From positions 1-49,956 of IMG/VR virus record IMGVR_UViG_3300019776_000662: a stretch of DNA of 49,956 nucleotides; one strand, 5' to 3'. The first letter of the stretch is position 1; each line of letters opens with the position of its first letter. This DNA comes from a virus. Under the pieces are notes generated by a model. The model was given only the letters and a program-made list of their open reading frames with translations. It was not told the origin of the DNA and made no database searches. Below, in pieces: positions 1 through 49,956 of this stretch. The translations under genes and the position numbers were made by a program.

Positions 1-2867
1 ATCGAATTGCAAAACAGGCAATTATAGATAAATACGGTCAATATGACTCAATGCTTGCAACGGAGTTAGACTCGGTTGATGGCTTAAAAACGGCATACGA
101 TAAATTGACGGCATCGGTTATTGAATCAACAAAATCGAGGCTTCGAGATAAGTATGTAACAGAGGCCGCAAATGATGCTGGTGAGGATATTGCAAAGCAG
201 TACGGAGCTATTCGAGATCGCCTAATTGATGTCCTAGGCAAAGATGCTGGGGGGGCTTTATTTGAATCCGTGAAAGCTTCTTTCGAATCTGGTGGTGATT
301 GGAAGAAAATACTTAAAGATTCTGGCATAGACTCGCGCGACGCGTTTGGTTTATTAGGCCAAAATCTCAATTACCGCTTTGATACCATAGCAAAAGAAAA
401 AAAAGAACTCGCCGATAGCTTAAGAGAATTCGATCAAATATTTGGGGCTTCTGTTTCTAAGGCAAGTGAAAGTGAAAAGAAGGTTGAAGCCGCAATAGTG
501 AAAAATCGTGAGTTCTGGGAAAAACAACGTGATGGTGCGAAGAAAGCTCTTGAATCCATGCCGAATGCCGATAAGGGTAACGAGATGTGGAATGAGCAGG
601 TTCGTCTTATTAAAGAGGCTGAGGTTGCATTAGATGCTTACAACTTAAAATCAGACGCTAAAGCCGAAGATAAAGCAAATGACGAAGCTGCTAAAAAACT
701 TAAAGAGTATGAAGACGCAAAATTAGAGGCTCAAAAAAAAGCTAGTTCCGATGAAATTGCATTAACTCGTTCGCAAATAACTGATAAAAAAGCGTTGATT
801 GACTTTAACTTAAAACAAGAACTAGAAAGCATTGACGAACTAGAAAAAGTTTATAAGAAAAAAGCGGAGGCCGCAAAGATCGCTAATCCAGACACTCAGA
901 TGTTTGATGCCATGCGCACAGTGGTAACGAAATCGGCTGAAGATAAAAAGTCCGAAATAAACAAAGAGCTATTATCTAGTTTCCTCAAAAATGTTGTAAG
1001 TAATAAGGAAAAAGAGAAGGCTATCAATGAAAAGTACGATGCATTACAGAGAGCTTTAGACGACGAAAGTAGATCCTATACGGACGAAGAGAGAAGGATT
1101 GCGAACGACAAGATCAAAGCGATGCGTGAAACCGATTTGCAAGAGGTTAAAATCTCAAATTTAGAACAGACTAAATCGTTTAAGGATATGGTCTCGCAAA
1201 TGGAGAGTAACACATTGAAGGCATTGAAGAAAAAAAAGGCGGAGATCGATGAGTACATCAAAATTGCGGAATCAGAAGGTGTAGATCAGAATGGAGAATA
1301 TTATAAGGGATTAAAAAAGGATAGTGACACTATTACGGAAGAGATTGCAGATAAAACACACCAACAGTACACGCAATTGGCTTATGAACTTGGTTCAATA
1401 TTATCTCAATCAACTGACGAGATGGTGCAGAAAATTGGAAGTCTCTTGGGGCAAATGTCATCAACTTTTGAAACTCTTGGGGATAAAAATGCAAGTGGAT
1501 TCAGTAAAGCGACTTCAATCGTGTCATTAGCCATAACTGCTGGTAATTACCTAAAACAGATTAGGTTAGATAGTGATGCGGAGGCAATCAATGCACAGAA
1601 AGCTATAACGAGTGGTTTGGCTCGTCAAATTACTATGGAAACTGAAATTAATAAAATTCAGTCTGAGAGACAGTCTGTGCAAGAGAGCAATATTTTCTTG
1701 GGTAAGGACTATGGTAAGATGATGACAAACTCCATGAGCGATGTAGCTAAGTACAATGATCAACTTGATGGAACGATGAATACGCTTATGAAAAATGCTG
1801 TATTCTCGGCCGAGGGTAAGGCAAAAAGACGGCTATTTGGGACTAAAACTGGAACTTATGAGTTTTCATTAGCAAATATGTTTGGTAATAATATGCCAAC
1901 AGATCCTTACGGCAAAAGCGGAAGTACTGTTGAAGGTTATCTGAATAGTATGAATAAAGGCGATTTCAAAAGTGCTGCAGGTGCACTTCTCGATCCCCTT
2001 CAAATATTTGGAGGATATGCCGATAGCAAAGCACAACAGAATGCTTTTGGAAATTTACAAAAAAACATTGTGGCAACTCTGTCCTCGATGGGCAAGTCGG
2101 TTAGAGATTTTGCAAAGATGTCATCAGAAGATATGTTGACATTCTTTTCATTAATGGAGAAGGGTGGTAATGTTACAGATGAAGGGACAAAACAGCTAAT
2201 TGCTTCTGCAAAGGAGCAATTAGAACTCGTTAAGGCTGCAAAAGAGAAGATGAAGGGAGTCATATCTGAATTAGCTGGAAGTCTTGGCAATTCTGTAAAA
2301 GATATTTTAGTTGAAGGATTTAAAGGTGGTTTTGGTTACGGCGTTACACAAGCGAAAGCCGTTGCCAGTGAAATTTCAAAGATCCTAGAGAATATGATGT
2401 CATCAGTTATCTATCAAGCTGCATTTGGTAAATTATTTACCAAACTTGAAGAGGGAATGACTGCTAGTTATGATATCAATGGAGATCAATCTTGGGTTGA
2501 TGATCTTAATGATTTTTATACAAAGATTCCTGCAGCATCAAAACAGTTTAATGAGGGGATGAAACAAGCTCAGGACATTGCTAAAAAAAGTGGATTTGAA
2601 TTATGGAGTAGCTCTTCTGCAAGTTCTAAAGGATTAGAAGGCGCAATTAAATCAATCACCTCTGATCAAGCGAATATCATTGCCGGGCAGATGAATGCAA
2701 TCCGTATGAACCAAGCTGATACACTAATGGTAGTTCGAATTCAATTGCTTCATCTAAGTGAAATTGCAACTAATACACGTTACCTAAAGAGTATTGATGC
2801 AAGCCTTACATCTCTAACTAAATCAACAAATAGCTCAACTCAATTTATTAATAGATTAAACCCATAA
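1..2867 (+). CDS. Tail tape measure protein, C-terminal part (5' end outside the window start)
   Basis: The frame is open from the first base (codons start at base 3), so the gene begins before the window. The visible 954 residues hold a long Lys/Glu/Ala-rich coiled-coil stretch (roughly residues 110-430), a less charged middle with a hydrophobic segment, and a mixed C-terminus. This is the usual make-up of a tape measure, which sets tail length and is threaded inside the tail tube. It is followed 2 bp later by the Dit-like gene, the normal siphovirus order. The 5' part of the same gene is at the other end of the window (48815-49956), which shows that the genome is circularly permuted. The ATG at base 51 is internal, not a start. 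Confidence 0.9.
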   Translation, partial: RIAKQAIIDKYGQYDSMLATELDSVDGLKTAYDKLTASVIESTKSRLRDKYVTEAANDAGEDIAKQYGAIRDRLIDVLGKDAGGALFESVKASFESGGDWKKILKDSGIDSRDAFGLLGQNLNYRFDTIAKEKKELADSLREFDQIFGASVSKASESEKKVEAAIVKNREFWEKQRDGAKKALESMPNADKGNEMWNEQVRLIKEAEVALDAYNLKSDAKAEDKANDEAAKKLKEYEDAKLEAQKKASSDEIALTRSQITDKKALIDFNLKQELESIDELEKVYKKKAEAAKIANPDTQMFDAMRTVVTKSAEDKKSEINKELLSSFLKNVVSNKEKEKAINEKYDALQRALDDESRSYTDEERRIANDKIKAMRETDLQEVKISNLEQTKSFKDMVSQMESNTLKALKKKKAEIDEYIKIAESEGVDQNGEYYKGLKKDSDTITEEIADKTHQQYTQLAYELGSILSQSTDEMVQKIGSLLGQMSSTFETLGDKNASGFSKATSIVSLAITAGNYLKQIRLDSDAEAINAQKAITSGLARQITMETEINKIQSERQSVQESNIFLGKDYGKMMTNSMSDVAKYNDQLDGTMNTLMKNAVFSAEGKAKRRLFGTKTGTYEFSLANMFGNNMPTDPYGKSGSTVEGYLNSMNKGDFKSAAGALLDPLQIFGGYADSKAQQNAFGNLQKNIVATLSSMGKSVRDFAKMSSEDMLTFFSLMEKGGNVTDEGTKQLIASAKEQLELVKAAKEKMKGVISELAGSLGNSVKDILVEGFKGGFGYGVTQAKAVASEISKILENMMSSVIYQAAFGKLFTKLEEGMTASYDINGDQSWVDDLNDFYTKIPAASKQFNEGMKQAQDIAKKSGFELWSSSSASSKGLEGAIKSITSDQANIIAGQMNAIRMNQADTLMVVRIQLLHLSEIATNTRYLKSIDASLTSLTKSTNSSTQFINRLNP

Positions 2868-2869
2868 TC

Positions 2870-3976
2870 ATGAAAGTAAGATACTCAATAGATGATTTCC
2901 AATTCGAAAATGGGAGCAGGAAAATACTTGTTAGTAAAAGTAAAGGATTGTTTGATTTACCCAAACCACGTGAGCCTTTTAAAACGACATATACTAGCAG
3001 ATCAGGGGAAGAGATTTATTTCAACCCATCAGGAACTATGTGTTTTGAGCCTAAAACAATTGAGTTGGATTGCTTCATAGTGGCCGCAAATGTAGAAGCG
3101 CTAATGACAGATTTTAGCACATTAACACAATTATTTAAGCGTTCAAATCCTAAGTCTTTAAATAGGCTATATATTCATATTGACGATAAATATCCTTTGG
3201 TTTATGATGTGTATTTATCCTCTGAAATTGTACTTGATAAAAAGTTTTCGGATGGTATGATGGTAGGTAAATTCGCGCTAAAATTTACAGAACCTTCTCC
3301 AGTGAAGACGATGTATCATTTGACTTGGTGCGATTTTGTTTCAACCGCATCACAATCGCCAAACATAGTTGATAATAGTTCATTGTTATCGACCATCTCA
3401 AACTACTCAGCAGATCATTTGCAAAGAAGTATAACTGTAACGATTGGTACCACTTACACATTGTCGGTAAAGGCAAAGATTAATGGTGCTAAAAATGCAA
3501 ACGTAACTATAAGAAATTCGGGATCCACTTTTTCTCGCACCCTTACATTTTCAGAAACAAGCTATGTCACAAAGCAAGTTACATTTACTGCTACAGCTAC
3601 CGAGTTACTAACAATTGAATCATACTGTATTCCGGCTTCTGGTACCACTGAATGGGCAACAATTGATTGGTATATTTTACAAGTAGGTACTCAGCCAGCC
3701 CCTATTGGTTGGAGACCAACAGCAACTGAGAAAATTAAATTCATTATCACCTTACGCAATTTAACTCCACAAAATAGAACCTACATTGCCCGGGTTGATG
3801 GCTTAGGTACTGATACCTTAAAAAAGGCAACAGCCACAATGAATGGTGGGTATGCGACATTTAATTACGAAGTTGATATGAAAGCGCTTTATGGAATAAT
3901 TAAATGTCCGGTGATTACAATAGATGATCCAAGTCACGAAATGCATGCTAACGTTACAAAAATTTATTCGATATGA
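2870..3976 (+). CDS. Distal tail (Dit-like) protein with an inserted carbohydrate-binding-like domain
   Basis: 368 residues. The first about 145 residues and the last about 85 look like a Dit/phage-tail-family scaffold that joins the tube to the tip. In between, about residues 150-275 form a beta-rich jelly-roll-like insert ending in LQVGTQPAPIGWRPT. That ending matches the closing motif of the four modules in the next protein (for example KATDWTPAPEDV). This suggests a carbohydrate-binding module used in host recognition (inference). The ATG lies 2 bp after the tape measure stop, and its stop overlaps the next start (ATGA), so it is translationally coupled. The Dit call rests on position, size and fold pattern, not on a specific motif. 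Confidence 0.7.
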   Translation: MKVRYSIDDFQFENGSRKILVSKSKGLFDLPKPREPFKTTYTSRSGEEIYFNPSGTMCFEPKTIELDCFIVAANVEALMTDFSTLTQLFKRSNPKSLNRLYIHIDDKYPLVYDVYLSSEIVLDKKFSDGMMVGKFALKFTEPSPVKTMYHLTWCDFVSTASQSPNIVDNSSLLSTISNYSADHLQRSITVTIGTTYTLSVKAKINGAKNANVTIRNSGSTFSRTLTFSETSYVTKQVTFTATATELLTIESYCIPASGTTEWATIDWYILQVGTQPAPIGWRPTATEKIKFIITLRNLTPQNRTYIARVDGLGTDTLKKATATMNGGYATFNYEVDMKALYGIIKCPVITIDDPSHEMHANVTKIYSI

Positions 3977-6900
3977 TAGAGGTAAATATCACCGTTAACT
4001 TAGTATTAACGGGTACCAATATTGATCTTACCAATAGTGTTGTGAGAATCATAAAGGCAGAGCAAAAAAAAGTAATTATGGGAGATGATTTACTTTATTT
4101 GTCGTATGAAAGCCCTATTGCTGTAAATCATTCTATTGGTGATACAATTACTATTTTTGGTGAAAAATACACTTTGAATTTGCCCCCAAATGAATCACGA
4201 AATGGGGCTGGCTATTTCATTTATGATCTTATTTTTGAAAGTCGAGCGTATGATTTATTAAAGATATTATTCTTAGATATTGATAAGTCTGGAAACAATT
4301 GGATTGGAAGAACGGCAGACTTTACACTTACTGGTCCTATTGAAAGGTTCTTAACTATAATACCCGACAATATTACTAGAGCTCAAGGCAATAATCCGAA
4401 CTGGAAGAGTATTAATATTTCTTATAATGTATCTGATTTACCAACTGATGTAAAGACGTTGACGTTTAACTCATTAAATTGCTTGCAAGCGTTACAACAA
4501 ATATGTAAAGAGTTTGACGTTCAGTACCACACCGAAGTTGGAAGCAATGATTCGCTAACGTTTTATATTAATAAAAAAACGGATGTTTCAGTATTCCCTG
4601 ATACCCTAGAGTATGGATATGGCGGTGGACTTTATGATATAAAGAGAGAGGTTGTTAATACAGCTGGAATTGTAACTAAGTTATTTGCCTATGGAGGTAC
4701 GCGGAATATCCCAAGCAATTATCGCAATGGTAGCCCTAAATTAAAGCTACCAATTTCCACAAATATTGATAGCTATGTTGAGAATACACAAGCCTCAGAT
4801 AAATATGGAGTCGTTGAACAGATACATAATTTTGATGATGTGTATCCTGTTTATAAGTTTGTAGTGTCAGGTGCCGATGGTTATCTAACTTTCGGAGGTT
4901 GTACGTTTGATTTGAATGCAGTTGATGCGCAAGGTCAAACTATATATCTTATTCCTGGCAACAAAGCAAAAGTAAGTTTTATAACTGGAGAGTTGGCTGG
5001 TTATGAATTTACAATTGATTCATTTAAGAGTAGCAATAAGGCAATTACCATAGCTGAGTTTACGGATAGCAATGGAATGAAGTTTCCTCAAAATATTGCG
5101 CAAACACCATCTGGAGTATTCTGTATAAAAAATGGTGATGAGTTTATTCTTACCGATATCATTCCTGATAACTCAAAAATAATCGAGGCGGAAACAAAAT
5201 TACTCGCAAAGGCTAATGAGTACCTATCCCTCAACTCAACACCAGAGGTTACTTATTCGATCTCACTAGATGAATATTTCTTCTTGAGTAAATACGCATC
5301 TGAGATAAATGGAGGCGTTATTGTTAGTCCGTTTGTAGTTGGCCAATACTTGCGCATAAATGATGCTGATATGAATATTAGCAACTTACAATTACGCATA
5401 AATGGAATGACTCGCGACGTACTAAATCCCTTTAGATATACAATTGAGATATCCAATACGGTTCGTTACACACTTGCCGAGAGAATTGTTGCAGATAATA
5501 AGGCTACAAAGGAGATTATTATTCGTAATAATTTGCAAGACCCTATCAGGGCTAAAAGAAATTGGCAAACTACAAGTGAGTTAGCTACCAAACTTGATAC
5601 GTTAAGGGCCGAAATGCTTCTAATAGGAGATGATGCAGGGTCATATTATACCGACATAGTTACGGTGGTAAATTTCAATAACGATCCAAATGGGTTCAAG
5701 GTGTTTACCGGTACCATTAACCACCAAGCCTATGAGAATAATACTAATAATATATGGCTAGTATCATCGATCTACACGGCAACGCTTGGAGCAGGTGCTT
5801 ATTACGTTTATTTTAAGTGTTCAACAACAACTCAGGTTGCAGTAGTTGTAATATCGCAAACTAAAATTAAGGTAGATGAAGTTGCTGACTATTTCCATTT
5901 TCCATTTGGCATAATTAGCAGTGCTTTTAATGGGCAAAGGCTTTGGAACTCGACAAGAGGGTATTCGCAAATAGTTGGTGGATCTATCAAAACAGGACGA
6001 ATTCAGTCTGCAGATGGAACAACGTATTTTGATTTAGATTCTGGGGAATTTAAGGGCGCTTTTAAATTTACGAATGGAACGAGCGTTGATACAGCTATAT
6101 CAACCGCACAATCAGCTGCGATTTCAACTGCTGCAACGGATGCAACAACAAAAGTTAATAACCTGCAAATAGGTGGTCGAAATTTACTCATAGGCGGAAC
6201 AAAGTCATTAACATTTGTAGGTACTGGAAATGGAACAACAGAACAAGTTTTTATGACGAATGTATATGCAGACCTTGTAGCTGGACAGACATATATTTTT
6301 AACTGTAAAACAGATGGAACTTGGGGTTCTGGAACAGGTGTCGATACTGTTGAAGTTCTTATATGTAAAGATGGCGCGTATGTTAATTTTATAACTATAA
6401 ACACTAATCCTAAAACATTTATTCCTACTCAGTCTGGACGTTTTAAACTAAGATTTGATTTAAATAAGAGCAATACTACTCACACTTTTAGTGAGATAAA
6501 ACTCGAGGCTGGAAATAAGGCAACAGGATGGGTACCTTCTCCAGAAGATGTTGAAGCTGATATCGCTGCAAATATAAGCTATGTAAATGCAATAAAAGCA
6601 GATCTTCAATCTCAAATAGATGGGAATATAACTTCATGGTTCTTTGATTATGATCCACTGTTAACAAATGTTCCTGCTTCTAGTTGGGGAACTGATGCTG
6701 TTAAAGACATACATTTAGGTGATTTATTTTATTGGACATCAAAAGGTTGGGCTTATCGTTTTCAAAAGGTTGGTTCTGTTTATTCGTGGACTAGGATTGC
6801 TGATACGGACGTCACAAAAGCACTGGCGGATGCTGCAACAGCTCAGACTATTGCTAACGGCAAGATGCAAACCTTTAGCGTTCAACCTACACCGCCTTAT

Positions 6901-9900
6901 GCAGTTGGTGATTTGTGGCTAGGCGGCTCCGCTGGTGATCTTAAGAAATGTAAAACTGCAAAGGCAGTTGGTGGTGTATTTTCGTCTGCTGATTGGGAAC
7001 TTGCAACGAAATACACTGATGATACGGCCGTTAATAACTTGCAAATAGGTGGACGAAATATATTTGTTCGTGCTAATGCAGTAAATGGTTATCTATCTGC
7101 AACAGGCACAATTATAGTAGGTAGTGGCGAAGAGATAACTAGCGATTTCATCCCTATTACTGCAGCAGGGTTGCAGTATTCAATTTGGACAACTGTTACA
7201 AATGCCTCACTACTACAGATGTGGACAGGCATTGCTTTTTTTGATGCAAATAAAGTCTTTATTTCCCGCCTTACGACGCTTGAAGCTTATGTAACTATAA
7301 ATAGCGAAGTCTATTATTCCTATAACCTTAAGACTAAATACGCATTCCCTGCAAATGCAGCTTACATACGCATAGGTAGCAGATATTCGTTAAATGGTAA
7401 GGTAAAGCTCGAACAAGGGGATAAAGCTACCGATTGGACACCAGCACCCGAAGATGTGCAAGCCAATATCGATGCAGCACAAACAGCCGCGAATAATGCA
7501 CAAACAGCTGCCAACAATGCTCAGACATCAGCAAATACCGCAAACGCATTGCTTACAGACATTGCTAGTGATAGTAAGTTGACGCCATCCGAGAAGCATA
7601 GCGTTAGAAGAGAGTGGGATATAATCGCCTCTGAGAAAACGGCAAACGATAGCCAAGCCGACACTTTCAGTGTATCTAAAACCGCTTACGGAACAGCATT
7701 TCAAGCTCTTGCAACCTACCTAAATAACGGCACAACGTGGGTTTCTGGAGTGCCTAATTGGATAACAGATGCCAACCTGTCAACAGCAACAACCATTGTA
7801 GGCGCAACATTTAGAAGCACGTTTAAAGCCTATTACGATGCCCGAACAGCTCTATTAAATGCTATTGCAGTTAAGGCAAAAGACTTAGCTATTTCTACCG
7901 CCGCTACCGATGCAACAAATAAGGTCGATGCTGTTCAGATAGGTGGGCGCAATTATGCGCAAGGTACAGCAGTTTCAAAAGTTAAAAGTACTTGGAATGG
8001 TACTACAAATCAAGGATTGCCAACCTACACTATTAACAAGGGTGCAGATTGGCAAGTTGGCGATACAATTACGATTTCATTTCATTTCGAGAGCAATAGC
8101 GTAACGTGGAGTGGGGGGGCGTTGGCTATGATAAATCAAGGGAATGGTAATATTACAGGATGGGGCAGTGGAGCAATTAGTTTTCCTTCATTTATTTCAA
8201 ACGCCGCTACATCAGGTAGTTTGACAAATACAGATGCTATTATTGCAACATCGTTCATTTTAACCGCAAACCACCTGCTCAACGACTTTTGGACTATGCA
8301 AATAAGGTTCAATTTCGTCACGGTTGGTACGTGTACTATTAGTCAGTTTATGGCTGAGAAATCGACTAAAGCAAGCAACTGGACACCAAACCCAGACGAC
8401 GTGCAAGCTAATATCGATGCCGCTCAAACAGCCGCAAACACGGCAAATGCCTTGCTTTCAGACATTGCAGATGACAACAAACTCACTCCCTCAGAAAAGC
8501 CCCAAGTTCGCAAGGAGTGGGATATTATAGCTGCCGAAAAAGTGGCAAATGTTATTCAAGCAAATAGCTTTTCAATCGTAACCGAAAGAGATACTTACAC
8601 AAGCAAATTTCAATTATTGGCTGATTATCTGAATGATGGTATTGCTTGGACTACTGGAATTCCTGCCCGAATTTCTGACGCCAATCTTTCGGTGACAACA
8701 GTAATAACAGGATCTCTATTTCGTTCAAAATTTAAAGACTACTATGATGCACGCACGGCTTTATTAAACGCCATTGCTATAAAAGCAAAAGATATTGCTA
8801 TTTCTACAGCAGCATCAGATGCAACAACCAAGGCAAATGCGGCACAATCAGCAGCGATTTCAACCGCCGCAACGGATGCAACAACAAAGGTTAATAATAT
8901 AAAGATAGGTGGGCGTAATTTGGTTATCGGTTCATCAGAAGTGATAACAATGATCGGCACTGGTGGTGGCTCTACCGAGCAAACATACACTACAAATATT
9001 TATGTAGATTTGGTTGCTGGTACTGAATACACATTTAGTTGTAAGGCAGATGGAGTTTGGGGGAGTGGTATAGGAGTTGATACAATTGAGGTGTTTTTGT
9101 TGAAAGATAAAACCACATCTCACTATTACAACATGAATACAAATCCTAAGACGTTTTCACCAACCGTTACAGGCAGGTATTATATTCGTTGCGATATCAA
9201 TAAGAGCAATACTACTCACGTCTTTAGCGAGTTTAAAGTTGAAGCAGGCAACAAAGCAACAGGGTGGGCACCCGCTCCCGAGGATGTTAAAGCAGATATT
9301 GACACCAAAGATAACACCAAAACAACTATCGATGGTGGACTTGTAACGACAGGCACAATAGAGCTAAAAGACGGCAACCAAATAACAAAAGCGGGGATAA
9401 CAGCAAAAGACAACGGCGATACCGCTGTGCGCCTATGGGCTGGCGAAACCTTTGCAAACCGTGCAAATGCACCTTTTAAGGTGTCACAAAACGGTGAAGT
9501 GAGCATTAGCAACACAAACGCATTGCAACAAGTTTTGATAGCTTGCAAGAGCTTGGATGCATTAAGCGAATTGATAGCTTACTCTTATAATAATGTAAAT
9601 ATATCACCAGAGGGTACTGTTGGATATCCTCAAAAAGTTTTACATTTTGCAAGTAGTTCGTGTGATTTAAGCCTTAACAATGCTTATAGCGTCACTCTCG
9701 AACGCACATCTGATACTTTTACACTTAGTGCAGACGCGTTTGTTATTCCTGGCATTTATTTCAATTTATCTGCAAGTGATATTAACCCGAGTGCCACAAT
9801 ATCGTACCAAAGTCAAATCAAAATTATTAGAACGTCCGACCAATCAATTGTTTGGACTAATTCTAGTTCAACAAGTTCGGGAGCTGCATTTACAAGTAGA

Positions 9901-10503
9901 ATAATTTTAGGGGCTGGCTCTTATAAACTTATTGCAAGCGCCACAATAACAGCACCTACAAAAACATATGCAGCGGGGTCACTTGATATCACCTTAAATA
10001 TTGGATGGTTATGTTTTTATTATGAAACACAACGAACTTATTTGTATAAAAATGGCATTGCAATTATCGATGATAGTAATAAATACTTATACGCATCGTT
10101 GGATGATCCGGACTATCTATTACAATTAAGAGGTAATATTAAGTTAAGGTCAAATAACGATATCGCATCATTAATCCTAGATAATGTTGGGGTTACAATT
10201 AAAGGAAAAACTGATATGCCAGGCGTTTTGGCTACAGGGAGTATTTCGGCTGGATCTGGGCACACAAATAAGTGGGGAGCGAAAACTTCATCATATGCAA
10301 TTACGAAAGGCGGTACAGGTATTTTTATTGTGCCTCACAGCATTAACGCACTAACTTATACTATTCAAGTTTCGGCTGGCTTATCGGGTTATCGGGCTTC
10401 GTGGTACAACAAAACGACTGCCTCATTCTACGTGGCCATACATAACAGCGCAGGTACATTAGTTGACGCACCATTTGATTACACACTATTTGGAACCAAC
10501 TAA
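3973..10503 (+). CDS. Tail-tip / receptor-binding protein (Tal-like), modular, 2176 residues
   Basis: The N-terminal about 500 residues resemble the tail hub/Tal (gp27-like) part that caps the tail tube. The rest is modular. Four carbohydrate-binding-like modules begin with IGGRN (near residues 733, 1025, 1323 and 1646) and end with a (K/W)-rich turn plus PEDV (near 857, 1159, 1474 and 1769). Modules 1 and 4 are close copies. Two helical linkers of about 150 residues (starting AQTAAN..., containing SEK...REWDII) are also duplicated, as are short AISTAATDAT repeats. A segment near residues 880-1010 (HLGDLFYW, YRF, PPYAVGDLW) is typical of siphophage tip proteins. The C-terminus carries a beta-rich tip. 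It probably binds cell-surface glycans. Its start overlaps the Dit-like gene by 4 bp, and a strong terminator follows. Confidence 0.8.
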   Translation: MIEVNITVNLVLTGTNIDLTNSVVRIIKAEQKKVIMGDDLLYLSYESPIAVNHSIGDTITIFGEKYTLNLPPNESRNGAGYFIYDLIFESRAYDLLKILFLDIDKSGNNWIGRTADFTLTGPIERFLTIIPDNITRAQGNNPNWKSINISYNVSDLPTDVKTLTFNSLNCLQALQQICKEFDVQYHTEVGSNDSLTFYINKKTDVSVFPDTLEYGYGGGLYDIKREVVNTAGIVTKLFAYGGTRNIPSNYRNGSPKLKLPISTNIDSYVENTQASDKYGVVEQIHNFDDVYPVYKFVVSGADGYLTFGGCTFDLNAVDAQGQTIYLIPGNKAKVSFITGELAGYEFTIDSFKSSNKAITIAEFTDSNGMKFPQNIAQTPSGVFCIKNGDEFILTDIIPDNSKIIEAETKLLAKANEYLSLNSTPEVTYSISLDEYFFLSKYASEINGGVIVSPFVVGQYLRINDADMNISNLQLRINGMTRDVLNPFRYTIEISNTVRYTLAERIVADNKATKEIIIRNNLQDPIRAKRNWQTTSELATKLDTLRAEMLLIGDDAGSYYTDIVTVVNFNNDPNGFKVFTGTINHQAYENNTNNIWLVSSIYTATLGAGAYYVYFKCSTTTQVAVVVISQTKIKVDEVADYFHFPFGIISSAFNGQRLWNSTRGYSQIVGGSIKTGRIQSADGTTYFDLDSGEFKGAFKFTNGTSVDTAISTAQSAAISTAATDATTKVNNLQIGGRNLLIGGTKSLTFVGTGNGTTEQVFMTNVYADLVAGQTYIFNCKTDGTWGSGTGVDTVEVLICKDGAYVNFITINTNPKTFIPTQSGRFKLRFDLNKSNTTHTFSEIKLEAGNKATGWVPSPEDVEADIAANISYVNAIKADLQSQIDGNITSWFFDYDPLLTNVPASSWGTDAVKDIHLGDLFYWTSKGWAYRFQKVGSVYSWTRIADTDVTKALADAATAQTIANGKMQTFSVQPTPPYAVGDLWLGGSAGDLKKCKTAKAVGGVFSSADWELATKYTDDTAVNNLQIGGRNIFVRANAVNGYLSATGTIIVGSGEEITSDFIPITAAGLQYSIWTTVTNASLLQMWTGIAFFDANKVFISRLTTLEAYVTINSEVYYSYNLKTKYAFPANAAYIRIGSRYSLNGKVKLEQGDKATDWTPAPEDVQANIDAAQTAANNAQTAANNAQTSANTANALLTDIASDSKLTPSEKHSVRREWDIIASEKTANDSQADTFSVSKTAYGTAFQALATYLNNGTTWVSGVPNWITDANLSTATTIVGATFRSTFKAYYDARTALLNAIAVKAKDLAISTAATDATNKVDAVQIGGRNYAQGTAVSKVKSTWNGTTNQGLPTYTINKGADWQVGDTITISFHFESNSVTWSGGALAMINQGNGNITGWGSGAISFPSFISNAATSGSLTNTDAIIATSFILTANHLLNDFWTMQIRFNFVTVGTCTISQFMAEKSTKASNWTPNPDDVQANIDAAQTAANTANALLSDIADDNKLTPSEKPQVRKEWDIIAAEKVANVIQANSFSIVTERDTYTSKFQLLADYLNDGIAWTTGIPARISDANLSVTTVITGSLFRSKFKDYYDARTALLNAIAIKAKDIAISTAASDATTKANAAQSAAISTAATDATTKVNNIKIGGRNLVIGSSEVITMIGTGGGSTEQTYTTNIYVDLVAGTEYTFSCKADGVWGSGIGVDTIEVFLLKDKTTSHYYNMNTNPKTFSPTVTGRYYIRCDINKSNTTHVFSEFKVEAGNKATGWAPAPEDVKADIDTKDNTKTTIDGGLVTTGTIELKDGNQITKAGITAKDNGDTAVRLWAGETFANRANAPFKVSQNGEVSISNTNALQQVLIACKSLDALSELIAYSYNNVNISPEGTVGYPQKVLHFASSSCDLSLNNAYSVTLERTSDTFTLSADAFVIPGIYFNLSASDINPSATISYQSQIKIIRTSDQSIVWTNSSSTSSGAAFTSRIILGAGSYKLIASATITAPTKTYAAGSLDITLNIGWLCFYYETQRTYLYKNGIAIIDDSNKYLYASLDDPDYLLQLRGNIKLRSNNDIASLILDNVGVTIKGKTDMPGVLATGSISAGSGHTNKWGAKTSSYAITKGGTGIFIVPHSINALTYTIQVSAGLSGYRASWYNKTTASFYVAIHNSAGTLVDAPFDYTLFGTN

Positions 10504-10504
10504 A

Positions 10505-10538
10505 AAAGAGAGAGCCGCTGATCAGCGGCTCTCTCTTT
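10505..10538. terminator. Bidirectional intrinsic terminator
   Basis: Perfect palindrome with a 15-17 bp stem around a central GATC (AGAGAGCCGC and its complement), flanked by A-run and T-run. It sits between the convergent tail-tip gene (+) and the lipoprotein gene (-), with only about 50 bp between the two stops, so it can end both transcripts. Confidence 0.93.
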
Positions 10539-10554
10539 ATATTATCTATAATTA

Positions 10555-11154
10555 TTACTGCAAATTCTGGTCTTTTAAAGCTCTCCACTCAGCCCCTGTA
10601 ATAGGTGTGAATGTCATTTTTTCGTTAAAAGTATTGTAAGCCTTTAGTGTGTCGCCATCGGCCAATGCCTTTCTTATATCTATTGCCATTTGCTTAACTG
10701 TTGCATTTGGAGTGTAGGCAATTGTGTCGTAACCACCCTCAACATTATTAGGGTCTAGTAGTCTTAAATAAACAATATCATTCGCATCGATAAACTCGGT
10801 TGTTAAATAATAGCCTCCCTCAGGTGCATTATTTAGCAAATCTGTAGCCCAACGCATTAATTTAGGTGTGGCAGATACAGTGTCTCGTTGTACATCTGAA
10901 AAACCATAGATAACATCTTGATCTCCAAATAATGCCTCATTTCTAAGATAAATTCCTGCACACTGTTTCACAATTTCCAAAGCACTTAAGTGTTCGGTTG
11001 ATCCTTTTTTTAATGTGACGCCTGCGGCTGGGCTTATGTAAATCATTGCGTCAGGTGCAAGGTAAAAGGGTTCTTTTGTTGGTGTGGGGTCATCTTCTTT
11101 TGAGCATGATAAAATTGTAAGTAATGTTACTACGTAGAAAATTGTTTTTTTCAT
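10555..11154 (-). CDS. Phage-encoded lipoprotein, probably surface exposed (moron)
   Basis: 199 residues. The N-terminus is a signal peptide with lipobox ending in ILSC (Cys17), then S-K-E-D-D. An acidic stretch right after the lipidated Cys is the known Bacteroidetes lipoprotein export signal that sends lipoproteins to the outside of the outer membrane, so the mature protein is probably displayed on the cell surface. The remaining sequence is soluble and was not recognised. The gene is alone on the minus strand between tail and lysis genes, with its own promoter (11213-11244) and the shared terminator downstream. This is the layout of a moron expressed in lysogens. Superinfection exclusion or a change of host surface is possible but not shown. 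Confidence 0.8.
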   Translation of the reverse strand: MKKTIFYVVTLLTILSCSKEDDPTPTKEPFYLAPDAMIYISPAAGVTLKKGSTEHLSALEIVKQCAGIYLRNEALFGDQDVIYGFSDVQRDTVSATPKLMRWATDLLNNAPEGGYYLTTEFIDANDIVYLRLLDPNNVEGGYDTIAYTPNATVKQMAIDIRKALADGDTLKAYNTFNEKMTFTPITGAEWRALKDQNLQ

Positions 11155-11212
11155 AGGTTTAAAAATTTAAATGTTACACAAAATTATTAAAATAATTGAT
11201 TCTTGTTCTTAA

Positions 11213-11244
11213 AAAATATATAGTTTTGTCGCAAACCTATCAAA
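11213..11244 (-). promoter_or_regulatory. Promoter of the lipoprotein gene
   Basis: On the minus strand there is TTTG (complement of 11241-11244), 20 bp, then TATATTTT (complement of 11213-11220). The Bacteroidetes consensus is TTTG - 19 to 21 bp - TAnnTTTG, so only the last base differs. It lies about 60 bp upstream of the lipoprotein start. Confidence 0.6.
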
Positions 11245-11256
11245 GGGTTTAATTTG
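11225..11256 (+). promoter_or_regulatory. Rightward promoter-like element before the lysis genes
   Basis: TTTG at 11225-11228, a 20-bp spacer, and TTAATTTG at 11249-11256 (consensus TAnnTTTG, one mismatch). It overlaps the divergent lipoprotein promoter. A terminator begins within 10 bp of the expected start of transcription, so the transcript would be very short unless read-through occurs. Confidence 0.45.
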
Positions 11257-11264
11257 GTAAATGA

Positions 11265-11303
11265 GGCCTCTCATGTCAACGGACATGGGGGGCTTTTTCT
11301 TTT
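11265..11303 (+). terminator. Intrinsic terminator / attenuator upstream of the holin
   Basis: A 12-13 bp stem (11265-11277 with 11282-11294) around an AACG loop, with GC-rich base, followed by TTTTTCTTTT. It lies directly downstream of the promoter-like element at 11225-11256 and upstream of the holin. It could insulate the lysis cassette or attenuate it. Confidence 0.75.
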
Positions 11304-11331
11304 ATACGCTTTGCTAAAAATACTTTTAAAT

Positions 11332-11366
11332 AGTGCTTTCAATATAAGCACTTTTTGCGATATTTG
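11332..11366 (+). promoter_or_regulatory. Dispersed inverted repeat plus -10-like box before the holin
   Basis: AGTGCTT (11332-11338), 7-nt spacer, AAGCACT (11346-11352), then GATATTTG at 11359-11366, one base from the TAnnTTTG box. No TTTG -33 element is placed correctly. It is a member of a family of five such repeats (see 15073, 33322, 40316 and 43298). It is probably an operator or activator site for lysis gene expression. Confidence 0.5.
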
Positions 11367-11380
11367 TTCAAAAAAGATCG

Positions 11381-11839
11381 ATGGAAAGTGTAAATCAAAG
11401 TATTTGGGTTGTCATTATGGCAAAGATTGGGATTGTGATAACTTTTTTCACTCCTTTTAAATGGTTCTTCTTAGGTGCCATGGTAGTAATTAGTGCGGAT
11501 CTGCTGTTTGGTATCAAAGCGGCAAAAGCAAGGAAGGAGGTGATACGACCCTCCAGGGCTGTGAGGCGAACGTTTAATAAAATTACCGATTATTTTACTT
11601 GGATCATTTTAGCGATAGCCTTGGGAGAGGCGTTTGGTTCGCCATTTGGAATTCCACTATTGCCGGGGTCTGTATTAGTGGTAATCTTTGGTTGTGAGCT
11701 CAATAGTATTTTTGCAAATTACTTCGAGTACAAAGGTCAGAAGCTTCATATCAATGTATTCAACTACATCTTCAAAAAGAGCGATGGTTTAATTGATGTT
11801 AAAGAGGGAGGGGAAGAAGATGAATCAAAGAATAATTGA
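11381..11839 (+). CDS. Holin
   Basis: 152 residues with three or four membrane segments (about 8-24, 27-46, 71-88 and 92-112), a short basic loop in between and a charged, acidic C-terminal tail. This resembles the phage lysis / toxin-secretion holin family. It is followed by a muramidase whose start overlaps its 3' end by 20 bp, the standard holin-endolysin arrangement. It forms pores in the inner membrane that time lysis and release the endolysin. A second Met at residue 14 could give a shorter form; whether two starts are used is unknown. Confidence 0.85.
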   Translation: MESVNQSIWVVIMAKIGIVITFFTPFKWFFLGAMVVISADLLFGIKAAKARKEVIRPSRAVRRTFNKITDYFTWIILAIALGEAFGSPFGIPLLPGSVLVVIFGCELNSIFANYFEYKGQKLHINVFNYIFKKSDGLIDVKEGGEEDESKNN

Positions 11840-12377
11840 ACTAGCTAAAAAGAGCAGCTTTGAATCTACAGTAATGCTCGCTTTTATTTCGGTTGAAACT
11901 GGGGGCAAGGGATTTGACGATGCAACTGGTAAACTCATCATTCAATTTGAACCCGCTTGGTTTAAGAAGAAGGAGCCCTTTTTGCCTTCAGGGAAATGGT
12001 CGCTTAATAAAGTTGATGTTCAGTCGAAAGAGTGGGAAGCCTTTAATGATGCGTTTGCTCTTGATAAAGATTCGGCCATGGAGTCAACTTCAATCGGTTT
12101 GGGGCAAATCATGGGATTTCATTGGAAGCGATTAGGTTATTCGTCTGTTGGAGCCATGTGGGACGATGCGAAGAAAGGTCTTGATCGGCAGTTCTACCAG
12201 ATAGAGCAATTTATTAAAACAGACTCAAAGCTCCAATCAGCAATTAAAGCAAAGGATTGGCATACAATAGCCTTAATCTATAACGGTGCTAGCTATAAGG
12301 CATTAGCTGAAAAAATAGGGAGAGAACCTTACAATGTGTCGATGCAAAAGGCTTACGAAAAATTTAGAGGTCAGTAA
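11820..12377 (+). CDS. Endolysin, N-acetylmuramidase family
   Basis: 185 residues from the ATG at 11820, which has a purine-rich site (GGGAGGGGAAGAAG) just upstream; an upstream in-frame ATG at 11793 is less likely. The sequence matches the muramidase family of PF11860 (DUF3380): SVETGGKGF with the probable catalytic Glu26, then IQFEPAWF and IGLGQIMGFHW. It cleaves the MurNAc-GlcNAc bond of peptidoglycan. No signal peptide is seen, so it needs the holin upstream. The spanin candidate follows 16 bp later. Confidence 0.88.
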   Translation: MNQRIIELAKKSSFESTVMLAFISVETGGKGFDDATGKLIIQFEPAWFKKKEPFLPSGKWSLNKVDVQSKEWEAFNDAFALDKDSAMESTSIGLGQIMGFHWKRLGYSSVGAMWDDAKKGLDRQFYQIEQFIKTDSKLQSAIKAKDWHTIALIYNGASYKALAEKIGREPYNVSMQKAYEKFRGQ

Positions 12378-12393
12378 TTTTAATAATATATAT

Positions 12394-12960
12394 ATGAGAT
12401 ATGTGTTTTTTATATTGATAATCGCATGGTTATCAATATCAGTTGGTTGCAAGTCAACAAAAACGAAAACTGATCAAAGTTTTTTGCAAAAAGAAGCTTT
12501 TCAGACTGAGTTAAACGATAATATGAATGCTGAGTCGAAAAGTAATGTTAATCTGGATACTAATGTTAAGGACAATTCGACCAAGGACGTTAAGCAAGAA
12601 ACAAAAAGTTCGTCAGAAACTAATGTTGTAAATCGAAAGTTTTCGCCTCCAGACGAAAAAGGGAATCAGTACATAACTGAGGAAACTACAACTAACACTA
12701 AAACGGATGATAGTACAAACAGTGAGACTACTCAAAAGAACGACATTACTAGCAAAGCTAAACTGGAGGCAGAAAATAAATTGAAGGTAGAGGCAGAACT
12801 TAAATTGAAAGAAGAGCTAGAATTAAAAGCAAAGCTCGAGAAGGAGTCAACAGAAAAAAACAAGCCTCCAATTGGTATTTATGTTGTGGGTTTTTGCCTC
12901 GGGGCATTATTGATATTTTTAATCTATCTCGGATTAAAGCGATTTGGATTAGTTAAATAA
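12394..12960 (+). CDS. Candidate unimolecular spanin (u-spanin)
   Basis: 188 residues from ATG 12394, chosen because it starts a lipoprotein signal peptide; an upstream in-frame ATG at 12334 would bury it. Lipobox is SVGC (Cys19). No acidic residues follow the Cys, unlike the surface lipoprotein at 10555, which fits retention in the inner leaflet of the outer membrane. The middle is highly charged and probably helical/coiled (ELKLKEELELKAKLEKE). A hydrophobic segment at about 156-179 is followed by KRFGLVK. An N-terminal lipid anchor plus a C-terminal transmembrane helix is the defining layout of u-spanins such as T1 gp11, which fuse inner and outer membranes in the last lysis step. Position after holin and endolysin supports this. 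Confidence 0.75.
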   Translation: MRYVFFILIIAWLSISVGCKSTKTKTDQSFLQKEAFQTELNDNMNAESKSNVNLDTNVKDNSTKDVKQETKSSSETNVVNRKFSPPDEKGNQYITEETTTNTKTDDSTNSETTQKNDITSKAKLEAENKLKVEAELKLKEELELKAKLEKESTEKNKPPIGIYVVGFCLGALLIFLIYLGLKRFGLVK

Positions 12961-13013
12961 TCACTATATTTGTTGTGTTGAGGATTTCAGACGTAAAGTT
13001 GCATTCATGTCTT

Positions 13014-13049
13014 ATCAAAAAAGCCACCTTTTAGGGTGGCTTTTTTGAT
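13014..13049. terminator. Bidirectional intrinsic terminator
   Basis: A 15-bp stem (ATCAAAAAAGCCACC with GGTGGCTTTTTTGAT) around a 6-nt loop. Flanking A and T runs let it work in both directions. It ends the lysis operon on the plus strand and can block integrase-strand transcripts from the left. Confidence 0.92.
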
Positions 13050-13263
13050 TTAGTGTCCGATTTAGTGTCTGCTGTTTGTAGTCAGCTAATAATCAGACTC
13101 AATAGTGGAGCTGGAGGCTCTCGAACTTATATATTATTGATTAATAATGTGTCTTAAAATAGCATGTTTAGCGTGCAGTTAAAAATCATTACTCTTAATT
13201 GATGCTATCAAATCCTATTAAATCTTATGCGTTTTAGTGTCCGTTTTGGAAGAGAGGACACTA
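13049..13263. other. attP region: tmRNA-like core with repeated arm-type sites
   Basis: The core at 13104-13125 reads, on the minus strand, GTTCGAGAGCCTCCAGCTCC + ACT, which resembles the T-loop and 3' acceptor end of tmRNA (ssrA), a classic phage integration site. Around it are copies of an 8-bp motif: TAGTGTCC at 13051-13058, TAGTGTCT at 13063-13070, TAGTGTCC at 13235-13242 and the inverted GGACACTA at 13256-13263. The last two lie inside the 3' end of the integrase gene. This is the expected layout of a phage attachment site with P and P' arms. A tRNA 3' end with the same acceptor sequence cannot be excluded. Confidence 0.65.
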
Positions 13264-14537
13264 CTAGGGACATTAAACTTATTCATCTCCTTCACCTTTA
13301 ATTTATCAATGATTTTAACATAAGGTTTCATTGCTTTATAGTCTGAATGGCCAGTCCATTTCATTACCACTTCGGCTGGTATTCCTAAATACAATGCGTT
13401 TACTATAAACGTTCTTCTACCTGTATGAGTTGTTAGTAGTGCATATTTTGGAAATACATTTTCATGCCTTACGTTACTTTTGAAATGGACAATTCTTTGC
13501 GGGGTATCAATTTTGGCTAGTTCTCCCATCTCTTTTAAATACTCATTCATTTTTACATTAGAAATTACGGGGAGAGCTTTATTATCTTTAAGTTCAATAG
13601 TTGAATATTTTTGTAAGATGGATTTGCTATAATTATTGAGCTCAATTTTTAAAGAGTCCGATGTTTTCTTTGTTACAACATAGATTGCTTCATTTTTAAT
13701 GTCGTCTTTTTTCAATTTATAAACGTCTGAGTAACGTAAGCCGGTAAAACAGCAGAAACAAAACACATCTCTAACCCGAGAAATATATTGTTTCTCTTCT
13801 GGGAACTCAAAAGTAAGCAAGTATAATAATTCGTCCCATTCAAGGTGTATTACTTCTTGACAGTTCCCATCAGTCCCTTTTAGTTTTAGTTTAAATGTAT
13901 TGTGAAGATTTCCCTTGTAGTATTCTTTGTTAGAACACCATCTTAGGAACCATCGTACGAAATTCATGTACTTGACAATAGTTGTATTCCTTAGATTAAC
14001 CTCATGTTGATAAGCAACAAAGTCAAATAGTAGATCTTCAGTAATATCACTCAACATTAACTTTGGCTTAAAGGCAAACAAATGAAAACGAATTGATTTA
14101 AATTTCTTATAAGTTCCTTCATCCCATTCGTTTTGAACGCCTACAGTACTGGTAAACTCATCATAATAGTCGTAGAATGTTTTATTCTCTGATTCTGGTT
14201 TAATTCGTTCTAGCTTTATGTTTACAGCATCTCTTAACTCTTGAGTCGATGGTATATGAGACGATTTTTCGAACGAATGAAAAATATCTGAAATGAGGGT
14301 TTCAAAACGACTTATCTCTTTATTTATATTGAATGCAGATACTTTATTTGGACCATGTGACGTGTTAGCCTTACATCTTTGAGCTTCGGTGGACCACTTA
14401 TCTACTTCAACTCTATACCCGAGATTGAAATCTACTATATTGGTATTTGAGTTCCATTTAATTCTATATTTAAGTTTTCCGCTTGTTGCGCCCTTTTCTT
14501 TACCAAGCAAAAATTGACAATGACGTTTGATATTCAT
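13218..14537 (-). CDS. int: Tyrosine recombinase (phage integrase)
   Basis: 439 residues. N-terminal arm-DNA-binding region (about 1-75), SAM-like core-binding domain (about 115-210) and catalytic domain (about 230-415). The active-site set is visible: Arg268 in FTGLRYSD, Lys near 290, His371 and Arg374 in THTGRRTF, His397 in WTGHSD and Tyr406 in KPYVKI. It catalyses integration and excision between attP and the bacterial attachment site. It is read towards attP, which lies just past its 3' end. Its start overlaps the upstream regulator stop by 1 bp (TAATG), so the two are translationally coupled. Confidence 0.95.
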   Translation of the reverse strand: MNIKRHCQFLLGKEKGATSGKLKYRIKWNSNTNIVDFNLGYRVEVDKWSTEAQRCKANTSHGPNKVSAFNINKEISRFETLISDIFHSFEKSSHIPSTQELRDAVNIKLERIKPESENKTFYDYYDEFTSTVGVQNEWDEGTYKKFKSIRFHLFAFKPKLMLSDITEDLLFDFVAYQHEVNLRNTTIVKYMNFVRWFLRWCSNKEYYKGNLHNTFKLKLKGTDGNCQEVIHLEWDELLYLLTFEFPEEKQYISRVRDVFCFCCFTGLRYSDVYKLKKDDIKNEAIYVVTKKTSDSLKIELNNYSKSILQKYSTIELKDNKALPVISNVKMNEYLKEMGELAKIDTPQRIVHFKSNVRHENVFPKYALLTTHTGRRTFIVNALYLGIPAEVVMKWTGHSDYKAMKPYVKIIDKLKVKEMNKFNVPSSVLSSKTDTKTHKI

Positions 14538-14791
14538 TATTTGTTAAATATTTCTCCTTTACCAGTTAATAGCCATATTGCAGAGACATTAAAGTCTCTT
14601 ACCAGATATGTAAGCCATGCAGTTTGAAATCCATCACTTTCGAGGTTATTTTCAACATGCCACATATTTCTTCTATTAACACCGTATGCTTTTGTAAAGG
14701 TTTGTTTACCTCTAATCTTTTTAGTTGCTTTGAGCGCATTTAAGGCCTCAAAAAAGCGTTTCACCACCTCTTGGCTATCCGAGCTTTGCAT
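14537..14791 (-). CDS. Small HTH-like regulator, possible excisionase or integrase control protein
   Basis: 84 residues. The C-terminal WLLTGKGEIF is the common end of the DNA-binding domain of CI-type regulators from this group, and the preceding stretch (VNRRNMWHVEN) could be a recognition helix, but the N-terminal helices are not clear. It is coupled to the integrase by a 1-bp overlap, which suggests control of integration/excision direction. It has no protease or dimerisation domain, unlike the repressor at 19205. Confidence 0.55.
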   Translation of the reverse strand: MQSSDSQEVVKRFFEALNALKATKKIRGKQTFTKAYGVNRRNMWHVENNLESDGFQTAWLTYLVRDFNVSAIWLLTGKGEIFNK

Positions 14792-14800
14792 TATTGAGAT

Positions 14801-15007
14801 TTAATAAGGAGAGGTTGTTAGAAGCTCTTTTATTTGCAATTCTCTTTCATGAAGAAGTCTTCCCCAATTGACATACGTTTCGTTATCAATTAGTGGTAAT
14901 TCATTCTTTGAAATTGAATCTTCTAGTATTGCTAATTCTGAGATTGTCATCACGCTGATGTACTTAGTTAGCTGCTCTATTTGGTGTAGTTGCGCTTGTG
15001 AGGTCAT
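14801..15007 (-). CDS. Hypothetical small protein in the integrase operon
   Basis: 68 residues, predicted mostly helical; family not recognised. It lies 9 bp upstream of the HTH-like gene in the same transcript. A TATATTTG box (complement of 15040-15047) upstream could start this sub-operon independently of the CI promoter. Confidence 0.55.
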   Translation of the reverse strand: MTSQAQLHQIEQLTKYISVMTISELAILEDSISKNELPLIDNETYVNWGRLLHERELQIKELLTTSPY

Positions 15008-15039
15008 GGCTTACTTTGATGTTTATATTTTATTGTAGG

Positions 15040-15103
15040 CAAATATATAAACATTTTCGCAAAGAGATAAGGCTTATAATGCTTTTATTAAAAGCATTAT
15101 AAG
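15040..15103 (-). promoter_or_regulatory. Inverted repeat and promoter box upstream of the integrase sub-operon
   Basis: A long perfect inverted repeat CTTATAATGCTT-N7-AAGCATTATAAG spans 15073-15103, and TATATTTG (complement of 15040-15047) matches the -10-type box exactly. The central AATGCTT-N7-AAGCATT has the same arms and spacer length as the dispersed repeats at 11332, 33322, 40316 and 43298. The repeat may also serve as a terminator after the metallopeptidase gene, but no clear U-tract follows. Confidence 0.5.
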
Positions 15104-15107
15104 AAAA

Positions 15108-16184
15108 TTATTTAAATGTTATAGGTAACAGATGCTGATTTAAGCACTTATTTTTAATTTGGGCTTTTTTCATCCAATATGCCACGAAGATATTATTTAC
15201 ACTAAATTGTTTAGCTAGCTTTTGGATAAAAGCATCATTGACACCTTTATTATAATAAGAGAAGGTATGTTTTCTCAAGCCGTCTCCATTAAAAAGATGC
15301 TCGTAGGCAAAAGCATTTGCTTCTTGTTCCTTCTTTGTGGCTTTAGTCTTTGGAATGTCTATATTCTCTTCAAAAATTTGATCATTTCTATGTTTTAGTA
15401 CATGTCCAAATTCATGGAATAAAGTGTACCAAGCAGTTGCCAAACATTTACCTTTATCAGATATTTGAATAAGAGGGTTACCATTGAACCATCGAACAGC
15501 TCCATGAACTGTTTTTTTAAAATATGGGGTAAAAACTACACCTACACCAAAAGCAGAGACTATTTTAGGTAACTCTTTAAAATACTCGATGTTAGTTAGT
15601 TGTTCTTTCCATTCACCTTTATTAACCCATTCTATGAAAGCAGCTTCATTATATGCTTGTATTGATAATTTATTGAAATCAACTTCACCTCTTTTTAACC
15701 AAGCATATAAATTCAAATTATCGGGTTCGAAATTTGATATCCTATATAATGCAATATTTTCATTTACTCTTTCAAATATCTTTGTTTCATCTTCAATAGC
15801 CAAGAATTCTGAAATGTCTTCAAGTAGATCGATACCTTCATTAAAATCATTATTGAGCAGGGGCTTTAAATGCTTAACTTTCCTGTAGATAGCTAAATTT
15901 TTTTTATAGTCTAGTTCTGCTTTAGCTTTTGATATGAGATATTCATGCTGAAATCTATTCAAATAATCCTCAATCTCATTAATCCCTGTAATGGATACAA
16001 TCTCCTTTATTTGATGCTTTGTAAATTTAGTTTTTGAGTCTAATTCCTTCGGATCTATCCCCAATTTACATAGATTGTCAATTGAAATATTATTTGAACT
16101 AAATATGTCATGTAATTCTGCTCCAATAGTATTAAATAAGGTTATTGGATTTACTACTTCTGTTTTTGTTGCTGTGGTTTCCAT
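15108..16184 (-). CDS. HigA-like protein with ImmA/IrrE metallopeptidase domain
   Basis: 358 residues. The C-terminal half matches the ImmA/IrrE (COG2856) type: AWLKRGEVD, then GVGVVFTP, GAVRWFNGNPLIQIS, WYTLFHEFGHVLKH with the zinc motif HEFGH (residues about 267-271) and the third ligand region KEQEANAFAYEHL. These long proteins often act as HigA antitoxins or, like ImmA of ICEBs1, cleave a repressor. The N-terminal about 160 residues do not show an obvious HTH. It starts 2 bp after the stop of the smaller gene upstream, in the toxin-first order typical of higBA. An alternative role is processing the phage repressor to induce the prophage. Confidence 0.75.
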   Translation of the reverse strand: METTATKTEVVNPITLFNTIGAELHDIFSSNNISIDNLCKLGIDPKELDSKTKFTKHQIKEIVSITGINEIEDYLNRFQHEYLISKAKAELDYKKNLAIYRKVKHLKPLLNNDFNEGIDLLEDISEFLAIEDETKIFERVNENIALYRISNFEPDNLNLYAWLKRGEVDFNKLSIQAYNEAAFIEWVNKGEWKEQLTNIEYFKELPKIVSAFGVGVVFTPYFKKTVHGAVRWFNGNPLIQISDKGKCLATAWYTLFHEFGHVLKHRNDQIFEENIDIPKTKATKKEQEANAFAYEHLFNGDGLRKHTFSYYNKGVNDAFIQKLAKQFSVNNIFVAYWMKKAQIKNKCLNQHLLPITFK

Positions 16185-16186
16185 TT

Positions 16187-16597
16187 CTATGCTTTTGAAT
16201 AATCATGTTTATTCACTTCATAAACATGAACTTTTGATATGTTTTTGAATTGTCCGCACCAATCTTTGGTTAGATTAAAAACTGGTTCATCTTGAGAAGA
16301 ACAGTCGCAAAAATAGAAAAACTTTCGATAACTATCTTGTATTCTTATTTTTAACACAACCGGATCTTTATGAGGGATACCTGATTTTAATTCAATCCTA
16401 TTGTTAATTGAAGCAGTTATATTATAAACATGAGCATTAGGTGCAATTTTCATTTTATTATGAACCTTAATCGCCGCTTTAGCTATGTTGCGATCAAAGA
16501 TCTTTGAAAATTTCTTGATTGATTCCCTGTTTTCAGGATTTTCTACGAGCTCCTGGTAAGCTTCACAATGCTTGTTTTGGTCAAAGGTTATTTCCAT
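16187..16597 (-). CDS. Possible HigB/RelE-like toxin partner
   Basis: 136 residues. The segment VVLKIRIQDSYRKFFYFCD has the strand pattern of RelE/HigB mRNA interferases (a positively charged beta-strand near an R/Y pair), preceded by helices with basic residues. The link is weak from sequence alone. Its position immediately upstream of a HigA-type protein, 2 bp apart, is the main reason for the call. It could instead be an unrelated accessory protein. Confidence 0.4.
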   Translation of the reverse strand: MEITFDQNKHCEAYQELVENPENRESIKKFSKIFDRNIAKAAIKVHNKMKIAPNAHVYNITASINNRIELKSGIPHKDPVVLKIRIQDSYRKFFYFCDCSSQDEPVFNLTKDWCGQFKNISKVHVYEVNKHDYSKA

Positions 16598-16604
16598 GTT
16601 CAGG

Positions 16605-16883
16605 CTACCATAAATTTAGTAATCTAATTCTTTTCCCTTTTGATTTAAAGGATGTTAAATGATCCATGTAGGTGCTATGTTTTTTTATGAATACAAGAAC
16701 ATGATCTCGCTTCTCATCTGTTTCATATACATAGGTTATGTTAACCACTCTGTATATTGAATCGCCATAAGATATGTCGGAATTAATAGTTGGAAGCGTC
16801 TCTAATTCTCTTGTGAATGTTATGCCTGCAGATGGTTGGATTACATCTACTTTATCTACGTCTTGAAATTTTACGTGTATCAT
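16605..16883 (-). CDS. Hypothetical protein in the lysogeny operon
   Basis: 92 residues, beta-rich, with no signal peptide and no recognised family. It lies 7 bp upstream of the toxin-like gene and 11 bp downstream of the DUF4041-like gene, so it is part of the same minus-strand operon expressed from the lysogen side. Confidence 0.55.
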   Translation of the reverse strand: MIHVKFQDVDKVDVIQPSAGITFTRELETLPTINSDISYGDSIYRVVNITYVYETDEKRDHVLVFIKKHSTYMDHLTSFKSKGKRIRLLNLW

Positions 16884-16894
16884 AGTTTAATTAT

Positions 16895-18505
16895 TTAATT
16901 GATTTCTTCTGGTTCCTCAATCTCTATATCCATGTGGTCAATTGAGTTTTTTTCCCAACTTTCTATATCGATTGTTTTATTTTTTATAGCTTCCTCTAGG
17001 GCAAGCGTTTCTCTGTATTCGCGGGCTTCAGCTAACATAGTCCATTTTGCTTCCACACCTAAAGCTTCAATTTCTCTCTTAATATCAGATATTTTTATTT
17101 TGAAGAATTCTTTTCTTGGGTTTACTTTATTCATCTGCATTAGTACGAATCGTTTGTGTAGTTCATGTTCTAATGCAGGTGCATCGTCACTAAGTATTAA
17201 TGAATGGACATCAAAAGGGAATGGAACGCTTGCATCACCAAGTTCTCTCACTCTATCCAGCGGCTCAAGTCTTCTTGTCATACCGACTTTGTATACATCT
17301 TCACCAAATGAACCAATATTTGATATGATATAGACATGACCAGTCTTTGTTTGTTGAGCCATAGAGATTGCTCGTTGACCTCTCTCTTCTGCAGCTGCAA
17401 GTTTCTCGTTTAGTTCTTGAAGTTGCTTTTCGTATTTATCTTTTTGTTCTTCAGATGCAGAGGCAAGTTCCTTTTTTACTTTCTCCATAGCCTTTCTGAG
17501 GGTTTCCTCCTCTTTTTCTGCATCTTTGAGAGCTTTCTCGTATTCTCTACGTGCCTTTTCCTCTTCACGAATGCGATCCTTAATCTCTTTCTGTTCTTCT
17601 CTTTCTTTAATTTTTAATTCAAGTACAGTAGCGGCCCATTTTAGCTCTTCAATTCTTAACGAAAGATATTCCTCTGTGATAATAGCATTTCTAAATGCTT
17701 TTCCATTATTGTTTACTAGGTAATATGCATCTCTGATTTTTTGTTGCATTGTTCCAACATTATCGTTCTTTAGAGATGAAATTATGCTGTCAACCTTACC
17801 ATTAAAAGCATCAAGTACAAAGTTGATTGCTATCTCTTTGCGGTTAGATTCCACATATTCACAAGATGCAGCAGTTCCATTTTGCATCATTAATCGCATT
17901 CTTTCCCTACATTTTTTTAATTCTTCACCAGCAGTAGTGTGAGAGTAGTCATCGGCTAATTGGTCAAGCAATGTGTAGGCTGGTACAAGATATTTATCTC
18001 CATATCCCTCAATAATGTTTTTCATTGCTTTGGCAGTCTGTTCTAGGCTATCAGCCTTTTTAAGTGCTTCGAAAGCTGATCCGGCAATTTCTTCAGCGCG
18101 AATATTTGCAGCTTCAATTATTTTACTAGCTTGAACTGTAGCAGATTGCATTACGATTTCAGACTTGTTTCTAATTTCTTTGGCCTCAAGATTGGCTAAT
18201 TTCTTCGTTTCATCATAGAATAGGCTTGCTTTGGCAAGTTCTTCGTTAGCCTTATCGATTATAGTTTTTGATTGATTATTTGCAAAATTTGTAATCTGAT
18301 TTGCGGTATCCTCAGCATCGATAATTACTTGGTATTTTTGAAGTTTTTGATTTTGAATCTCGAGGCCTACTATTTTATCTTTTAAAGCTTTATTATCTGT
18401 TTCAAATATCGTTGTTTGTTGAATGTTTTTATTTATTAGCTTTTTACGTTCAGTAAGAAAAACTACTAATAATATGAAAATTATAATTATTAAAACGACT
18501 TCCAT
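16895..18505 (-). CDS. Membrane-anchored DUF4041 / T5orf172 (GIY-YIG-like) protein
   Basis: 536 residues. One N-terminal transmembrane helix (about 3-18), a coiled region, a DUF4041-like domain (about 170-330; TAAEELKK-type and NNNGKAFRNAI stretches), a long charged coiled coil (about 300-395) and a C-terminal T5orf172 domain (about 400-490) with HVYIISN, YKVGMTRR and ALEHELHKRF, the usual GIY-YIG-related signature. Proteins of this make-up are common in prophages and accessory islands; exact function is not established. Anchoring a nuclease-like domain at the inner membrane inside the lysogeny block suggests action on incoming DNA (superinfection defence), which is inference. Confidence 0.75.
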   Translation of the reverse strand: MEVVLIIIIFILLVVFLTERKKLINKNIQQTTIFETDNKALKDKIVGLEIQNQKLQKYQVIIDAEDTANQITNFANNQSKTIIDKANEELAKASLFYDETKKLANLEAKEIRNKSEIVMQSATVQASKIIEAANIRAEEIAGSAFEALKKADSLEQTAKAMKNIIEGYGDKYLVPAYTLLDQLADDYSHTTAGEELKKCRERMRLMMQNGTAASCEYVESNRKEIAINFVLDAFNGKVDSIISSLKNDNVGTMQQKIRDAYYLVNNNGKAFRNAIITEEYLSLRIEELKWAATVLELKIKEREEQKEIKDRIREEEKARREYEKALKDAEKEEETLRKAMEKVKKELASASEEQKDKYEKQLQELNEKLAAAEERGQRAISMAQQTKTGHVYIISNIGSFGEDVYKVGMTRRLEPLDRVRELGDASVPFPFDVHSLILSDDAPALEHELHKRFVLMQMNKVNPRKEFFKIKISDIKREIEALGVEAKWTMLAEAREYRETLALEEAIKNKTIDIESWEKNSIDHMDIEIEEPEEIN

Positions 18506-18541
18506 GTTTAGTGTATTTGGGATTTATGTGTAATTATCGAA

Positions 18542-19177
18542 TTAGAACAGATCATAATAGTATTCCCAGAATATCGTCGTTATTTCTCTTACTCCTTTTG
18601 CGTAAAATCTACCGACACTCCCTTTATCTCCAGCCTTACCTTTGATTTTACAAGCATATAGCACTTCTTTTGTTTCCATGCTAAATATTGTTACATACGC
18701 AGTTACAGTTATATCTCGTTTCCTCATTTCGTCTGCAATTATAACAGCCCCTAATCCTTCACCTTTAATGGGATATGCTTTTACAATTGCTTTGACTGAA
18801 TCAATTGATAATGGCTCTCTATAAACGTCCACAAAAGTTCTTTCATCTACATTTCGGATAAGAGATTGAACTGTTCTTGAATCGTAAACAAAATGGTTTT
18901 TCTGAAATTTTTTAGACATGTATTCAGATCCGAAATTTTCTTCAATTCTTTCTCTTAGATCAGGTAACAGCTTATTTGTAACATCACTTCCTAATGGGTA
19001 TTTGGGGTCATTGAAGATTAAGAATCTAAAATCCCATCCGTAATATGTTATTGATGAATCATTAAAAACCTTGTGAACATCGTACTTGTATTCAATTCCT
19101 TTTCTCATTTCTTGTGAGAAAACAAGTGTTGTGTTAGATACAAATGCTAGTAGTAAAATAATGTATAGTTTTTTCAT
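18542..19177 (-). CDS. Secreted protein of unknown function (lysogeny-expressed moron)
   Basis: 211 residues with a clear Sec signal peptide (MKK, hydrophobic run, cleavage near VFS-Q at about residue 21-22; Gln at the new N-terminus is typical of Bacteroidetes). The mature part is soluble, mixed alpha/beta, with no family recognised. It lies between the CI repressor and the DUF4041-like gene in the same direction, so it is probably made in lysogens and acts in the periplasm. Confidence 0.7.
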   Translation of the reverse strand: MKKLYIILLLAFVSNTTLVFSQEMRKGIEYKYDVHKVFNDSSITYYGWDFRFLIFNDPKYPLGSDVTNKLLPDLRERIEENFGSEYMSKKFQKNHFVYDSRTVQSLIRNVDERTFVDVYREPLSIDSVKAIVKAYPIKGEGLGAVIIADEMRKRDITVTAYVTIFSMETKEVLYACKIKGKAGDKGSVGRFYAKGVREITTIFWEYYYDLF

Positions 19178-19204
19178 TCGTAAATTATATTGGGTTTAAC
19201 TTTT

Positions 19205-19909
19205 TTACTCCATCCTTATTACACCGGCAACTATACTCAAACTTCTAATATCACTTTTAGGGATATTAAAAGAAGGGTAGTGCTCTTTGTTATCTGAAAC
19301 CAATGTTATAAGTGTGGGGTCTTCTTTACACTCAAATACACGCTTTACCAGAGCCCCTTGGCTAGTATCTAGTACATACACTTTGCCCCATTGAAAAAAT
19401 AGAATATCCTTAACCCTTACGCACCCTAAAATATCCCCATTGGCATACTTGGGATACATACTACTTCCGGATACCCGAATTAAGTACTCTACCCCCTTAT
19501 CTGTGAATTCTGGAACACAATAGTGGTCGCAATCGGTTTGTGTAATACTGTCGGTCATTATACTTGGTAGGCCTGCAATTGCTTCTAATGGTATTAGCGG
19601 GATGCCATGACCATGCACAGATTTGTTGCCTATTAATTTTTCAATAAAATCTGGTTTAATATTAGGCGCTTTACGATCCTTTTCGAACTGAGAGAAATCT
19701 TTTAGTTTATTACTGCTTTGTTTAGTAAATGCAAATTCTATACCCAAATAATTGGCTAGGATCTTGAGGTTATTCCCTTTCGGTTGCGTAACCCCTGCTC
19801 TGTAATTTGCAATTGTCTGGTCTGAAATTCCAGTGTCTTGCATTATTTTGTAATTTGATAACTCGCTGTTTTTAAGTGCGTTAATCAGTAAGGTTAAGGT
19901 TTTTTCCAT
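19205..19909 (-). CDS. CI-type repressor with LexA-like (S24) autoprotease domain
   Basis: 234 residues. N-terminal HTH (about 18-45: NYKIMQDTGISDQTIANYRAG). The C-terminal S24 domain carries the cleavage site Ala112-Gly113 (EAIAGLP), nucleophile Ser150 (SGSSMYP) and general base Lys189 (ALVKR). It keeps the prophage silent and self-cleaves when RecA is activated by DNA damage. The divergent operator region with two palindromes is directly upstream, and a KilA-N antirepressor is encoded nearby. Confidence 0.93.
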   Translation of the reverse strand: MEKTLTLLINALKNSELSNYKIMQDTGISDQTIANYRAGVTQPKGNNLKILANYLGIEFAFTKQSSNKLKDFSQFEKDRKAPNIKPDFIEKLIGNKSVHGHGIPLIPLEAIAGLPSIMTDSITQTDCDHYCVPEFTDKGVEYLIRVSGSSMYPKYANGDILGCVRVKDILFFQWGKVYVLDTSQGALVKRVFECKEDPTLITLVSDNKEHYPSFNIPKSDIRSLSIVAGVIRME

Positions 19910-19924
19910 TTTTAATAAAATAAT

Positions 19925-19967
19925 TACCCAAATATTTGTGCATTACCCAAATATTTGGGTATATTTG
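19925..19967 (+). promoter_or_regulatory. CI operators overlapping the early rightward promoter
   Basis: Operator 2 at 19944-19961 is a perfect 18-bp palindrome, TACCCAAATATTTGGGTA. Operator 1 at 19925-19942 (TACCCAAATATTTGTGCA) is the same on one side and degenerate on the other; the two are 19 bp apart. A promoter overlaps both: TTTG at 19935-19938, 21 bp, TATATTTG at 19960-19967, reading into the early genes. CI bound here would cover both promoter elements. On the other strand the CI gene begins 16 bp away, so autoregulation is likely. Confidence 0.85.
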
Positions 19968-20051
19968 CAATGTGATTAAACATTTGCCTAGGATCAAATA
20001 TAATTAAAAAAGTAAACGAAAAGTGTTTAGGGTCAAAAAAAACGAAAATTT

Positions 20052-20282
20052 ATGGAAACAACGGTTTTAAGTCCATCGAGAAAAAAGGCAAAAGAGCGCT
20101 ACGAGAAAATATGGCGTGACTTTGAATATTACTATCGTCCAGAGGAGAAGAATAAGATGGAGGTAATAAGGCGTATTGCTCTGGAACAAAGCATTGATCC
20201 ACAATCGTGTTGGCGTATTGTGCAACGAATGGCAAAGGTTAAAAAAGGAGAGCAAGCCAAAGAAGAAGCGTCAACCCATTAA
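20052..20282 (+). CDS. First early gene, small basic protein
   Basis: 76 residues, rich in Lys and Arg, probably helical. The pattern KMEVIRRIALEQSIDPQSCWRIVQRM could be a helix-turn-helix of Cro-like size. It is the first gene downstream of the CI-controlled promoter, where a Cro-type or early regulator is expected. No family was recognised. Confidence 0.6.
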   Translation: METTVLSPSRKKAKERYEKIWRDFEYYYRPEEKNKMEVIRRIALEQSIDPQSCWRIVQRMAKVKKGEQAKEEASTH

Positions 20283-20292
20283 TCTCAACAAT

Positions 20293-21090
20293 ATGAATGC
20301 AATTTTCAACTACAAACAAGCAAACGTAACCTTTAAGAATGAAAACGGGAAGGTGTTTGTGAATGCTACCGAAATGGCAAAGAGTTTTGGGACAAAACCT
20401 GATAATTGGTTAAGAACAGAACCAGCTAAAAAGATGATTGGTGCAATTGCCGTTTCTCATATATGCGACACGGCTGATTTACTGAAAGTTATTCATGGTG
20501 GTAATTTAAAAGAAGAACAAGGCACTTGGATGCACGAAGATGTAGCTTTAGTATTTGCTCAATGGTTATCTCCCGAGTTCTACATTTGGTGCAACACAAA
20601 GATCAAAGAACTTCTTAAAACAGGTGTTTCAACCATTACCAACGACGACGAAGCGATATCTTATGCCATGCAAGTTCTCAGTAAGCGTTTAGAAGAAGCT
20701 AATACAGATCGTAAATTACTTAAAGAGGTTAATACGATCCAGCAAGGCGTGATTGAGTCTCAAGCTCCACGAGTATTATTTGCACAGGCGGTCGAAACAT
20801 CGTACCAAAGCATACTTATAGGCGAATTGGCTAAGTTGATTTGTCAAAACGGTGTAGTGATCGGGCAAAACCGATTATTTAAAGAATTGCGCGAAACAGG
20901 CTATCTGTGCAATAGAGGTGATGCATACAATCAACCAACTCAAAAAGCTATGGATTTGGAGCTTTTCGAGATAAAGAAAAGTACTATTCTAAGAGCCAAT
21001 GGTAACACATTGGCCACGACAACCACAAAAGTTACCGGTAAAGGTCAAGTTTACTTTGTAAACAAGTATTTAAAGGCACTAAAAAACTAA
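20293..21090 (+). CDS. KilA-N / antirepressor protein
   Basis: 265 residues from ATG 20293; a start further upstream would add an unrelated basic stretch and overlap the previous gene. N-terminal KilA-N domain (about 1-105) with FVNATEMAKSFG, NWLRTEPAKKMI, GTWMHEDVALVFAQWLSPEFYIWC. The C-terminal KilAC/ANT-like domain (about 160-255) has LIGELAKLICQNG, IGQNRLFKELRETGYL and GQVYFVNKYL. Such proteins counter phage repressors or regulate the early switch. Confidence 0.9.
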   Translation: MNAIFNYKQANVTFKNENGKVFVNATEMAKSFGTKPDNWLRTEPAKKMIGAIAVSHICDTADLLKVIHGGNLKEEQGTWMHEDVALVFAQWLSPEFYIWCNTKIKELLKTGVSTITNDDEAISYAMQVLSKRLEEANTDRKLLKEVNTIQQGVIESQAPRVLFAQAVETSYQSILIGELAKLICQNGVVIGQNRLFKELRETGYLCNRGDAYNQPTQKAMDLELFEIKKSTILRANGNTLATTTTKVTGKGQVYFVNKYLKALKN

Positions 21091-21092
21091 TC

Positions 21093-21326
21093 ATGAGTTG
21101 GACAACAGAATTTAAACACACCTCACGAGGTGCTAGGCTTCTTATATTCAAATTTGACGGATTTGCGGAAGTGCATTGCTCTAAAAATGAGACACATCTG
21201 TATCAGAATGGGCAAAGAGTAATAACATTTGATGGTGATATAACGATATCCGAATTGGAGGTTTTATTGAATAGAGTTGATGCAGCACAGAACAAAATTA
21301 AAGAGTTTCATCATGACGACAATTGA
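21093..21326 (+). CDS. Hypothetical early protein
   Basis: 77 residues with two beta hairpins (LLIFKFDGFAEVHC, QRVITFDGDITI) followed by a helix. No family recognised. It starts 2 bp after the antirepressor and its end overlaps the next gene by 14 bp, so it is part of the early operon. Confidence 0.55.
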   Translation: MSWTTEFKHTSRGARLLIFKFDGFAEVHCSKNETHLYQNGQRVITFDGDITISELEVLLNRVDAAQNKIKEFHHDDN

Positions 21327-21588
21327 CTTAAACAGACCCATGTGGCAGCTTACAGTAGGTGAGTTCTTGGAGGTAACAAAAGGAATTGAACAGCCACCAG
21401 TGATAGTTGATTACAAAGAAGATGAGTTTGTATATGGTATTGGAGGCTTGGCAAAACTCATCGGTGCATCATACGCAACAGCTTGGAATCTTAGGAAAAG
21501 TGGCAAGATAGATAAAGCCACGCATCAAACTGGACGGACTCTGATTTTTAATAAGAAAAAAGTACTTGAAATTTTAAAAACTAAGTAG
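21313..21588 (+). CDS. DUF3853-like DNA-binding protein
   Basis: 91 residues from ATG 21313; an earlier in-frame start at 21277 lies deep inside the preceding gene. PMWQLTVGEFLEV and YGIGGLAKLIGASYATAWNLRKSGKIDKATHQTGRTLIFNKKKVLEIL match the DUF3853 pattern, in which an excisionase-like winged helix reads DNA. These proteins occur in Bacteroidetes phages and mobile elements; the target is unknown. Confidence 0.7.
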   Translation: MTTIDLNRPMWQLTVGEFLEVTKGIEQPPVIVDYKEDEFVYGIGGLAKLIGASYATAWNLRKSGKIDKATHQTGRTLIFNKKKVLEILKTK

Positions 21589-21590
21589 AT

Positions 21591-23564
21591 ATGAATGCAA
21601 CACTAAAGAGCCTTAGATTGCTCAACTTTAAAGGGATAAGGAACTTTATAACAGAGTTTAACCCGTCTGAAACAAATATTCATGGAAAAAACGGTTCGGG
21701 AAAAACAACCCTTTACGATGCTTTCTTCTTTCTTCTCTTCGGAAAAGATAGCACTGGAAGATCAGATTTTAACATCAAGACATTAACACCAGAAGGTGGT
21801 GTGATTGAGCGTATTCCTCATGAAGTAGAAGGAGTGATTGAAATTAACTCGGAAGCTGGTATTCAAGAGGCTACCATCAAACGTGTTTACGAAGAGAAAT
21901 GGACAAAAAAACGAGGTTCGGCCACAGAGGAGTTTGCAGGGCACGAAACAACCCTATTCTTTAACGATGTGCCTTGCTCTGCTAAAGAGTTCCAAGCGAA
22001 GATTGAGGTTATTTGTCCAGAAATGATATTCAAGTTTATTACTAATCCTTTCTATTTCCCATCGCAAAAAAAAGAGACTCAACGAGCTATGCTTTTTGAT
22101 TTAGCCGGAGGTATTGATGAAAGTGAGATTGCTAGAGGTAATGACGACTACGAGGCACTTTTAAAGCAATTGGTTGGCAAAACGCTTGATGATTATAAGA
22201 AAGAGATTGCCAACAAAAAAAGCAAGATTAAAGAGGAGCTAAAGGGAATGCCTGAGCGTATGGATGAGTGTAGAAGGGGTAAAAAGGAGGTTCAGGATTG
22301 GGATTCTTTAGCCGCGCAGTTGAAAACCAAACTTGATTCTATTTCAAAGATTGAGGAGCAAATGCTTGATCGATCTAAAGGAACAAAAGAGGCTCAAGAT
22401 AAAAAGGTTTTGGCACAGAAAGAGTTGGGGCAATTGAAGATTGAACTTGCTAACATTGAGTTTAAGATCAAAGATAAACTACTTGCCGATGTTAGAACTT
22501 ACAACTCGAAAGTGAGTGAGTTAACAATCTCTATTAATAGCAAGAAAGCCGACATTAAAGCATTAAAAACCATTTATGACGAGTGGTTTAAACGTAGCGT
22601 ATCTACAGATGAAAAACTCACTAATCTTAGGACAGAATATGCAAAAATAAACGCTGAGACATTGGATTTTGCTCCTGGAGCATTTGATTGCCCAACTTGT
22701 AAAAGAGCCTTTGATGTTAATGACATTGAAGCCAAACAAGCCGAAATGACCAGCACTTTTAACACCCAAAAGGCGAAGAGAGTTGAGGACAATAAAACGG
22801 TAGGATTAGCCACTAAAAAAGAGCTCGAGGAGATAAACAAGAGTAAAGATCGAACCAAGTTAGATGTTGAAAATGCCGAAAATGCACTAAAGGCTCTGGA
22901 AAGTGAATTAAACGCTCTTACATCTAACCCACCACAGGCCCCAACTCCAGAAATTTTTGAAGAAGCATTTAACGCCAACAAAGAACACTTTGATGTTAAA
23001 GGTAAAATTGCTGATCAAGAGGCTTTTATAAATGCACCAACAAAAGAGGTTGATAACACCGACCTAATCGAAAGCAAAAAAACGCTTCAAGTAGTAGTTG
23101 ATGAGCTTAGAGCAAAGCTCGCACATAAGAAAACCAACGAGGATATTGACAAGCGAATTCTGGAGTTAGAAACTAGCTATAAGACTCTATCTGACCAACT
23201 AGCAAGTTACGAGCAAATTGAGTTTACTATCACTCAGTTTACCAAAGCCAAGGTTTCGCAAGTTGAGGCAAAGATTAACGGCATGTTCCAATTAGTGAAG
23301 TTCAACCTTTACGAAATGCAGATAAATGGTGGAGAGAAAGAGATTTGTGAGGCTAGTGTTGACGGTGTGCCATTCTCTGACCTTAACAATGCGATGCGAA
23401 TCAATGCAGGACTTGATATTATTAGAACGCTTTGTAAAAAGTACAACTACTACGCTCCAATCTTCATTGATAACCGCGAATCGGTAACAGAGATTATCAA
23501 TATGGACTCTCAAATCATCAACCTAGTAGTCGATAAAACAGCACATTCATTAATAATTAAATAG
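21591..23564 (+). CDS. SbcC/RecN-like AAA ATPase of the recombination module
   Basis: 657 residues. Walker A GKNGSGKTT (residues 32-40), two long coiled-coil arms separated by a zinc hook (CPTC near 366-369), a signature-like stretch DLNNAMRINAGLDII, and Walker B APIFIDNRES (about 621-630). This is an SMC-type ATPase like the SbcC subunit of a DNA-end nuclease. It sits directly upstream of RecT and a metallo-beta-lactamase-fold nuclease, so the three probably process DNA ends for single-strand annealing recombination. No separate SbcD gene is seen, so the nuclease downstream may replace it (inference). Confidence 0.88.
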   Translation: MNATLKSLRLLNFKGIRNFITEFNPSETNIHGKNGSGKTTLYDAFFFLLFGKDSTGRSDFNIKTLTPEGGVIERIPHEVEGVIEINSEAGIQEATIKRVYEEKWTKKRGSATEEFAGHETTLFFNDVPCSAKEFQAKIEVICPEMIFKFITNPFYFPSQKKETQRAMLFDLAGGIDESEIARGNDDYEALLKQLVGKTLDDYKKEIANKKSKIKEELKGMPERMDECRRGKKEVQDWDSLAAQLKTKLDSISKIEEQMLDRSKGTKEAQDKKVLAQKELGQLKIELANIEFKIKDKLLADVRTYNSKVSELTISINSKKADIKALKTIYDEWFKRSVSTDEKLTNLRTEYAKINAETLDFAPGAFDCPTCKRAFDVNDIEAKQAEMTSTFNTQKAKRVEDNKTVGLATKKELEEINKSKDRTKLDVENAENALKALESELNALTSNPPQAPTPEIFEEAFNANKEHFDVKGKIADQEAFINAPTKEVDNTDLIESKKTLQVVVDELRAKLAHKKTNEDIDKRILELETSYKTLSDQLASYEQIEFTITQFTKAKVSQVEAKINGMFQLVKFNLYEMQINGGEKEICEASVDGVPFSDLNNAMRINAGLDIIRTLCKKYNYYAPIFIDNRESVTEIINMDSQIINLVVDKTAHSLIIK

Positions 23565-23572
23565 TAGAAATC

Positions 23573-24514
23573 ATGTCAAACGAACAAGGAAAAGCGCTTC
23601 AAGTGGGGACAAATCCACCGCGCAACATTGAGATTTTAAAAGCAAATCTTAATGCCCCATCAGTGCAAGAACAGTTTAAAAATGCTCTAAAGGATAATAG
23701 AGATGGGTTTGTTGCAAGTCTTATAGATGTGTACAGTGGTGATAAGCAACTACAAGAGTGTGACCCGAATGCGGTTATTATGGAAGCATTGAAAGCTGCT
23801 GTTTTGAAATTGCCAATTAACAAGCAATTAGGATTCGCTTATCTACTAGTTTATAATAATTCGGTTAAGACACCTACTGGCTGGATCAAGGTGCCTACTC
23901 CAACTTTTATGATAGGTTATAAGGGGTACATTCAGTTGGCAATGAGAACAGGCCAATATAAAACCCTAAATGCTGATATTGTTTATGAGGGTGAAGTCCG
24001 GAAGGTTAATAAACTTACCGGTGAGTTGCAGTTTGATGGCGAAAAAACAAGTGACAAAGTAGTCGGTTACTTCTGCTATTTTGAGTTGCTTAATGGGTTT
24101 AATAAAACACTTTACATGACTGTTAACCAGATGGCTAATCATGCAAAGCGCTATGCTCCATCGATTCCAAAAGAGACAACGGTAGCTCAACTTGAAGCTT
24201 TAGCATTTAAGAATGAGGTAAGCAAGACAGTTGGTTGGATAGGCAACTTTAACGGCCAAGGCTTAAAAACAGTTGTTAGAAATCTATTGTCCCACTATGG
24301 ATATCTATCTACAGAGATGATCACGGCCTTTAATGATGAAGGTGAGCCGGAATCAAGAAGAGAAGAGCAATTGAATGCTCATAATTCTACCAAGCACCTT
24401 AATGCCGAAGAGGTTAAGTTCGAGGAAGTTAATACACCTACTTCGCTTGCAGAGGGTGAAAAACCTGCAAACGAACCTGCAAACGTAGCAACAATCGAAA
24501 ACGCCCCTTACTAA
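23573..24514 (+). CDS. recT: RecT-family single-strand annealing protein
   Basis: 313 residues. The conserved core includes the early LPINKQLGFAYLLVYN, then FMIGYKGYIQLAMRTGQYK, DIVYEGE and the C-terminal NFNGQGLKTVVRNLLSHYG. This is the standard RecT/Redbeta-like layout. It pairs complementary single strands during phage recombination. The last about 55 residues are acidic and probably disordered. Its stop shares a base with the start of the nuclease gene (TAATG). Confidence 0.95.
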   Translation: MSNEQGKALQVGTNPPRNIEILKANLNAPSVQEQFKNALKDNRDGFVASLIDVYSGDKQLQECDPNAVIMEALKAAVLKLPINKQLGFAYLLVYNNSVKTPTGWIKVPTPTFMIGYKGYIQLAMRTGQYKTLNADIVYEGEVRKVNKLTGELQFDGEKTSDKVVGYFCYFELLNGFNKTLYMTVNQMANHAKRYAPSIPKETTVAQLEALAFKNEVSKTVGWIGNFNGQGLKTVVRNLLSHYGYLSTEMITAFNDEGEPESRREEQLNAHNSTKHLNAEEVKFEEVNTPTSLAEGEKPANEPANVATIENAPY

Positions 24515-25257
24515 TGAAATTAAAAGTATTGGGTAGTTCGAGCAAAGGTAATTGCTACATCCTAGAAAACGAGAGCCAAGCCTTAATTATTGAGGCTGGT
24601 ATCTCACTAGGAGAGGTAAAAAAGGCTATCAATTTTAAGACAAACAAGGTTGTTGGAGCAATTGTCACACACCGTCATGGCGACCATTCGGCGCACGTTG
24701 CTAGCTACTTAAAAGCTGGTATAACCATCCTTGCTCTTGAAGATGTTTTTATCGCCCATAATCTTGAACCACAAGGCTCATTTAGATGCGTGATTGAGGG
24801 AGAGGGGAAAGGCTACATACTTGGAGGTTTTAAGATTATACCCTTTGGAGTAGTTCACGATGTGCCTTGTGTGGGATTTTTGATTGAACACAGTGATATG
24901 GGCAAGATGGTTTTTTTAACCGATACCATGATGTGCGAATACACTTTCTCTGGACTAAACCACCTTTTGATTGAAGCTAATTACTGTGATGAAATTCTGG
25001 AGAAGAATATTGAAGCCGGCTATATGGATAGAGCATTTAAAGATAGGCTTTTACAAACACACATGAGTCTTGAAACAGCAAAAACAATCCTTAGAAGTAA
25101 TGATTTGTCAGCTGTACGCAATATTGTTCTCATTCATCTTTCGGATGGTAATAGCGATGAAAGAATGTTTGTTAGTGAGGTTGAAACATTAACTGGTAAG
25201 TCGGTAGTTGCTGCCAAAAGTAAGCTTGAGATCGAAGTTGGAAATTCAATTTATTAA
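24514..25257 (+). CDS. Metallo-beta-lactamase-fold nuclease (YycJ-like)
   Basis: 247 residues. The metal motif THRHGDH (His53, His55, Asp57, His58) is followed by further His/Asp ligands (FGVVHDVPC, FLTDTMM, VLIHLSDGN). This matches the YycJ/WalJ-like branch found in phage recombination modules next to recT. It is expected to be a 5'-3' exonuclease that makes the single strands RecT binds. It is coupled to recT by a 1-bp overlap. Confidence 0.9.
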   Translation: MKLKVLGSSSKGNCYILENESQALIIEAGISLGEVKKAINFKTNKVVGAIVTHRHGDHSAHVASYLKAGITILALEDVFIAHNLEPQGSFRCVIEGEGKGYILGGFKIIPFGVVHDVPCVGFLIEHSDMGKMVFLTDTMMCEYTFSGLNHLLIEANYCDEILEKNIEAGYMDRAFKDRLLQTHMSLETAKTILRSNDLSAVRNIVLIHLSDGNSDERMFVSEVETLTGKSVVAAKSKLEIEVGNSIY

Positions 25258-25383
25258 AACAAACGACTAGGGGCGAGAACGCTTGGGTTCAACATTACAG
25301 TTGAGTCACCAAACATCACCAAGTGAGTCATTTTGAAACGTCGGAATGCACATCGCCCTTAGTTTTTATAATTCAGTTAAGGT
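25258..25383 (+). ncRNA. Structured non-coding segment (possible regulatory RNA)
   Basis: 126 bp without a credible reading frame. The ends pair: ACTAGGGGCGA (25266-25276) with TCGCCCTTAGT (25353-25363), 11 bp with one G-U, followed by TTTTATAATT. Inside are a hairpin at about 25283-25312 (TCAAC-ATTACA-GTTGA core with TTGG/CCAA base) and a small hairpin TCAC-CAA-GTGA at 25316-25326. The closing stem with U-rich tail is terminator-like, so this could be a small RNA, an attenuator or a leader for the next gene. It is not a tRNA: no cloverleaf fits. Confidence 0.45.
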
Positions 25384-25806
25384 ATGGAAAAGGTTTTATG
25401 CGGGGGTGTTCCCGAGGCTGTAAGAGCCCAGATGTTGCGAGATAGTTGCGACAAAGTTGAAGAGGTTGGCTACATGAAGCCATACACTCCAGAAGAGATT
25501 ACACAAATGAAGGATGAATTGGCCGAAGCGTCCATTGAAATTAATGAAATTGAGGAGGAGAAGCGGGTTATAATGGAAGGGTTTAAACTCAAATTAAAGC
25601 CATTAGAAACACAAAAGAAAGATCTTCTTCTAAACATCAAAAACAAAGCAGAATTTGTAAAAGAGGATTGCTTCAAGTTCATTGATCAAGAGGAAGGAAT
25701 GGTAGGATTCTACAACTCACTTGGTGATTTAATTGAGTCGCGACCAATACGACACGAAGAGCGCCAATTAAGCATTGGATTTAATAAAACTGGTACTAAC
25801 GATTAA
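25384..25806 (+). CDS. Hypothetical early protein with coiled coil
   Basis: 140 residues. The region about 45-100 is a charged coiled coil (EEITQMKDELAEASIEINEI and on). The N- and C-termini are globular but were not recognised. ATG preceded by TTAAGGT, a weak ribosome site. It lies between the recombination module and a paralogue-free gene of similar context; many Bacteroidetes phages carry such a gene here, with unknown role. Confidence 0.6.
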   Translation: MEKVLCGGVPEAVRAQMLRDSCDKVEEVGYMKPYTPEEITQMKDELAEASIEINEIEEEKRVIMEGFKLKLKPLETQKKDLLLNIKNKAEFVKEDCFKFIDQEEGMVGFYNSLGDLIESRPIRHEERQLSIGFNKTGTND

Positions 25807-25817
25807 TTATTCAATAC

Positions 25818-26573
25818 ATGGAAAAAGAGACAAAAAAAGTAGTTGTAAAAGTTGAGCCTAAGGATGGACAACAATCAATAGAGGTTAATCTTCGCGAAGG
25901 GAAAGCGCAAAATATCCTTGATGTAAAAGCCCCGTTAAAAATAGAGTTAAAAGGTGTACTAGGTGCGCCATTTGAATACTTAAAAAAGAGACTTAAAGGC
26001 ACTAATCAGTTCACCGAGAGTCGATGTCATTTGCTTGTAGATAGGTCAAAGATATCTATTCTCTTAGTCGTTAACGAAACTGATGAATACAACAAAGCAA
26101 CTGTAAGCGGAATACTTGAAGAGCACCCAAAGTACAAAGAGTTTGGTATTAACCAAGGTAAGAAATGGGATCCAAACACCCTAGGTCAGTTCCTGAAGAT
26201 GAACAGAGCCTTCTTCCCAGATAAAGAGAAGAACATGCAGCTGGTTACTGAACTAAAAAACTTTACAGGAAGAGTTGATTCAATTGTCGAAAAGCAGAAA
26301 AGCGAAAAAGGTGACTTTAAAGACAATTACAGCGGAACTGTGTACTCCAATTTGCCCGAATCATTTAGCGTGCAGATACCAATTTTCAAAGGAATGGGCC
26401 GCGAGATTATTGATGTTGAATTTTATGCCTCAATTGATGGTAGAACCGTAACTCTTGAATTAGTTAGTCCTGGCGCAAACCAATTTCTCGAAGAGTTTAG
26501 AGATAAAGTAATCGACGAGCAAATAGAGCAATTCGCCGCATTTGCGCCCGAGATTGTAATTATTGAACAGTAA
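25818..26573 (+). CDS. Phage protein of unknown function in the recombination/replication module
   Basis: 251 residues. N-terminal beta-rich part, then a helical stretch (GQFLKMNRAFFPDKEKNMQL), a segment GTVYSNLPESFSVQIPIFKG and a C-terminal acidic helix. The general pattern (basic middle, FSVQIPIFKG-like strand) recalls DUF2303-type proteins of phage recombination clusters, but this is not certain. It is expressed with the recT group. Confidence 0.55.
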   Translation: MEKETKKVVVKVEPKDGQQSIEVNLREGKAQNILDVKAPLKIELKGVLGAPFEYLKKRLKGTNQFTESRCHLLVDRSKISILLVVNETDEYNKATVSGILEEHPKYKEFGINQGKKWDPNTLGQFLKMNRAFFPDKEKNMQLVTELKNFTGRVDSIVEKQKSEKGDFKDNYSGTVYSNLPESFSVQIPIFKGMGREIIDVEFYASIDGRTVTLELVSPGANQFLEEFRDKVIDEQIEQFAAFAPEIVIIEQ

Positions 26574-26577
26574 CAAC

Positions 26578-26610
26578 ATTTTCCCCACCATGTGACGTGG
26601 TGGGGAAAAT
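26578..26610. repeat. Long perfect hairpin between replication genes
   Basis: A 15-bp stem (ATTTTCCCCACCATG with CGTGGTGGGGAAAAT, one G-T) closes on a 3-nt loop. It is not followed by a U-tract in either direction because the U/A runs are inside the stem, so it is not a normal terminator. It lies 17 bp upstream of the replication initiator start and could be a cruciform, a protein site or an RNA processing signal. Confidence 0.7.
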
Positions 26611-26626
26611 TAAACACTCAATTTCT

Positions 26627-27361
26627 ATGAAAGACCCAGCATTTTTATTTTATCCAAACGACTGGCTTGGCGGAACAATGGGGATGACATTTGAGCAAAA
26701 GGGGGCTTATATGGAGTTGCTAATGTTGCAATTCAATAGAGGTCATATGACCTCACACATGATAGGTCAAATATTAGGTCAAAGTTTTGGTCAAAATTGG
26801 GATGCAATCAAATCTAAGTTCGAGGAGGATGAAAATGGTCATTTCTTTAATCGAAGATTAGAAGAGGAGCAAATTAAGCGTAAAGCCTTCACAGACAGTA
26901 GAAAGAACAATAGATCTGGTAAGAATCAACACTCAAAAACAATAACAAATGAAGGCTCAAGTGTTGGTCATATGTCCTCACTTATGGAAAATGAAAATGA
27001 AAATAGAAATGAAGTTATAGTTAGTAATAATGATCAGGTATTATTAGCTGAAATTATTTCTGTTTTAGAGTTTGAGGAGTTTTGGACACTGTACGACAAA
27101 AAAGTAGGCGATAAAACGAAGCTAAAAACGAAGTGGAAAACTATAAATGAGGATGAGAGGCGCAAGATACTCGAACACGTTCCGCTTTACAAGGAGAGTC
27201 AACCCGATAAGCAATTCAGGAAAGACCCTCAAACATACTTGAATAACAAATCTTGGAACGACGAAATAATCTTTAAAAATGGAATCAATAGCAAAGGTGA
27301 TAAACCGACAAGGGATTACGAAAAGCTTGCAAGAGTCATTCAAAAGCATACAAGTCAGTAG
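26627..27361 (+). CDS. Replication initiator / replisome organiser (DUF1376-DnaD-like)
   Basis: 244 residues from ATG 26627; an earlier in-frame GTG at 26597 lies in the hairpin. The N-terminal domain (about 1-95; DPAFLFYPNDWLGGTMGMTFEQKGAY) is the DUF1376-like winged helix of phage replication proteins. A disordered linker rich in Asn/Glu follows, then a C-terminal EFWTLYDKKVGDKTKLKTKW...DPQTYLNNKSW typical of phage DnaD-like organisers. It plays the role of lambda O: origin binding and helicase recruitment. The gene contains repeated GGTCAAA iterons (see 26741-26796). Confidence 0.85.
   Translation: MKDPAFLFYPNDWLGGTMGMTFEQKGAYMELLMLQFNRGHMTSHMIGQILGQSFGQNWDAIKSKFEEDENGHFFNRRLEEEQIKRKAFTDSRKNNRSGKNQHSKTITNEGSSVGHMSSLMENENENRNEVIVSNNDQVLLAEIISVLEFEEFWTLYDKKVGDKTKLKTKWKTINEDERRKILEHVPLYKESQPDKQFRKDPQTYLNNKSWNDEIIFKNGINSKGDKPTRDYEKLARVIQKHTSQ
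26741..26976 (+). repeat. Iterons within the initiator gene: candidate replication origin
   Basis: A perfect palindrome GGTCATATGACC (26741-26752) is followed by three GGTCAAA copies at 26765, 26777 and 26789, exactly 12 bp apart. More GGTCAT copies are at 26838 and 26965. Downstream (about 26985-27070) is AT-rich. Lambda carries its origin iterons inside gene O in just this way. In the protein the repeats read as GQIL-GQSF-GQNW. Confidence 0.55.
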
Positions 27362-27755
27362 TGATGGCGAAACATCGTTAAGCGTTTATCAAGGCAATCT
27401 GTCCGATGAAGTTATTCTAAAGCAGAGTGTGAGGGTTATACAAGCCTTCCCAAACTTAACCGATGAATTTATTGATTTGCTTTTAGAAAGGGTCAAAGAA
27501 AAAGGATTTAGCAATGAGCGCTTAATTAAGGCCATAAATCACGTAATAGATACATGTCCTTATAATTCACCTTCGCTTGCTAATTTCTTAAATTTTGATA
27601 CCAGAATTAAGCTCCTGAGTTATTCTGAGGTATGTTGTTTGGTTAACAAAAACGAAATATCATTTAATGAGCTCTCACACTTACGCATAAATGGGAAACT
27701 TTTTTATGTGAGAAACACCGATAAAGAACTTTACCAATTACCTGACGAATTATAA
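27279..27755 (+). CDS. Hypothetical replication-module protein (possible helicase loader)
   Basis: 158 residues. The only Met that keeps the frame is at 27279, so the start overlaps the initiator gene by 83 bp. The region FPNLTDEFIDLLLERVKEKGFSNERL is helical and the middle has VIDTCPYNSPSLANFLNFD. It does not show an ATPase motif. Position directly after an O-like initiator is where a helicase loader (lambda P or DnaI-like) is expected, so that role is a guess. Confidence 0.6.
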   Translation: MESIAKVINRQGITKSLQESFKSIQVSSDGETSLSVYQGNLSDEVILKQSVRVIQAFPNLTDEFIDLLLERVKEKGFSNERLIKAINHVIDTCPYNSPSLANFLNFDTRIKLLSYSEVCCLVNKNEISFNELSHLRINGKLFYVRNTDKELYQLPDEL

Positions 27756-27774
27756 CCAACAAAAATGCAACGAT

Positions 27775-28146
27775 ATGAAATCAACAACAAATTTTAAAAA
27801 CATCATAGAGGCAAAGCTTCAGGAGATTGCTTCTAACGATCCTCTTTTTGCTGTAAGCCTACAAAAAGAGAACAAAAACATTGACGATTGCATCACCTAT
27901 ATTCTTAACCAGGTTAAAAATAGTGGTTGCAATGCATTTGAAGACGATGAGATTTACAATATGGGCATTCACTACTACGATGAGGATAATTTAGAGGTTG
28001 GAAAGGCTATACAATGCAATATTGTTACCAATCAAAAATCAATTGACGGAACCGCAGCCAAGCAAAAGACAAAATTGACTAAGAAACCAACACCAAGTAG
28101 TGTTAATCCTGCATTTGTTCAAGCCTCTTTATTCGATTTACTATGA
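27775..28146 (+). CDS. PcfK-like protein
   Basis: 123 residues. The motif IDDCITYILNQVKNSGCNAFEDDEIYNMGIHYYDED is the typical PcfK family core (PF14058), with the fixed run of acidic and aromatic residues. PcfK was named from plasmid pCF10 of Enterococcus, where it lies among conjugation genes, but related genes occur widely in Bacteroidetes phages and integrative elements. Its function is unknown. It overlaps the PcfJ-like gene (ATGA). Confidence 0.88.
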   Translation: MKSTTNFKNIIEAKLQEIASNDPLFAVSLQKENKNIDDCITYILNQVKNSGCNAFEDDEIYNMGIHYYDEDNLEVGKAIQCNIVTNQKSIDGTAAKQKTKLTKKPTPSSVNPAFVQASLFDLL

Positions 28147-29420
28147 AGCCACGTACGAAACTACATTTTGAGATATTGGGGTTAAGCAAGCAATTGATTG
28201 ATATTGAAAACGAGATGCTTAAATGGGCCAAAGTTGATTGTCTTGAACATATTGGGTTCATGACCAAGAGCCGGGTTATTTGTATGGATTGCGGCGGTAG
28301 ATTTTCACCTGAATTAGTATCACGCAAAAGAGCCGTTTGTCCTCATTGCTCTACTAAGTTAAAGGTTGATAAATCGAAATGCACGACACACAAGCAACAT
28401 ATTTTCATTGCTAGGGCACAGGTGTTTGGAGAGTACCAAGTTGTTAGGCATTTTGAGATTTTCTCATACCATCATGCAGACAAGCCAACTAAGTATTATT
28501 GCCAAGAAATAATTCAGCACTGGATAAAGCCAAATCAAGCAACTAAAATGGTTGGTTTACAACATAATCTTACCGGTTATGTGGACTCATGGAGTGGACG
28601 TATGGAAATTAGAGAGGAAAATTACAGATCGTATTATGGTTCAAAATATGATGTTTACCACAGCGCAATTCATCCAAAATCGGTATTTAAACCCGAATTT
28701 AAGAAAGTGGGTATTGATTCGAATCTAAGGGGTCTCACAATCCTTGAAGCTATTAGAAATATCCCTATGAGCTCATATAGTGAAACACTGGTTAAGTGCA
28801 AGCAATATGATTTATTGTACATGTTCAAAGGTTCAAGTATTCATCCTTATTGGAGCGCAATAAAAATTTGCATAAGAAACAAATATATCGTAAAAGATGC
28901 CAAACTATGGGTTGATTACATAGACCTTCTTCGTTATTTTAATAAAGACCTTCATAATGCTTTTTATGTATGCCCTAAAAACCTAAAGCAAGCGCATGAT
29001 AAGCTAGTTGCCAAAAAACGTGAGATTCAAAAACGTCAGAGCCTTGAGAAACAAAGAACCAAAATAATAGACGCCCAAGAAGCATACGAAAGAGATAAGC
29101 AGCAGTTCTTTGGTATTCAGTTTAAAAAAGGCAATCTAACGGTTAAAGTACTTGAGCATGTGAAAGAGTTTATGGAAGAAGGTGATACCCTTCATCATTG
29201 TGTTTTTACCAATGAATACTACAAAAAGCCTGATTCATTGGTGTTGTCGGCAAGAATAAAAGAAAAGCCAATAGAAACTGTGGAGATATCACTTGCTGAA
29301 ATGAAGATCATTCAATCGAGAGGGTTACAAAACAAGGCTACTGAGTATCATGATGATATCATAAAGCTCGTTGAGAGTAATTTCAATGTGATAAGTAGCA
29401 GAATGAGTTTAGCAATGTGA
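28143..29420 (+). CDS. PcfJ-like protein
   Basis: 425 residues. A zinc ribbon near the N-terminus (Cys47, Cys50, Cys66, Cys69) precedes a large helical region, and the C-terminal HHCVFTNEYYKKPDSLVLSARIK...IETVEISL is the PcfJ signature (PF14284). It always travels with PcfK. Binding to nucleic acid is plausible from the zinc ribbon. No enzyme motif is visible. Confidence 0.88.
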   Translation: MKPRTKLHFEILGLSKQLIDIENEMLKWAKVDCLEHIGFMTKSRVICMDCGGRFSPELVSRKRAVCPHCSTKLKVDKSKCTTHKQHIFIARAQVFGEYQVVRHFEIFSYHHADKPTKYYCQEIIQHWIKPNQATKMVGLQHNLTGYVDSWSGRMEIREENYRSYYGSKYDVYHSAIHPKSVFKPEFKKVGIDSNLRGLTILEAIRNIPMSSYSETLVKCKQYDLLYMFKGSSIHPYWSAIKICIRNKYIVKDAKLWVDYIDLLRYFNKDLHNAFYVCPKNLKQAHDKLVAKKREIQKRQSLEKQRTKIIDAQEAYERDKQQFFGIQFKKGNLTVKVLEHVKEFMEEGDTLHHCVFTNEYYKKPDSLVLSARIKEKPIETVEISLAEMKIIQSRGLQNKATEYHDDIIKLVESNFNVISSRMSLAM

Positions 29421-29445
29421 AAATTAACCCTTAAAAAACAACAGC

Positions 29446-29931
29446 ATGAAAGCAAAGAAACTAATACGTTACAGGTTAGCTGTAAGTCGAAACTTCCCAG
29501 CTACTCACCCTAGAAAGGGAGAGCCTACTTATTTCGTTGAAAAGATAAGGCGAAATATAGATTGTAAAAAATGCCCTCATGAGCTGTGCGATAATTGCGG
29601 TCTTGGTGATGTTTGGAATAAACTTCATACCATCCGAGGCAATTATGGGCTATGGGCGAAGCGCTTCGAGAAGATAAATAAAGGCGAGGCGGTTTTAGAG
29701 CTCTACTATTGGTCTGGAAAGCCTTACAATAGCAAGTGCGTAACCGTTTGCCAGCTAGGTAAAGAGGATGGAATAGGGTTACAAAAAGCAACTCTTTTGC
29801 AAATAACACACGATTTTAAAGATGTCCAAAAGAACGATGGGCTAGCCTATTGCGATTTTATGGATTGGTTCTCTAAAGCTCCAATGGATGCAGAGTTGGC
29901 AATAATTCATTTCACAAAATTTAGATATTAA
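29446..29931 (+). CDS. ASCH/PUA-like protein with zinc-binding insert
   Basis: 161 residues. HTIRGNYGLWAKRFEKINKGEAVLELYYWSGKPYNSK resembles the ASCH/PUA-like fold, which binds RNA or modified nucleotides. Four Cys (CKKCPHELCDNC) look like a zinc site inserted near residue 40. Common in Bacteroidetes phages; role unknown. Confidence 0.6.
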   Translation: MKAKKLIRYRLAVSRNFPATHPRKGEPTYFVEKIRRNIDCKKCPHELCDNCGLGDVWNKLHTIRGNYGLWAKRFEKINKGEAVLELYYWSGKPYNSKCVTVCQLGKEDGIGLQKATLLQITHDFKDVQKNDGLAYCDFMDWFSKAPMDAELAIIHFTKFRY

Positions 29932-29932
29932 C

Positions 29933-30193
29933 ATGAGATATTCATTAAGGAATCAATCGAAAATATCAGCGGCCTACTCTCCTGAGGTCTTGAAACGGAT
30001 CATTGACTCATTGGATGAGTTTTTTAAAAACAATGAATCTATTTCGAGTTGCGATGCTATGCTTATCGGAGACGATGAGTTTAAAACCCTCTTGATCGAC
30101 GATGCAGGACACTCTACCAATATGATAGCGTTCTATATTATTGATACAAAATACGATGTTTATAATCTGGCTTTCAAAGAATTTATAGGGTAA
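29933..30193 (+). CDS. Hypothetical protein
   Basis: 86 residues, helical N-terminus and mixed C-terminus (MIAFYIIDTKYDVYNLAFK). Not recognised. It starts 1 bp after the previous stop region and shares the early operon. Confidence 0.5.
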   Translation: MRYSLRNQSKISAAYSPEVLKRIIDSLDEFFKNNESISSCDAMLIGDDEFKTLLIDDAGHSTNMIAFYIIDTKYDVYNLAFKEFIG

Positions 30194-30198
30194 TAATT

Positions 30199-30375
30199 AT
30201 GGCACTAACAGACGAATCACCAATGCCTTTTGGCAAACACAAAGACAAGCAAATGATTGATGTACCAGCTACATACTTACTCTATCTCTATGAAGAAAAA
30301 AAGTACAACAAAGAGGTTAAAGAGTACATCGAGGACAATATGCAAATTCTAAAAAAACAAGCAGGGAGGAGTTAA
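30199..30375 (+). CDS. Small DUF3820-like protein
   Basis: 58 residues, too short for most gene finders but well supported: MPFGKHKDKQMIDVPATYLLYLYE, followed by a conserved-looking helix, matches the DUF3820 (putative quorum-sensing-regulated factor) family. These small proteins are frequent in phages. It is preceded by TAATAATT and ends 2 bp before the next start. Molecular role unknown. Confidence 0.8.
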   Translation: MALTDESPMPFGKHKDKQMIDVPATYLLYLYEEKKYNKEVKEYIEDNMQILKKQAGRS

Positions 30376-30377
30376 CC

Positions 30378-30686
30378 ATGGCAGCTGTAAATGATGAGTT
30401 TCTTTCGAATCAACTTATTAAGCTTGGAGATATGATGGGTGATGGACTTCATCTCGAAGATGATGGTAAGTGGATAACTAAAGAATACAATAGGATAAGT
30501 AGAATATTATACCCTGAAATGTTTCCTAAAAAAGATTTTTCTAAGCGTAATGATAATGTTTTGAATTGGTGTAAAGCCCACAAATGCATGCGTTGCAACT
30601 CAGAATTAAAACAAACAAAAAGCGGATCATTAAGAGTGGTATGTATCAATTGTAAATCTAAATTTCAATTAAGTAAATCAAAATAG
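30378..30686 (+). CDS. Zinc-ribbon protein
   Basis: 102 residues. The C-terminal CMRCNSELKQTKSGSLRVVCINCKS forms a four-Cys zinc ribbon. The N-terminal 60 residues are helical and not recognised. It may bind DNA or RNA. The start follows GGGAGGAGTTAACC, a purine-rich site. Confidence 0.6.
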   Translation: MAAVNDEFLSNQLIKLGDMMGDGLHLEDDGKWITKEYNRISRILYPEMFPKKDFSKRNDNVLNWCKAHKCMRCNSELKQTKSGSLRVVCINCKSKFQLSKSK

Positions 30687-30697
30687 GAGGTAACAAC

Positions 30698-31495
30698 ATG
30701 GCAAATACAATTATTCAATTCGACTTAATAAAGCACTCAGAGAACTTATTTTACGCAGATGAAAATAATGTTTACATATTTGGACCGGTTAACAAGTATA
30801 TGCTTGATGAGCTACTTAACGATAGCGAAAATTATTTAGCTCTAATTGGGGATAAAATAGGTTTAACAGAGACCAATAAACCAACAAAGGTAACCATCGA
30901 GATATTTGAATCCCATGATGATAGAGTTTCATGGTATGACTTTAAGGTGCTTCCAAACAATTTCAAAGTTCCATTGCCTCAAGAGGTAAAACAAATCGAA
31001 GCAGAGGTGTTTGAAAGCGAATCATTGAAATCTACTATCTATCCAGAGATTAAAACCGTTGGTGATCTCTTGAGGGTGATATCTCCATTATCTCCAGATA
31101 TTGCATTTGGATTTTTAAACCAACCTATGCAAAAGCTAGAGCATAGGGTTTCGAAACCTGATGGATTTGAAAGCTTGGTATTTCAACGGGCAGAAGAGAA
31201 GACTGTGCTTCCTTCAATAAAAGAGAAATGGAGTGTTGGCAAAGTAGGAGGAACCATAATTACAAATACACCAAGCGGATTGCCTATAAATACAGGACGA
31301 TTAGGAGAAGAAGTGTTTAACTACTATGGAGGCGCTTTGATTTGTGAGAGTATTTGGAGGAAAAAAGATATAGCTCTTATTGCAGCAGCACCAGACTTAT
31401 TGGAAGCTTGTATAAAGGCTGAAAAGCACCACCAAGGTTATCACTCTGAAATAGGCTCTATACTTCGCGAGGCTATCAAAAAAGCAATCGAATAA
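30698..31495 (+). CDS. Hypothetical phage protein with a C-terminal ALIAAAPDLLEA motif
   Basis: 265 residues. The end of the protein (DIALIAAAPDLLEACIKAEK) resembles the NAKLIAAAPELLEALQ motif of the next gene. The rest is not recognised. An AGGAGGT-like site lies upstream. Such genes are typical fillers of siphophage early operons. Confidence 0.5.
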   Translation: MANTIIQFDLIKHSENLFYADENNVYIFGPVNKYMLDELLNDSENYLALIGDKIGLTETNKPTKVTIEIFESHDDRVSWYDFKVLPNNFKVPLPQEVKQIEAEVFESESLKSTIYPEIKTVGDLLRVISPLSPDIAFGFLNQPMQKLEHRVSKPDGFESLVFQRAEEKTVLPSIKEKWSVGKVGGTIITNTPSGLPINTGRLGEEVFNYYGGALICESIWRKKDIALIAAAPDLLEACIKAEKHHQGYHSEIGSILREAIKKAIE

Positions 31496-31496
31496 T

Positions 31497-31823
31497 ATGG
31501 GAACGAAACACACACCTGGGCCTTGGCGAGTAATAGATGGATGGGATGAGAATGGAAATGGGAAATACTTCCCTACTGTTATTTTATTTGGGACAGAAGA
31601 CGAGCACAGAAAAACACTAGGTCGTAATTCAATAACAATAAACACAAGCCACGATCAAGAAGTTGAGAGCTTAATGGCCAACGCCAAACTTATTGCGGCC
31701 GCTCCTGAACTTCTTGAAGCACTTCAAAGAATAATTAAAGAGAGTGCTTACGTTCATGGATTTGATGATCCATGTGATTGCCCTAAATGTCAAGCAATAA
31801 ATGCTATCAACAAAGCACTATAG
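31497..31823 (+). CDS. Phage protein with HTPGPW / NAKLIAAAPELLEAL motifs
   Basis: 108 residues. KHTPGPWRV near the start and NAKLIAAAPELLEALQRI near residue 70 are a widespread but uncharacterised phage protein pattern. Two Cys pairs (CDCPKC) near the end suggest zinc binding. It starts 1 bp after the preceding stop. Function unknown. Confidence 0.65.
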   Translation: MGTKHTPGPWRVIDGWDENGNGKYFPTVILFGTEDEHRKTLGRNSITINTSHDQEVESLMANAKLIAAAPELLEALQRIIKESAYVHGFDDPCDCPKCQAINAINKAL

Positions 31824-31961
31824 GAATGAGACTGATTAAAGAATATGGGGTGTAAGGATAGAGGATTATTGAGTTGATAATGAGTTGTTTATTCTGTTTT
31901 TAATCCTTTAGTAATAAAAGAAAGTTTTTTAAATCACCAAATAATTTAACACAATAAAAGT

Positions 31962-32312
31962 ATGAATTACGCAATTAAAGTGAATGTAGCTAAAATACCA
32001 AATGCATTTAAAGCTACCATCAAAGGAACGACAAAATCAGTAGAATGTATTTGTATTCCTGTTGAAAACCTATATCAAGGCGAAAAAGGGGTTTATCTTA
32101 ACCTTTATGCAACGGAATTAAGAGAGCCTAAGTATAAGGAAACTCATTTTGTTAAGGTGTCAGTTGATGATGATGTGTACAAGGCAATGACCAAAGAGCA
32201 ACAGGACGCAATACCTATCATTGGTGGGATTACACCTATTCTAAAGAAAGAGGTTGTGCATGAACCAGCTCCACAAATGCAAGTCGAAAATAGCGCAGAC
32301 CTACCGTTCTAA
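31962..32312 (+). CDS. SSB-like protein with acidic C-terminal tip
   Basis: 116 residues, beta-rich core and a C-terminus SADLPF. The end of bacterial SSB proteins is a conserved acidic tip of the form DD(I/L)PF that recruits partner proteins; here ENSADLPF matches well. The core is short and is not a clear OB-fold by eye. The gene has its own 138-bp upstream region. A single-strand DNA-binding protein for phage replication is a reasonable reading. Confidence 0.5.
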   Translation: MNYAIKVNVAKIPNAFKATIKGTTKSVECICIPVENLYQGEKGVYLNLYATELREPKYKETHFVKVSVDDDVYKAMTKEQQDAIPIIGGITPILKKEVVHEPAPQMQVENSADLPF

Positions 32313-32376
32313 TTATACATAATAGACACCTAAAAGGGGTTGGTTGACTTAATCAGCCCCCTAAAAACAATAATTC

Positions 32377-32577
32377 ATGATAGAGCTAGTAGTAACCCAA
32401 ATGCGAAGGGTTAACAAAGATGGGAGCAAAGATATAACCAAGTGTGAAGGAGTTCGATTTACAAGATCGCAGCTCGAGAGTCACAGGGAAGGTTTTTTAA
32501 AACAAGGCTACAAAGAGGTGAATTTTATTCATCACGAGATGTACTTTTTACCAACCAATTTAAAGAGGAGTGTATGA
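32377..32577 (+). CDS. Hypothetical protein
   Basis: 66 residues, beta-helix-beta pattern. Not recognised. A hairpin AGGGG...CCCCT (about 32331-32360) precedes it without a U-tract. Its stop overlaps the next start (ATGA). Confidence 0.5.
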   Translation: MIELVVTQMRRVNKDGSKDITKCEGVRFTRSQLESHREGFLKQGYKEVNFIHHEMYFLPTNLKRSV

Positions 32578-32966
32578 AATCAAGTGAATTATTGAGCCCT
32601 AGGTTTGAAGTAATAGGAGAGTATCCAAAGTGTGAATTCTTAAACGGTCAAATCCTTTGCAGGATTAAATACGCAACGAATGATTGCTATCATGTAGATG
32701 AAAATGCCCCTGTTGGCGGTCTTGATTTATCCGAGCTAGAAAAATACCCTCACCTATTCCGCAAAATGAACTGGTGGGAGAAAAGAAAAATTGAAGATAT
32801 GCCTTCGCGTTTAGTTTCATTACTCGATAATAGTGATCAACCCGAAGTTTTCGACATAGTTGGTTGGGACATGGAAAACCTACTCGGATGGATTGATGTC
32901 AAAACCCGTGAGTGTTGCTCTCTTTTATCCTTTAAACCCGAATACTCATATATCCCAGTAGATTAA
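32574..32966 (+). CDS. Hypothetical protein
   Basis: 130 residues, several Cys and Trp (WWEKRKIEDM, NLLGWIDVKTRECCSL). No family recognised. Coupled to the genes before and after (ATGA at its start, TAATG at its end). It precedes the nuclease gene and probably belongs to the same early transcript. Confidence 0.5.
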   Translation: MKSSELLSPRFEVIGEYPKCEFLNGQILCRIKYATNDCYHVDENAPVGGLDLSELEKYPHLFRKMNWWEKRKIEDMPSRLVSLLDNSDQPEVFDIVGWDMENLLGWIDVKTRECCSLLSFKPEYSYIPVD

Positions 32967-33310
32967 TGAAACAGCCAATTAAAGCGGCAATAAAGCCCCA
33001 AACAGATATGTTCGTTCTTACCACATACAAGCAGCTTGGAATAAAATTCGATAAAGAGTTCCGCTTCCATCCAAAACGATTATGGCGGTTTGATTATGCG
33101 AATGAGCATTACAAGATAGCTATTGAGGTAGAGGGCGGTGTGTGGACTGCTGGGAGGCACACCAGAGGCAAAGGATTTCTTGGTGATGTTGAGAAGTATA
33201 ACGAGGCTACAGCAATGGGGTGGCGTGTATTCCGAACCACTCCAGACGCATTAATCACAAGTAATACACTTAATTTAATTAAGCGTGCTATTATGAAAGA
33301 AAATCTTTAG
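32966..33310 (+). CDS. PD-(D/E)XK nuclease (VSR/DUF559-like)
   Basis: 114 residues. FRFHPKRLWRFDYANEHYKIAIEVEGGVWTAGRHTRGKGF...DVEKYNEATAMGWRVFRTT shows the core of the restriction-endonuclease-like fold: catalytic Asp in RFDY, then Glu-X-Glu (IEVEGG) and a helix-strand (GWRVFR). Phages often have this protein near the end of the early region, in the place of a Holliday-junction resolvase. The stop codon overlaps a TAGATTTG promoter box. Confidence 0.85.
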   Translation: MKQPIKAAIKPQTDMFVLTTYKQLGIKFDKEFRFHPKRLWRFDYANEHYKIAIEVEGGVWTAGRHTRGKGFLGDVEKYNEATAMGWRVFRTTPDALITSNTLNLIKRAIMKENL

Positions 33311-33346
33311 ATTTGTGTTTTAAAGTGCTTGTATTAAAAGCGCTTT
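33308..33346 (+). promoter_or_regulatory. Promoter box and dispersed inverted repeat before the ParB genes
   Basis: TAGATTTG (33308-33315) matches the -10-type box exactly and contains the nuclease stop codon. It is followed by AAAGTGCTT (33322-33330), a 7-nt spacer, and AAGCGCTTT (33338-33346), a near-perfect inverted repeat with one G-T. Here the repeat lies downstream of the box, in the position of an operator or 5'-UTR hairpin. Confidence 0.5.
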
Positions 33347-33366
33347 TCAATTCAATCTAAAAAAAT

Positions 33367-33969
33367 ATGCAGTTAATTAAAATCAACAAGTTAGAAGAGA
33401 ATCGAGGGCAGATTGAAGGTTTGCCCTCGAATCCTCGATTTATCAAAGACGATAAATTTAAGAAGCTTCGAAAGTCAATCGAAGAAGATCCCGAGATGTT
33501 AACCCTTAGACCAATACTTGTATTCCCACACGAAGGTAAATTCATTGTTATTGGTGGCAATATGCGATATCGTGCTGTTATTGAGCTAGGTTATAAGGAA
33601 GTTGCGTGCATGGTTATTCAACCAGATACTCCAATTGAGAAGCTAAAAGCCTACACCATCAAGGATAACGCATCATTTGGCGAATGGGACTGGGATTTAT
33701 TGGCCAATGAATGGGAGGAAGCTGAACTAAAAGAGTGGGGTGTTGACGTTTGGAATACTGATCCTGAACCTGAGGAGAAAGTTGATTTTGATGCGGATTA
33801 TAACGGAACTGTTTCTCAAGTCAATTATTTGAAGTTTGGAAAGGTGAAAGTGATGATCACTGATGAAGAGCTTCAAGTGCTTTATCAAAAACATAAAGAG
33901 TACTTAGATGAGTTCAAAATTGACTCTGGATTTGTAACAAAATACTTTATCGAGAATGGAAGTAATTAG
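33367..33969 (+). CDS. ParB/Srx-domain protein, first of a tandem pair
   Basis: 200 residues. N-terminal ParB/sulfiredoxin-like domain (about 1-110) with NPRFIKDDKFKKLRKSIEE, PILVFPHEGKFIVIGGNMRYRAVIELG and a helical end. ParB-fold domains hydrolyse nucleotides or act on DNA. Here the domain stands alone with an acidic C-terminal tail (EPEEKVDFDADY). It overlaps the second ParB gene by 14 bp and lies just upstream of the terminase, the place where phage DNA-modification genes are often seen. Confidence 0.75.
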   Translation: MQLIKINKLEENRGQIEGLPSNPRFIKDDKFKKLRKSIEEDPEMLTLRPILVFPHEGKFIVIGGNMRYRAVIELGYKEVACMVIQPDTPIEKLKAYTIKDNASFGEWDWDLLANEWEEAELKEWGVDVWNTDPEPEEKVDFDADYNGTVSQVNYLKFGKVKVMITDEELQVLYQKHKEYLDEFKIDSGFVTKYFIENGSN

Positions 33970-35383
33970 CCTTGACACAATTAAAGGGGCTGAATACAAC
34001 CCTCGATTTCTAAGCGATCAAGCATTTGATAACCTTAAGGACTCTTTGCGCTCTTTAGGTATTGTTAAGCCTATTATTGTGAGGCGTGAAAATATGACAA
34101 TTGTAGCAGGTCACCAGAGAACCAAAGCGATGCGTAGTCTTGGGATCAAAGAAACACCGGCTATTATATTGAATAACATATCACTTCAAGAGGAGGTTTT
34201 ATTCAACCAACTTCACAACGGTTCCGATTATGAATATGAAAATGACCAGCCATTTGTTAGGATTAATGGAATTGTCCTAAAAGCCGGTGAGTTTATTGAG
34301 GTAGAGCCAAAGAATGTTGAGATAGTAAAGATGCAAGGCAATATTGTGAAAGCTGAGTCTTTGCAAAAGATGATTTTGAAGTATGGCCCATTTGGTAGTT
34401 GTATTGCTGATGAATTTGGTAACGTCATCATATCTAGCGTTTACGCTTCCGTTTGCAAACTGACTGGAAAGAAACTACTTGTTAGGGTTATCGAGAACAA
34501 TTTAAGAGAGACAGCGATTAGCTTCTTTTCGCTCAATTATGGCGTGTTCAATTACGACAATCTGCCGAAGAAAACCTACATGCAGTCTTTGGCTCAAATG
34601 AAGCGTTCGGTGCATTTGAGTACTGAGAAAAAAGAGGCCTTGAATAAGCTGAATAAAAGCACTCTTTACGAACAGAGAGTAATACCATACCTCAAATACA
34701 ATAAAGGGTTAAGAGTGCTTGATTTTGGGGCTGGACGTAAGAGTTATGTCTCTCTATTGAAACAGCAAGGTTACGATATTCATGGTTTGGAGTTCTATTT
34801 CCGTGAGGGTGATAACAATTCAATTAGCACTGGTATAGTTGAGAGGGATATTGACACCATTATTCGGAGCATTAAAGAGCATGGCCGTTACGATGTTGTA
34901 GTCTGTGATAGTGTATTAAATAGCGTTGATAGTTTAGAGGCAGAATTTGGAGTGCTTTCAACACTTTCTGCATTGTGCAAAAAAGATGGGGTTGTGTTTT
35001 GGTCTGGTCGCCCTTATGAAGCAACAAAAAGACTCATAGATAGAACTACGATCAAAGCATCGCATCGAAACGAGGTGCGGTTCTTTGATAATAATTACTT
35101 CTCAGCTACCATTCGTTACGGACAATGGTACTACCAAAAATTTCATTCAAAGGAGCAAGTAAAAGAGCTTTCATCAAAGATATACGGTGATAGTTATAGC
35201 TATTTCAATGAAGGCACTGCGTTCCATGTTGTGGCAAGAAACCAGAGGTGTTTAGATCAAAAGGAATTAGATCGAGGAGTGAAGTTTGAATTCTCATTAC
35301 CATTACCCCAGGGCAAAAGGTATGAAAGAGCTGCTGATATTTTAAATGCCCTAATGATTTGCGATAATCAATTCAAAGACTAG
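33956..35383 (+). CDS. ParB/Srx domain fused to a Rossmann methyltransferase-like domain
   Basis: 475 residues. N-terminal ParB/Srx domain (about 1-75): NPRFLSDQAFDNLKDSLRSLG, IVAGHQRTKAMRSLG. Middle region (about 80-230) unknown. C-terminal class I methyltransferase-like domain (about 235-425): motif I LRVLDFGAGRKSYVSLL (252-268), and motif-IV-like YDVVVCDSVLNSV (312-324). The usual DNA-methylase motif (NPPY or DPPY) is absent; the SVLN type is seen in small-molecule and other methyltransferases. It is paired with a second ParB gene and located next to the terminase. A DNA modification or nucleotide-chemistry role is an inference. Confidence 0.7.
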   Translation: MEVISLDTIKGAEYNPRFLSDQAFDNLKDSLRSLGIVKPIIVRRENMTIVAGHQRTKAMRSLGIKETPAIILNNISLQEEVLFNQLHNGSDYEYENDQPFVRINGIVLKAGEFIEVEPKNVEIVKMQGNIVKAESLQKMILKYGPFGSCIADEFGNVIISSVYASVCKLTGKKLLVRVIENNLRETAISFFSLNYGVFNYDNLPKKTYMQSLAQMKRSVHLSTEKKEALNKLNKSTLYEQRVIPYLKYNKGLRVLDFGAGRKSYVSLLKQQGYDIHGLEFYFREGDNNSISTGIVERDIDTIIRSIKEHGRYDVVVCDSVLNSVDSLEAEFGVLSTLSALCKKDGVVFWSGRPYEATKRLIDRTTIKASHRNEVRFFDNNYFSATIRYGQWYYQKFHSKEQVKELSSKIYGDSYSYFNEGTAFHVVARNQRCLDQKELDRGVKFEFSLPLPQGKRYERAADILNALMICDNQFKD

Positions 35384-35387
35384 GAAT

Positions 35388-35828
35388 ATGGAACTAAAGG
35401 ACAAAGGCAAAAGAAGCTACAACAAAGCGGCCATGAAAGAACTGGCTCTTGATGCTATAAAGAAGTATAGACTCTTCTTTATTGATGACCTATGGGCCTA
35501 TGTTCCATATTCGCGCCCTTTATTCTATAAAAAGGGTCTTGATAAAGACGATGAAATAAGAGACGCAATACTTAACAGCAAAATAACTACTAAAGGAGAG
35601 CTAAGAAAGAAGTGGCGAGATAACTTCAATCCTACAACTTCAATTGCCTTGTATCGTCTTATATGTAGTGATGAGGAACGTGATGCTTTATCCTACAATA
35701 AACACGAGGTTACTGGTCCAAAGGGAGAGGCGTTATTTCCCAAAATTGGCGAGATAGATATATCAAAACTCACAGACGAAGAAAAGGCTGTTTTACTCAA
35801 AGTATCAAGACTCACAAAGATAGAGTAG
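35388..35828 (+). CDS. terS: Terminase small subunit
   Basis: 146 residues. It sits directly upstream of the large terminase, one base apart, which is where TerS belongs. It is helical with a basic first half, and SIALYRLICSDEERDAL resembles the Bacteroidetes phage TerS pattern. It recognises phage DNA to start packaging. It does not carry an obvious signature, so position is the main support. Confidence 0.75.
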   Translation: MELKDKGKRSYNKAAMKELALDAIKKYRLFFIDDLWAYVPYSRPLFYKKGLDKDDEIRDAILNSKITTKGELRKKWRDNFNPTTSIALYRLICSDEERDALSYNKHEVTGPKGEALFPKIGEIDISKLTDEEKAVLLKVSRLTKIE

Positions 35829-37304
35829 ATGTCAATTAACACACAGCTAATGATAGCACATAAGGTTGAGAGCGATGTCTGTAAGGCTTCGCTTTTCGAG
35901 TTTATGAAATCGTTCTGGGGTGTTATTATTAATGAAGAGCCTGTTTATAATTGGCATATCAAATTTCTATGTGACGAACTTCAAAAAGTAGGTGAACTCA
36001 TCATTAATCGTCAACCAAAGGAATACGATGTAATCATTAACGTTCCTCCGGGTTCTACCAAGACGACTATTGCTCTAATTATGTTCCCCGCTTGGTTGTG
36101 GGCAAGAGCGCCATGGATTAGAATTATTTCAAACTCATATTCGAGTGAACTAGCTGTTGAGGCTTCAAGTAAGTCAAAAGACATCATTCAATCGGCACGA
36201 TATCGCTTATTGTTTCCTGATACTGTAATTCGTAGAGACAAAAGCGGAAAAGAGAGCTATGATACAACAAAAAATGGTGCTAGGTACACAACTTCAACGG
36301 GTGGCGCAATTACTGGGCGTCATGCTCATGTTATATTGAATGACGATCCGCAAAATACGAAGCAAGCGGATTCAAAATCTTATCGCGATCAGGCAAACGC
36401 ACATACGGCCACATTATCGACTCGTAAGGTTGACAAGAAGAATACCCCCATGATTACCATCATGCAGAGGTTACATACCGAAGATGTAACGGGTTATCTC
36501 TTAAAGCGGAAAGGGGATAAGATAAAGCACATTTGTTTGCCGGCAGAAGTATCTATTCGCGTAAATCCTCCAGAGCTAAAGGCAAATTATGTGAATGGGT
36601 TGCTTGATCCTATTCGTATCGATCGTAGCGTATTAGACGAAGCAAAGCTAGACTTAGGCTCAAGGGGGTATGCTGGCCAGATGGGGCAAGCACCAACAGT
36701 TGATGGTGGGAATATTGTTCGAAAGGATTGGTTTAAGCGTGTGTCTGCATCTGATTTCAGGCGAATGTATGAGGGAGCCGGGCGACCTCCGATCACGTTT
36801 TTTGGCGATACAGCCTACACTGAAGATGCAAAAAATGATCCGAGCGGATTCATTGCAACGTGTAAAATCGAAAATAACCTTTATGTAACGCACGCTCAGA
36901 AGGTTTTAAAGACATTTCCTGATCTCATAAAGTTTCTGCCTATATACGTGCAAGGTCATGGTTATACCGGTAGAAGTACAATAAGAATTGAGCCAAAAGC
37001 GAACGGAAAAAGTGTGGTACAACAACTTTATAGTGCAACCAAACTGAATGTAACTGAAACAGATAGCGAGCTAATAAAGGACAGTAAAGAGACCCGCTTA
37101 AATGTAGTATCTCCAAGCGTCGAGTGCGGAAGGGTTTGGTTGGTAGATGATAATTGGAACGAGGAATTTATAGATGAGATTTGCGAATTCCCAAAAGCGG
37201 CCCACGATGAATATGTGGATTTGATTAGCTATGCTATTGACTACTTCTTATTAAATGAGAAGAAACCAATCGACACAAGCGCTCTTGAACAGATGATATA
37301 CTAA
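35829..37304 (+). CDS. terL: Terminase large subunit
   Basis: 491 residues. ATPase domain: Walker A VPPGSTKTT (residues 72-80), Walker B VILNDDP (Asp172, Asp173) and coupling MQRLHTEDVTGYLL. Nuclease domain: GDTAYTE (Asp327) and C-terminal HDEYVDLISYAI with a further Asp near residue 476. It packages DNA into the prohead and cuts it. The intact motifs suggest it is active. Confidence 0.95.
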   Translation: MSINTQLMIAHKVESDVCKASLFEFMKSFWGVIINEEPVYNWHIKFLCDELQKVGELIINRQPKEYDVIINVPPGSTKTTIALIMFPAWLWARAPWIRIISNSYSSELAVEASSKSKDIIQSARYRLLFPDTVIRRDKSGKESYDTTKNGARYTTSTGGAITGRHAHVILNDDPQNTKQADSKSYRDQANAHTATLSTRKVDKKNTPMITIMQRLHTEDVTGYLLKRKGDKIKHICLPAEVSIRVNPPELKANYVNGLLDPIRIDRSVLDEAKLDLGSRGYAGQMGQAPTVDGGNIVRKDWFKRVSASDFRRMYEGAGRPPITFFGDTAYTEDAKNDPSGFIATCKIENNLYVTHAQKVLKTFPDLIKFLPIYVQGHGYTGRSTIRIEPKANGKSVVQQLYSATKLNVTETDSELIKDSKETRLNVVSPSVECGRVWLVDDNWNEEFIDEICEFPKAAHDEYVDLISYAIDYFLLNEKKPIDTSALEQMIY

Positions 37305-37329
37305 CAATTAATAACTAATACATCACACT

Positions 37330-38712
37330 ATGACAATCGAAGAAATTTTAGCATTAGCACCAGAGGAGGCTGTAAAAGCTTTGCAAGTTAAAACGGAAAA
37401 TTTGCCTAGTTGGGCGGACTTGAAGAAAGAATACGATCCAAAGGAGCACCCTGTTTACAAAGACAGCAGTTACCGTGATATAACCGTAAATGGGAAAGTA
37501 GAGAAGGTTACCCGCATTGCTTTGGATTTGCAAAGATTATCAGTTAAGAGGACTACCGAGTTATGCTTTGGAATACCTGTAAAACGTGTTTATTCTCCTA
37601 AAACAGAGGGAGAAAAGGAGGTGGCAAAGGTAATAGAAGCAATTTATTTGAAAAACCGCATCGATAGTTTAAATATCGAAAGAGGGAATTTGTTGTTTGC
37701 ATCGTGTGAAGTAGCAACGTTATGGTATGCAATTGAAGAGCAAAATACGTTATATGGTGTCCCAAGCAAGATTAAACTCAGAAGCCGAAGTTATTCGCCA
37801 ATGAATGGAGAATCAATATACCCTTTATTTGACGAATATGGAGACTTAATAGCATTGTCATTTGGGTATTCTTACAAATCTGGAGATAAGGAAATTGAAT
37901 ATCTCGATAGTTATTCATCTGCAAAACATATTCGGTATAAAAAGGGCGATAATGGTTGGACAGCAGATATAAACGAAGCCATAACTCTGGGTAAGATACC
38001 TGCAATTTATTGCTCGCGCCCATCTTCGGCATGGGGTGATACCTCTGATTTAGTTTATGAAATTGAATGGGCATTATCTCGCAATGGTAATTACTTGCGT
38101 AAGAACAGCAAGCCGTTAGTTGCCTTATTTGCCGATAAAGAGATAGCGTTAGGAGGTGAAAAGGGTGAAAAAGAGGAGTTTAGAGCAGTGTTGCAATATC
38201 CCAAAGGTTCCGAGTTAAAGTATGTAACTTGGGAGCAAGCCATTGAAAACCTAAAGTTCTACACGCAAGAACTACGTTCGTCATTTTTTACCCAATTACA
38301 GCTTCCAGATTGGTCTTACGATCAAATGAAGACTACCCCGATGTCAGGCGAGGCACGCAAACAGATGTTTATTGACTCTCAGTTGAAGGTTAAGGACGAA
38401 AGTGGCCGTTTAGTTGAGTTTTTAGACCGTGAGATGAATGTAATTAAGGCATTTGTAAAGGTAATTTTACCCAACAGAGTTGCAGATGTCGATACGTTAG
38501 CTGTGGAAACAATTATAACACCATTTACGATTACAGATACTAAAGAGACGGTTTCAAATGTAGTGAGCGCTACTGGAGGTAAACCGATTATGAGTCAAAA
38601 AGAGGGTGTTCGTCAACTTGGATTCGTTGAAGATGTTGAGGCTGAGTTAAAGCAGATACAAGCAGAAGAGGCTAGTGGTAATGTTGCAAATGTATTTGGG
38701 GCAGCGCAATGA
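37330..38712 (+). CDS. Portal protein (SPP1-type)
   Basis: 460 residues. VKRTTELCFGIPVKRVY near residue 80 and the long alpha/beta middle (EIEWALSRNGNYLRKNSKPLV) match SPP1 gp6-type portals. It forms the dodecameric ring at one head vertex through which DNA is packaged. Order terL-portal-MuF agrees with siphophages. Its stop overlaps the next small gene (ATGA). Confidence 0.88.
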   Translation: MTIEEILALAPEEAVKALQVKTENLPSWADLKKEYDPKEHPVYKDSSYRDITVNGKVEKVTRIALDLQRLSVKRTTELCFGIPVKRVYSPKTEGEKEVAKVIEAIYLKNRIDSLNIERGNLLFASCEVATLWYAIEEQNTLYGVPSKIKLRSRSYSPMNGESIYPLFDEYGDLIALSFGYSYKSGDKEIEYLDSYSSAKHIRYKKGDNGWTADINEAITLGKIPAIYCSRPSSAWGDTSDLVYEIEWALSRNGNYLRKNSKPLVALFADKEIALGGEKGEKEEFRAVLQYPKGSELKYVTWEQAIENLKFYTQELRSSFFTQLQLPDWSYDQMKTTPMSGEARKQMFIDSQLKVKDESGRLVEFLDREMNVIKAFVKVILPNRVADVDTLAVETIITPFTITDTKETVSNVVSATGGKPIMSQKEGVRQLGFVEDVEAELKQIQAEEASGNVANVFGAAQ

Positions 38713-38909
38713 GCAAGTTAGAAGAGGCGCTTTTAGAGGTTATTGCCGAGATACAAGAGCGTAAGGTTCAACGAAGAGTTGAACCTGCCCTTTGTACCCG
38801 AGTGGAGGTTATGAATGAGATGAATGACGCTTTGAATAGGCTCTATACATCAAAAAAAATTGAAGTTGGACATACAGTTAACGATAGGTGGATAAAAGTT
38901 GTGAGATAA
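38709..38909 (+). CDS. Small protein after the portal
   Basis: 66 residues, helical with a basic middle, pattern like a small winged helix (RVEVMNEMNDALNRLYTSKKIEVGHTVNDRWIKVV). Translationally coupled to the portal by ATGA. Not recognised as a virion component. Confidence 0.5.
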   Translation: MSKLEEALLEVIAEIQERKVQRRVEPALCTRVEVMNEMNDALNRLYTSKKIEVGHTVNDRWIKVVR

Positions 38910-38971
38910 AGTTGAACGAGATACATAAATGTTTGTTACATTCAAGTATTTTTAACTAAATACATAATTTT

Positions 38972-39265
38972 ATGAGTAAAACGATTGATTTCCAAGAATG
39001 GCTTGATGGATTAGATGATGATGACATCGAATCGATTTATTACTTATATGAATCGATTGTAAATGAAGATTCATATGGTCAATTTGAAGCAACAAGGGAT
39101 GGTGATAAGTTAACTGTTTCAGAGCAAGACAGAGACGAAAAGCTATTACTTGTATCAGAAGATGCTAAAAATGCATTCTTAAAGAAGCTTGATGAAGAAT
39201 ATGGTGGAGAGATGGGGGTTCAAGGCGAGTATGAATATTTTAGGTCAATGCAGAAAGAGGATTAA
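38972..39265 (+). CDS. Highly acidic small protein (possible DNA mimic)
   Basis: 97 residues with 28 Asp/Glu and 10 Lys/Arg, net charge about -18; the run LDDDDIE and repeated acidic residues stand out. Such charge is typical of DNA-mimic anti-restriction proteins, but no family was recognised. It sits among virion genes and is followed by its own terminator, so it looks like a moron rather than a structural gene. Confidence 0.6.
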   Translation: MSKTIDFQEWLDGLDDDDIESIYYLYESIVNEDSYGQFEATRDGDKLTVSEQDRDEKLLLVSEDAKNAFLKKLDEEYGGEMGVQGEYEYFRSMQKED

Positions 39266-39269
39266 ATTT

Positions 39270-39310
39270 AAGGGGGGTACTTAATAAAAGTAGCCTCCTT
39301 TTGTTTTATT
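39270..39310 (+). terminator. Intrinsic terminator after the acidic protein gene
   Basis: Stem 39270-39282 with 39288-39300 (13 positions, one G-G mismatch and one G-T), 5-nt loop, then TTGTTTTATT. It ends the acidic-protein transcript and separates it from the membrane protein gene. Confidence 0.8.
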
Positions 39311-39314
39311 TGGA

Positions 39315-39322
39315 TATCTTTG
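39315..39322 (+). promoter_or_regulatory. -10-type box before the membrane protein gene
   Basis: TATCTTTG matches TAnnTTTG exactly and lies 24 bp upstream of the ATG at 39346, just after the terminator. A TTTG at the right distance upstream is not present, because that position is inside the terminator stem. Confidence 0.45.
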
Positions 39323-39345
39323 AATTGAAATATTAAATTTTTAGA

Positions 39346-40293
39346 ATGGAATCAAGTTTTGATTGGAATTGGTTTTTTAGTACGTTAAGCCAAAGTTCCG
39401 CAGCGTTAATTGGATTAATTGGGGCTTTTGTTATCACTAGAATATTAAACATGCTTGAAAAAAGCGTTGATTTAGGAACGGATTTAGAGATCTTAAATGA
39501 ACAAGCATTTGTTCTGAGAAATAAGATGAAGTATTTCGATTTTAGAGGCATCAATGAGCATTTTATGAACTGTAATTTTGCTTTTATCCAAAATATTTTC
39601 AACAAAAAATACGATTCATTATCTGATAAAGAAGTTATAGCTAAGATTTATGAATTAGATAAAAATCTCTTTTTTGATGACATAGGTATTTTAAGCAATT
39701 TTAAAAAAGTTCGTACATCTTGTAGAAATGTAATTTTTGAATCGCAATTGGCATTAAATAGCAATCCATATTATTCTGCAGAAAAACTAATTGAAAGTAA
39801 AGCTGAATTTAAGAAAATCAATATTGAGATTATTGAAATTAAACGACTAATTTTAAAGTATGCCAGATTGAAAAGAGCTCCTAGGCGATTTGCTTCTGGA
39901 TTGAAAATGATTAATTGGATAATATGGTTGTTAATTTTTATATTCCCAGTAACTGTAATACTCCCATTGTTATTTATGCCAGTAATTTTAAATAAAGTAC
40001 CTGTTTTTCCAGAAATAGCGATGTCGGCCGCATTTATATTGAAGTGTGGTTTATTGTCTATATTCTTCATTGGTATTGAACTAGTTTTTATTTATTTATT
40101 GAATATGACAAATAAGGTCAATGATAATCTACAATTTATTACTAATGGAGTCAAAGACGACTTTCTAGTTCTAAGAAAATATTGTCCATATTCTAGAGAT
40201 GAATTTAAGTTTAATTCTATAGCAAAAACACCTGTTGTTGATGCAGTTATAAAACCTTGGTATAAGAAGATGTTCTCTGTAATAAGAAATTGA
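39346..40293 (+). CDS. Membrane protein of unknown function (moron)
   Basis: 315 residues. A hydrophobic segment at about 15-35 (SQSSAALIGLIGAFVITRIL) and two or three at about 188-250 (WIIWLLIFIFPVTVILPLLF; ILKCGLLSIFFIGIELVFIYLL). The central about 150 residues are soluble and charged. Strikingly AT-rich in comparison with neighbours. Flanked by a terminator and an own promoter box, it is an insert between portal and MuF genes. Similar proteins occur in many bacteria; function unknown. Superinfection exclusion or cell-envelope change is possible. Confidence 0.7.
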   Translation: MESSFDWNWFFSTLSQSSAALIGLIGAFVITRILNMLEKSVDLGTDLEILNEQAFVLRNKMKYFDFRGINEHFMNCNFAFIQNIFNKKYDSLSDKEVIAKIYELDKNLFFDDIGILSNFKKVRTSCRNVIFESQLALNSNPYYSAEKLIESKAEFKKINIEIIEIKRLILKYARLKRAPRRFASGLKMINWIIWLLIFIFPVTVILPLLFMPVILNKVPVFPEIAMSAAFILKCGLLSIFFIGIELVFIYLLNMTNKVNDNLQFITNGVKDDFLVLRKYCPYSRDEFKFNSIAKTPVVDAVIKPWYKKMFSVIRN

Positions 40294-40315
40294 GAATTGA
40301 AGTTAACCCAAATTT

Positions 40316-40362
40316 AATGCTTTTATCGCAAGCACTTTTATTACTTTTACACCATAAGTTTG
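40316..40362 (+). promoter_or_regulatory. Dispersed inverted repeat and promoter box before the MuF gene
   Basis: AATGCTT (40316-40322), 7-nt spacer, AAGCACTT (40330-40337), then TAAGTTTG at 40355-40362, an exact TAnnTTTG match only 4 bp before the ATG at 40367. Such a position would give a transcript with a very short or no leader, so the start may be leaderless. Confidence 0.5.
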
Positions 40363-40366
40363 TTTT

Positions 40367-42058
40367 ATGGCAGGTAGTAAAAGTGATGTTCCAGCAAAAG
40401 GATTCCATGTAAACAGTAGTGCATGGGATTTAGAGCGGTTTAAGAATACCGCAAAGTACGATAAGAAAGTAGAGGCTATCTTTAACCAAGCGGTTCAAGA
40501 GGCCTCAATGATTGCCTCTAATTTGGACATTAACCCCGATAAACCGTTTTCATTCTCTGACTACCCACAAACCAACGCCCGGGTAAATAAACTCTTCTCA
40601 TCGTTCTCTCGTAACTATACCTCCATTATTGATTGGGCAGTTAAAGAGGAATGGCAAAATGCAGCCCAAAAGAACGATGAATTTGTAAAAAGCATACTTG
40701 ATACCTCTAAGCTTACAAAAAAACAAACAGATCGCTATTTCCAACGTAATTTGGAGGCGTTGCATGCTTTCCAACAACGCAAAATAGACGGAACATTCAC
40801 TTTGAGCGATAGAATTTGGAAGCTTCAAGGTCAATTTAAGAGTGAATTAGAGATGGGGCTTGATATTGGTTTGGGTGAGGGGCGTTCAGCCCAACAGTTG
40901 AGTCAAGATATTCGCCAAAACCTAAAAGATCCCGACCGACTATTTAGAAGAGTGAGAGATAAGCACGGTAATTTACAGTTATCAAAGCATGCAAAGGCGT
41001 TTCATCCTGGGCAAGGTGTTTATCGATCAAGTGCAAAGAATGCGTTGAGGTTGACACGCTCTGAGGCTAACATAGCTTACCTAACTTCTGATCATTTGCG
41101 TTGGCAACAGCTCGACTTTGTAGTTGGGTTCGACGTTGTTACCTCCAATAATCACCCACAAGAGGATATTTGCGACCACTTGAAAGGTAGATATCCTAAG
41201 TCGTTCGTGTTTAAAGGCTGGCACGTTCTATGTCGATGCCGTAAGGTTGCTGTGTTGGCCAATGCCGAAGAGTTCAATAAAGCCGAACAAATATTGTTGG
41301 ATGGTGGGGATATTTCAAACTATCCATATTCAAACAAAGTGGAGAGTTTGCCCAATAACTTTACCTCATGGATTAACGACAATAAAGATCGGATTGCTTC
41401 AGCTAAAAGTTTGCCTTATTTCATTTCTGATAACATTTCGAAAAATAAAACTATTTATTCTATAATAACTAGCGAAGGCTCAAGTGCATCGCTTAATAAT
41501 ATGAATAAAATAGTTAACAAAAAAACTTCTGAACTCTACGATAAAATCGCAGAAAAGGAGAACGAAATTAGAATGAATAAAAAGTTTGAAACAGCAGTTG
41601 TTTTTGATGATGAAGGTAATATTGTTTTTGAGAAGAAGGGTGAGCAGTATTCAATAGCTTTCACTAATAATGAAGTTGAGCTCTTTAAAGATAAAATCTT
41701 CACACATAACCATCCAAGAGGATGGGAAAGTCCAGATGGAAGCATGGGCCGAATAGGTAACTCTTTTAGTCCAGCTGATATTTTAATAGCTATAAATTCT
41801 GATATAAAGGAGATAAGGGCTGTCACTCCTAATTTTACTTTTATAATGGTAAGGCCGTCCTCTGGATGGGGTTTGTCTTTGGGAGAAGCTCGTAGTTGTA
41901 TTGAGCGAATCAATAATGATTTGAGGGCACAATTTGGAGATAGAATTTATAATAAAACAACAACAGTAGGTAAGGCAAATGCGGTACACTATCATACTTT
42001 ATGGAAAATATTTGGCGAGAGGTATGGTTTTAAATACTCAAAAATCAAGACCGCTTAG
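40367..42058 (+). CDS. MuF-like head morphogenesis protein with RadC/JAB-like C-terminal domain
   Basis: 563 residues. The first about 320 match the MuF (SPP1 gp7-like) minor head protein: long helices, then VGFDVVTSNNHPQEDICDHLKGRYP and CRCRKVAVL. From about residue 380 there is an unrelated domain with HNHPRG (His447, His449) and SFSPADI (Ser468, Asp471), the H-x-H...S-x-x-D pattern of JAB/MPN metalloproteases and RadC. MuF proteins are known to carry C-terminal effector or toxin domains (MuF polymorphic toxins of temperate phages), and this looks like one. The gene is followed by convergent small genes on the minus strand. Confidence 0.8.
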   Translation: MAGSKSDVPAKGFHVNSSAWDLERFKNTAKYDKKVEAIFNQAVQEASMIASNLDINPDKPFSFSDYPQTNARVNKLFSSFSRNYTSIIDWAVKEEWQNAAQKNDEFVKSILDTSKLTKKQTDRYFQRNLEALHAFQQRKIDGTFTLSDRIWKLQGQFKSELEMGLDIGLGEGRSAQQLSQDIRQNLKDPDRLFRRVRDKHGNLQLSKHAKAFHPGQGVYRSSAKNALRLTRSEANIAYLTSDHLRWQQLDFVVGFDVVTSNNHPQEDICDHLKGRYPKSFVFKGWHVLCRCRKVAVLANAEEFNKAEQILLDGGDISNYPYSNKVESLPNNFTSWINDNKDRIASAKSLPYFISDNISKNKTIYSIITSEGSSASLNNMNKIVNKKTSELYDKIAEKENEIRMNKKFETAVVFDDEGNIVFEKKGEQYSIAFTNNEVELFKDKIFTHNHPRGWESPDGSMGRIGNSFSPADILIAINSDIKEIRAVTPNFTFIMVRPSSGWGLSLGEARSCIERINNDLRAQFGDRIYNKTTTVGKANAVHYHTLWKIFGERYGFKYSKIKTA

Positions 42059-42254
42059 GCTTATAAACTAAAGTATTGCGTTGTCCATCAAACGGCACCA
42101 AGTGAGTCGTTTCACCTGTTAAAAGATTATTTGGTATGCCTTTTGGGAATGCTTCGCATGAATATTCAAACATGTCGAATCTTATACAAGTAGCGCATTG
42201 TGACTTGTAGATATTGAATATTTCGTGTTTATCATTTAGAATTAATCCTTTCAT
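42045..42254 (-). CDS. Small Cys-containing protein with AFPxGIP motif
   Basis: 69 residues. CATCIRFDMFEYSCEAFPKGIP...GETTHLVPFDGQRNTLVY fits a widespread small protein type (CxxC, C-AFPxGIP, H-P-GQ/GD), probably zinc-binding. Its 3' end overlaps the MuF gene by 14 bp in the opposite direction. It is the last gene of the minus-strand cassette driven from the promoter at 43203. Confidence 0.6.
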   Translation of the reverse strand: MKGLILNDKHEIFNIYKSQCATCIRFDMFEYSCEAFPKGIPNNLLTGETTHLVPFDGQRNTLVYKPKRS

Positions 42255-42490
42255 TTTCTTGCTCCCCCTCTATTGGTTTTTTTTCTAATTACTTCCTTCT
42301 CTTCTATCTTGCAGAGGTTATTTGAATAAGGCGATTCTTGCGATATATCTACTTTCCAAAGGTTGGTTATTTTACACCCAATTTGCTCCTCAGTAAACAT
42401 GGTATAAATGGCACTTAAAGAACCAAATATATATGTCGTTTTCCCATTTATAGGTTCGACAAATGTTACGAGATATACCTTTACAATCAT
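42251..42490 (-). CDS. Hypothetical small protein
   Basis: 79 residues from ATG 42490; a start further upstream (42523) would run into the terminator hairpin. It is beta-rich at the N-terminus (IVKVYLVTFVEPI) and Lys/Arg-rich at the C-terminus. Overlaps the next gene by 4 bp (ATGA). Not recognised. Confidence 0.5.
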   Translation of the reverse strand: MIVKVYLVTFVEPINGKTTYIFGSLSAIYTMFTEEQIGCKITNLWKVDISQESPYSNNLCKIEEKEVIRKKTNRGGARK

Positions 42491-42522
42491 ATTGAATTTT
42501 ATTTGATAGACAAATGTACACA

Positions 42523-42552
42523 AAAACCCCGATTCGATATGGTCGGGGTTTT
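42523..42552. terminator. Bidirectional intrinsic terminator
   Basis: AAAACCCCGA (42523-42532) pairs with TCGGGGTTTT (42543-42552) around a 10-nt loop. A and T runs on both sides give activity in both directions. It separates the two gene pairs of the minus-strand cassette. Confidence 0.85.
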
Positions 42553-42569
42553 GAAATTATTCTTGTCTG

Positions 42570-42773
42570 TTAGGTGCTAGGCAAACGGAAGCAGTCGTCA
42601 GAATCAATAAGACCCTTTGCTTTCATTTTTTTTATAACCGACCTTGCAACTGTATATTCAGAATCTTTATAATTCGTTATATAATAAAAATAACTTTTAA
42701 ATTGTGGGCAAATTTTTAATTTAAACCCTTCTTTTGCTTTTTTTATAACTTCTTTTTCTGATGTAATTATCAT
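42570..42773 (-). CDS. Hypothetical small basic protein (possible winged helix)
   Basis: 67 residues from ATG 42773; the frame opens earlier only with a TTG. The pattern YKDSEYTVARSVIKKMKAKGLID is typical of a winged-helix recognition region. Could be a regulator of this cassette. Not recognised further. Confidence 0.5.
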   Translation of the reverse strand: MIITSEKEVIKKAKEGFKLKICPQFKSYFYYITNYKDSEYTVARSVIKKMKAKGLIDSDDCFRLPST

Positions 42774-42814
42774 ATTTTTTAGAATTAAACCCAGCAACTA
42801 AAACGTCATAAGGG

Positions 42815-43135
42815 TTATTTTAATGAATCAACACCAATTTGCTCAAGAGAATAAAGCGCATGAAATTCTGTAGCAAAATTTTTCAGAAGTTCAATTAGTG
42901 CTTCTGAGAACAGTGAGTTTTGAAGAGTTGAGATTTCTTCGTTTAGAGTCGCTTTATTACTCTCGATTATTTCATTTTCGCATGCAACTATAAGATCATT
43001 GAGCCTAGCAACATCATTTCGCTCAAAGTAACTAGGTAAATACATCTCAATTACTTCGATTTGATTCTTTGGCAACTCTTTAATTTCTTGCTTACGCTTC
43101 AATAGTGCGTCAAGTACTTCTGATTGATTTTTCAT
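42815..43135 (-). CDS. Hypothetical helical protein, first gene of the minus-strand cassette
   Basis: 106 residues, rich in Glu, Leu and Lys, almost wholly helical, no signal peptide. It follows a perfect promoter on the minus strand (43203-43234), 68 bp upstream of its start. No family recognised. Confidence 0.55.
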   Translation of the reverse strand: MKNQSEVLDALLKRKQEIKELPKNQIEVIEMYLPSYFERNDVARLNDLIVACENEIIESNKATLNEEISTLQNSLFSEALIELLKNFATEFHALYSLEQIGVDSLK

Positions 43136-43202
43136 TTGTTGAAGATTTAAAAATTATGCTTACTCTATTTAGGTTTTTCAGCTTACCCCTTCACGTTTGA
43201 AA

Positions 43203-43235
43203 CAAAGATAGTTTGTTTTAAGCCATAAAACAAAC
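43203..43235 (-). promoter_or_regulatory. Consensus promoter with palindromic operator for the minus-strand cassette
   Basis: On the minus strand: TTTG (complement of 43231-43234), exactly 20 bp, TATCTTTG (complement of 43203-43210); both elements match the Bacteroidetes consensus. The spacer contains a perfect inverted repeat, GTTTGTTTTA (43211-43220), AGCCA, TAAAACAAAC (43226-43235), 10-bp arms, in the place of a repressor operator. It reads towards 43135 and 42045. Confidence 0.8.
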
Positions 43236-43297
43236 CTTTTGTGTTTTTTGTTTTGATATTTTTCTGAATGATAGTTCAAACATTAAGGCAAATGTAA

Positions 43298-43346
43298 AAT
43301 TTTAAAGTGCTTTTAATGCAAGCACTTTAAAATTATCCTATATTTG
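43298..43346 (+). promoter_or_regulatory. Dispersed inverted repeat and promoter box before the scaffold gene
   Basis: Perfect 15-bp arms: AATTTTAAAGTGCTT (43298-43312) and AAGCACTTTAAAATT (43320-43334), spacer 7 nt. TATATTTG follows at 43339-43346 and matches the -10-type box exactly. The repeat covers the place of a -33 element, which is absent, so an activator site is likely. It is the best member of the family. Confidence 0.65.
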
Positions 43347-43373
43347 TTTTCATAAAAAACATAACTATTGATT

Positions 43374-44012
43374 ATGAAGATTTTAATTCTAAATGCGCTT
43401 AAAGCCAAATACGAGGGGGTAAGCGAAGCAATTTTAAACAGGATAGCTGAGAAATTGGCGAAGACTGTAACTCAAGAATCGGACGTTGCAACCTCTGTTG
43501 AGGGGGTGACAATTCAGCAAGTACTTGAATCGTATGGAGATAGTAGAGCAACAGAGGCTACTCAAAGCGCTGTTAGTAACTACGAAAAGAAACACGGTAT
43601 CAAGGATGGTAAAGTGGTAACAGGGGGCGAACCACCTAAAGTAAACGAACCCATTAATGACGAAACTCCAGCTTGGGCAAAGGCTATTCTTGAAAGCAAT
43701 AAAATGCTTGCCGATAAAGTAACCAAAATGGAGGGCGAAAAAATCACCGGTAACCGCAAGCAAAAACTTGAAAGCATTGTCGCACAATTGCCCGATAATT
43801 TAAGAAAGCCATACTCACGCATTTCAGTAGATGGTATGACTGATGAAGATTTTGAGGCTCTTACAAATGAGGTATCTGCCGAAGTAGAAGGGTTGGCAAG
43901 CGACTTGGCCGCTAAAGGTGTTGTTACGGTAAAGCCACACGGGAAGGGTGGGACTCCTCCTGTAAAAGAGCCATCAGCGTCAGAGTTGGACGCAGTTATT
44001 GGCTCAATGTAA
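43374..44012 (+). CDS. Scaffolding protein
   Basis: 212 residues from ATG 43374; a TTG two codons earlier is less likely. Helical and charged, with a Pro-rich linker (GGEPPKVNEPINDETPAW) and a C-terminal helix ending LDAVIGSM, the general build of phage scaffolds, which guide capsid assembly and then leave. It stands directly before the decoration and capsid genes. Position and composition are the main support. Confidence 0.75.
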   Translation: MKILILNALKAKYEGVSEAILNRIAEKLAKTVTQESDVATSVEGVTIQQVLESYGDSRATEATQSAVSNYEKKHGIKDGKVVTGGEPPKVNEPINDETPAWAKAILESNKMLADKVTKMEGEKITGNRKQKLESIVAQLPDNLRKPYSRISVDGMTDEDFEALTNEVSAEVEGLASDLAAKGVVTVKPHGKGGTPPVKEPSASELDAVIGSM

Positions 44013-44042
44013 TTATTTTTTTATCACTAAAAAGCTATCAAA

Positions 44043-44426
44043 ATGGCAGAAGTAAATTTAGCAAATCAGTCGATGACCGTTGATACTGGGCTCGATAGTG
44101 TTGTGATCGTTCACGCACTTGAAACTGTTCCGGGCGGTCGTACTCTCGACGTTACAGGGTTCGCACCCACTGTTATTCGTGCTGGTCATGTAGTTATCAA
44201 AGAAACTGCAACAGGTACGTACAAACCTCATCCAATATCAGGTACTACTTATGCAGCAACACCAGCTTTGCATACGGTTGAAGGTGTTGTAATGGCTTCT
44301 GTAATGGCAGACAAAGCTATGGTTGGCATCATGGTCAGAGGTACAGTTAACCAAGTGGCGTCACCTTATACTCCAACAGCGGGTATCAAAACGGCTTTGC
44401 CTCTTATTCGTTTCACACAGGATTAA
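44043..44426 (+). CDS. Head decoration protein
   Basis: 127 residues, beta-rich, with GAGHVVIKETATGTYKPHP-like strand pattern and PLIRFTQD at the end. Small beta proteins between scaffold and major capsid gene are usually decoration (capsid-stabilising) proteins. No firm family motif is visible, so the call rests on place and size. Confidence 0.65.
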   Translation: MAEVNLANQSMTVDTGLDSVVIVHALETVPGGRTLDVTGFAPTVIRAGHVVIKETATGTYKPHPISGTTYAATPALHTVEGVVMASVMADKAMVGIMVRGTVNQVASPYTPTAGIKTALPLIRFTQD

Positions 44427-44457
44427 GCCAAGTGCTTAATTTAAAAATCAGTATTCA

Positions 44458-45738
44458 ATGAATCCAACATTATTTGTAGAACTCGTAGCGAAATGGTTTG
44501 GCGCAATGGCTAAACGCTTCGTGGAAAAGGTTAACGGGGACGCAACAGCGCCAAAATACCTTTTCAAAACAATGTTACGTCCTGAGCTTTCGCCAGATTT
44601 GAAGTGGGATAGTTTGAGTGTCAATTCATCTATTGTAGCTGCTGATGTAGTCTCTTTGGATAGCGAGTTGCCATTAAAAAAACGTGATGTTATTTCATCG
44701 GCCAGCGGAACAATTCCAAAGCTTGGTATGAAGATGCATAAGAGTGAAAAACTCTTGACCGATATTCAGATTCTTCGAGCTCGAGGAGCAAGTGAGGCCG
44801 AGATTGCACGCAAACTATTTGAAGATACACCGAAGGTTATCGGTGGTATCTGGGAACGCTTGGAGTATATGTTCTTAAAAGCAATTTCAACCGGAACTAT
44901 GCTCGTTCCTCAAGAGGAAAATGTAGGTACTGGCGTTCGTGTTTCCTTTAATTTTTTAAATGCAAACCGATTTGGTGTTTCTAAAACATGGGATGTTGAT
45001 GGAGCTACACCATTATCTGATATCTCAAATGTAATTGAAGCCGCAGCTAGTAAAGGTGATATCATTACCTCTATTATGCTTGATAAAGCTACTTACAATG
45101 AGTTACGCAAATCTACTGAGGCGAAAACGCTTTATGCGGCTTCAATTGGTTACGGAGGTACTCCATCCATCATTCCTACACCATCGGCATTCGATGCAAT
45201 AGTTCTTGACGAATTGAAGGTTAAGTTAATTATTGTGGAGAGAACTGTTAGATATGAGAAAGATGGTGTTCAGACACCTATCAAGCCGTTTGCAGCGAAC
45301 ACGCTTGTATTCCTTACTACTGAAAATGTAGGTACTCTTACTTATGGCATATTGGCCGAGGAGGCTAACCCTGTTGCAGGTGTTACCTATCAAAAGGTTG
45401 ACGGCTTTATTTTAGTATCGAAATACTCTAAAAATGACCCTCTTGCAGAGTTTACAAGCTCTCAGGCGTTAGCGATTCCTGTTTTGGAAAACGTTTCTTC
45501 TATCTACCTGATGGACACTCGCGATGCTCAAGTTGTTGCTTCTGGTGAAGTAGAGGGTGATGCGAATGTGACTATCTGGAGCACTTCGCTTGTAAAAGCT
45601 ACAGTTTTGGCCGCGTTTAAATCAGCGTTGGGTATTACTGTTGGTGCAAACATCAAGGATGCGACCCTTATTGACAAAGTTAACGCATTGAATGCTGAGG
45701 ATGAAGCTAAATTAAAAACAGCTCTTGGAGTAGCGTAA
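44458..45738 (+). CDS. Major capsid protein
   Basis: 426 residues. The N-terminal FVELVAKWFGAMAKRFVEKV, the loop region LPLKKRDVISSASGTIPKLGMKMHKSE and the domain IWERLEYMFLKAIS resemble the HK97-fold, lambda gpE-like capsid family in Bacteroidetes phages. A C-terminal extension of about 80 residues (from VASGEVEGDANVTIWS) ends in a short helix bundle. A half-site AAGTGCTT of the dispersed repeat lies at 44430-44437, just upstream. Confidence 0.85.
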   Translation: MNPTLFVELVAKWFGAMAKRFVEKVNGDATAPKYLFKTMLRPELSPDLKWDSLSVNSSIVAADVVSLDSELPLKKRDVISSASGTIPKLGMKMHKSEKLLTDIQILRARGASEAEIARKLFEDTPKVIGGIWERLEYMFLKAISTGTMLVPQEENVGTGVRVSFNFLNANRFGVSKTWDVDGATPLSDISNVIEAAASKGDIITSIMLDKATYNELRKSTEAKTLYAASIGYGGTPSIIPTPSAFDAIVLDELKVKLIIVERTVRYEKDGVQTPIKPFAANTLVFLTTENVGTLTYGILAEEANPVAGVTYQKVDGFILVSKYSKNDPLAEFTSSQALAIPVLENVSSIYLMDTRDAQVVASGEVEGDANVTIWSTSLVKATVLAAFKSALGITVGANIKDATLIDKVNALNAEDEAKLKTALGVA

Positions 45739-45749
45739 CTCAGTAATTT

Positions 45750-46082
45750 ATGACCGTTAACGAATCTCTTAAAAATATTTCACTCTATCCAATTGCTCAA
45801 AGCTTCTTGGATAGAGTGGCTATTTTGCGAAGTCTTGATTTAGAGACAAATTTAACCACCGAGATACTGCAATCACAAGCCTTTTTGCTTGCTGAGGCCG
45901 ATGTTTTAATGTGGTTATCTGTTGCCCCTAATCTTAGCGAAGGAGGTATGAGTCTAAATACTTTAGTCACAGATCGCGACACGCTTAGACAGCGCGCGAA
46001 TGCTACTTACAAGAAGTTTGGAGATAGTGCCTATGTAGCTGAAAGTAGTACCGTTTTTGGATATAAAGGAGATAGTTTATAG
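45750..46082 (+). CDS. Head-tail connector (adaptor) protein
   Basis: 110 residues, helical with an acidic middle (TEILQSQAFLLAEADVLMWLS). It is the first gene after the capsid, where the gp6-like adaptor that sits under the portal is found. Family not confirmed. Confidence 0.6.
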   Translation: MTVNESLKNISLYPIAQSFLDRVAILRSLDLETNLTTEILQSQAFLLAEADVLMWLSVAPNLSEGGMSLNTLVTDRDTLRQRANATYKKFGDSAYVAESSTVFGYKGDSL

Positions 46083-46083
46083 C

Positions 46084-46410
46084 ATGGTAACAACGTATCA
46101 ATATCCTTATGTTTTGCAGGTCGAGCAAATGAGCGAGTCTGTTCATTTACCTTCGGGTGGCTACAGTGAGTCGCAACCTATTTCGGTTGATTACGCTATC
46201 TGCAGAAATGAAAATGGTAGTGGCCGAAAATTAAAGGGTGTTGATGGTGAAGATTATGCTTCAACTCACAAAATCTATTGTCCAATGGGTACCGCTCCTT
46301 TAAGTCAAGGTCAGGTTATAAAAGTAATTGATTTGCAAGGTGTAGAACGCTGTAGCGGTGTTGTAATCTATTCAGTTAAGGATCGATTAAATACAAAGAT
46401 ATGGCTCTAA
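46084..46410 (+). CDS. Head closure / stopper protein
   Basis: 108 residues from ATG 46084, just 1 bp after the previous stop; a TTG at 46057 is upstream. Beta-rich with YAICRNENGSGRKLKGVDG and a final strand. Size, position and fold type fit the head-completion (stopper) protein. Its 3' end overlaps the next gene by 10 bp. Confidence 0.6.
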   Translation: MVTTYQYPYVLQVEQMSESVHLPSGGYSESQPISVDYAICRNENGSGRKLKGVDGEDYASTHKIYCPMGTAPLSQGQVIKVIDLQGVERCSGVVIYSVKDRLNTKIWL

Positions 46411-46844
46411 TTCCGAAGTTTACTCAAGCAGATATTCACGCTCGTATTCAGAAGAAGTTGGAGTTAATAGAGAGCGCTATTATTCGCAGATTACAATATC
46501 TAGGAGAGCAGTGTGTCAACAAGGCTAAAGAAGAGGGAAGTTATAAAGACCAAACATCTAATCTACGTAACTCAATAGGATACGTGATAATGCTTAATGG
46601 TCAAATCAAGTTTTCAACGCTAGACTCTCAACCATCTGGAAGCATTGCGACGCAAATAATCAATTCGAAGAAGAGGGTTTATCCAAATGCTTATGTACTT
46701 ATTGTAGTTGCTGGTATGACTTACGCATCTTATGTTGAGGCTTATCACAATAGGGTAGTATTATCGACAGCTGAGTTACTTGCGGAAAACGAAATGCCAA
46801 GAATGATAAAGGAGCTAAAAAACAATATTAATCTAATGCGATGA
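46401..46844 (+). CDS. HK97 gp10-like tail-joining protein
   Basis: 147 residues. Helical N-terminus, then SYKDQTSNLRNSIGYVIMLNG and MTYASYVEAYHNRVVL. This pattern (DQTGNLRNSI, YAxxVE) is typical of HK97 gp10/neck proteins, which complete the head-tail junction. It overlaps the next gene by 4 bp. Confidence 0.75.
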   Translation: MALIPKFTQADIHARIQKKLELIESAIIRRLQYLGEQCVNKAKEEGSYKDQTSNLRNSIGYVIMLNGQIKFSTLDSQPSGSIATQIINSKKRVYPNAYVLIVVAGMTYASYVEAYHNRVVLSTAELLAENEMPRMIKELKNNINLMR

Positions 46845-47260
46845 ATACACCATTTACTCAAGAGGGAATCATTTTCGCTTTACTTAACGACCATGATGTT
46901 AGAACCTCAATTACCGGAAACCTTATAGTTGGTAGTGTGGTTGGCGATTTTACAAAAGAGAATGTTACTATCAATTCTCTGACGCTTGGGAGCGGTGATA
47001 TTCAAAGGGGAATAGTAAATGTTAATATCCATGTCCCAGATATCAGTGTAACTGTTGGGGGTAAAACAACAAAGCAACGTAACAACGAACGGTTAAAGAC
47101 ACTCACTGAAATGGTTGCAGAGGTTCTGATGTCAAATGGTTACAGCTCAACTTATAATTTCTGGTTAGACGAGGAGTCGGCCTTTACTGTTTTCAAAAAT
47201 ACCGATGGTATTGATAATCACTTTGCAAACATCAAAATTCAATTCAAGTTTCACAATTAA
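46841..47260 (+). CDS. Tail completion / tail terminator protein
   Basis: 139 residues. Position between the neck protein and the tail tube protein, size and alpha/beta sequence (RNNERLKTLTEMVAEVLM, strands at the end) match a gpU-like tail terminator that stops tube growth. Family not fully recognised. ATGA overlap with the neck gene indicates coupling. Confidence 0.65.
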   Translation: MNTPFTQEGIIFALLNDHDVRTSITGNLIVGSVVGDFTKENVTINSLTLGSGDIQRGIVNVNIHVPDISVTVGGKTTKQRNNERLKTLTEMVAEVLMSNGYSSTYNFWLDEESAFTVFKNTDGIDNHFANIKIQFKFHN

Positions 47261-47272
47261 AACAAATACATC

Positions 47273-48016
47273 ATGGGTTTAATCACGTTGGGTTTATCTC
47301 AAATCTTAGTAGGTACAGCGTCGCCAAATGGGGTTATGCCATCTCTAACAAAGATTGGCAAAACATATAAAGACTCTTGCAAACTTACCCAAGAAGCTGC
47401 CGAAGTAACTCCACACTTCGAAGAAGGCAAAGCTTCTCCGGAAGTGCGTAAAAAACAAAAGAAAATACCGGTACTAGCATTTTCCATTATGGATGCAAAT
47501 GCTCAGTTGCTTGCTGACTACATTGGTGGTAATGTAACAAATGGCAAATGGGGTTTCGATGGGACTGAGCAGGTTGTCAACAGAGCTATTCAAGTTCAGA
47601 CAGAAACAGGTTTTTGGGTAGATATTCCGAATGCAGATATTGAAGCTGTTATTGACGCGGAATTTAGTGTTAAAGGTATCTTCAAAGTTAACTTCACTGT
47701 AACGCCACTTGCTGTTACTGCCGGTAAGGCGATTTATATGTATGATGGTGCAACTGGATTAACAGTAGCTCCAACGTCATTGAGCTTTACCTCTACAGCC
47801 GATGCTGTTGGTAAAACTATCACCGCTTCGTCAACAGGAAATGTGACTTATGCAGCAGCTCCGTCAGGAGAAGAATGGTTGACAGTAACTAAGTCTGCTA
47901 AAGTAGTAACCGTTAAAGTTCTTGCCAACACAAACGGTGAAAACAGAACCGCTAATATTACTATTACCGCTGATGGCTTGACTACCATTGTTCCTGTAAC
48001 ACAAGCTGGTGCTTAA
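47273..48016 (+). CDS. Major tail tube protein with C-terminal BACON domain
   Basis: 247 residues. First about 155 residues: tube fold (SQILVGTASPNG start, RKKQKKIPVLAF loop, NGKWGFDGTEQV). From about 160: VAPTSLSFTSTADAVGKTITAS ... EWLTVTKSAKVVTVKV...NRTANITITADG, the BACON/Ig-like domain found in Bacteroidetes glycan-binding proteins. Decoration of each tube subunit by such a domain would expose many glycan-binding sites along the tail. The next gene follows a terminator. Confidence 0.9.
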   Translation: MGLITLGLSQILVGTASPNGVMPSLTKIGKTYKDSCKLTQEAAEVTPHFEEGKASPEVRKKQKKIPVLAFSIMDANAQLLADYIGGNVTNGKWGFDGTEQVVNRAIQVQTETGFWVDIPNADIEAVIDAEFSVKGIFKVNFTVTPLAVTAGKAIYMYDGATGLTVAPTSLSFTSTADAVGKTITASSTGNVTYAAAPSGEEWLTVTKSAKVVTVKVLANTNGENRTANITITADGLTTIVPVTQAGA

Positions 48017-48046
48017 TGTGTTTAGATTAAAGTAGGTACTAATCAA

Positions 48047-48081
48047 AGAGCCCCGAATGTCAATTTTTCGGGGTTTTTTTT
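48047..48081 (+). terminator. Intrinsic terminator after the tail tube gene
   Basis: CCCCGAA (48051-48057) pairs with TTCGGGG (48067-48073), extended by A-U/G-U pairs, followed by eight T. It lies between the tail tube gene and the tail chaperones. It lowers expression of chaperones and tape measure, which are needed in fewer copies. Confidence 0.88.
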
Positions 48082-48096
48082 AATCTCAAAATAAAG

Positions 48097-48603
48097 ATGG
48101 GAAATTTTGATAAACACGAAGCGGAAAAATTAGAGGCTGATTTGCTCCTAGATAGGGGGATGAAATTTGCGGTCGAAAAACGAAGCCTCTTGAGATATCT
48201 AACAAAGAAGAAAACAAGGGAATTCATCATCAAACAACCATACCTGGGCACACTTGACCATTTGAGCGCTTTGTTTTTAGAAATGAAGATAAATGAGATT
48301 GATATTGAATCAGATCCGATGGGTGAAAGCAAGCGAATTGTGGCACGAAGTGCTGCTATTTGCGCTAAAGTTGTTGCTGTAGCTGTATTAAATAGCAATT
48401 GGGGAATTAAACTCTTCGCAGGCCTTTATTCCCGATATTTTATGTGGCGCATAACACCTAAGCAAATGTGGCAGCTGGCCGCAATAACAAACCAGATGTG
48501 CAACTTCGGGGATTTTATCACCTCTATCAGATTGATGTCGGGCGCAAGAACAATGAGGCCGCAAGTGGAGAATCTGGTAGAGAAAGCAAACAACGAGGTT
48601 TAA
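48097..48603 (+). CDS. Tail assembly chaperone, first frame (gpG-like)
   Basis: 168 residues, helical and charged. It sits between tail tube and tape measure, the place of the lambda G/GT-type chaperones, and its 3' end overlaps a second open frame in -1. Helps load the tape measure before tube assembly. Confidence 0.75.
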   Translation: MGNFDKHEAEKLEADLLLDRGMKFAVEKRSLLRYLTKKKTREFIIKQPYLGTLDHLSALFLEMKINEIDIESDPMGESKRIVARSAAICAKVVAVAVLNSNWGIKLFAGLYSRYFMWRITPKQMWQLAAITNQMCNFGDFITSIRLMSGARTMRPQVENLVEKANNEV

Positions 48604-48818
48604 AGAGTCTGTATGGACAACGAGGGTCAATACTCGCACACTTCCATTGGACTTGGGACTATCTACTTTGGGGAATTCGTTGGAATATAGTGCAACGAAT
48701 GCTCATCGACGGGCCTTGTTATGAAACTGAAACTGAAAAGGAAACTGAGAAAGCGGAACGGTTAACAAAAGAGAATGCCGCTAATATAGCAAATTACATA
48801 AATACCATATCTATATGA
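48468..48818 (+). CDS. Tail assembly chaperone, second frame (T part, probably made by -1 frameshift)
   Basis: This frame is open from about 48468 but has no ATG before the conserved part; the first start is a GTG deep inside the first chaperone gene. After 48604 it encodes SLYGQRGSILAHFHWTWDYLLWGIRWNIVQRMLIDGPCYE, the recognisable T domain, then a charged tail. It is one base back (-1) from the 48097 frame, so a fusion like lambda gpGT is expected. No classic slippery heptamer (XXXYYYZ) is obvious; GCAAACAAC near 48586 is a candidate. The stop overlaps the tape measure start (ATGA). Confidence 0.75.
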   Translation: MAAGRNNKPDVQLRGFYHLYQIDVGRKNNEAASGESGRESKQRGLKSLYGQRGSILAHFHWTWDYLLWGIRWNIVQRMLIDGPCYETETEKETEKAERLTKENAANIANYINTISI

Positions 48819-49956
48819 ATTCAGATGGAGGGGCTTTAGCCTTTGATGCGGTTATTAATAATTTTGACTTTAAGCGTCAAGCTGATGAGATTGAGTCTAG
48901 GATCAGAGGTATAGCATCCACCGCTGAGCGAGAATCAAAACAAATGACATCATCTTTTTCGGGTATAGAGAAAGGACTAGCTGTTGTAGGAGGAACAACT
49001 GCTTTAACATTTCTAGGTAAACAGATAGTTGACACAACTGCTAAATTTGAAAAGTTCGGAATTATACTTCGAAATTCCCTCGGAGAAACTAAGGGTAACG
49101 AGGCTCTTGATATGATCGCGAAGTTTGCAGCAACAACCCCGTTTCAATTAGACGAAGTTACCGACTCATTCATTAGGATGGCAAATCAAGGTTTTGTTCC
49201 TACTCGCGACGAAATGGTTAAACTCGGTGATTTGGCTAGCTCAACCGGGAAGGGGTTCAATATGCTTACTGAGGCTATTTTGGACGCTCAAACTGGCGAA
49301 TTTGAACGCCTAAAAGAGTTCGGTATCAAAGCCTCTTCTAATGGCGATAAAGTAACGTTCTCGTTCCGTGAGCAACAAACTACAGTTGATAAAACAAACT
49401 CAGCAATTCGTGATTATATCCTCTCGCTAGGAGAACTAAATGGAATACAAGGGGCAAATGCCCTTATATCACAAAGTATGACGGGGCAAATATCGAACCT
49501 ATCTGATAAGTTCGATGCGATGTTTAACCAAATTGGGCAGGCAAATAGTGGTGTCATTTACTCTGGTTTAGAGATAGCCTCGGAACTCGTTGAGAATTAT
49601 GAAACTGTTGGAAAGGTAGTACTTGGATTGGTTGGTGTTTATGGAGCCTATAAGACGGCGGTTCTTATTACCAATGCTGTTGATGTGTTACGTACTGAAA
49701 TAGCATTTCAACAGATTCTGGCAAATGTCGGAAATACAGGAAGTACCATAACATTAACTACAGCCGAGGGAGTGGCAGCAGTTGCTAAGAGCAAATTGAC
49801 CGCGGCTCAATTAGCTTTGAACGCTTCAATCTTAGCAAATCCTTATGTTGCAGCGGTGGCGGCTGTAGTTGCATTGTCAGCAGCTGTTTACTATTTAGCT
49901 ACACGAACAACTGATGCGGAAAAGGCGCAAAACGAGCTAAACTCAGCGCTTCAAAG
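48815..49956 (+). CDS. Tail tape measure protein, N-terminal part (runs past the window end)
   Basis: About 380 residues are visible with no stop before the window end. Typical signature: AKFEKFGIILRNSLGE, ATTPFQLDEVTDSFIRMANQG, LASSTGKGFNMLTEAILDAQTGEFERLKEFGIKA, QQTTVDKTNSAI and MTGQISNLSDKFDAMFNQIG, then two hydrophobic segments (VLGLVGVYGAYKTAVLI; ASILANPYVAAVAAVVALSAAVYYL). This is a Bacteroidetes-type tape measure. The rest of the gene is at the window start, so the two parts belong together, with a gap. Confidence 0.93.
   Translation, partial: MNSDGGALAFDAVINNFDFKRQADEIESRIRGIASTAERESKQMTSSFSGIEKGLAVVGGTTALTFLGKQIVDTTAKFEKFGIILRNSLGETKGNEALDMIAKFAATTPFQLDEVTDSFIRMANQGFVPTRDEMVKLGDLASSTGKGFNMLTEAILDAQTGEFERLKEFGIKASSNGDKVTFSFREQQTTVDKTNSAIRDYILSLGELNGIQGANALISQSMTGQISNLSDKFDAMFNQIGQANSGVIYSGLEIASELVENYETVGKVVLGLVGVYGAYKTAVLITNAVDVLRTEIAFQQILANVGNTGSTITLTTAEGVAAVAKSKLTAAQLALNASILANPYVAAVAAVVALSAAVYYLATRTTDAEKAQNELNSALQ

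What the first reader, a model, noticed from the sequence alone, without database searches (positions are those of the whole stretch)
33308..35383. Tandem ParB/Srx genes, the second fused to an atypical methyltransferase, beside the terminase
Two neighbouring ParB/Srx-fold genes overlap by 14 bp. The second carries a class I methyltransferase-like domain with motif I (LDFGAG) but an SVLN-type motif IV in place of the usual DNA-methylase NPPY/DPPY, plus an unexplained middle domain (about 80-230). The pair has its own promoter box and operator-like repeat, and lies between a PD-(D/E)XK nuclease and the terminase. The combination could modify DNA, or use nucleotides to mark phage DNA before packaging. 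This is the best candidate in the window for an undescribed system.
Basis: partly seen in the sequence, partly recalled or inferred. Interest (0 to 1): 0.72.

Follow-up and report, generated by a model that had tools for sequence, protein, structure and literature searches.

The report
Phage ParB and ParB-methyltransferase gene pair
Just before its DNA-packaging genes this bacterial virus carries two linked genes, one for a nucleotide-binding protein and one for such a protein fused to a methyl-transferring enzyme; the pair recurs in unrelated viruses, often with a third undescribed gene, and most likely chemically marks the virus's nucleic acid, although no chemistry has been shown.

Summary
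Gene A (33367-33969, ParB) and gene B (33956-35383, ParB plus class I methyltransferase) overlap by 14 bp and lead the packaging operon. B has near-full-length relatives in 119 phage and prophage loci of several phyla; A lies just upstream in 117 of 118 testable loci. The "unexplained middle domain" is a second, degenerate ParB-like domain, so B is ParB-psiParB-MTase. A third gene, C (about 150 aa, all-beta, conserved Cys/His), follows B in 87 of 117 loci but not here; C matches no Pfam, NCBIfam or PDB entry, and searching from C leads back to B in 71 of 73 usable loci. A 25-bp palindrome ahead of A occurs four times in the window, always just upstream of late operons, so the pair is probably expressed late. 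In the same pre-terminase slot of other phages, ParB-fold proteins partner other modification-type enzymes (ABC-GNAT, PAPS reductase, N6-adenine methylase). Best reading: late, NTP-gated, SAM-dependent marking of phage DNA before packaging (about 0.55). Substrate and chemistry are unshown. ParB-Methyltransf_23 fusions were reported as a phage domain class in 2025; the conserved A-B pair, pseudo-ParB domain and gene C appear undescribed.

The parts
33322..33346 (.). 25-bp palindrome AAAGTGCTT-N7-AAGCGCTTT upstream of gene A; other copies at 11330-11354, 40314-40338 and 43304-43328
   Evidence: Pattern search with up to 3 mismatches: 8 strand matches (4 sites) against 0.16 expected; each site ends 20-39 bp before a + strand start codon, while intergenic DNA is at most 8.4% of the window
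33308..33315 (+). TAGATTTG, fits the Bacteroidota -7 box TAnnTTTG; weak
   Evidence: Sequence; TAnnTTTG occurs 82 times, 66 expected
33367..33969 (+). Gene A: stand-alone ParB-fold protein (200 aa) with GxxR motif (GNMR)
   Evidence: ParB_N 7e-6, phrog_17622 1e-46; homologue just upstream of B in 117 of 118 testable loci
33956..35383 (+). Gene B: ParB (1-94), degenerate ParB-like domain (about 118-195), class I SAM methyltransferase (about 235-432), conserved C-terminal segment (475 aa)
   Evidence: Pfam and PHROG; AlphaFold2 mean pLDDT 91.5, pTM 0.88; structure comparison; invariant residues in 56 homologues
33956..34237 (+). B ParB/NTP-binding domain with invariant AGHQR and E80, N84, H87, N88
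   Evidence: Z 12.1-12.7, rmsd 1.5-1.7, 92 residues aligned to nucleotide-bound ParB structures; 56 of 56 conserved
34307..34540 (+). B pseudo-ParB domain: ParB-like secondary structure, GxxR motif lost
   Evidence: hhalign to the A family, E 1.4e-7, probability 94; same order of strands and helices as residues 1-94 in the model
34658..35251 (+). B methyltransferase domain: DFGxG, E279, D318/V320/N322
   Evidence: Z 12-13.4 to class I methyltransferases including METTL6, Trm9, CmoM and GNMT; conservation
35388..35828 (+). 146-aa gene between B and the large terminase; probably small terminase subunit, by position only (context)
   Evidence: No Pfam or PHROG match
35829..37304 (+). Terminase large subunit (context)
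   Evidence: phrog_38 2e-87, Terminase_6C

Best explanation
The pair is the core of a phage nucleic-acid marking module, most likely acting on the phage's own DNA. A and the N-terminal domain of B are ParB-fold nucleotide-binding switches; B's second, degenerate ParB-like domain supplies a non-catalytic surface, so A and B probably assemble through ParB-fold contacts. Nucleotide-dependent loading on DNA would place B's class I SAM methyltransferase on its target, and methylation, or another SAM-derived transfer, would mark the DNA. The pair heads the packaging operon and shares a palindromic element with three other late operons, so the mark would be laid down as DNA is prepared for packaging, to protect it in the next host. 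Gene C, present in most relatives but not here, would be an accessory that extends or recognises the mark. Shown by computation: fold assignments, conservation, linkage, shared palindrome. Inferred: complex formation, NTP use, DNA as substrate, timing, protective role.
For: A is just upstream of B in 117 of 118 testable loci, mostly with overlapping or touching ends. SAM motif DFGxG 56/56, acidic residue E279 54/56 (D in 2), D318/V320/N322 56/56; ParB P motif GHQR 56/56. B's ParB domain superposes on nucleotide-bound ParB. Domain order ParB-psiParB-MTase. Nearest methyltransferase structures include RNA-base or tRNA methylating enzymes METTL6, Trm9, CmoM and RNMT. The closest A relatives in cultured phages (Leptospira LE3 and LE4, 55-57% over 127 aa) directly precede an ABC-ATPase-plus-GNAT-like protein ahead of the terminase; ABC-GNAT proteins have been predicted to modify DNA bases (PMC7824862). 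The phage with the closest terminase (PJN03, 58%) has ParB genes plus a PAPS-reductase-family enzyme in this slot; a Streptococcus prophage has a ParB-N6 methylase and a C5 methylase there. A ParB-methyltransferase fusion, BCE_0392, produced m6dA in E. coli DNA (PMC3459991). Shared late palindrome.
Against: No chemistry was tested. The methyltransferase lacks every DNA-methylase signature, and its closest structures include small-molecule, tRNA and cap enzymes, so the substrate could be RNA, protein or a metabolite. No base-recognition domain was recognised. No other modification enzyme recurs near the cassette. A's GxxR arginine is replaced in about a third of homologues (R in 69 of 105 aligned), so NTP use by A is not universal. 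The ParB proteins of PJN03 are not detectably A homologues by pairwise BLAST. In the PNAS survey 17 of 28 tested ParB-fold proteins bound no NTP (PMC12704722).
Confidence: 0.55

Rival explanations
1. B methylates RNA or a small molecule (host tRNA, a nucleotide, a cofactor) late in infection, with the ParB domains as nucleotide sensors; DNA is not the substrate.
For: Closest methyltransferase structures are METTL6, Trm9, CmoM, RNMT and glycine N-methyltransferase; the profile hits UbiG-type O-methyltransferases; no DNA-methylase motif.
Against: ParB-fold partners in this phage slot otherwise go with predicted or known DNA-modifying enzymes; strict linkage to packaging operons.
Confidence: 0.2
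2. A and B act in packaging itself: ParB NTPases bind or nick DNA near the packaging start or regulate the terminase, with the methyltransferase as a switch on protein or DNA.
For: Position directly before the terminase genes in phages with unrelated terminases; L004 has a second A-like ParB overlapping the gene just before its terminase; ParB-fused methylase BCE_0392 was linked to DNA nicking (PMC3459991).
Against: Brochothrix phage BtpYZU02 has B without A, several kb before the terminase; many related phages package without the cassette; the methyltransferase motifs are strictly conserved.
Confidence: 0.13
3. A or A-B is the transcription factor that binds the 25-bp palindrome and controls the late operons.
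For: The palindrome lies directly upstream of A and of three other late operons; ParB proteins bind palindromic sites (established knowledge).
Against: No HTH_ParB domain and no ParA relative found in the window; does not explain the methyltransferase.
Confidence: 0.07

Closest known systems
phrog_5475 / ParB-Methyltransf_23 fusion class (PMC12704722, PNAS 2025)
   Same: B matches phrog_5475 over nearly its whole length (1e-97); the survey lists PF02195 fused to PF13489 as enriched in phages, and a bacterial ParB-SAM-methyltransferase fusion bound ATP.
   Different: The parts read here do not mention the A partner, the pseudo-ParB domain, gene C or the terminase-side position. Whether their tested fusion belongs to this family is unknown.
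Prophage ParB-N6_N4 adenine methylase fusions (BCE_0392; Streptococcus phage Javan159)
   Same: N-terminal ParB fused to a SAM methyltransferase in prophages; the Javan159 one lies before the terminase; BCE_0392 makes m6dA (PMC3459991).
   Different: The methyltransferase of the Javan159 fusion is an N6/N4 enzyme (PF01555); B's is a different class I branch and B has a second ParB-like domain.
ABC-GNAT predicted base-modification enzyme of Leptospira phages LE3 and LE4
   Same: Directly preceded by an A homologue (55-57% identity over 127 aa) and followed by the terminase.
   Different: The catalytic partner is an ABC ATPase plus acetyltransferase-like domain, not a methyltransferase.
DndB / DpdB ParB-fold proteins of DNA-modification systems
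   Same: ParB/Srx-fold nucleotide-binding partner of a DNA-modifying system (DndB: PMC10853773; DpdB from own knowledge).
   Different: Different partner enzymes; no sequence comparison made here.
CmoX / CmoA phage carboxymethylcytosine pathway (PMC12783734)
   Same: SAM-derived phage DNA modification whose genomic contexts often include a ParB-domain protein.
   Different: CmoX is a C5 methyltransferase with an SPPC motif; B has none, and no CmoA or ligase is among the recurrent families of the scanned neighbours.

Membership tests
phrog_5475 (ParB-methyltransferase of unknown function) | Profile match over nearly the whole length | tested here: met
   E 1.3e-97, residues 5-466 to profile 7-452 of 458
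ParB-CTPase/Srx fold (PF02195) | ParB_N domain above the curated cut-off | tested here: met
   B 46 bits, A 26.4 bits, cut-off 26.3; structure Z about 12 for B
ParB-CTPase/Srx fold (PF02195) | GxxR phosphate-binding motif | tested here: met
   B GHQR 56 of 56; A GNMR in the window, R in 69 of 105 homologues
ParB-CTPase/Srx fold (PF02195) | NTP binding or hydrolysis | not testable with these tools
   Needs purified protein
Canonical ParABS partition ParB | HTH_ParB (PF17762) domain | tested here: not met
   No match in the window; 9 of 14 control genomes ring
Canonical ParABS partition ParB | Neighbouring ParA ATPase | tested here: not met
   No PF13614 match in the window; all 14 controls ring
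Class I SAM methyltransferase | Rossmann fold with glycine-rich motif I and acidic residue after strand 2 | tested here: met
   D256/F257/G258/G260 56 of 56, E279 54 of 56 with D in the other 2; fold match
Class I SAM methyltransferase | Methyl transfer activity and substrate | not testable with these tools
   Needs assay
DNA N6/N4 amino-methyltransferase (PF01555) | Profile match and (D/N)PP(Y/F) motif IV | tested here: not met
   No PF01555 match in the window; motif region reads CDSVLNSV
DNA C5-cytosine methyltransferase (PF00145), including CmoX | Profile match and PC motif | tested here: not met
   No PF00145 match to B; no PC at motif IV

The most novel reading that the evidence does not exclude
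A-B(-C) is an undescribed three-part DNA-modification system: an NTP-gated ParB heterocomplex directs a non-canonical class I methyltransferase to phage DNA at packaging, and C, an all-beta Cys/His protein with no match among solved folds, carries out a second step, giving a base not yet known.
Probability: 0.2. Interest if true: 0.85.

Novelty: new variant of a known kind. Interest (0 to 1): 0.55.

Why it matters
If the module marks DNA it adds a class of modification enzyme outside the recognised DNA-methylase families, found in phages and prophages of gut Bacteroidota, Proteobacteria and Streptomyces, and gives a concrete role to ParB domains that are often fused to phage methylases for unknown reasons. 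It is directly testable, because a cultured phage (Bacteroides phage BS-TP3) carries A and B. Gene C is a conserved unannotated family tied to the cassette.

Tried and rejected
Single-sequence search for B in viral contigs found nothing; the alignment-based search worked. Partition function rejected: no HTH_ParB and no ParA. DNA N6/N4 or C5 methylase rejected by motif and profile. CmoA/CmoX-type pathway: no such enzyme recurs among the 25 commonest families of 131 scanned neighbours, though families below that list were not shown. TAnnTTTG promoter box: not clearly above chance. Gene C: no Pfam match above cut-off and no NCBIfam, PADLOC or PDB-sequence match; a PHROG scan of one representative found nothing; Foldseek against PDB gave no match below E 0.38, and the C2-like matches at Z up to 6.1 are within the range that unrelated folds reach, so the fold is unassigned rather than proven new; in BFVD only two uncharacterised phage proteins match. 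C was not found in the phage record collection by tblastn with two representatives. Iyer 2013 (gkt573) and Maindola 2014 (PMC4241021) are not held. ORF calls in GC-rich Streptomyces loci are unreliable, so linkage was counted from six-frame profile searches. The palindrome is not found in the PJN03 region.

Full report
What is there. The window is a 49,956-bp virus record with an integrase-like gene and a repressor-like gene among its ORFs (by reading). Its large terminase is closest to phage vB_RanS_PJN03 (58%) and to phages of Croceibacter and Cellulophaga, so the host is probably a member of the Bacteroidota. At 33367-33969 and 33956-35383 lie two + strand genes overlapping by 14 bp. A is a ParB-fold protein; B is a ParB domain followed by a class I methyltransferase. 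A 146-aa gene and the large terminase follow.

B is a family. An alignment search found B relatives in IMG/VR (114 matches, 80 kept) and in one-genome-per-species contigs (61). After filtering, 121 sequences in 119 loci are near full length, 57 of them below 88% identity. These collections overlap, so the counts include duplicates of one prophage. Hosts named in the titles include Bacteroidota, Streptomyces, Enterobacteriaceae, Alphaproteobacteria, Clostridia and Chlorobiaceae. Terminases downstream belong to several families, so the cassette moves between phage lineages yet keeps its place before the terminase.

A goes with B. Six-frame profile searches place an A homologue just upstream of B in 117 of 119 loci (gap at most 47 bp in 113 of them, 243-468 bp in four); one exception is truncated at the contig edge (L035) and one really lacks it (Brochothrix phage BtpYZU02, L005). 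The genes usually overlap or touch, which points to coupled translation.

A third gene. Directly downstream of B (within about 130 bp) 87 of 117 testable loci carry C, 6 of them in inverted orientation. C is 135-180 aa with invariant W17, H29, C30, Y61, C63, N74, H76, C126, R127, N128 and F131. A search started from C fetched 78 new loci: 71 have B; of the 7 without it, 5 begin at the contig edge, leaving 71 of 73 usable. C has no family match and no solved fold. On the B tree C changes state about 10 times, against a mean of 16.6 for shuffled labels, so it is an accessory gained or lost repeatedly. The window lacks C.

Anatomy of B. The AlphaFold2 model (pLDDT 91.5, pTM 0.88) shows residues 1-94 as a ParB domain that superposes on nucleotide-bound ParB (Z 12.1-12.7, rmsd 1.5-1.7 over 92 residues). 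Residues about 118-195 repeat the same order of strands and helices, and profile comparison with the A family gives E 1.4e-7, but the GxxR motif is lost: a degenerate second ParB-like copy. Direct comparison of B's first and middle domains alone is weak (E 0.0023, probability 13), so the assignment rests on the A-family comparison and the model. Residues 235-432 are a class I methyltransferase with intact SAM motifs and an invariant D318-x-V320-x-N322 at motif IV.

Control element. AAAGTGCTT-N7-AAGCRCTTT occurs at 11330, 33322, 40314 and 43304 (0 to 3 mismatches). Eight strand matches were found against a mean of 0.16 in shuffles. Every site is intergenic and ends 20-39 bp before a + strand start codon: genes 11381 (likely lysis), 33367 (A), 40367 (head) and 43368 (scaffold) (gene roles by position and by reading). 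The simplest reading is a shared late-operon element. Its binding protein is unknown.

Neighbourhood logic. The slot before the terminase holds ParB-fold proteins with other enzymes in other phages: an A homologue with an ABC-GNAT protein in Leptospira LE3 and LE4; ParB genes with a PAPS-reductase-family enzyme in PJN03, whose ParBs are not detectable A homologues; a ParB-N6 methylase with a C5 methylase in Javan159; and, downstream of A-B in L090 and its cluster mates, a DAM-like plus GNAT-phage-like protein. Published support: ABC-GNAT proteins are predicted to modify nucleobases (PMC7824862); BCE_0392 gives m6dA (PMC3459991); ParB genes accompany CmoX (PMC12783734). This is association, not proof.

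Judgement. DNA marking at packaging is the best-supported function (0.55); RNA or small-molecule methylation is the main rival (0.2). The domain fusion is known (PMC12704722); the A-B-C cassette, the pseudo-ParB domain and C appear new in the libraries and papers searched here. Absence from this partial literature library is not proof of novelty.

Noticed in passing
window 11330-11354, 33322-33346, 40314-40338, 43304-43328: Four copies of a 25-bp palindrome just upstream of late operons (lysis, A-B-terminase, head, scaffold-capsid); probably the phage's late-gene control site, binding protein unknown.
   Followed up: partly
L101 (5892-9356), L061 (1227-4695): Two complete B genes in tandem behind A genes, suggesting duplication and possible specialisation.
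   Followed up: no
L180:3998-5392: Two C paralogues without B, near two A-like ParB genes; C may also work with other ParB partners.
   Followed up: partly
L205:3653-4108: A C homologue directly before a terminase-like gene with no A or B nearby.
   Followed up: partly
L090:10535-11848: Downstream of A-B lies a protein with DAM-like-phage1 and GNAT-phage-like domains (phrog_7858), possibly a further modification enzyme.
   Followed up: partly
window 32966-33310: Small gene of phrog_503 (unknown function) that reads like a PD-(D/E)XK nuclease (WRFDYA..AIEVEGG) but matches no Pfam family.
   Followed up: partly
L106:10381-12054 and related Bacteroidales loci (L057, L101-L104): A SNF2-family helicase gene sits between C and the terminase in this subgroup, a recurrent neighbour of A-B-C.
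   Followed up: no
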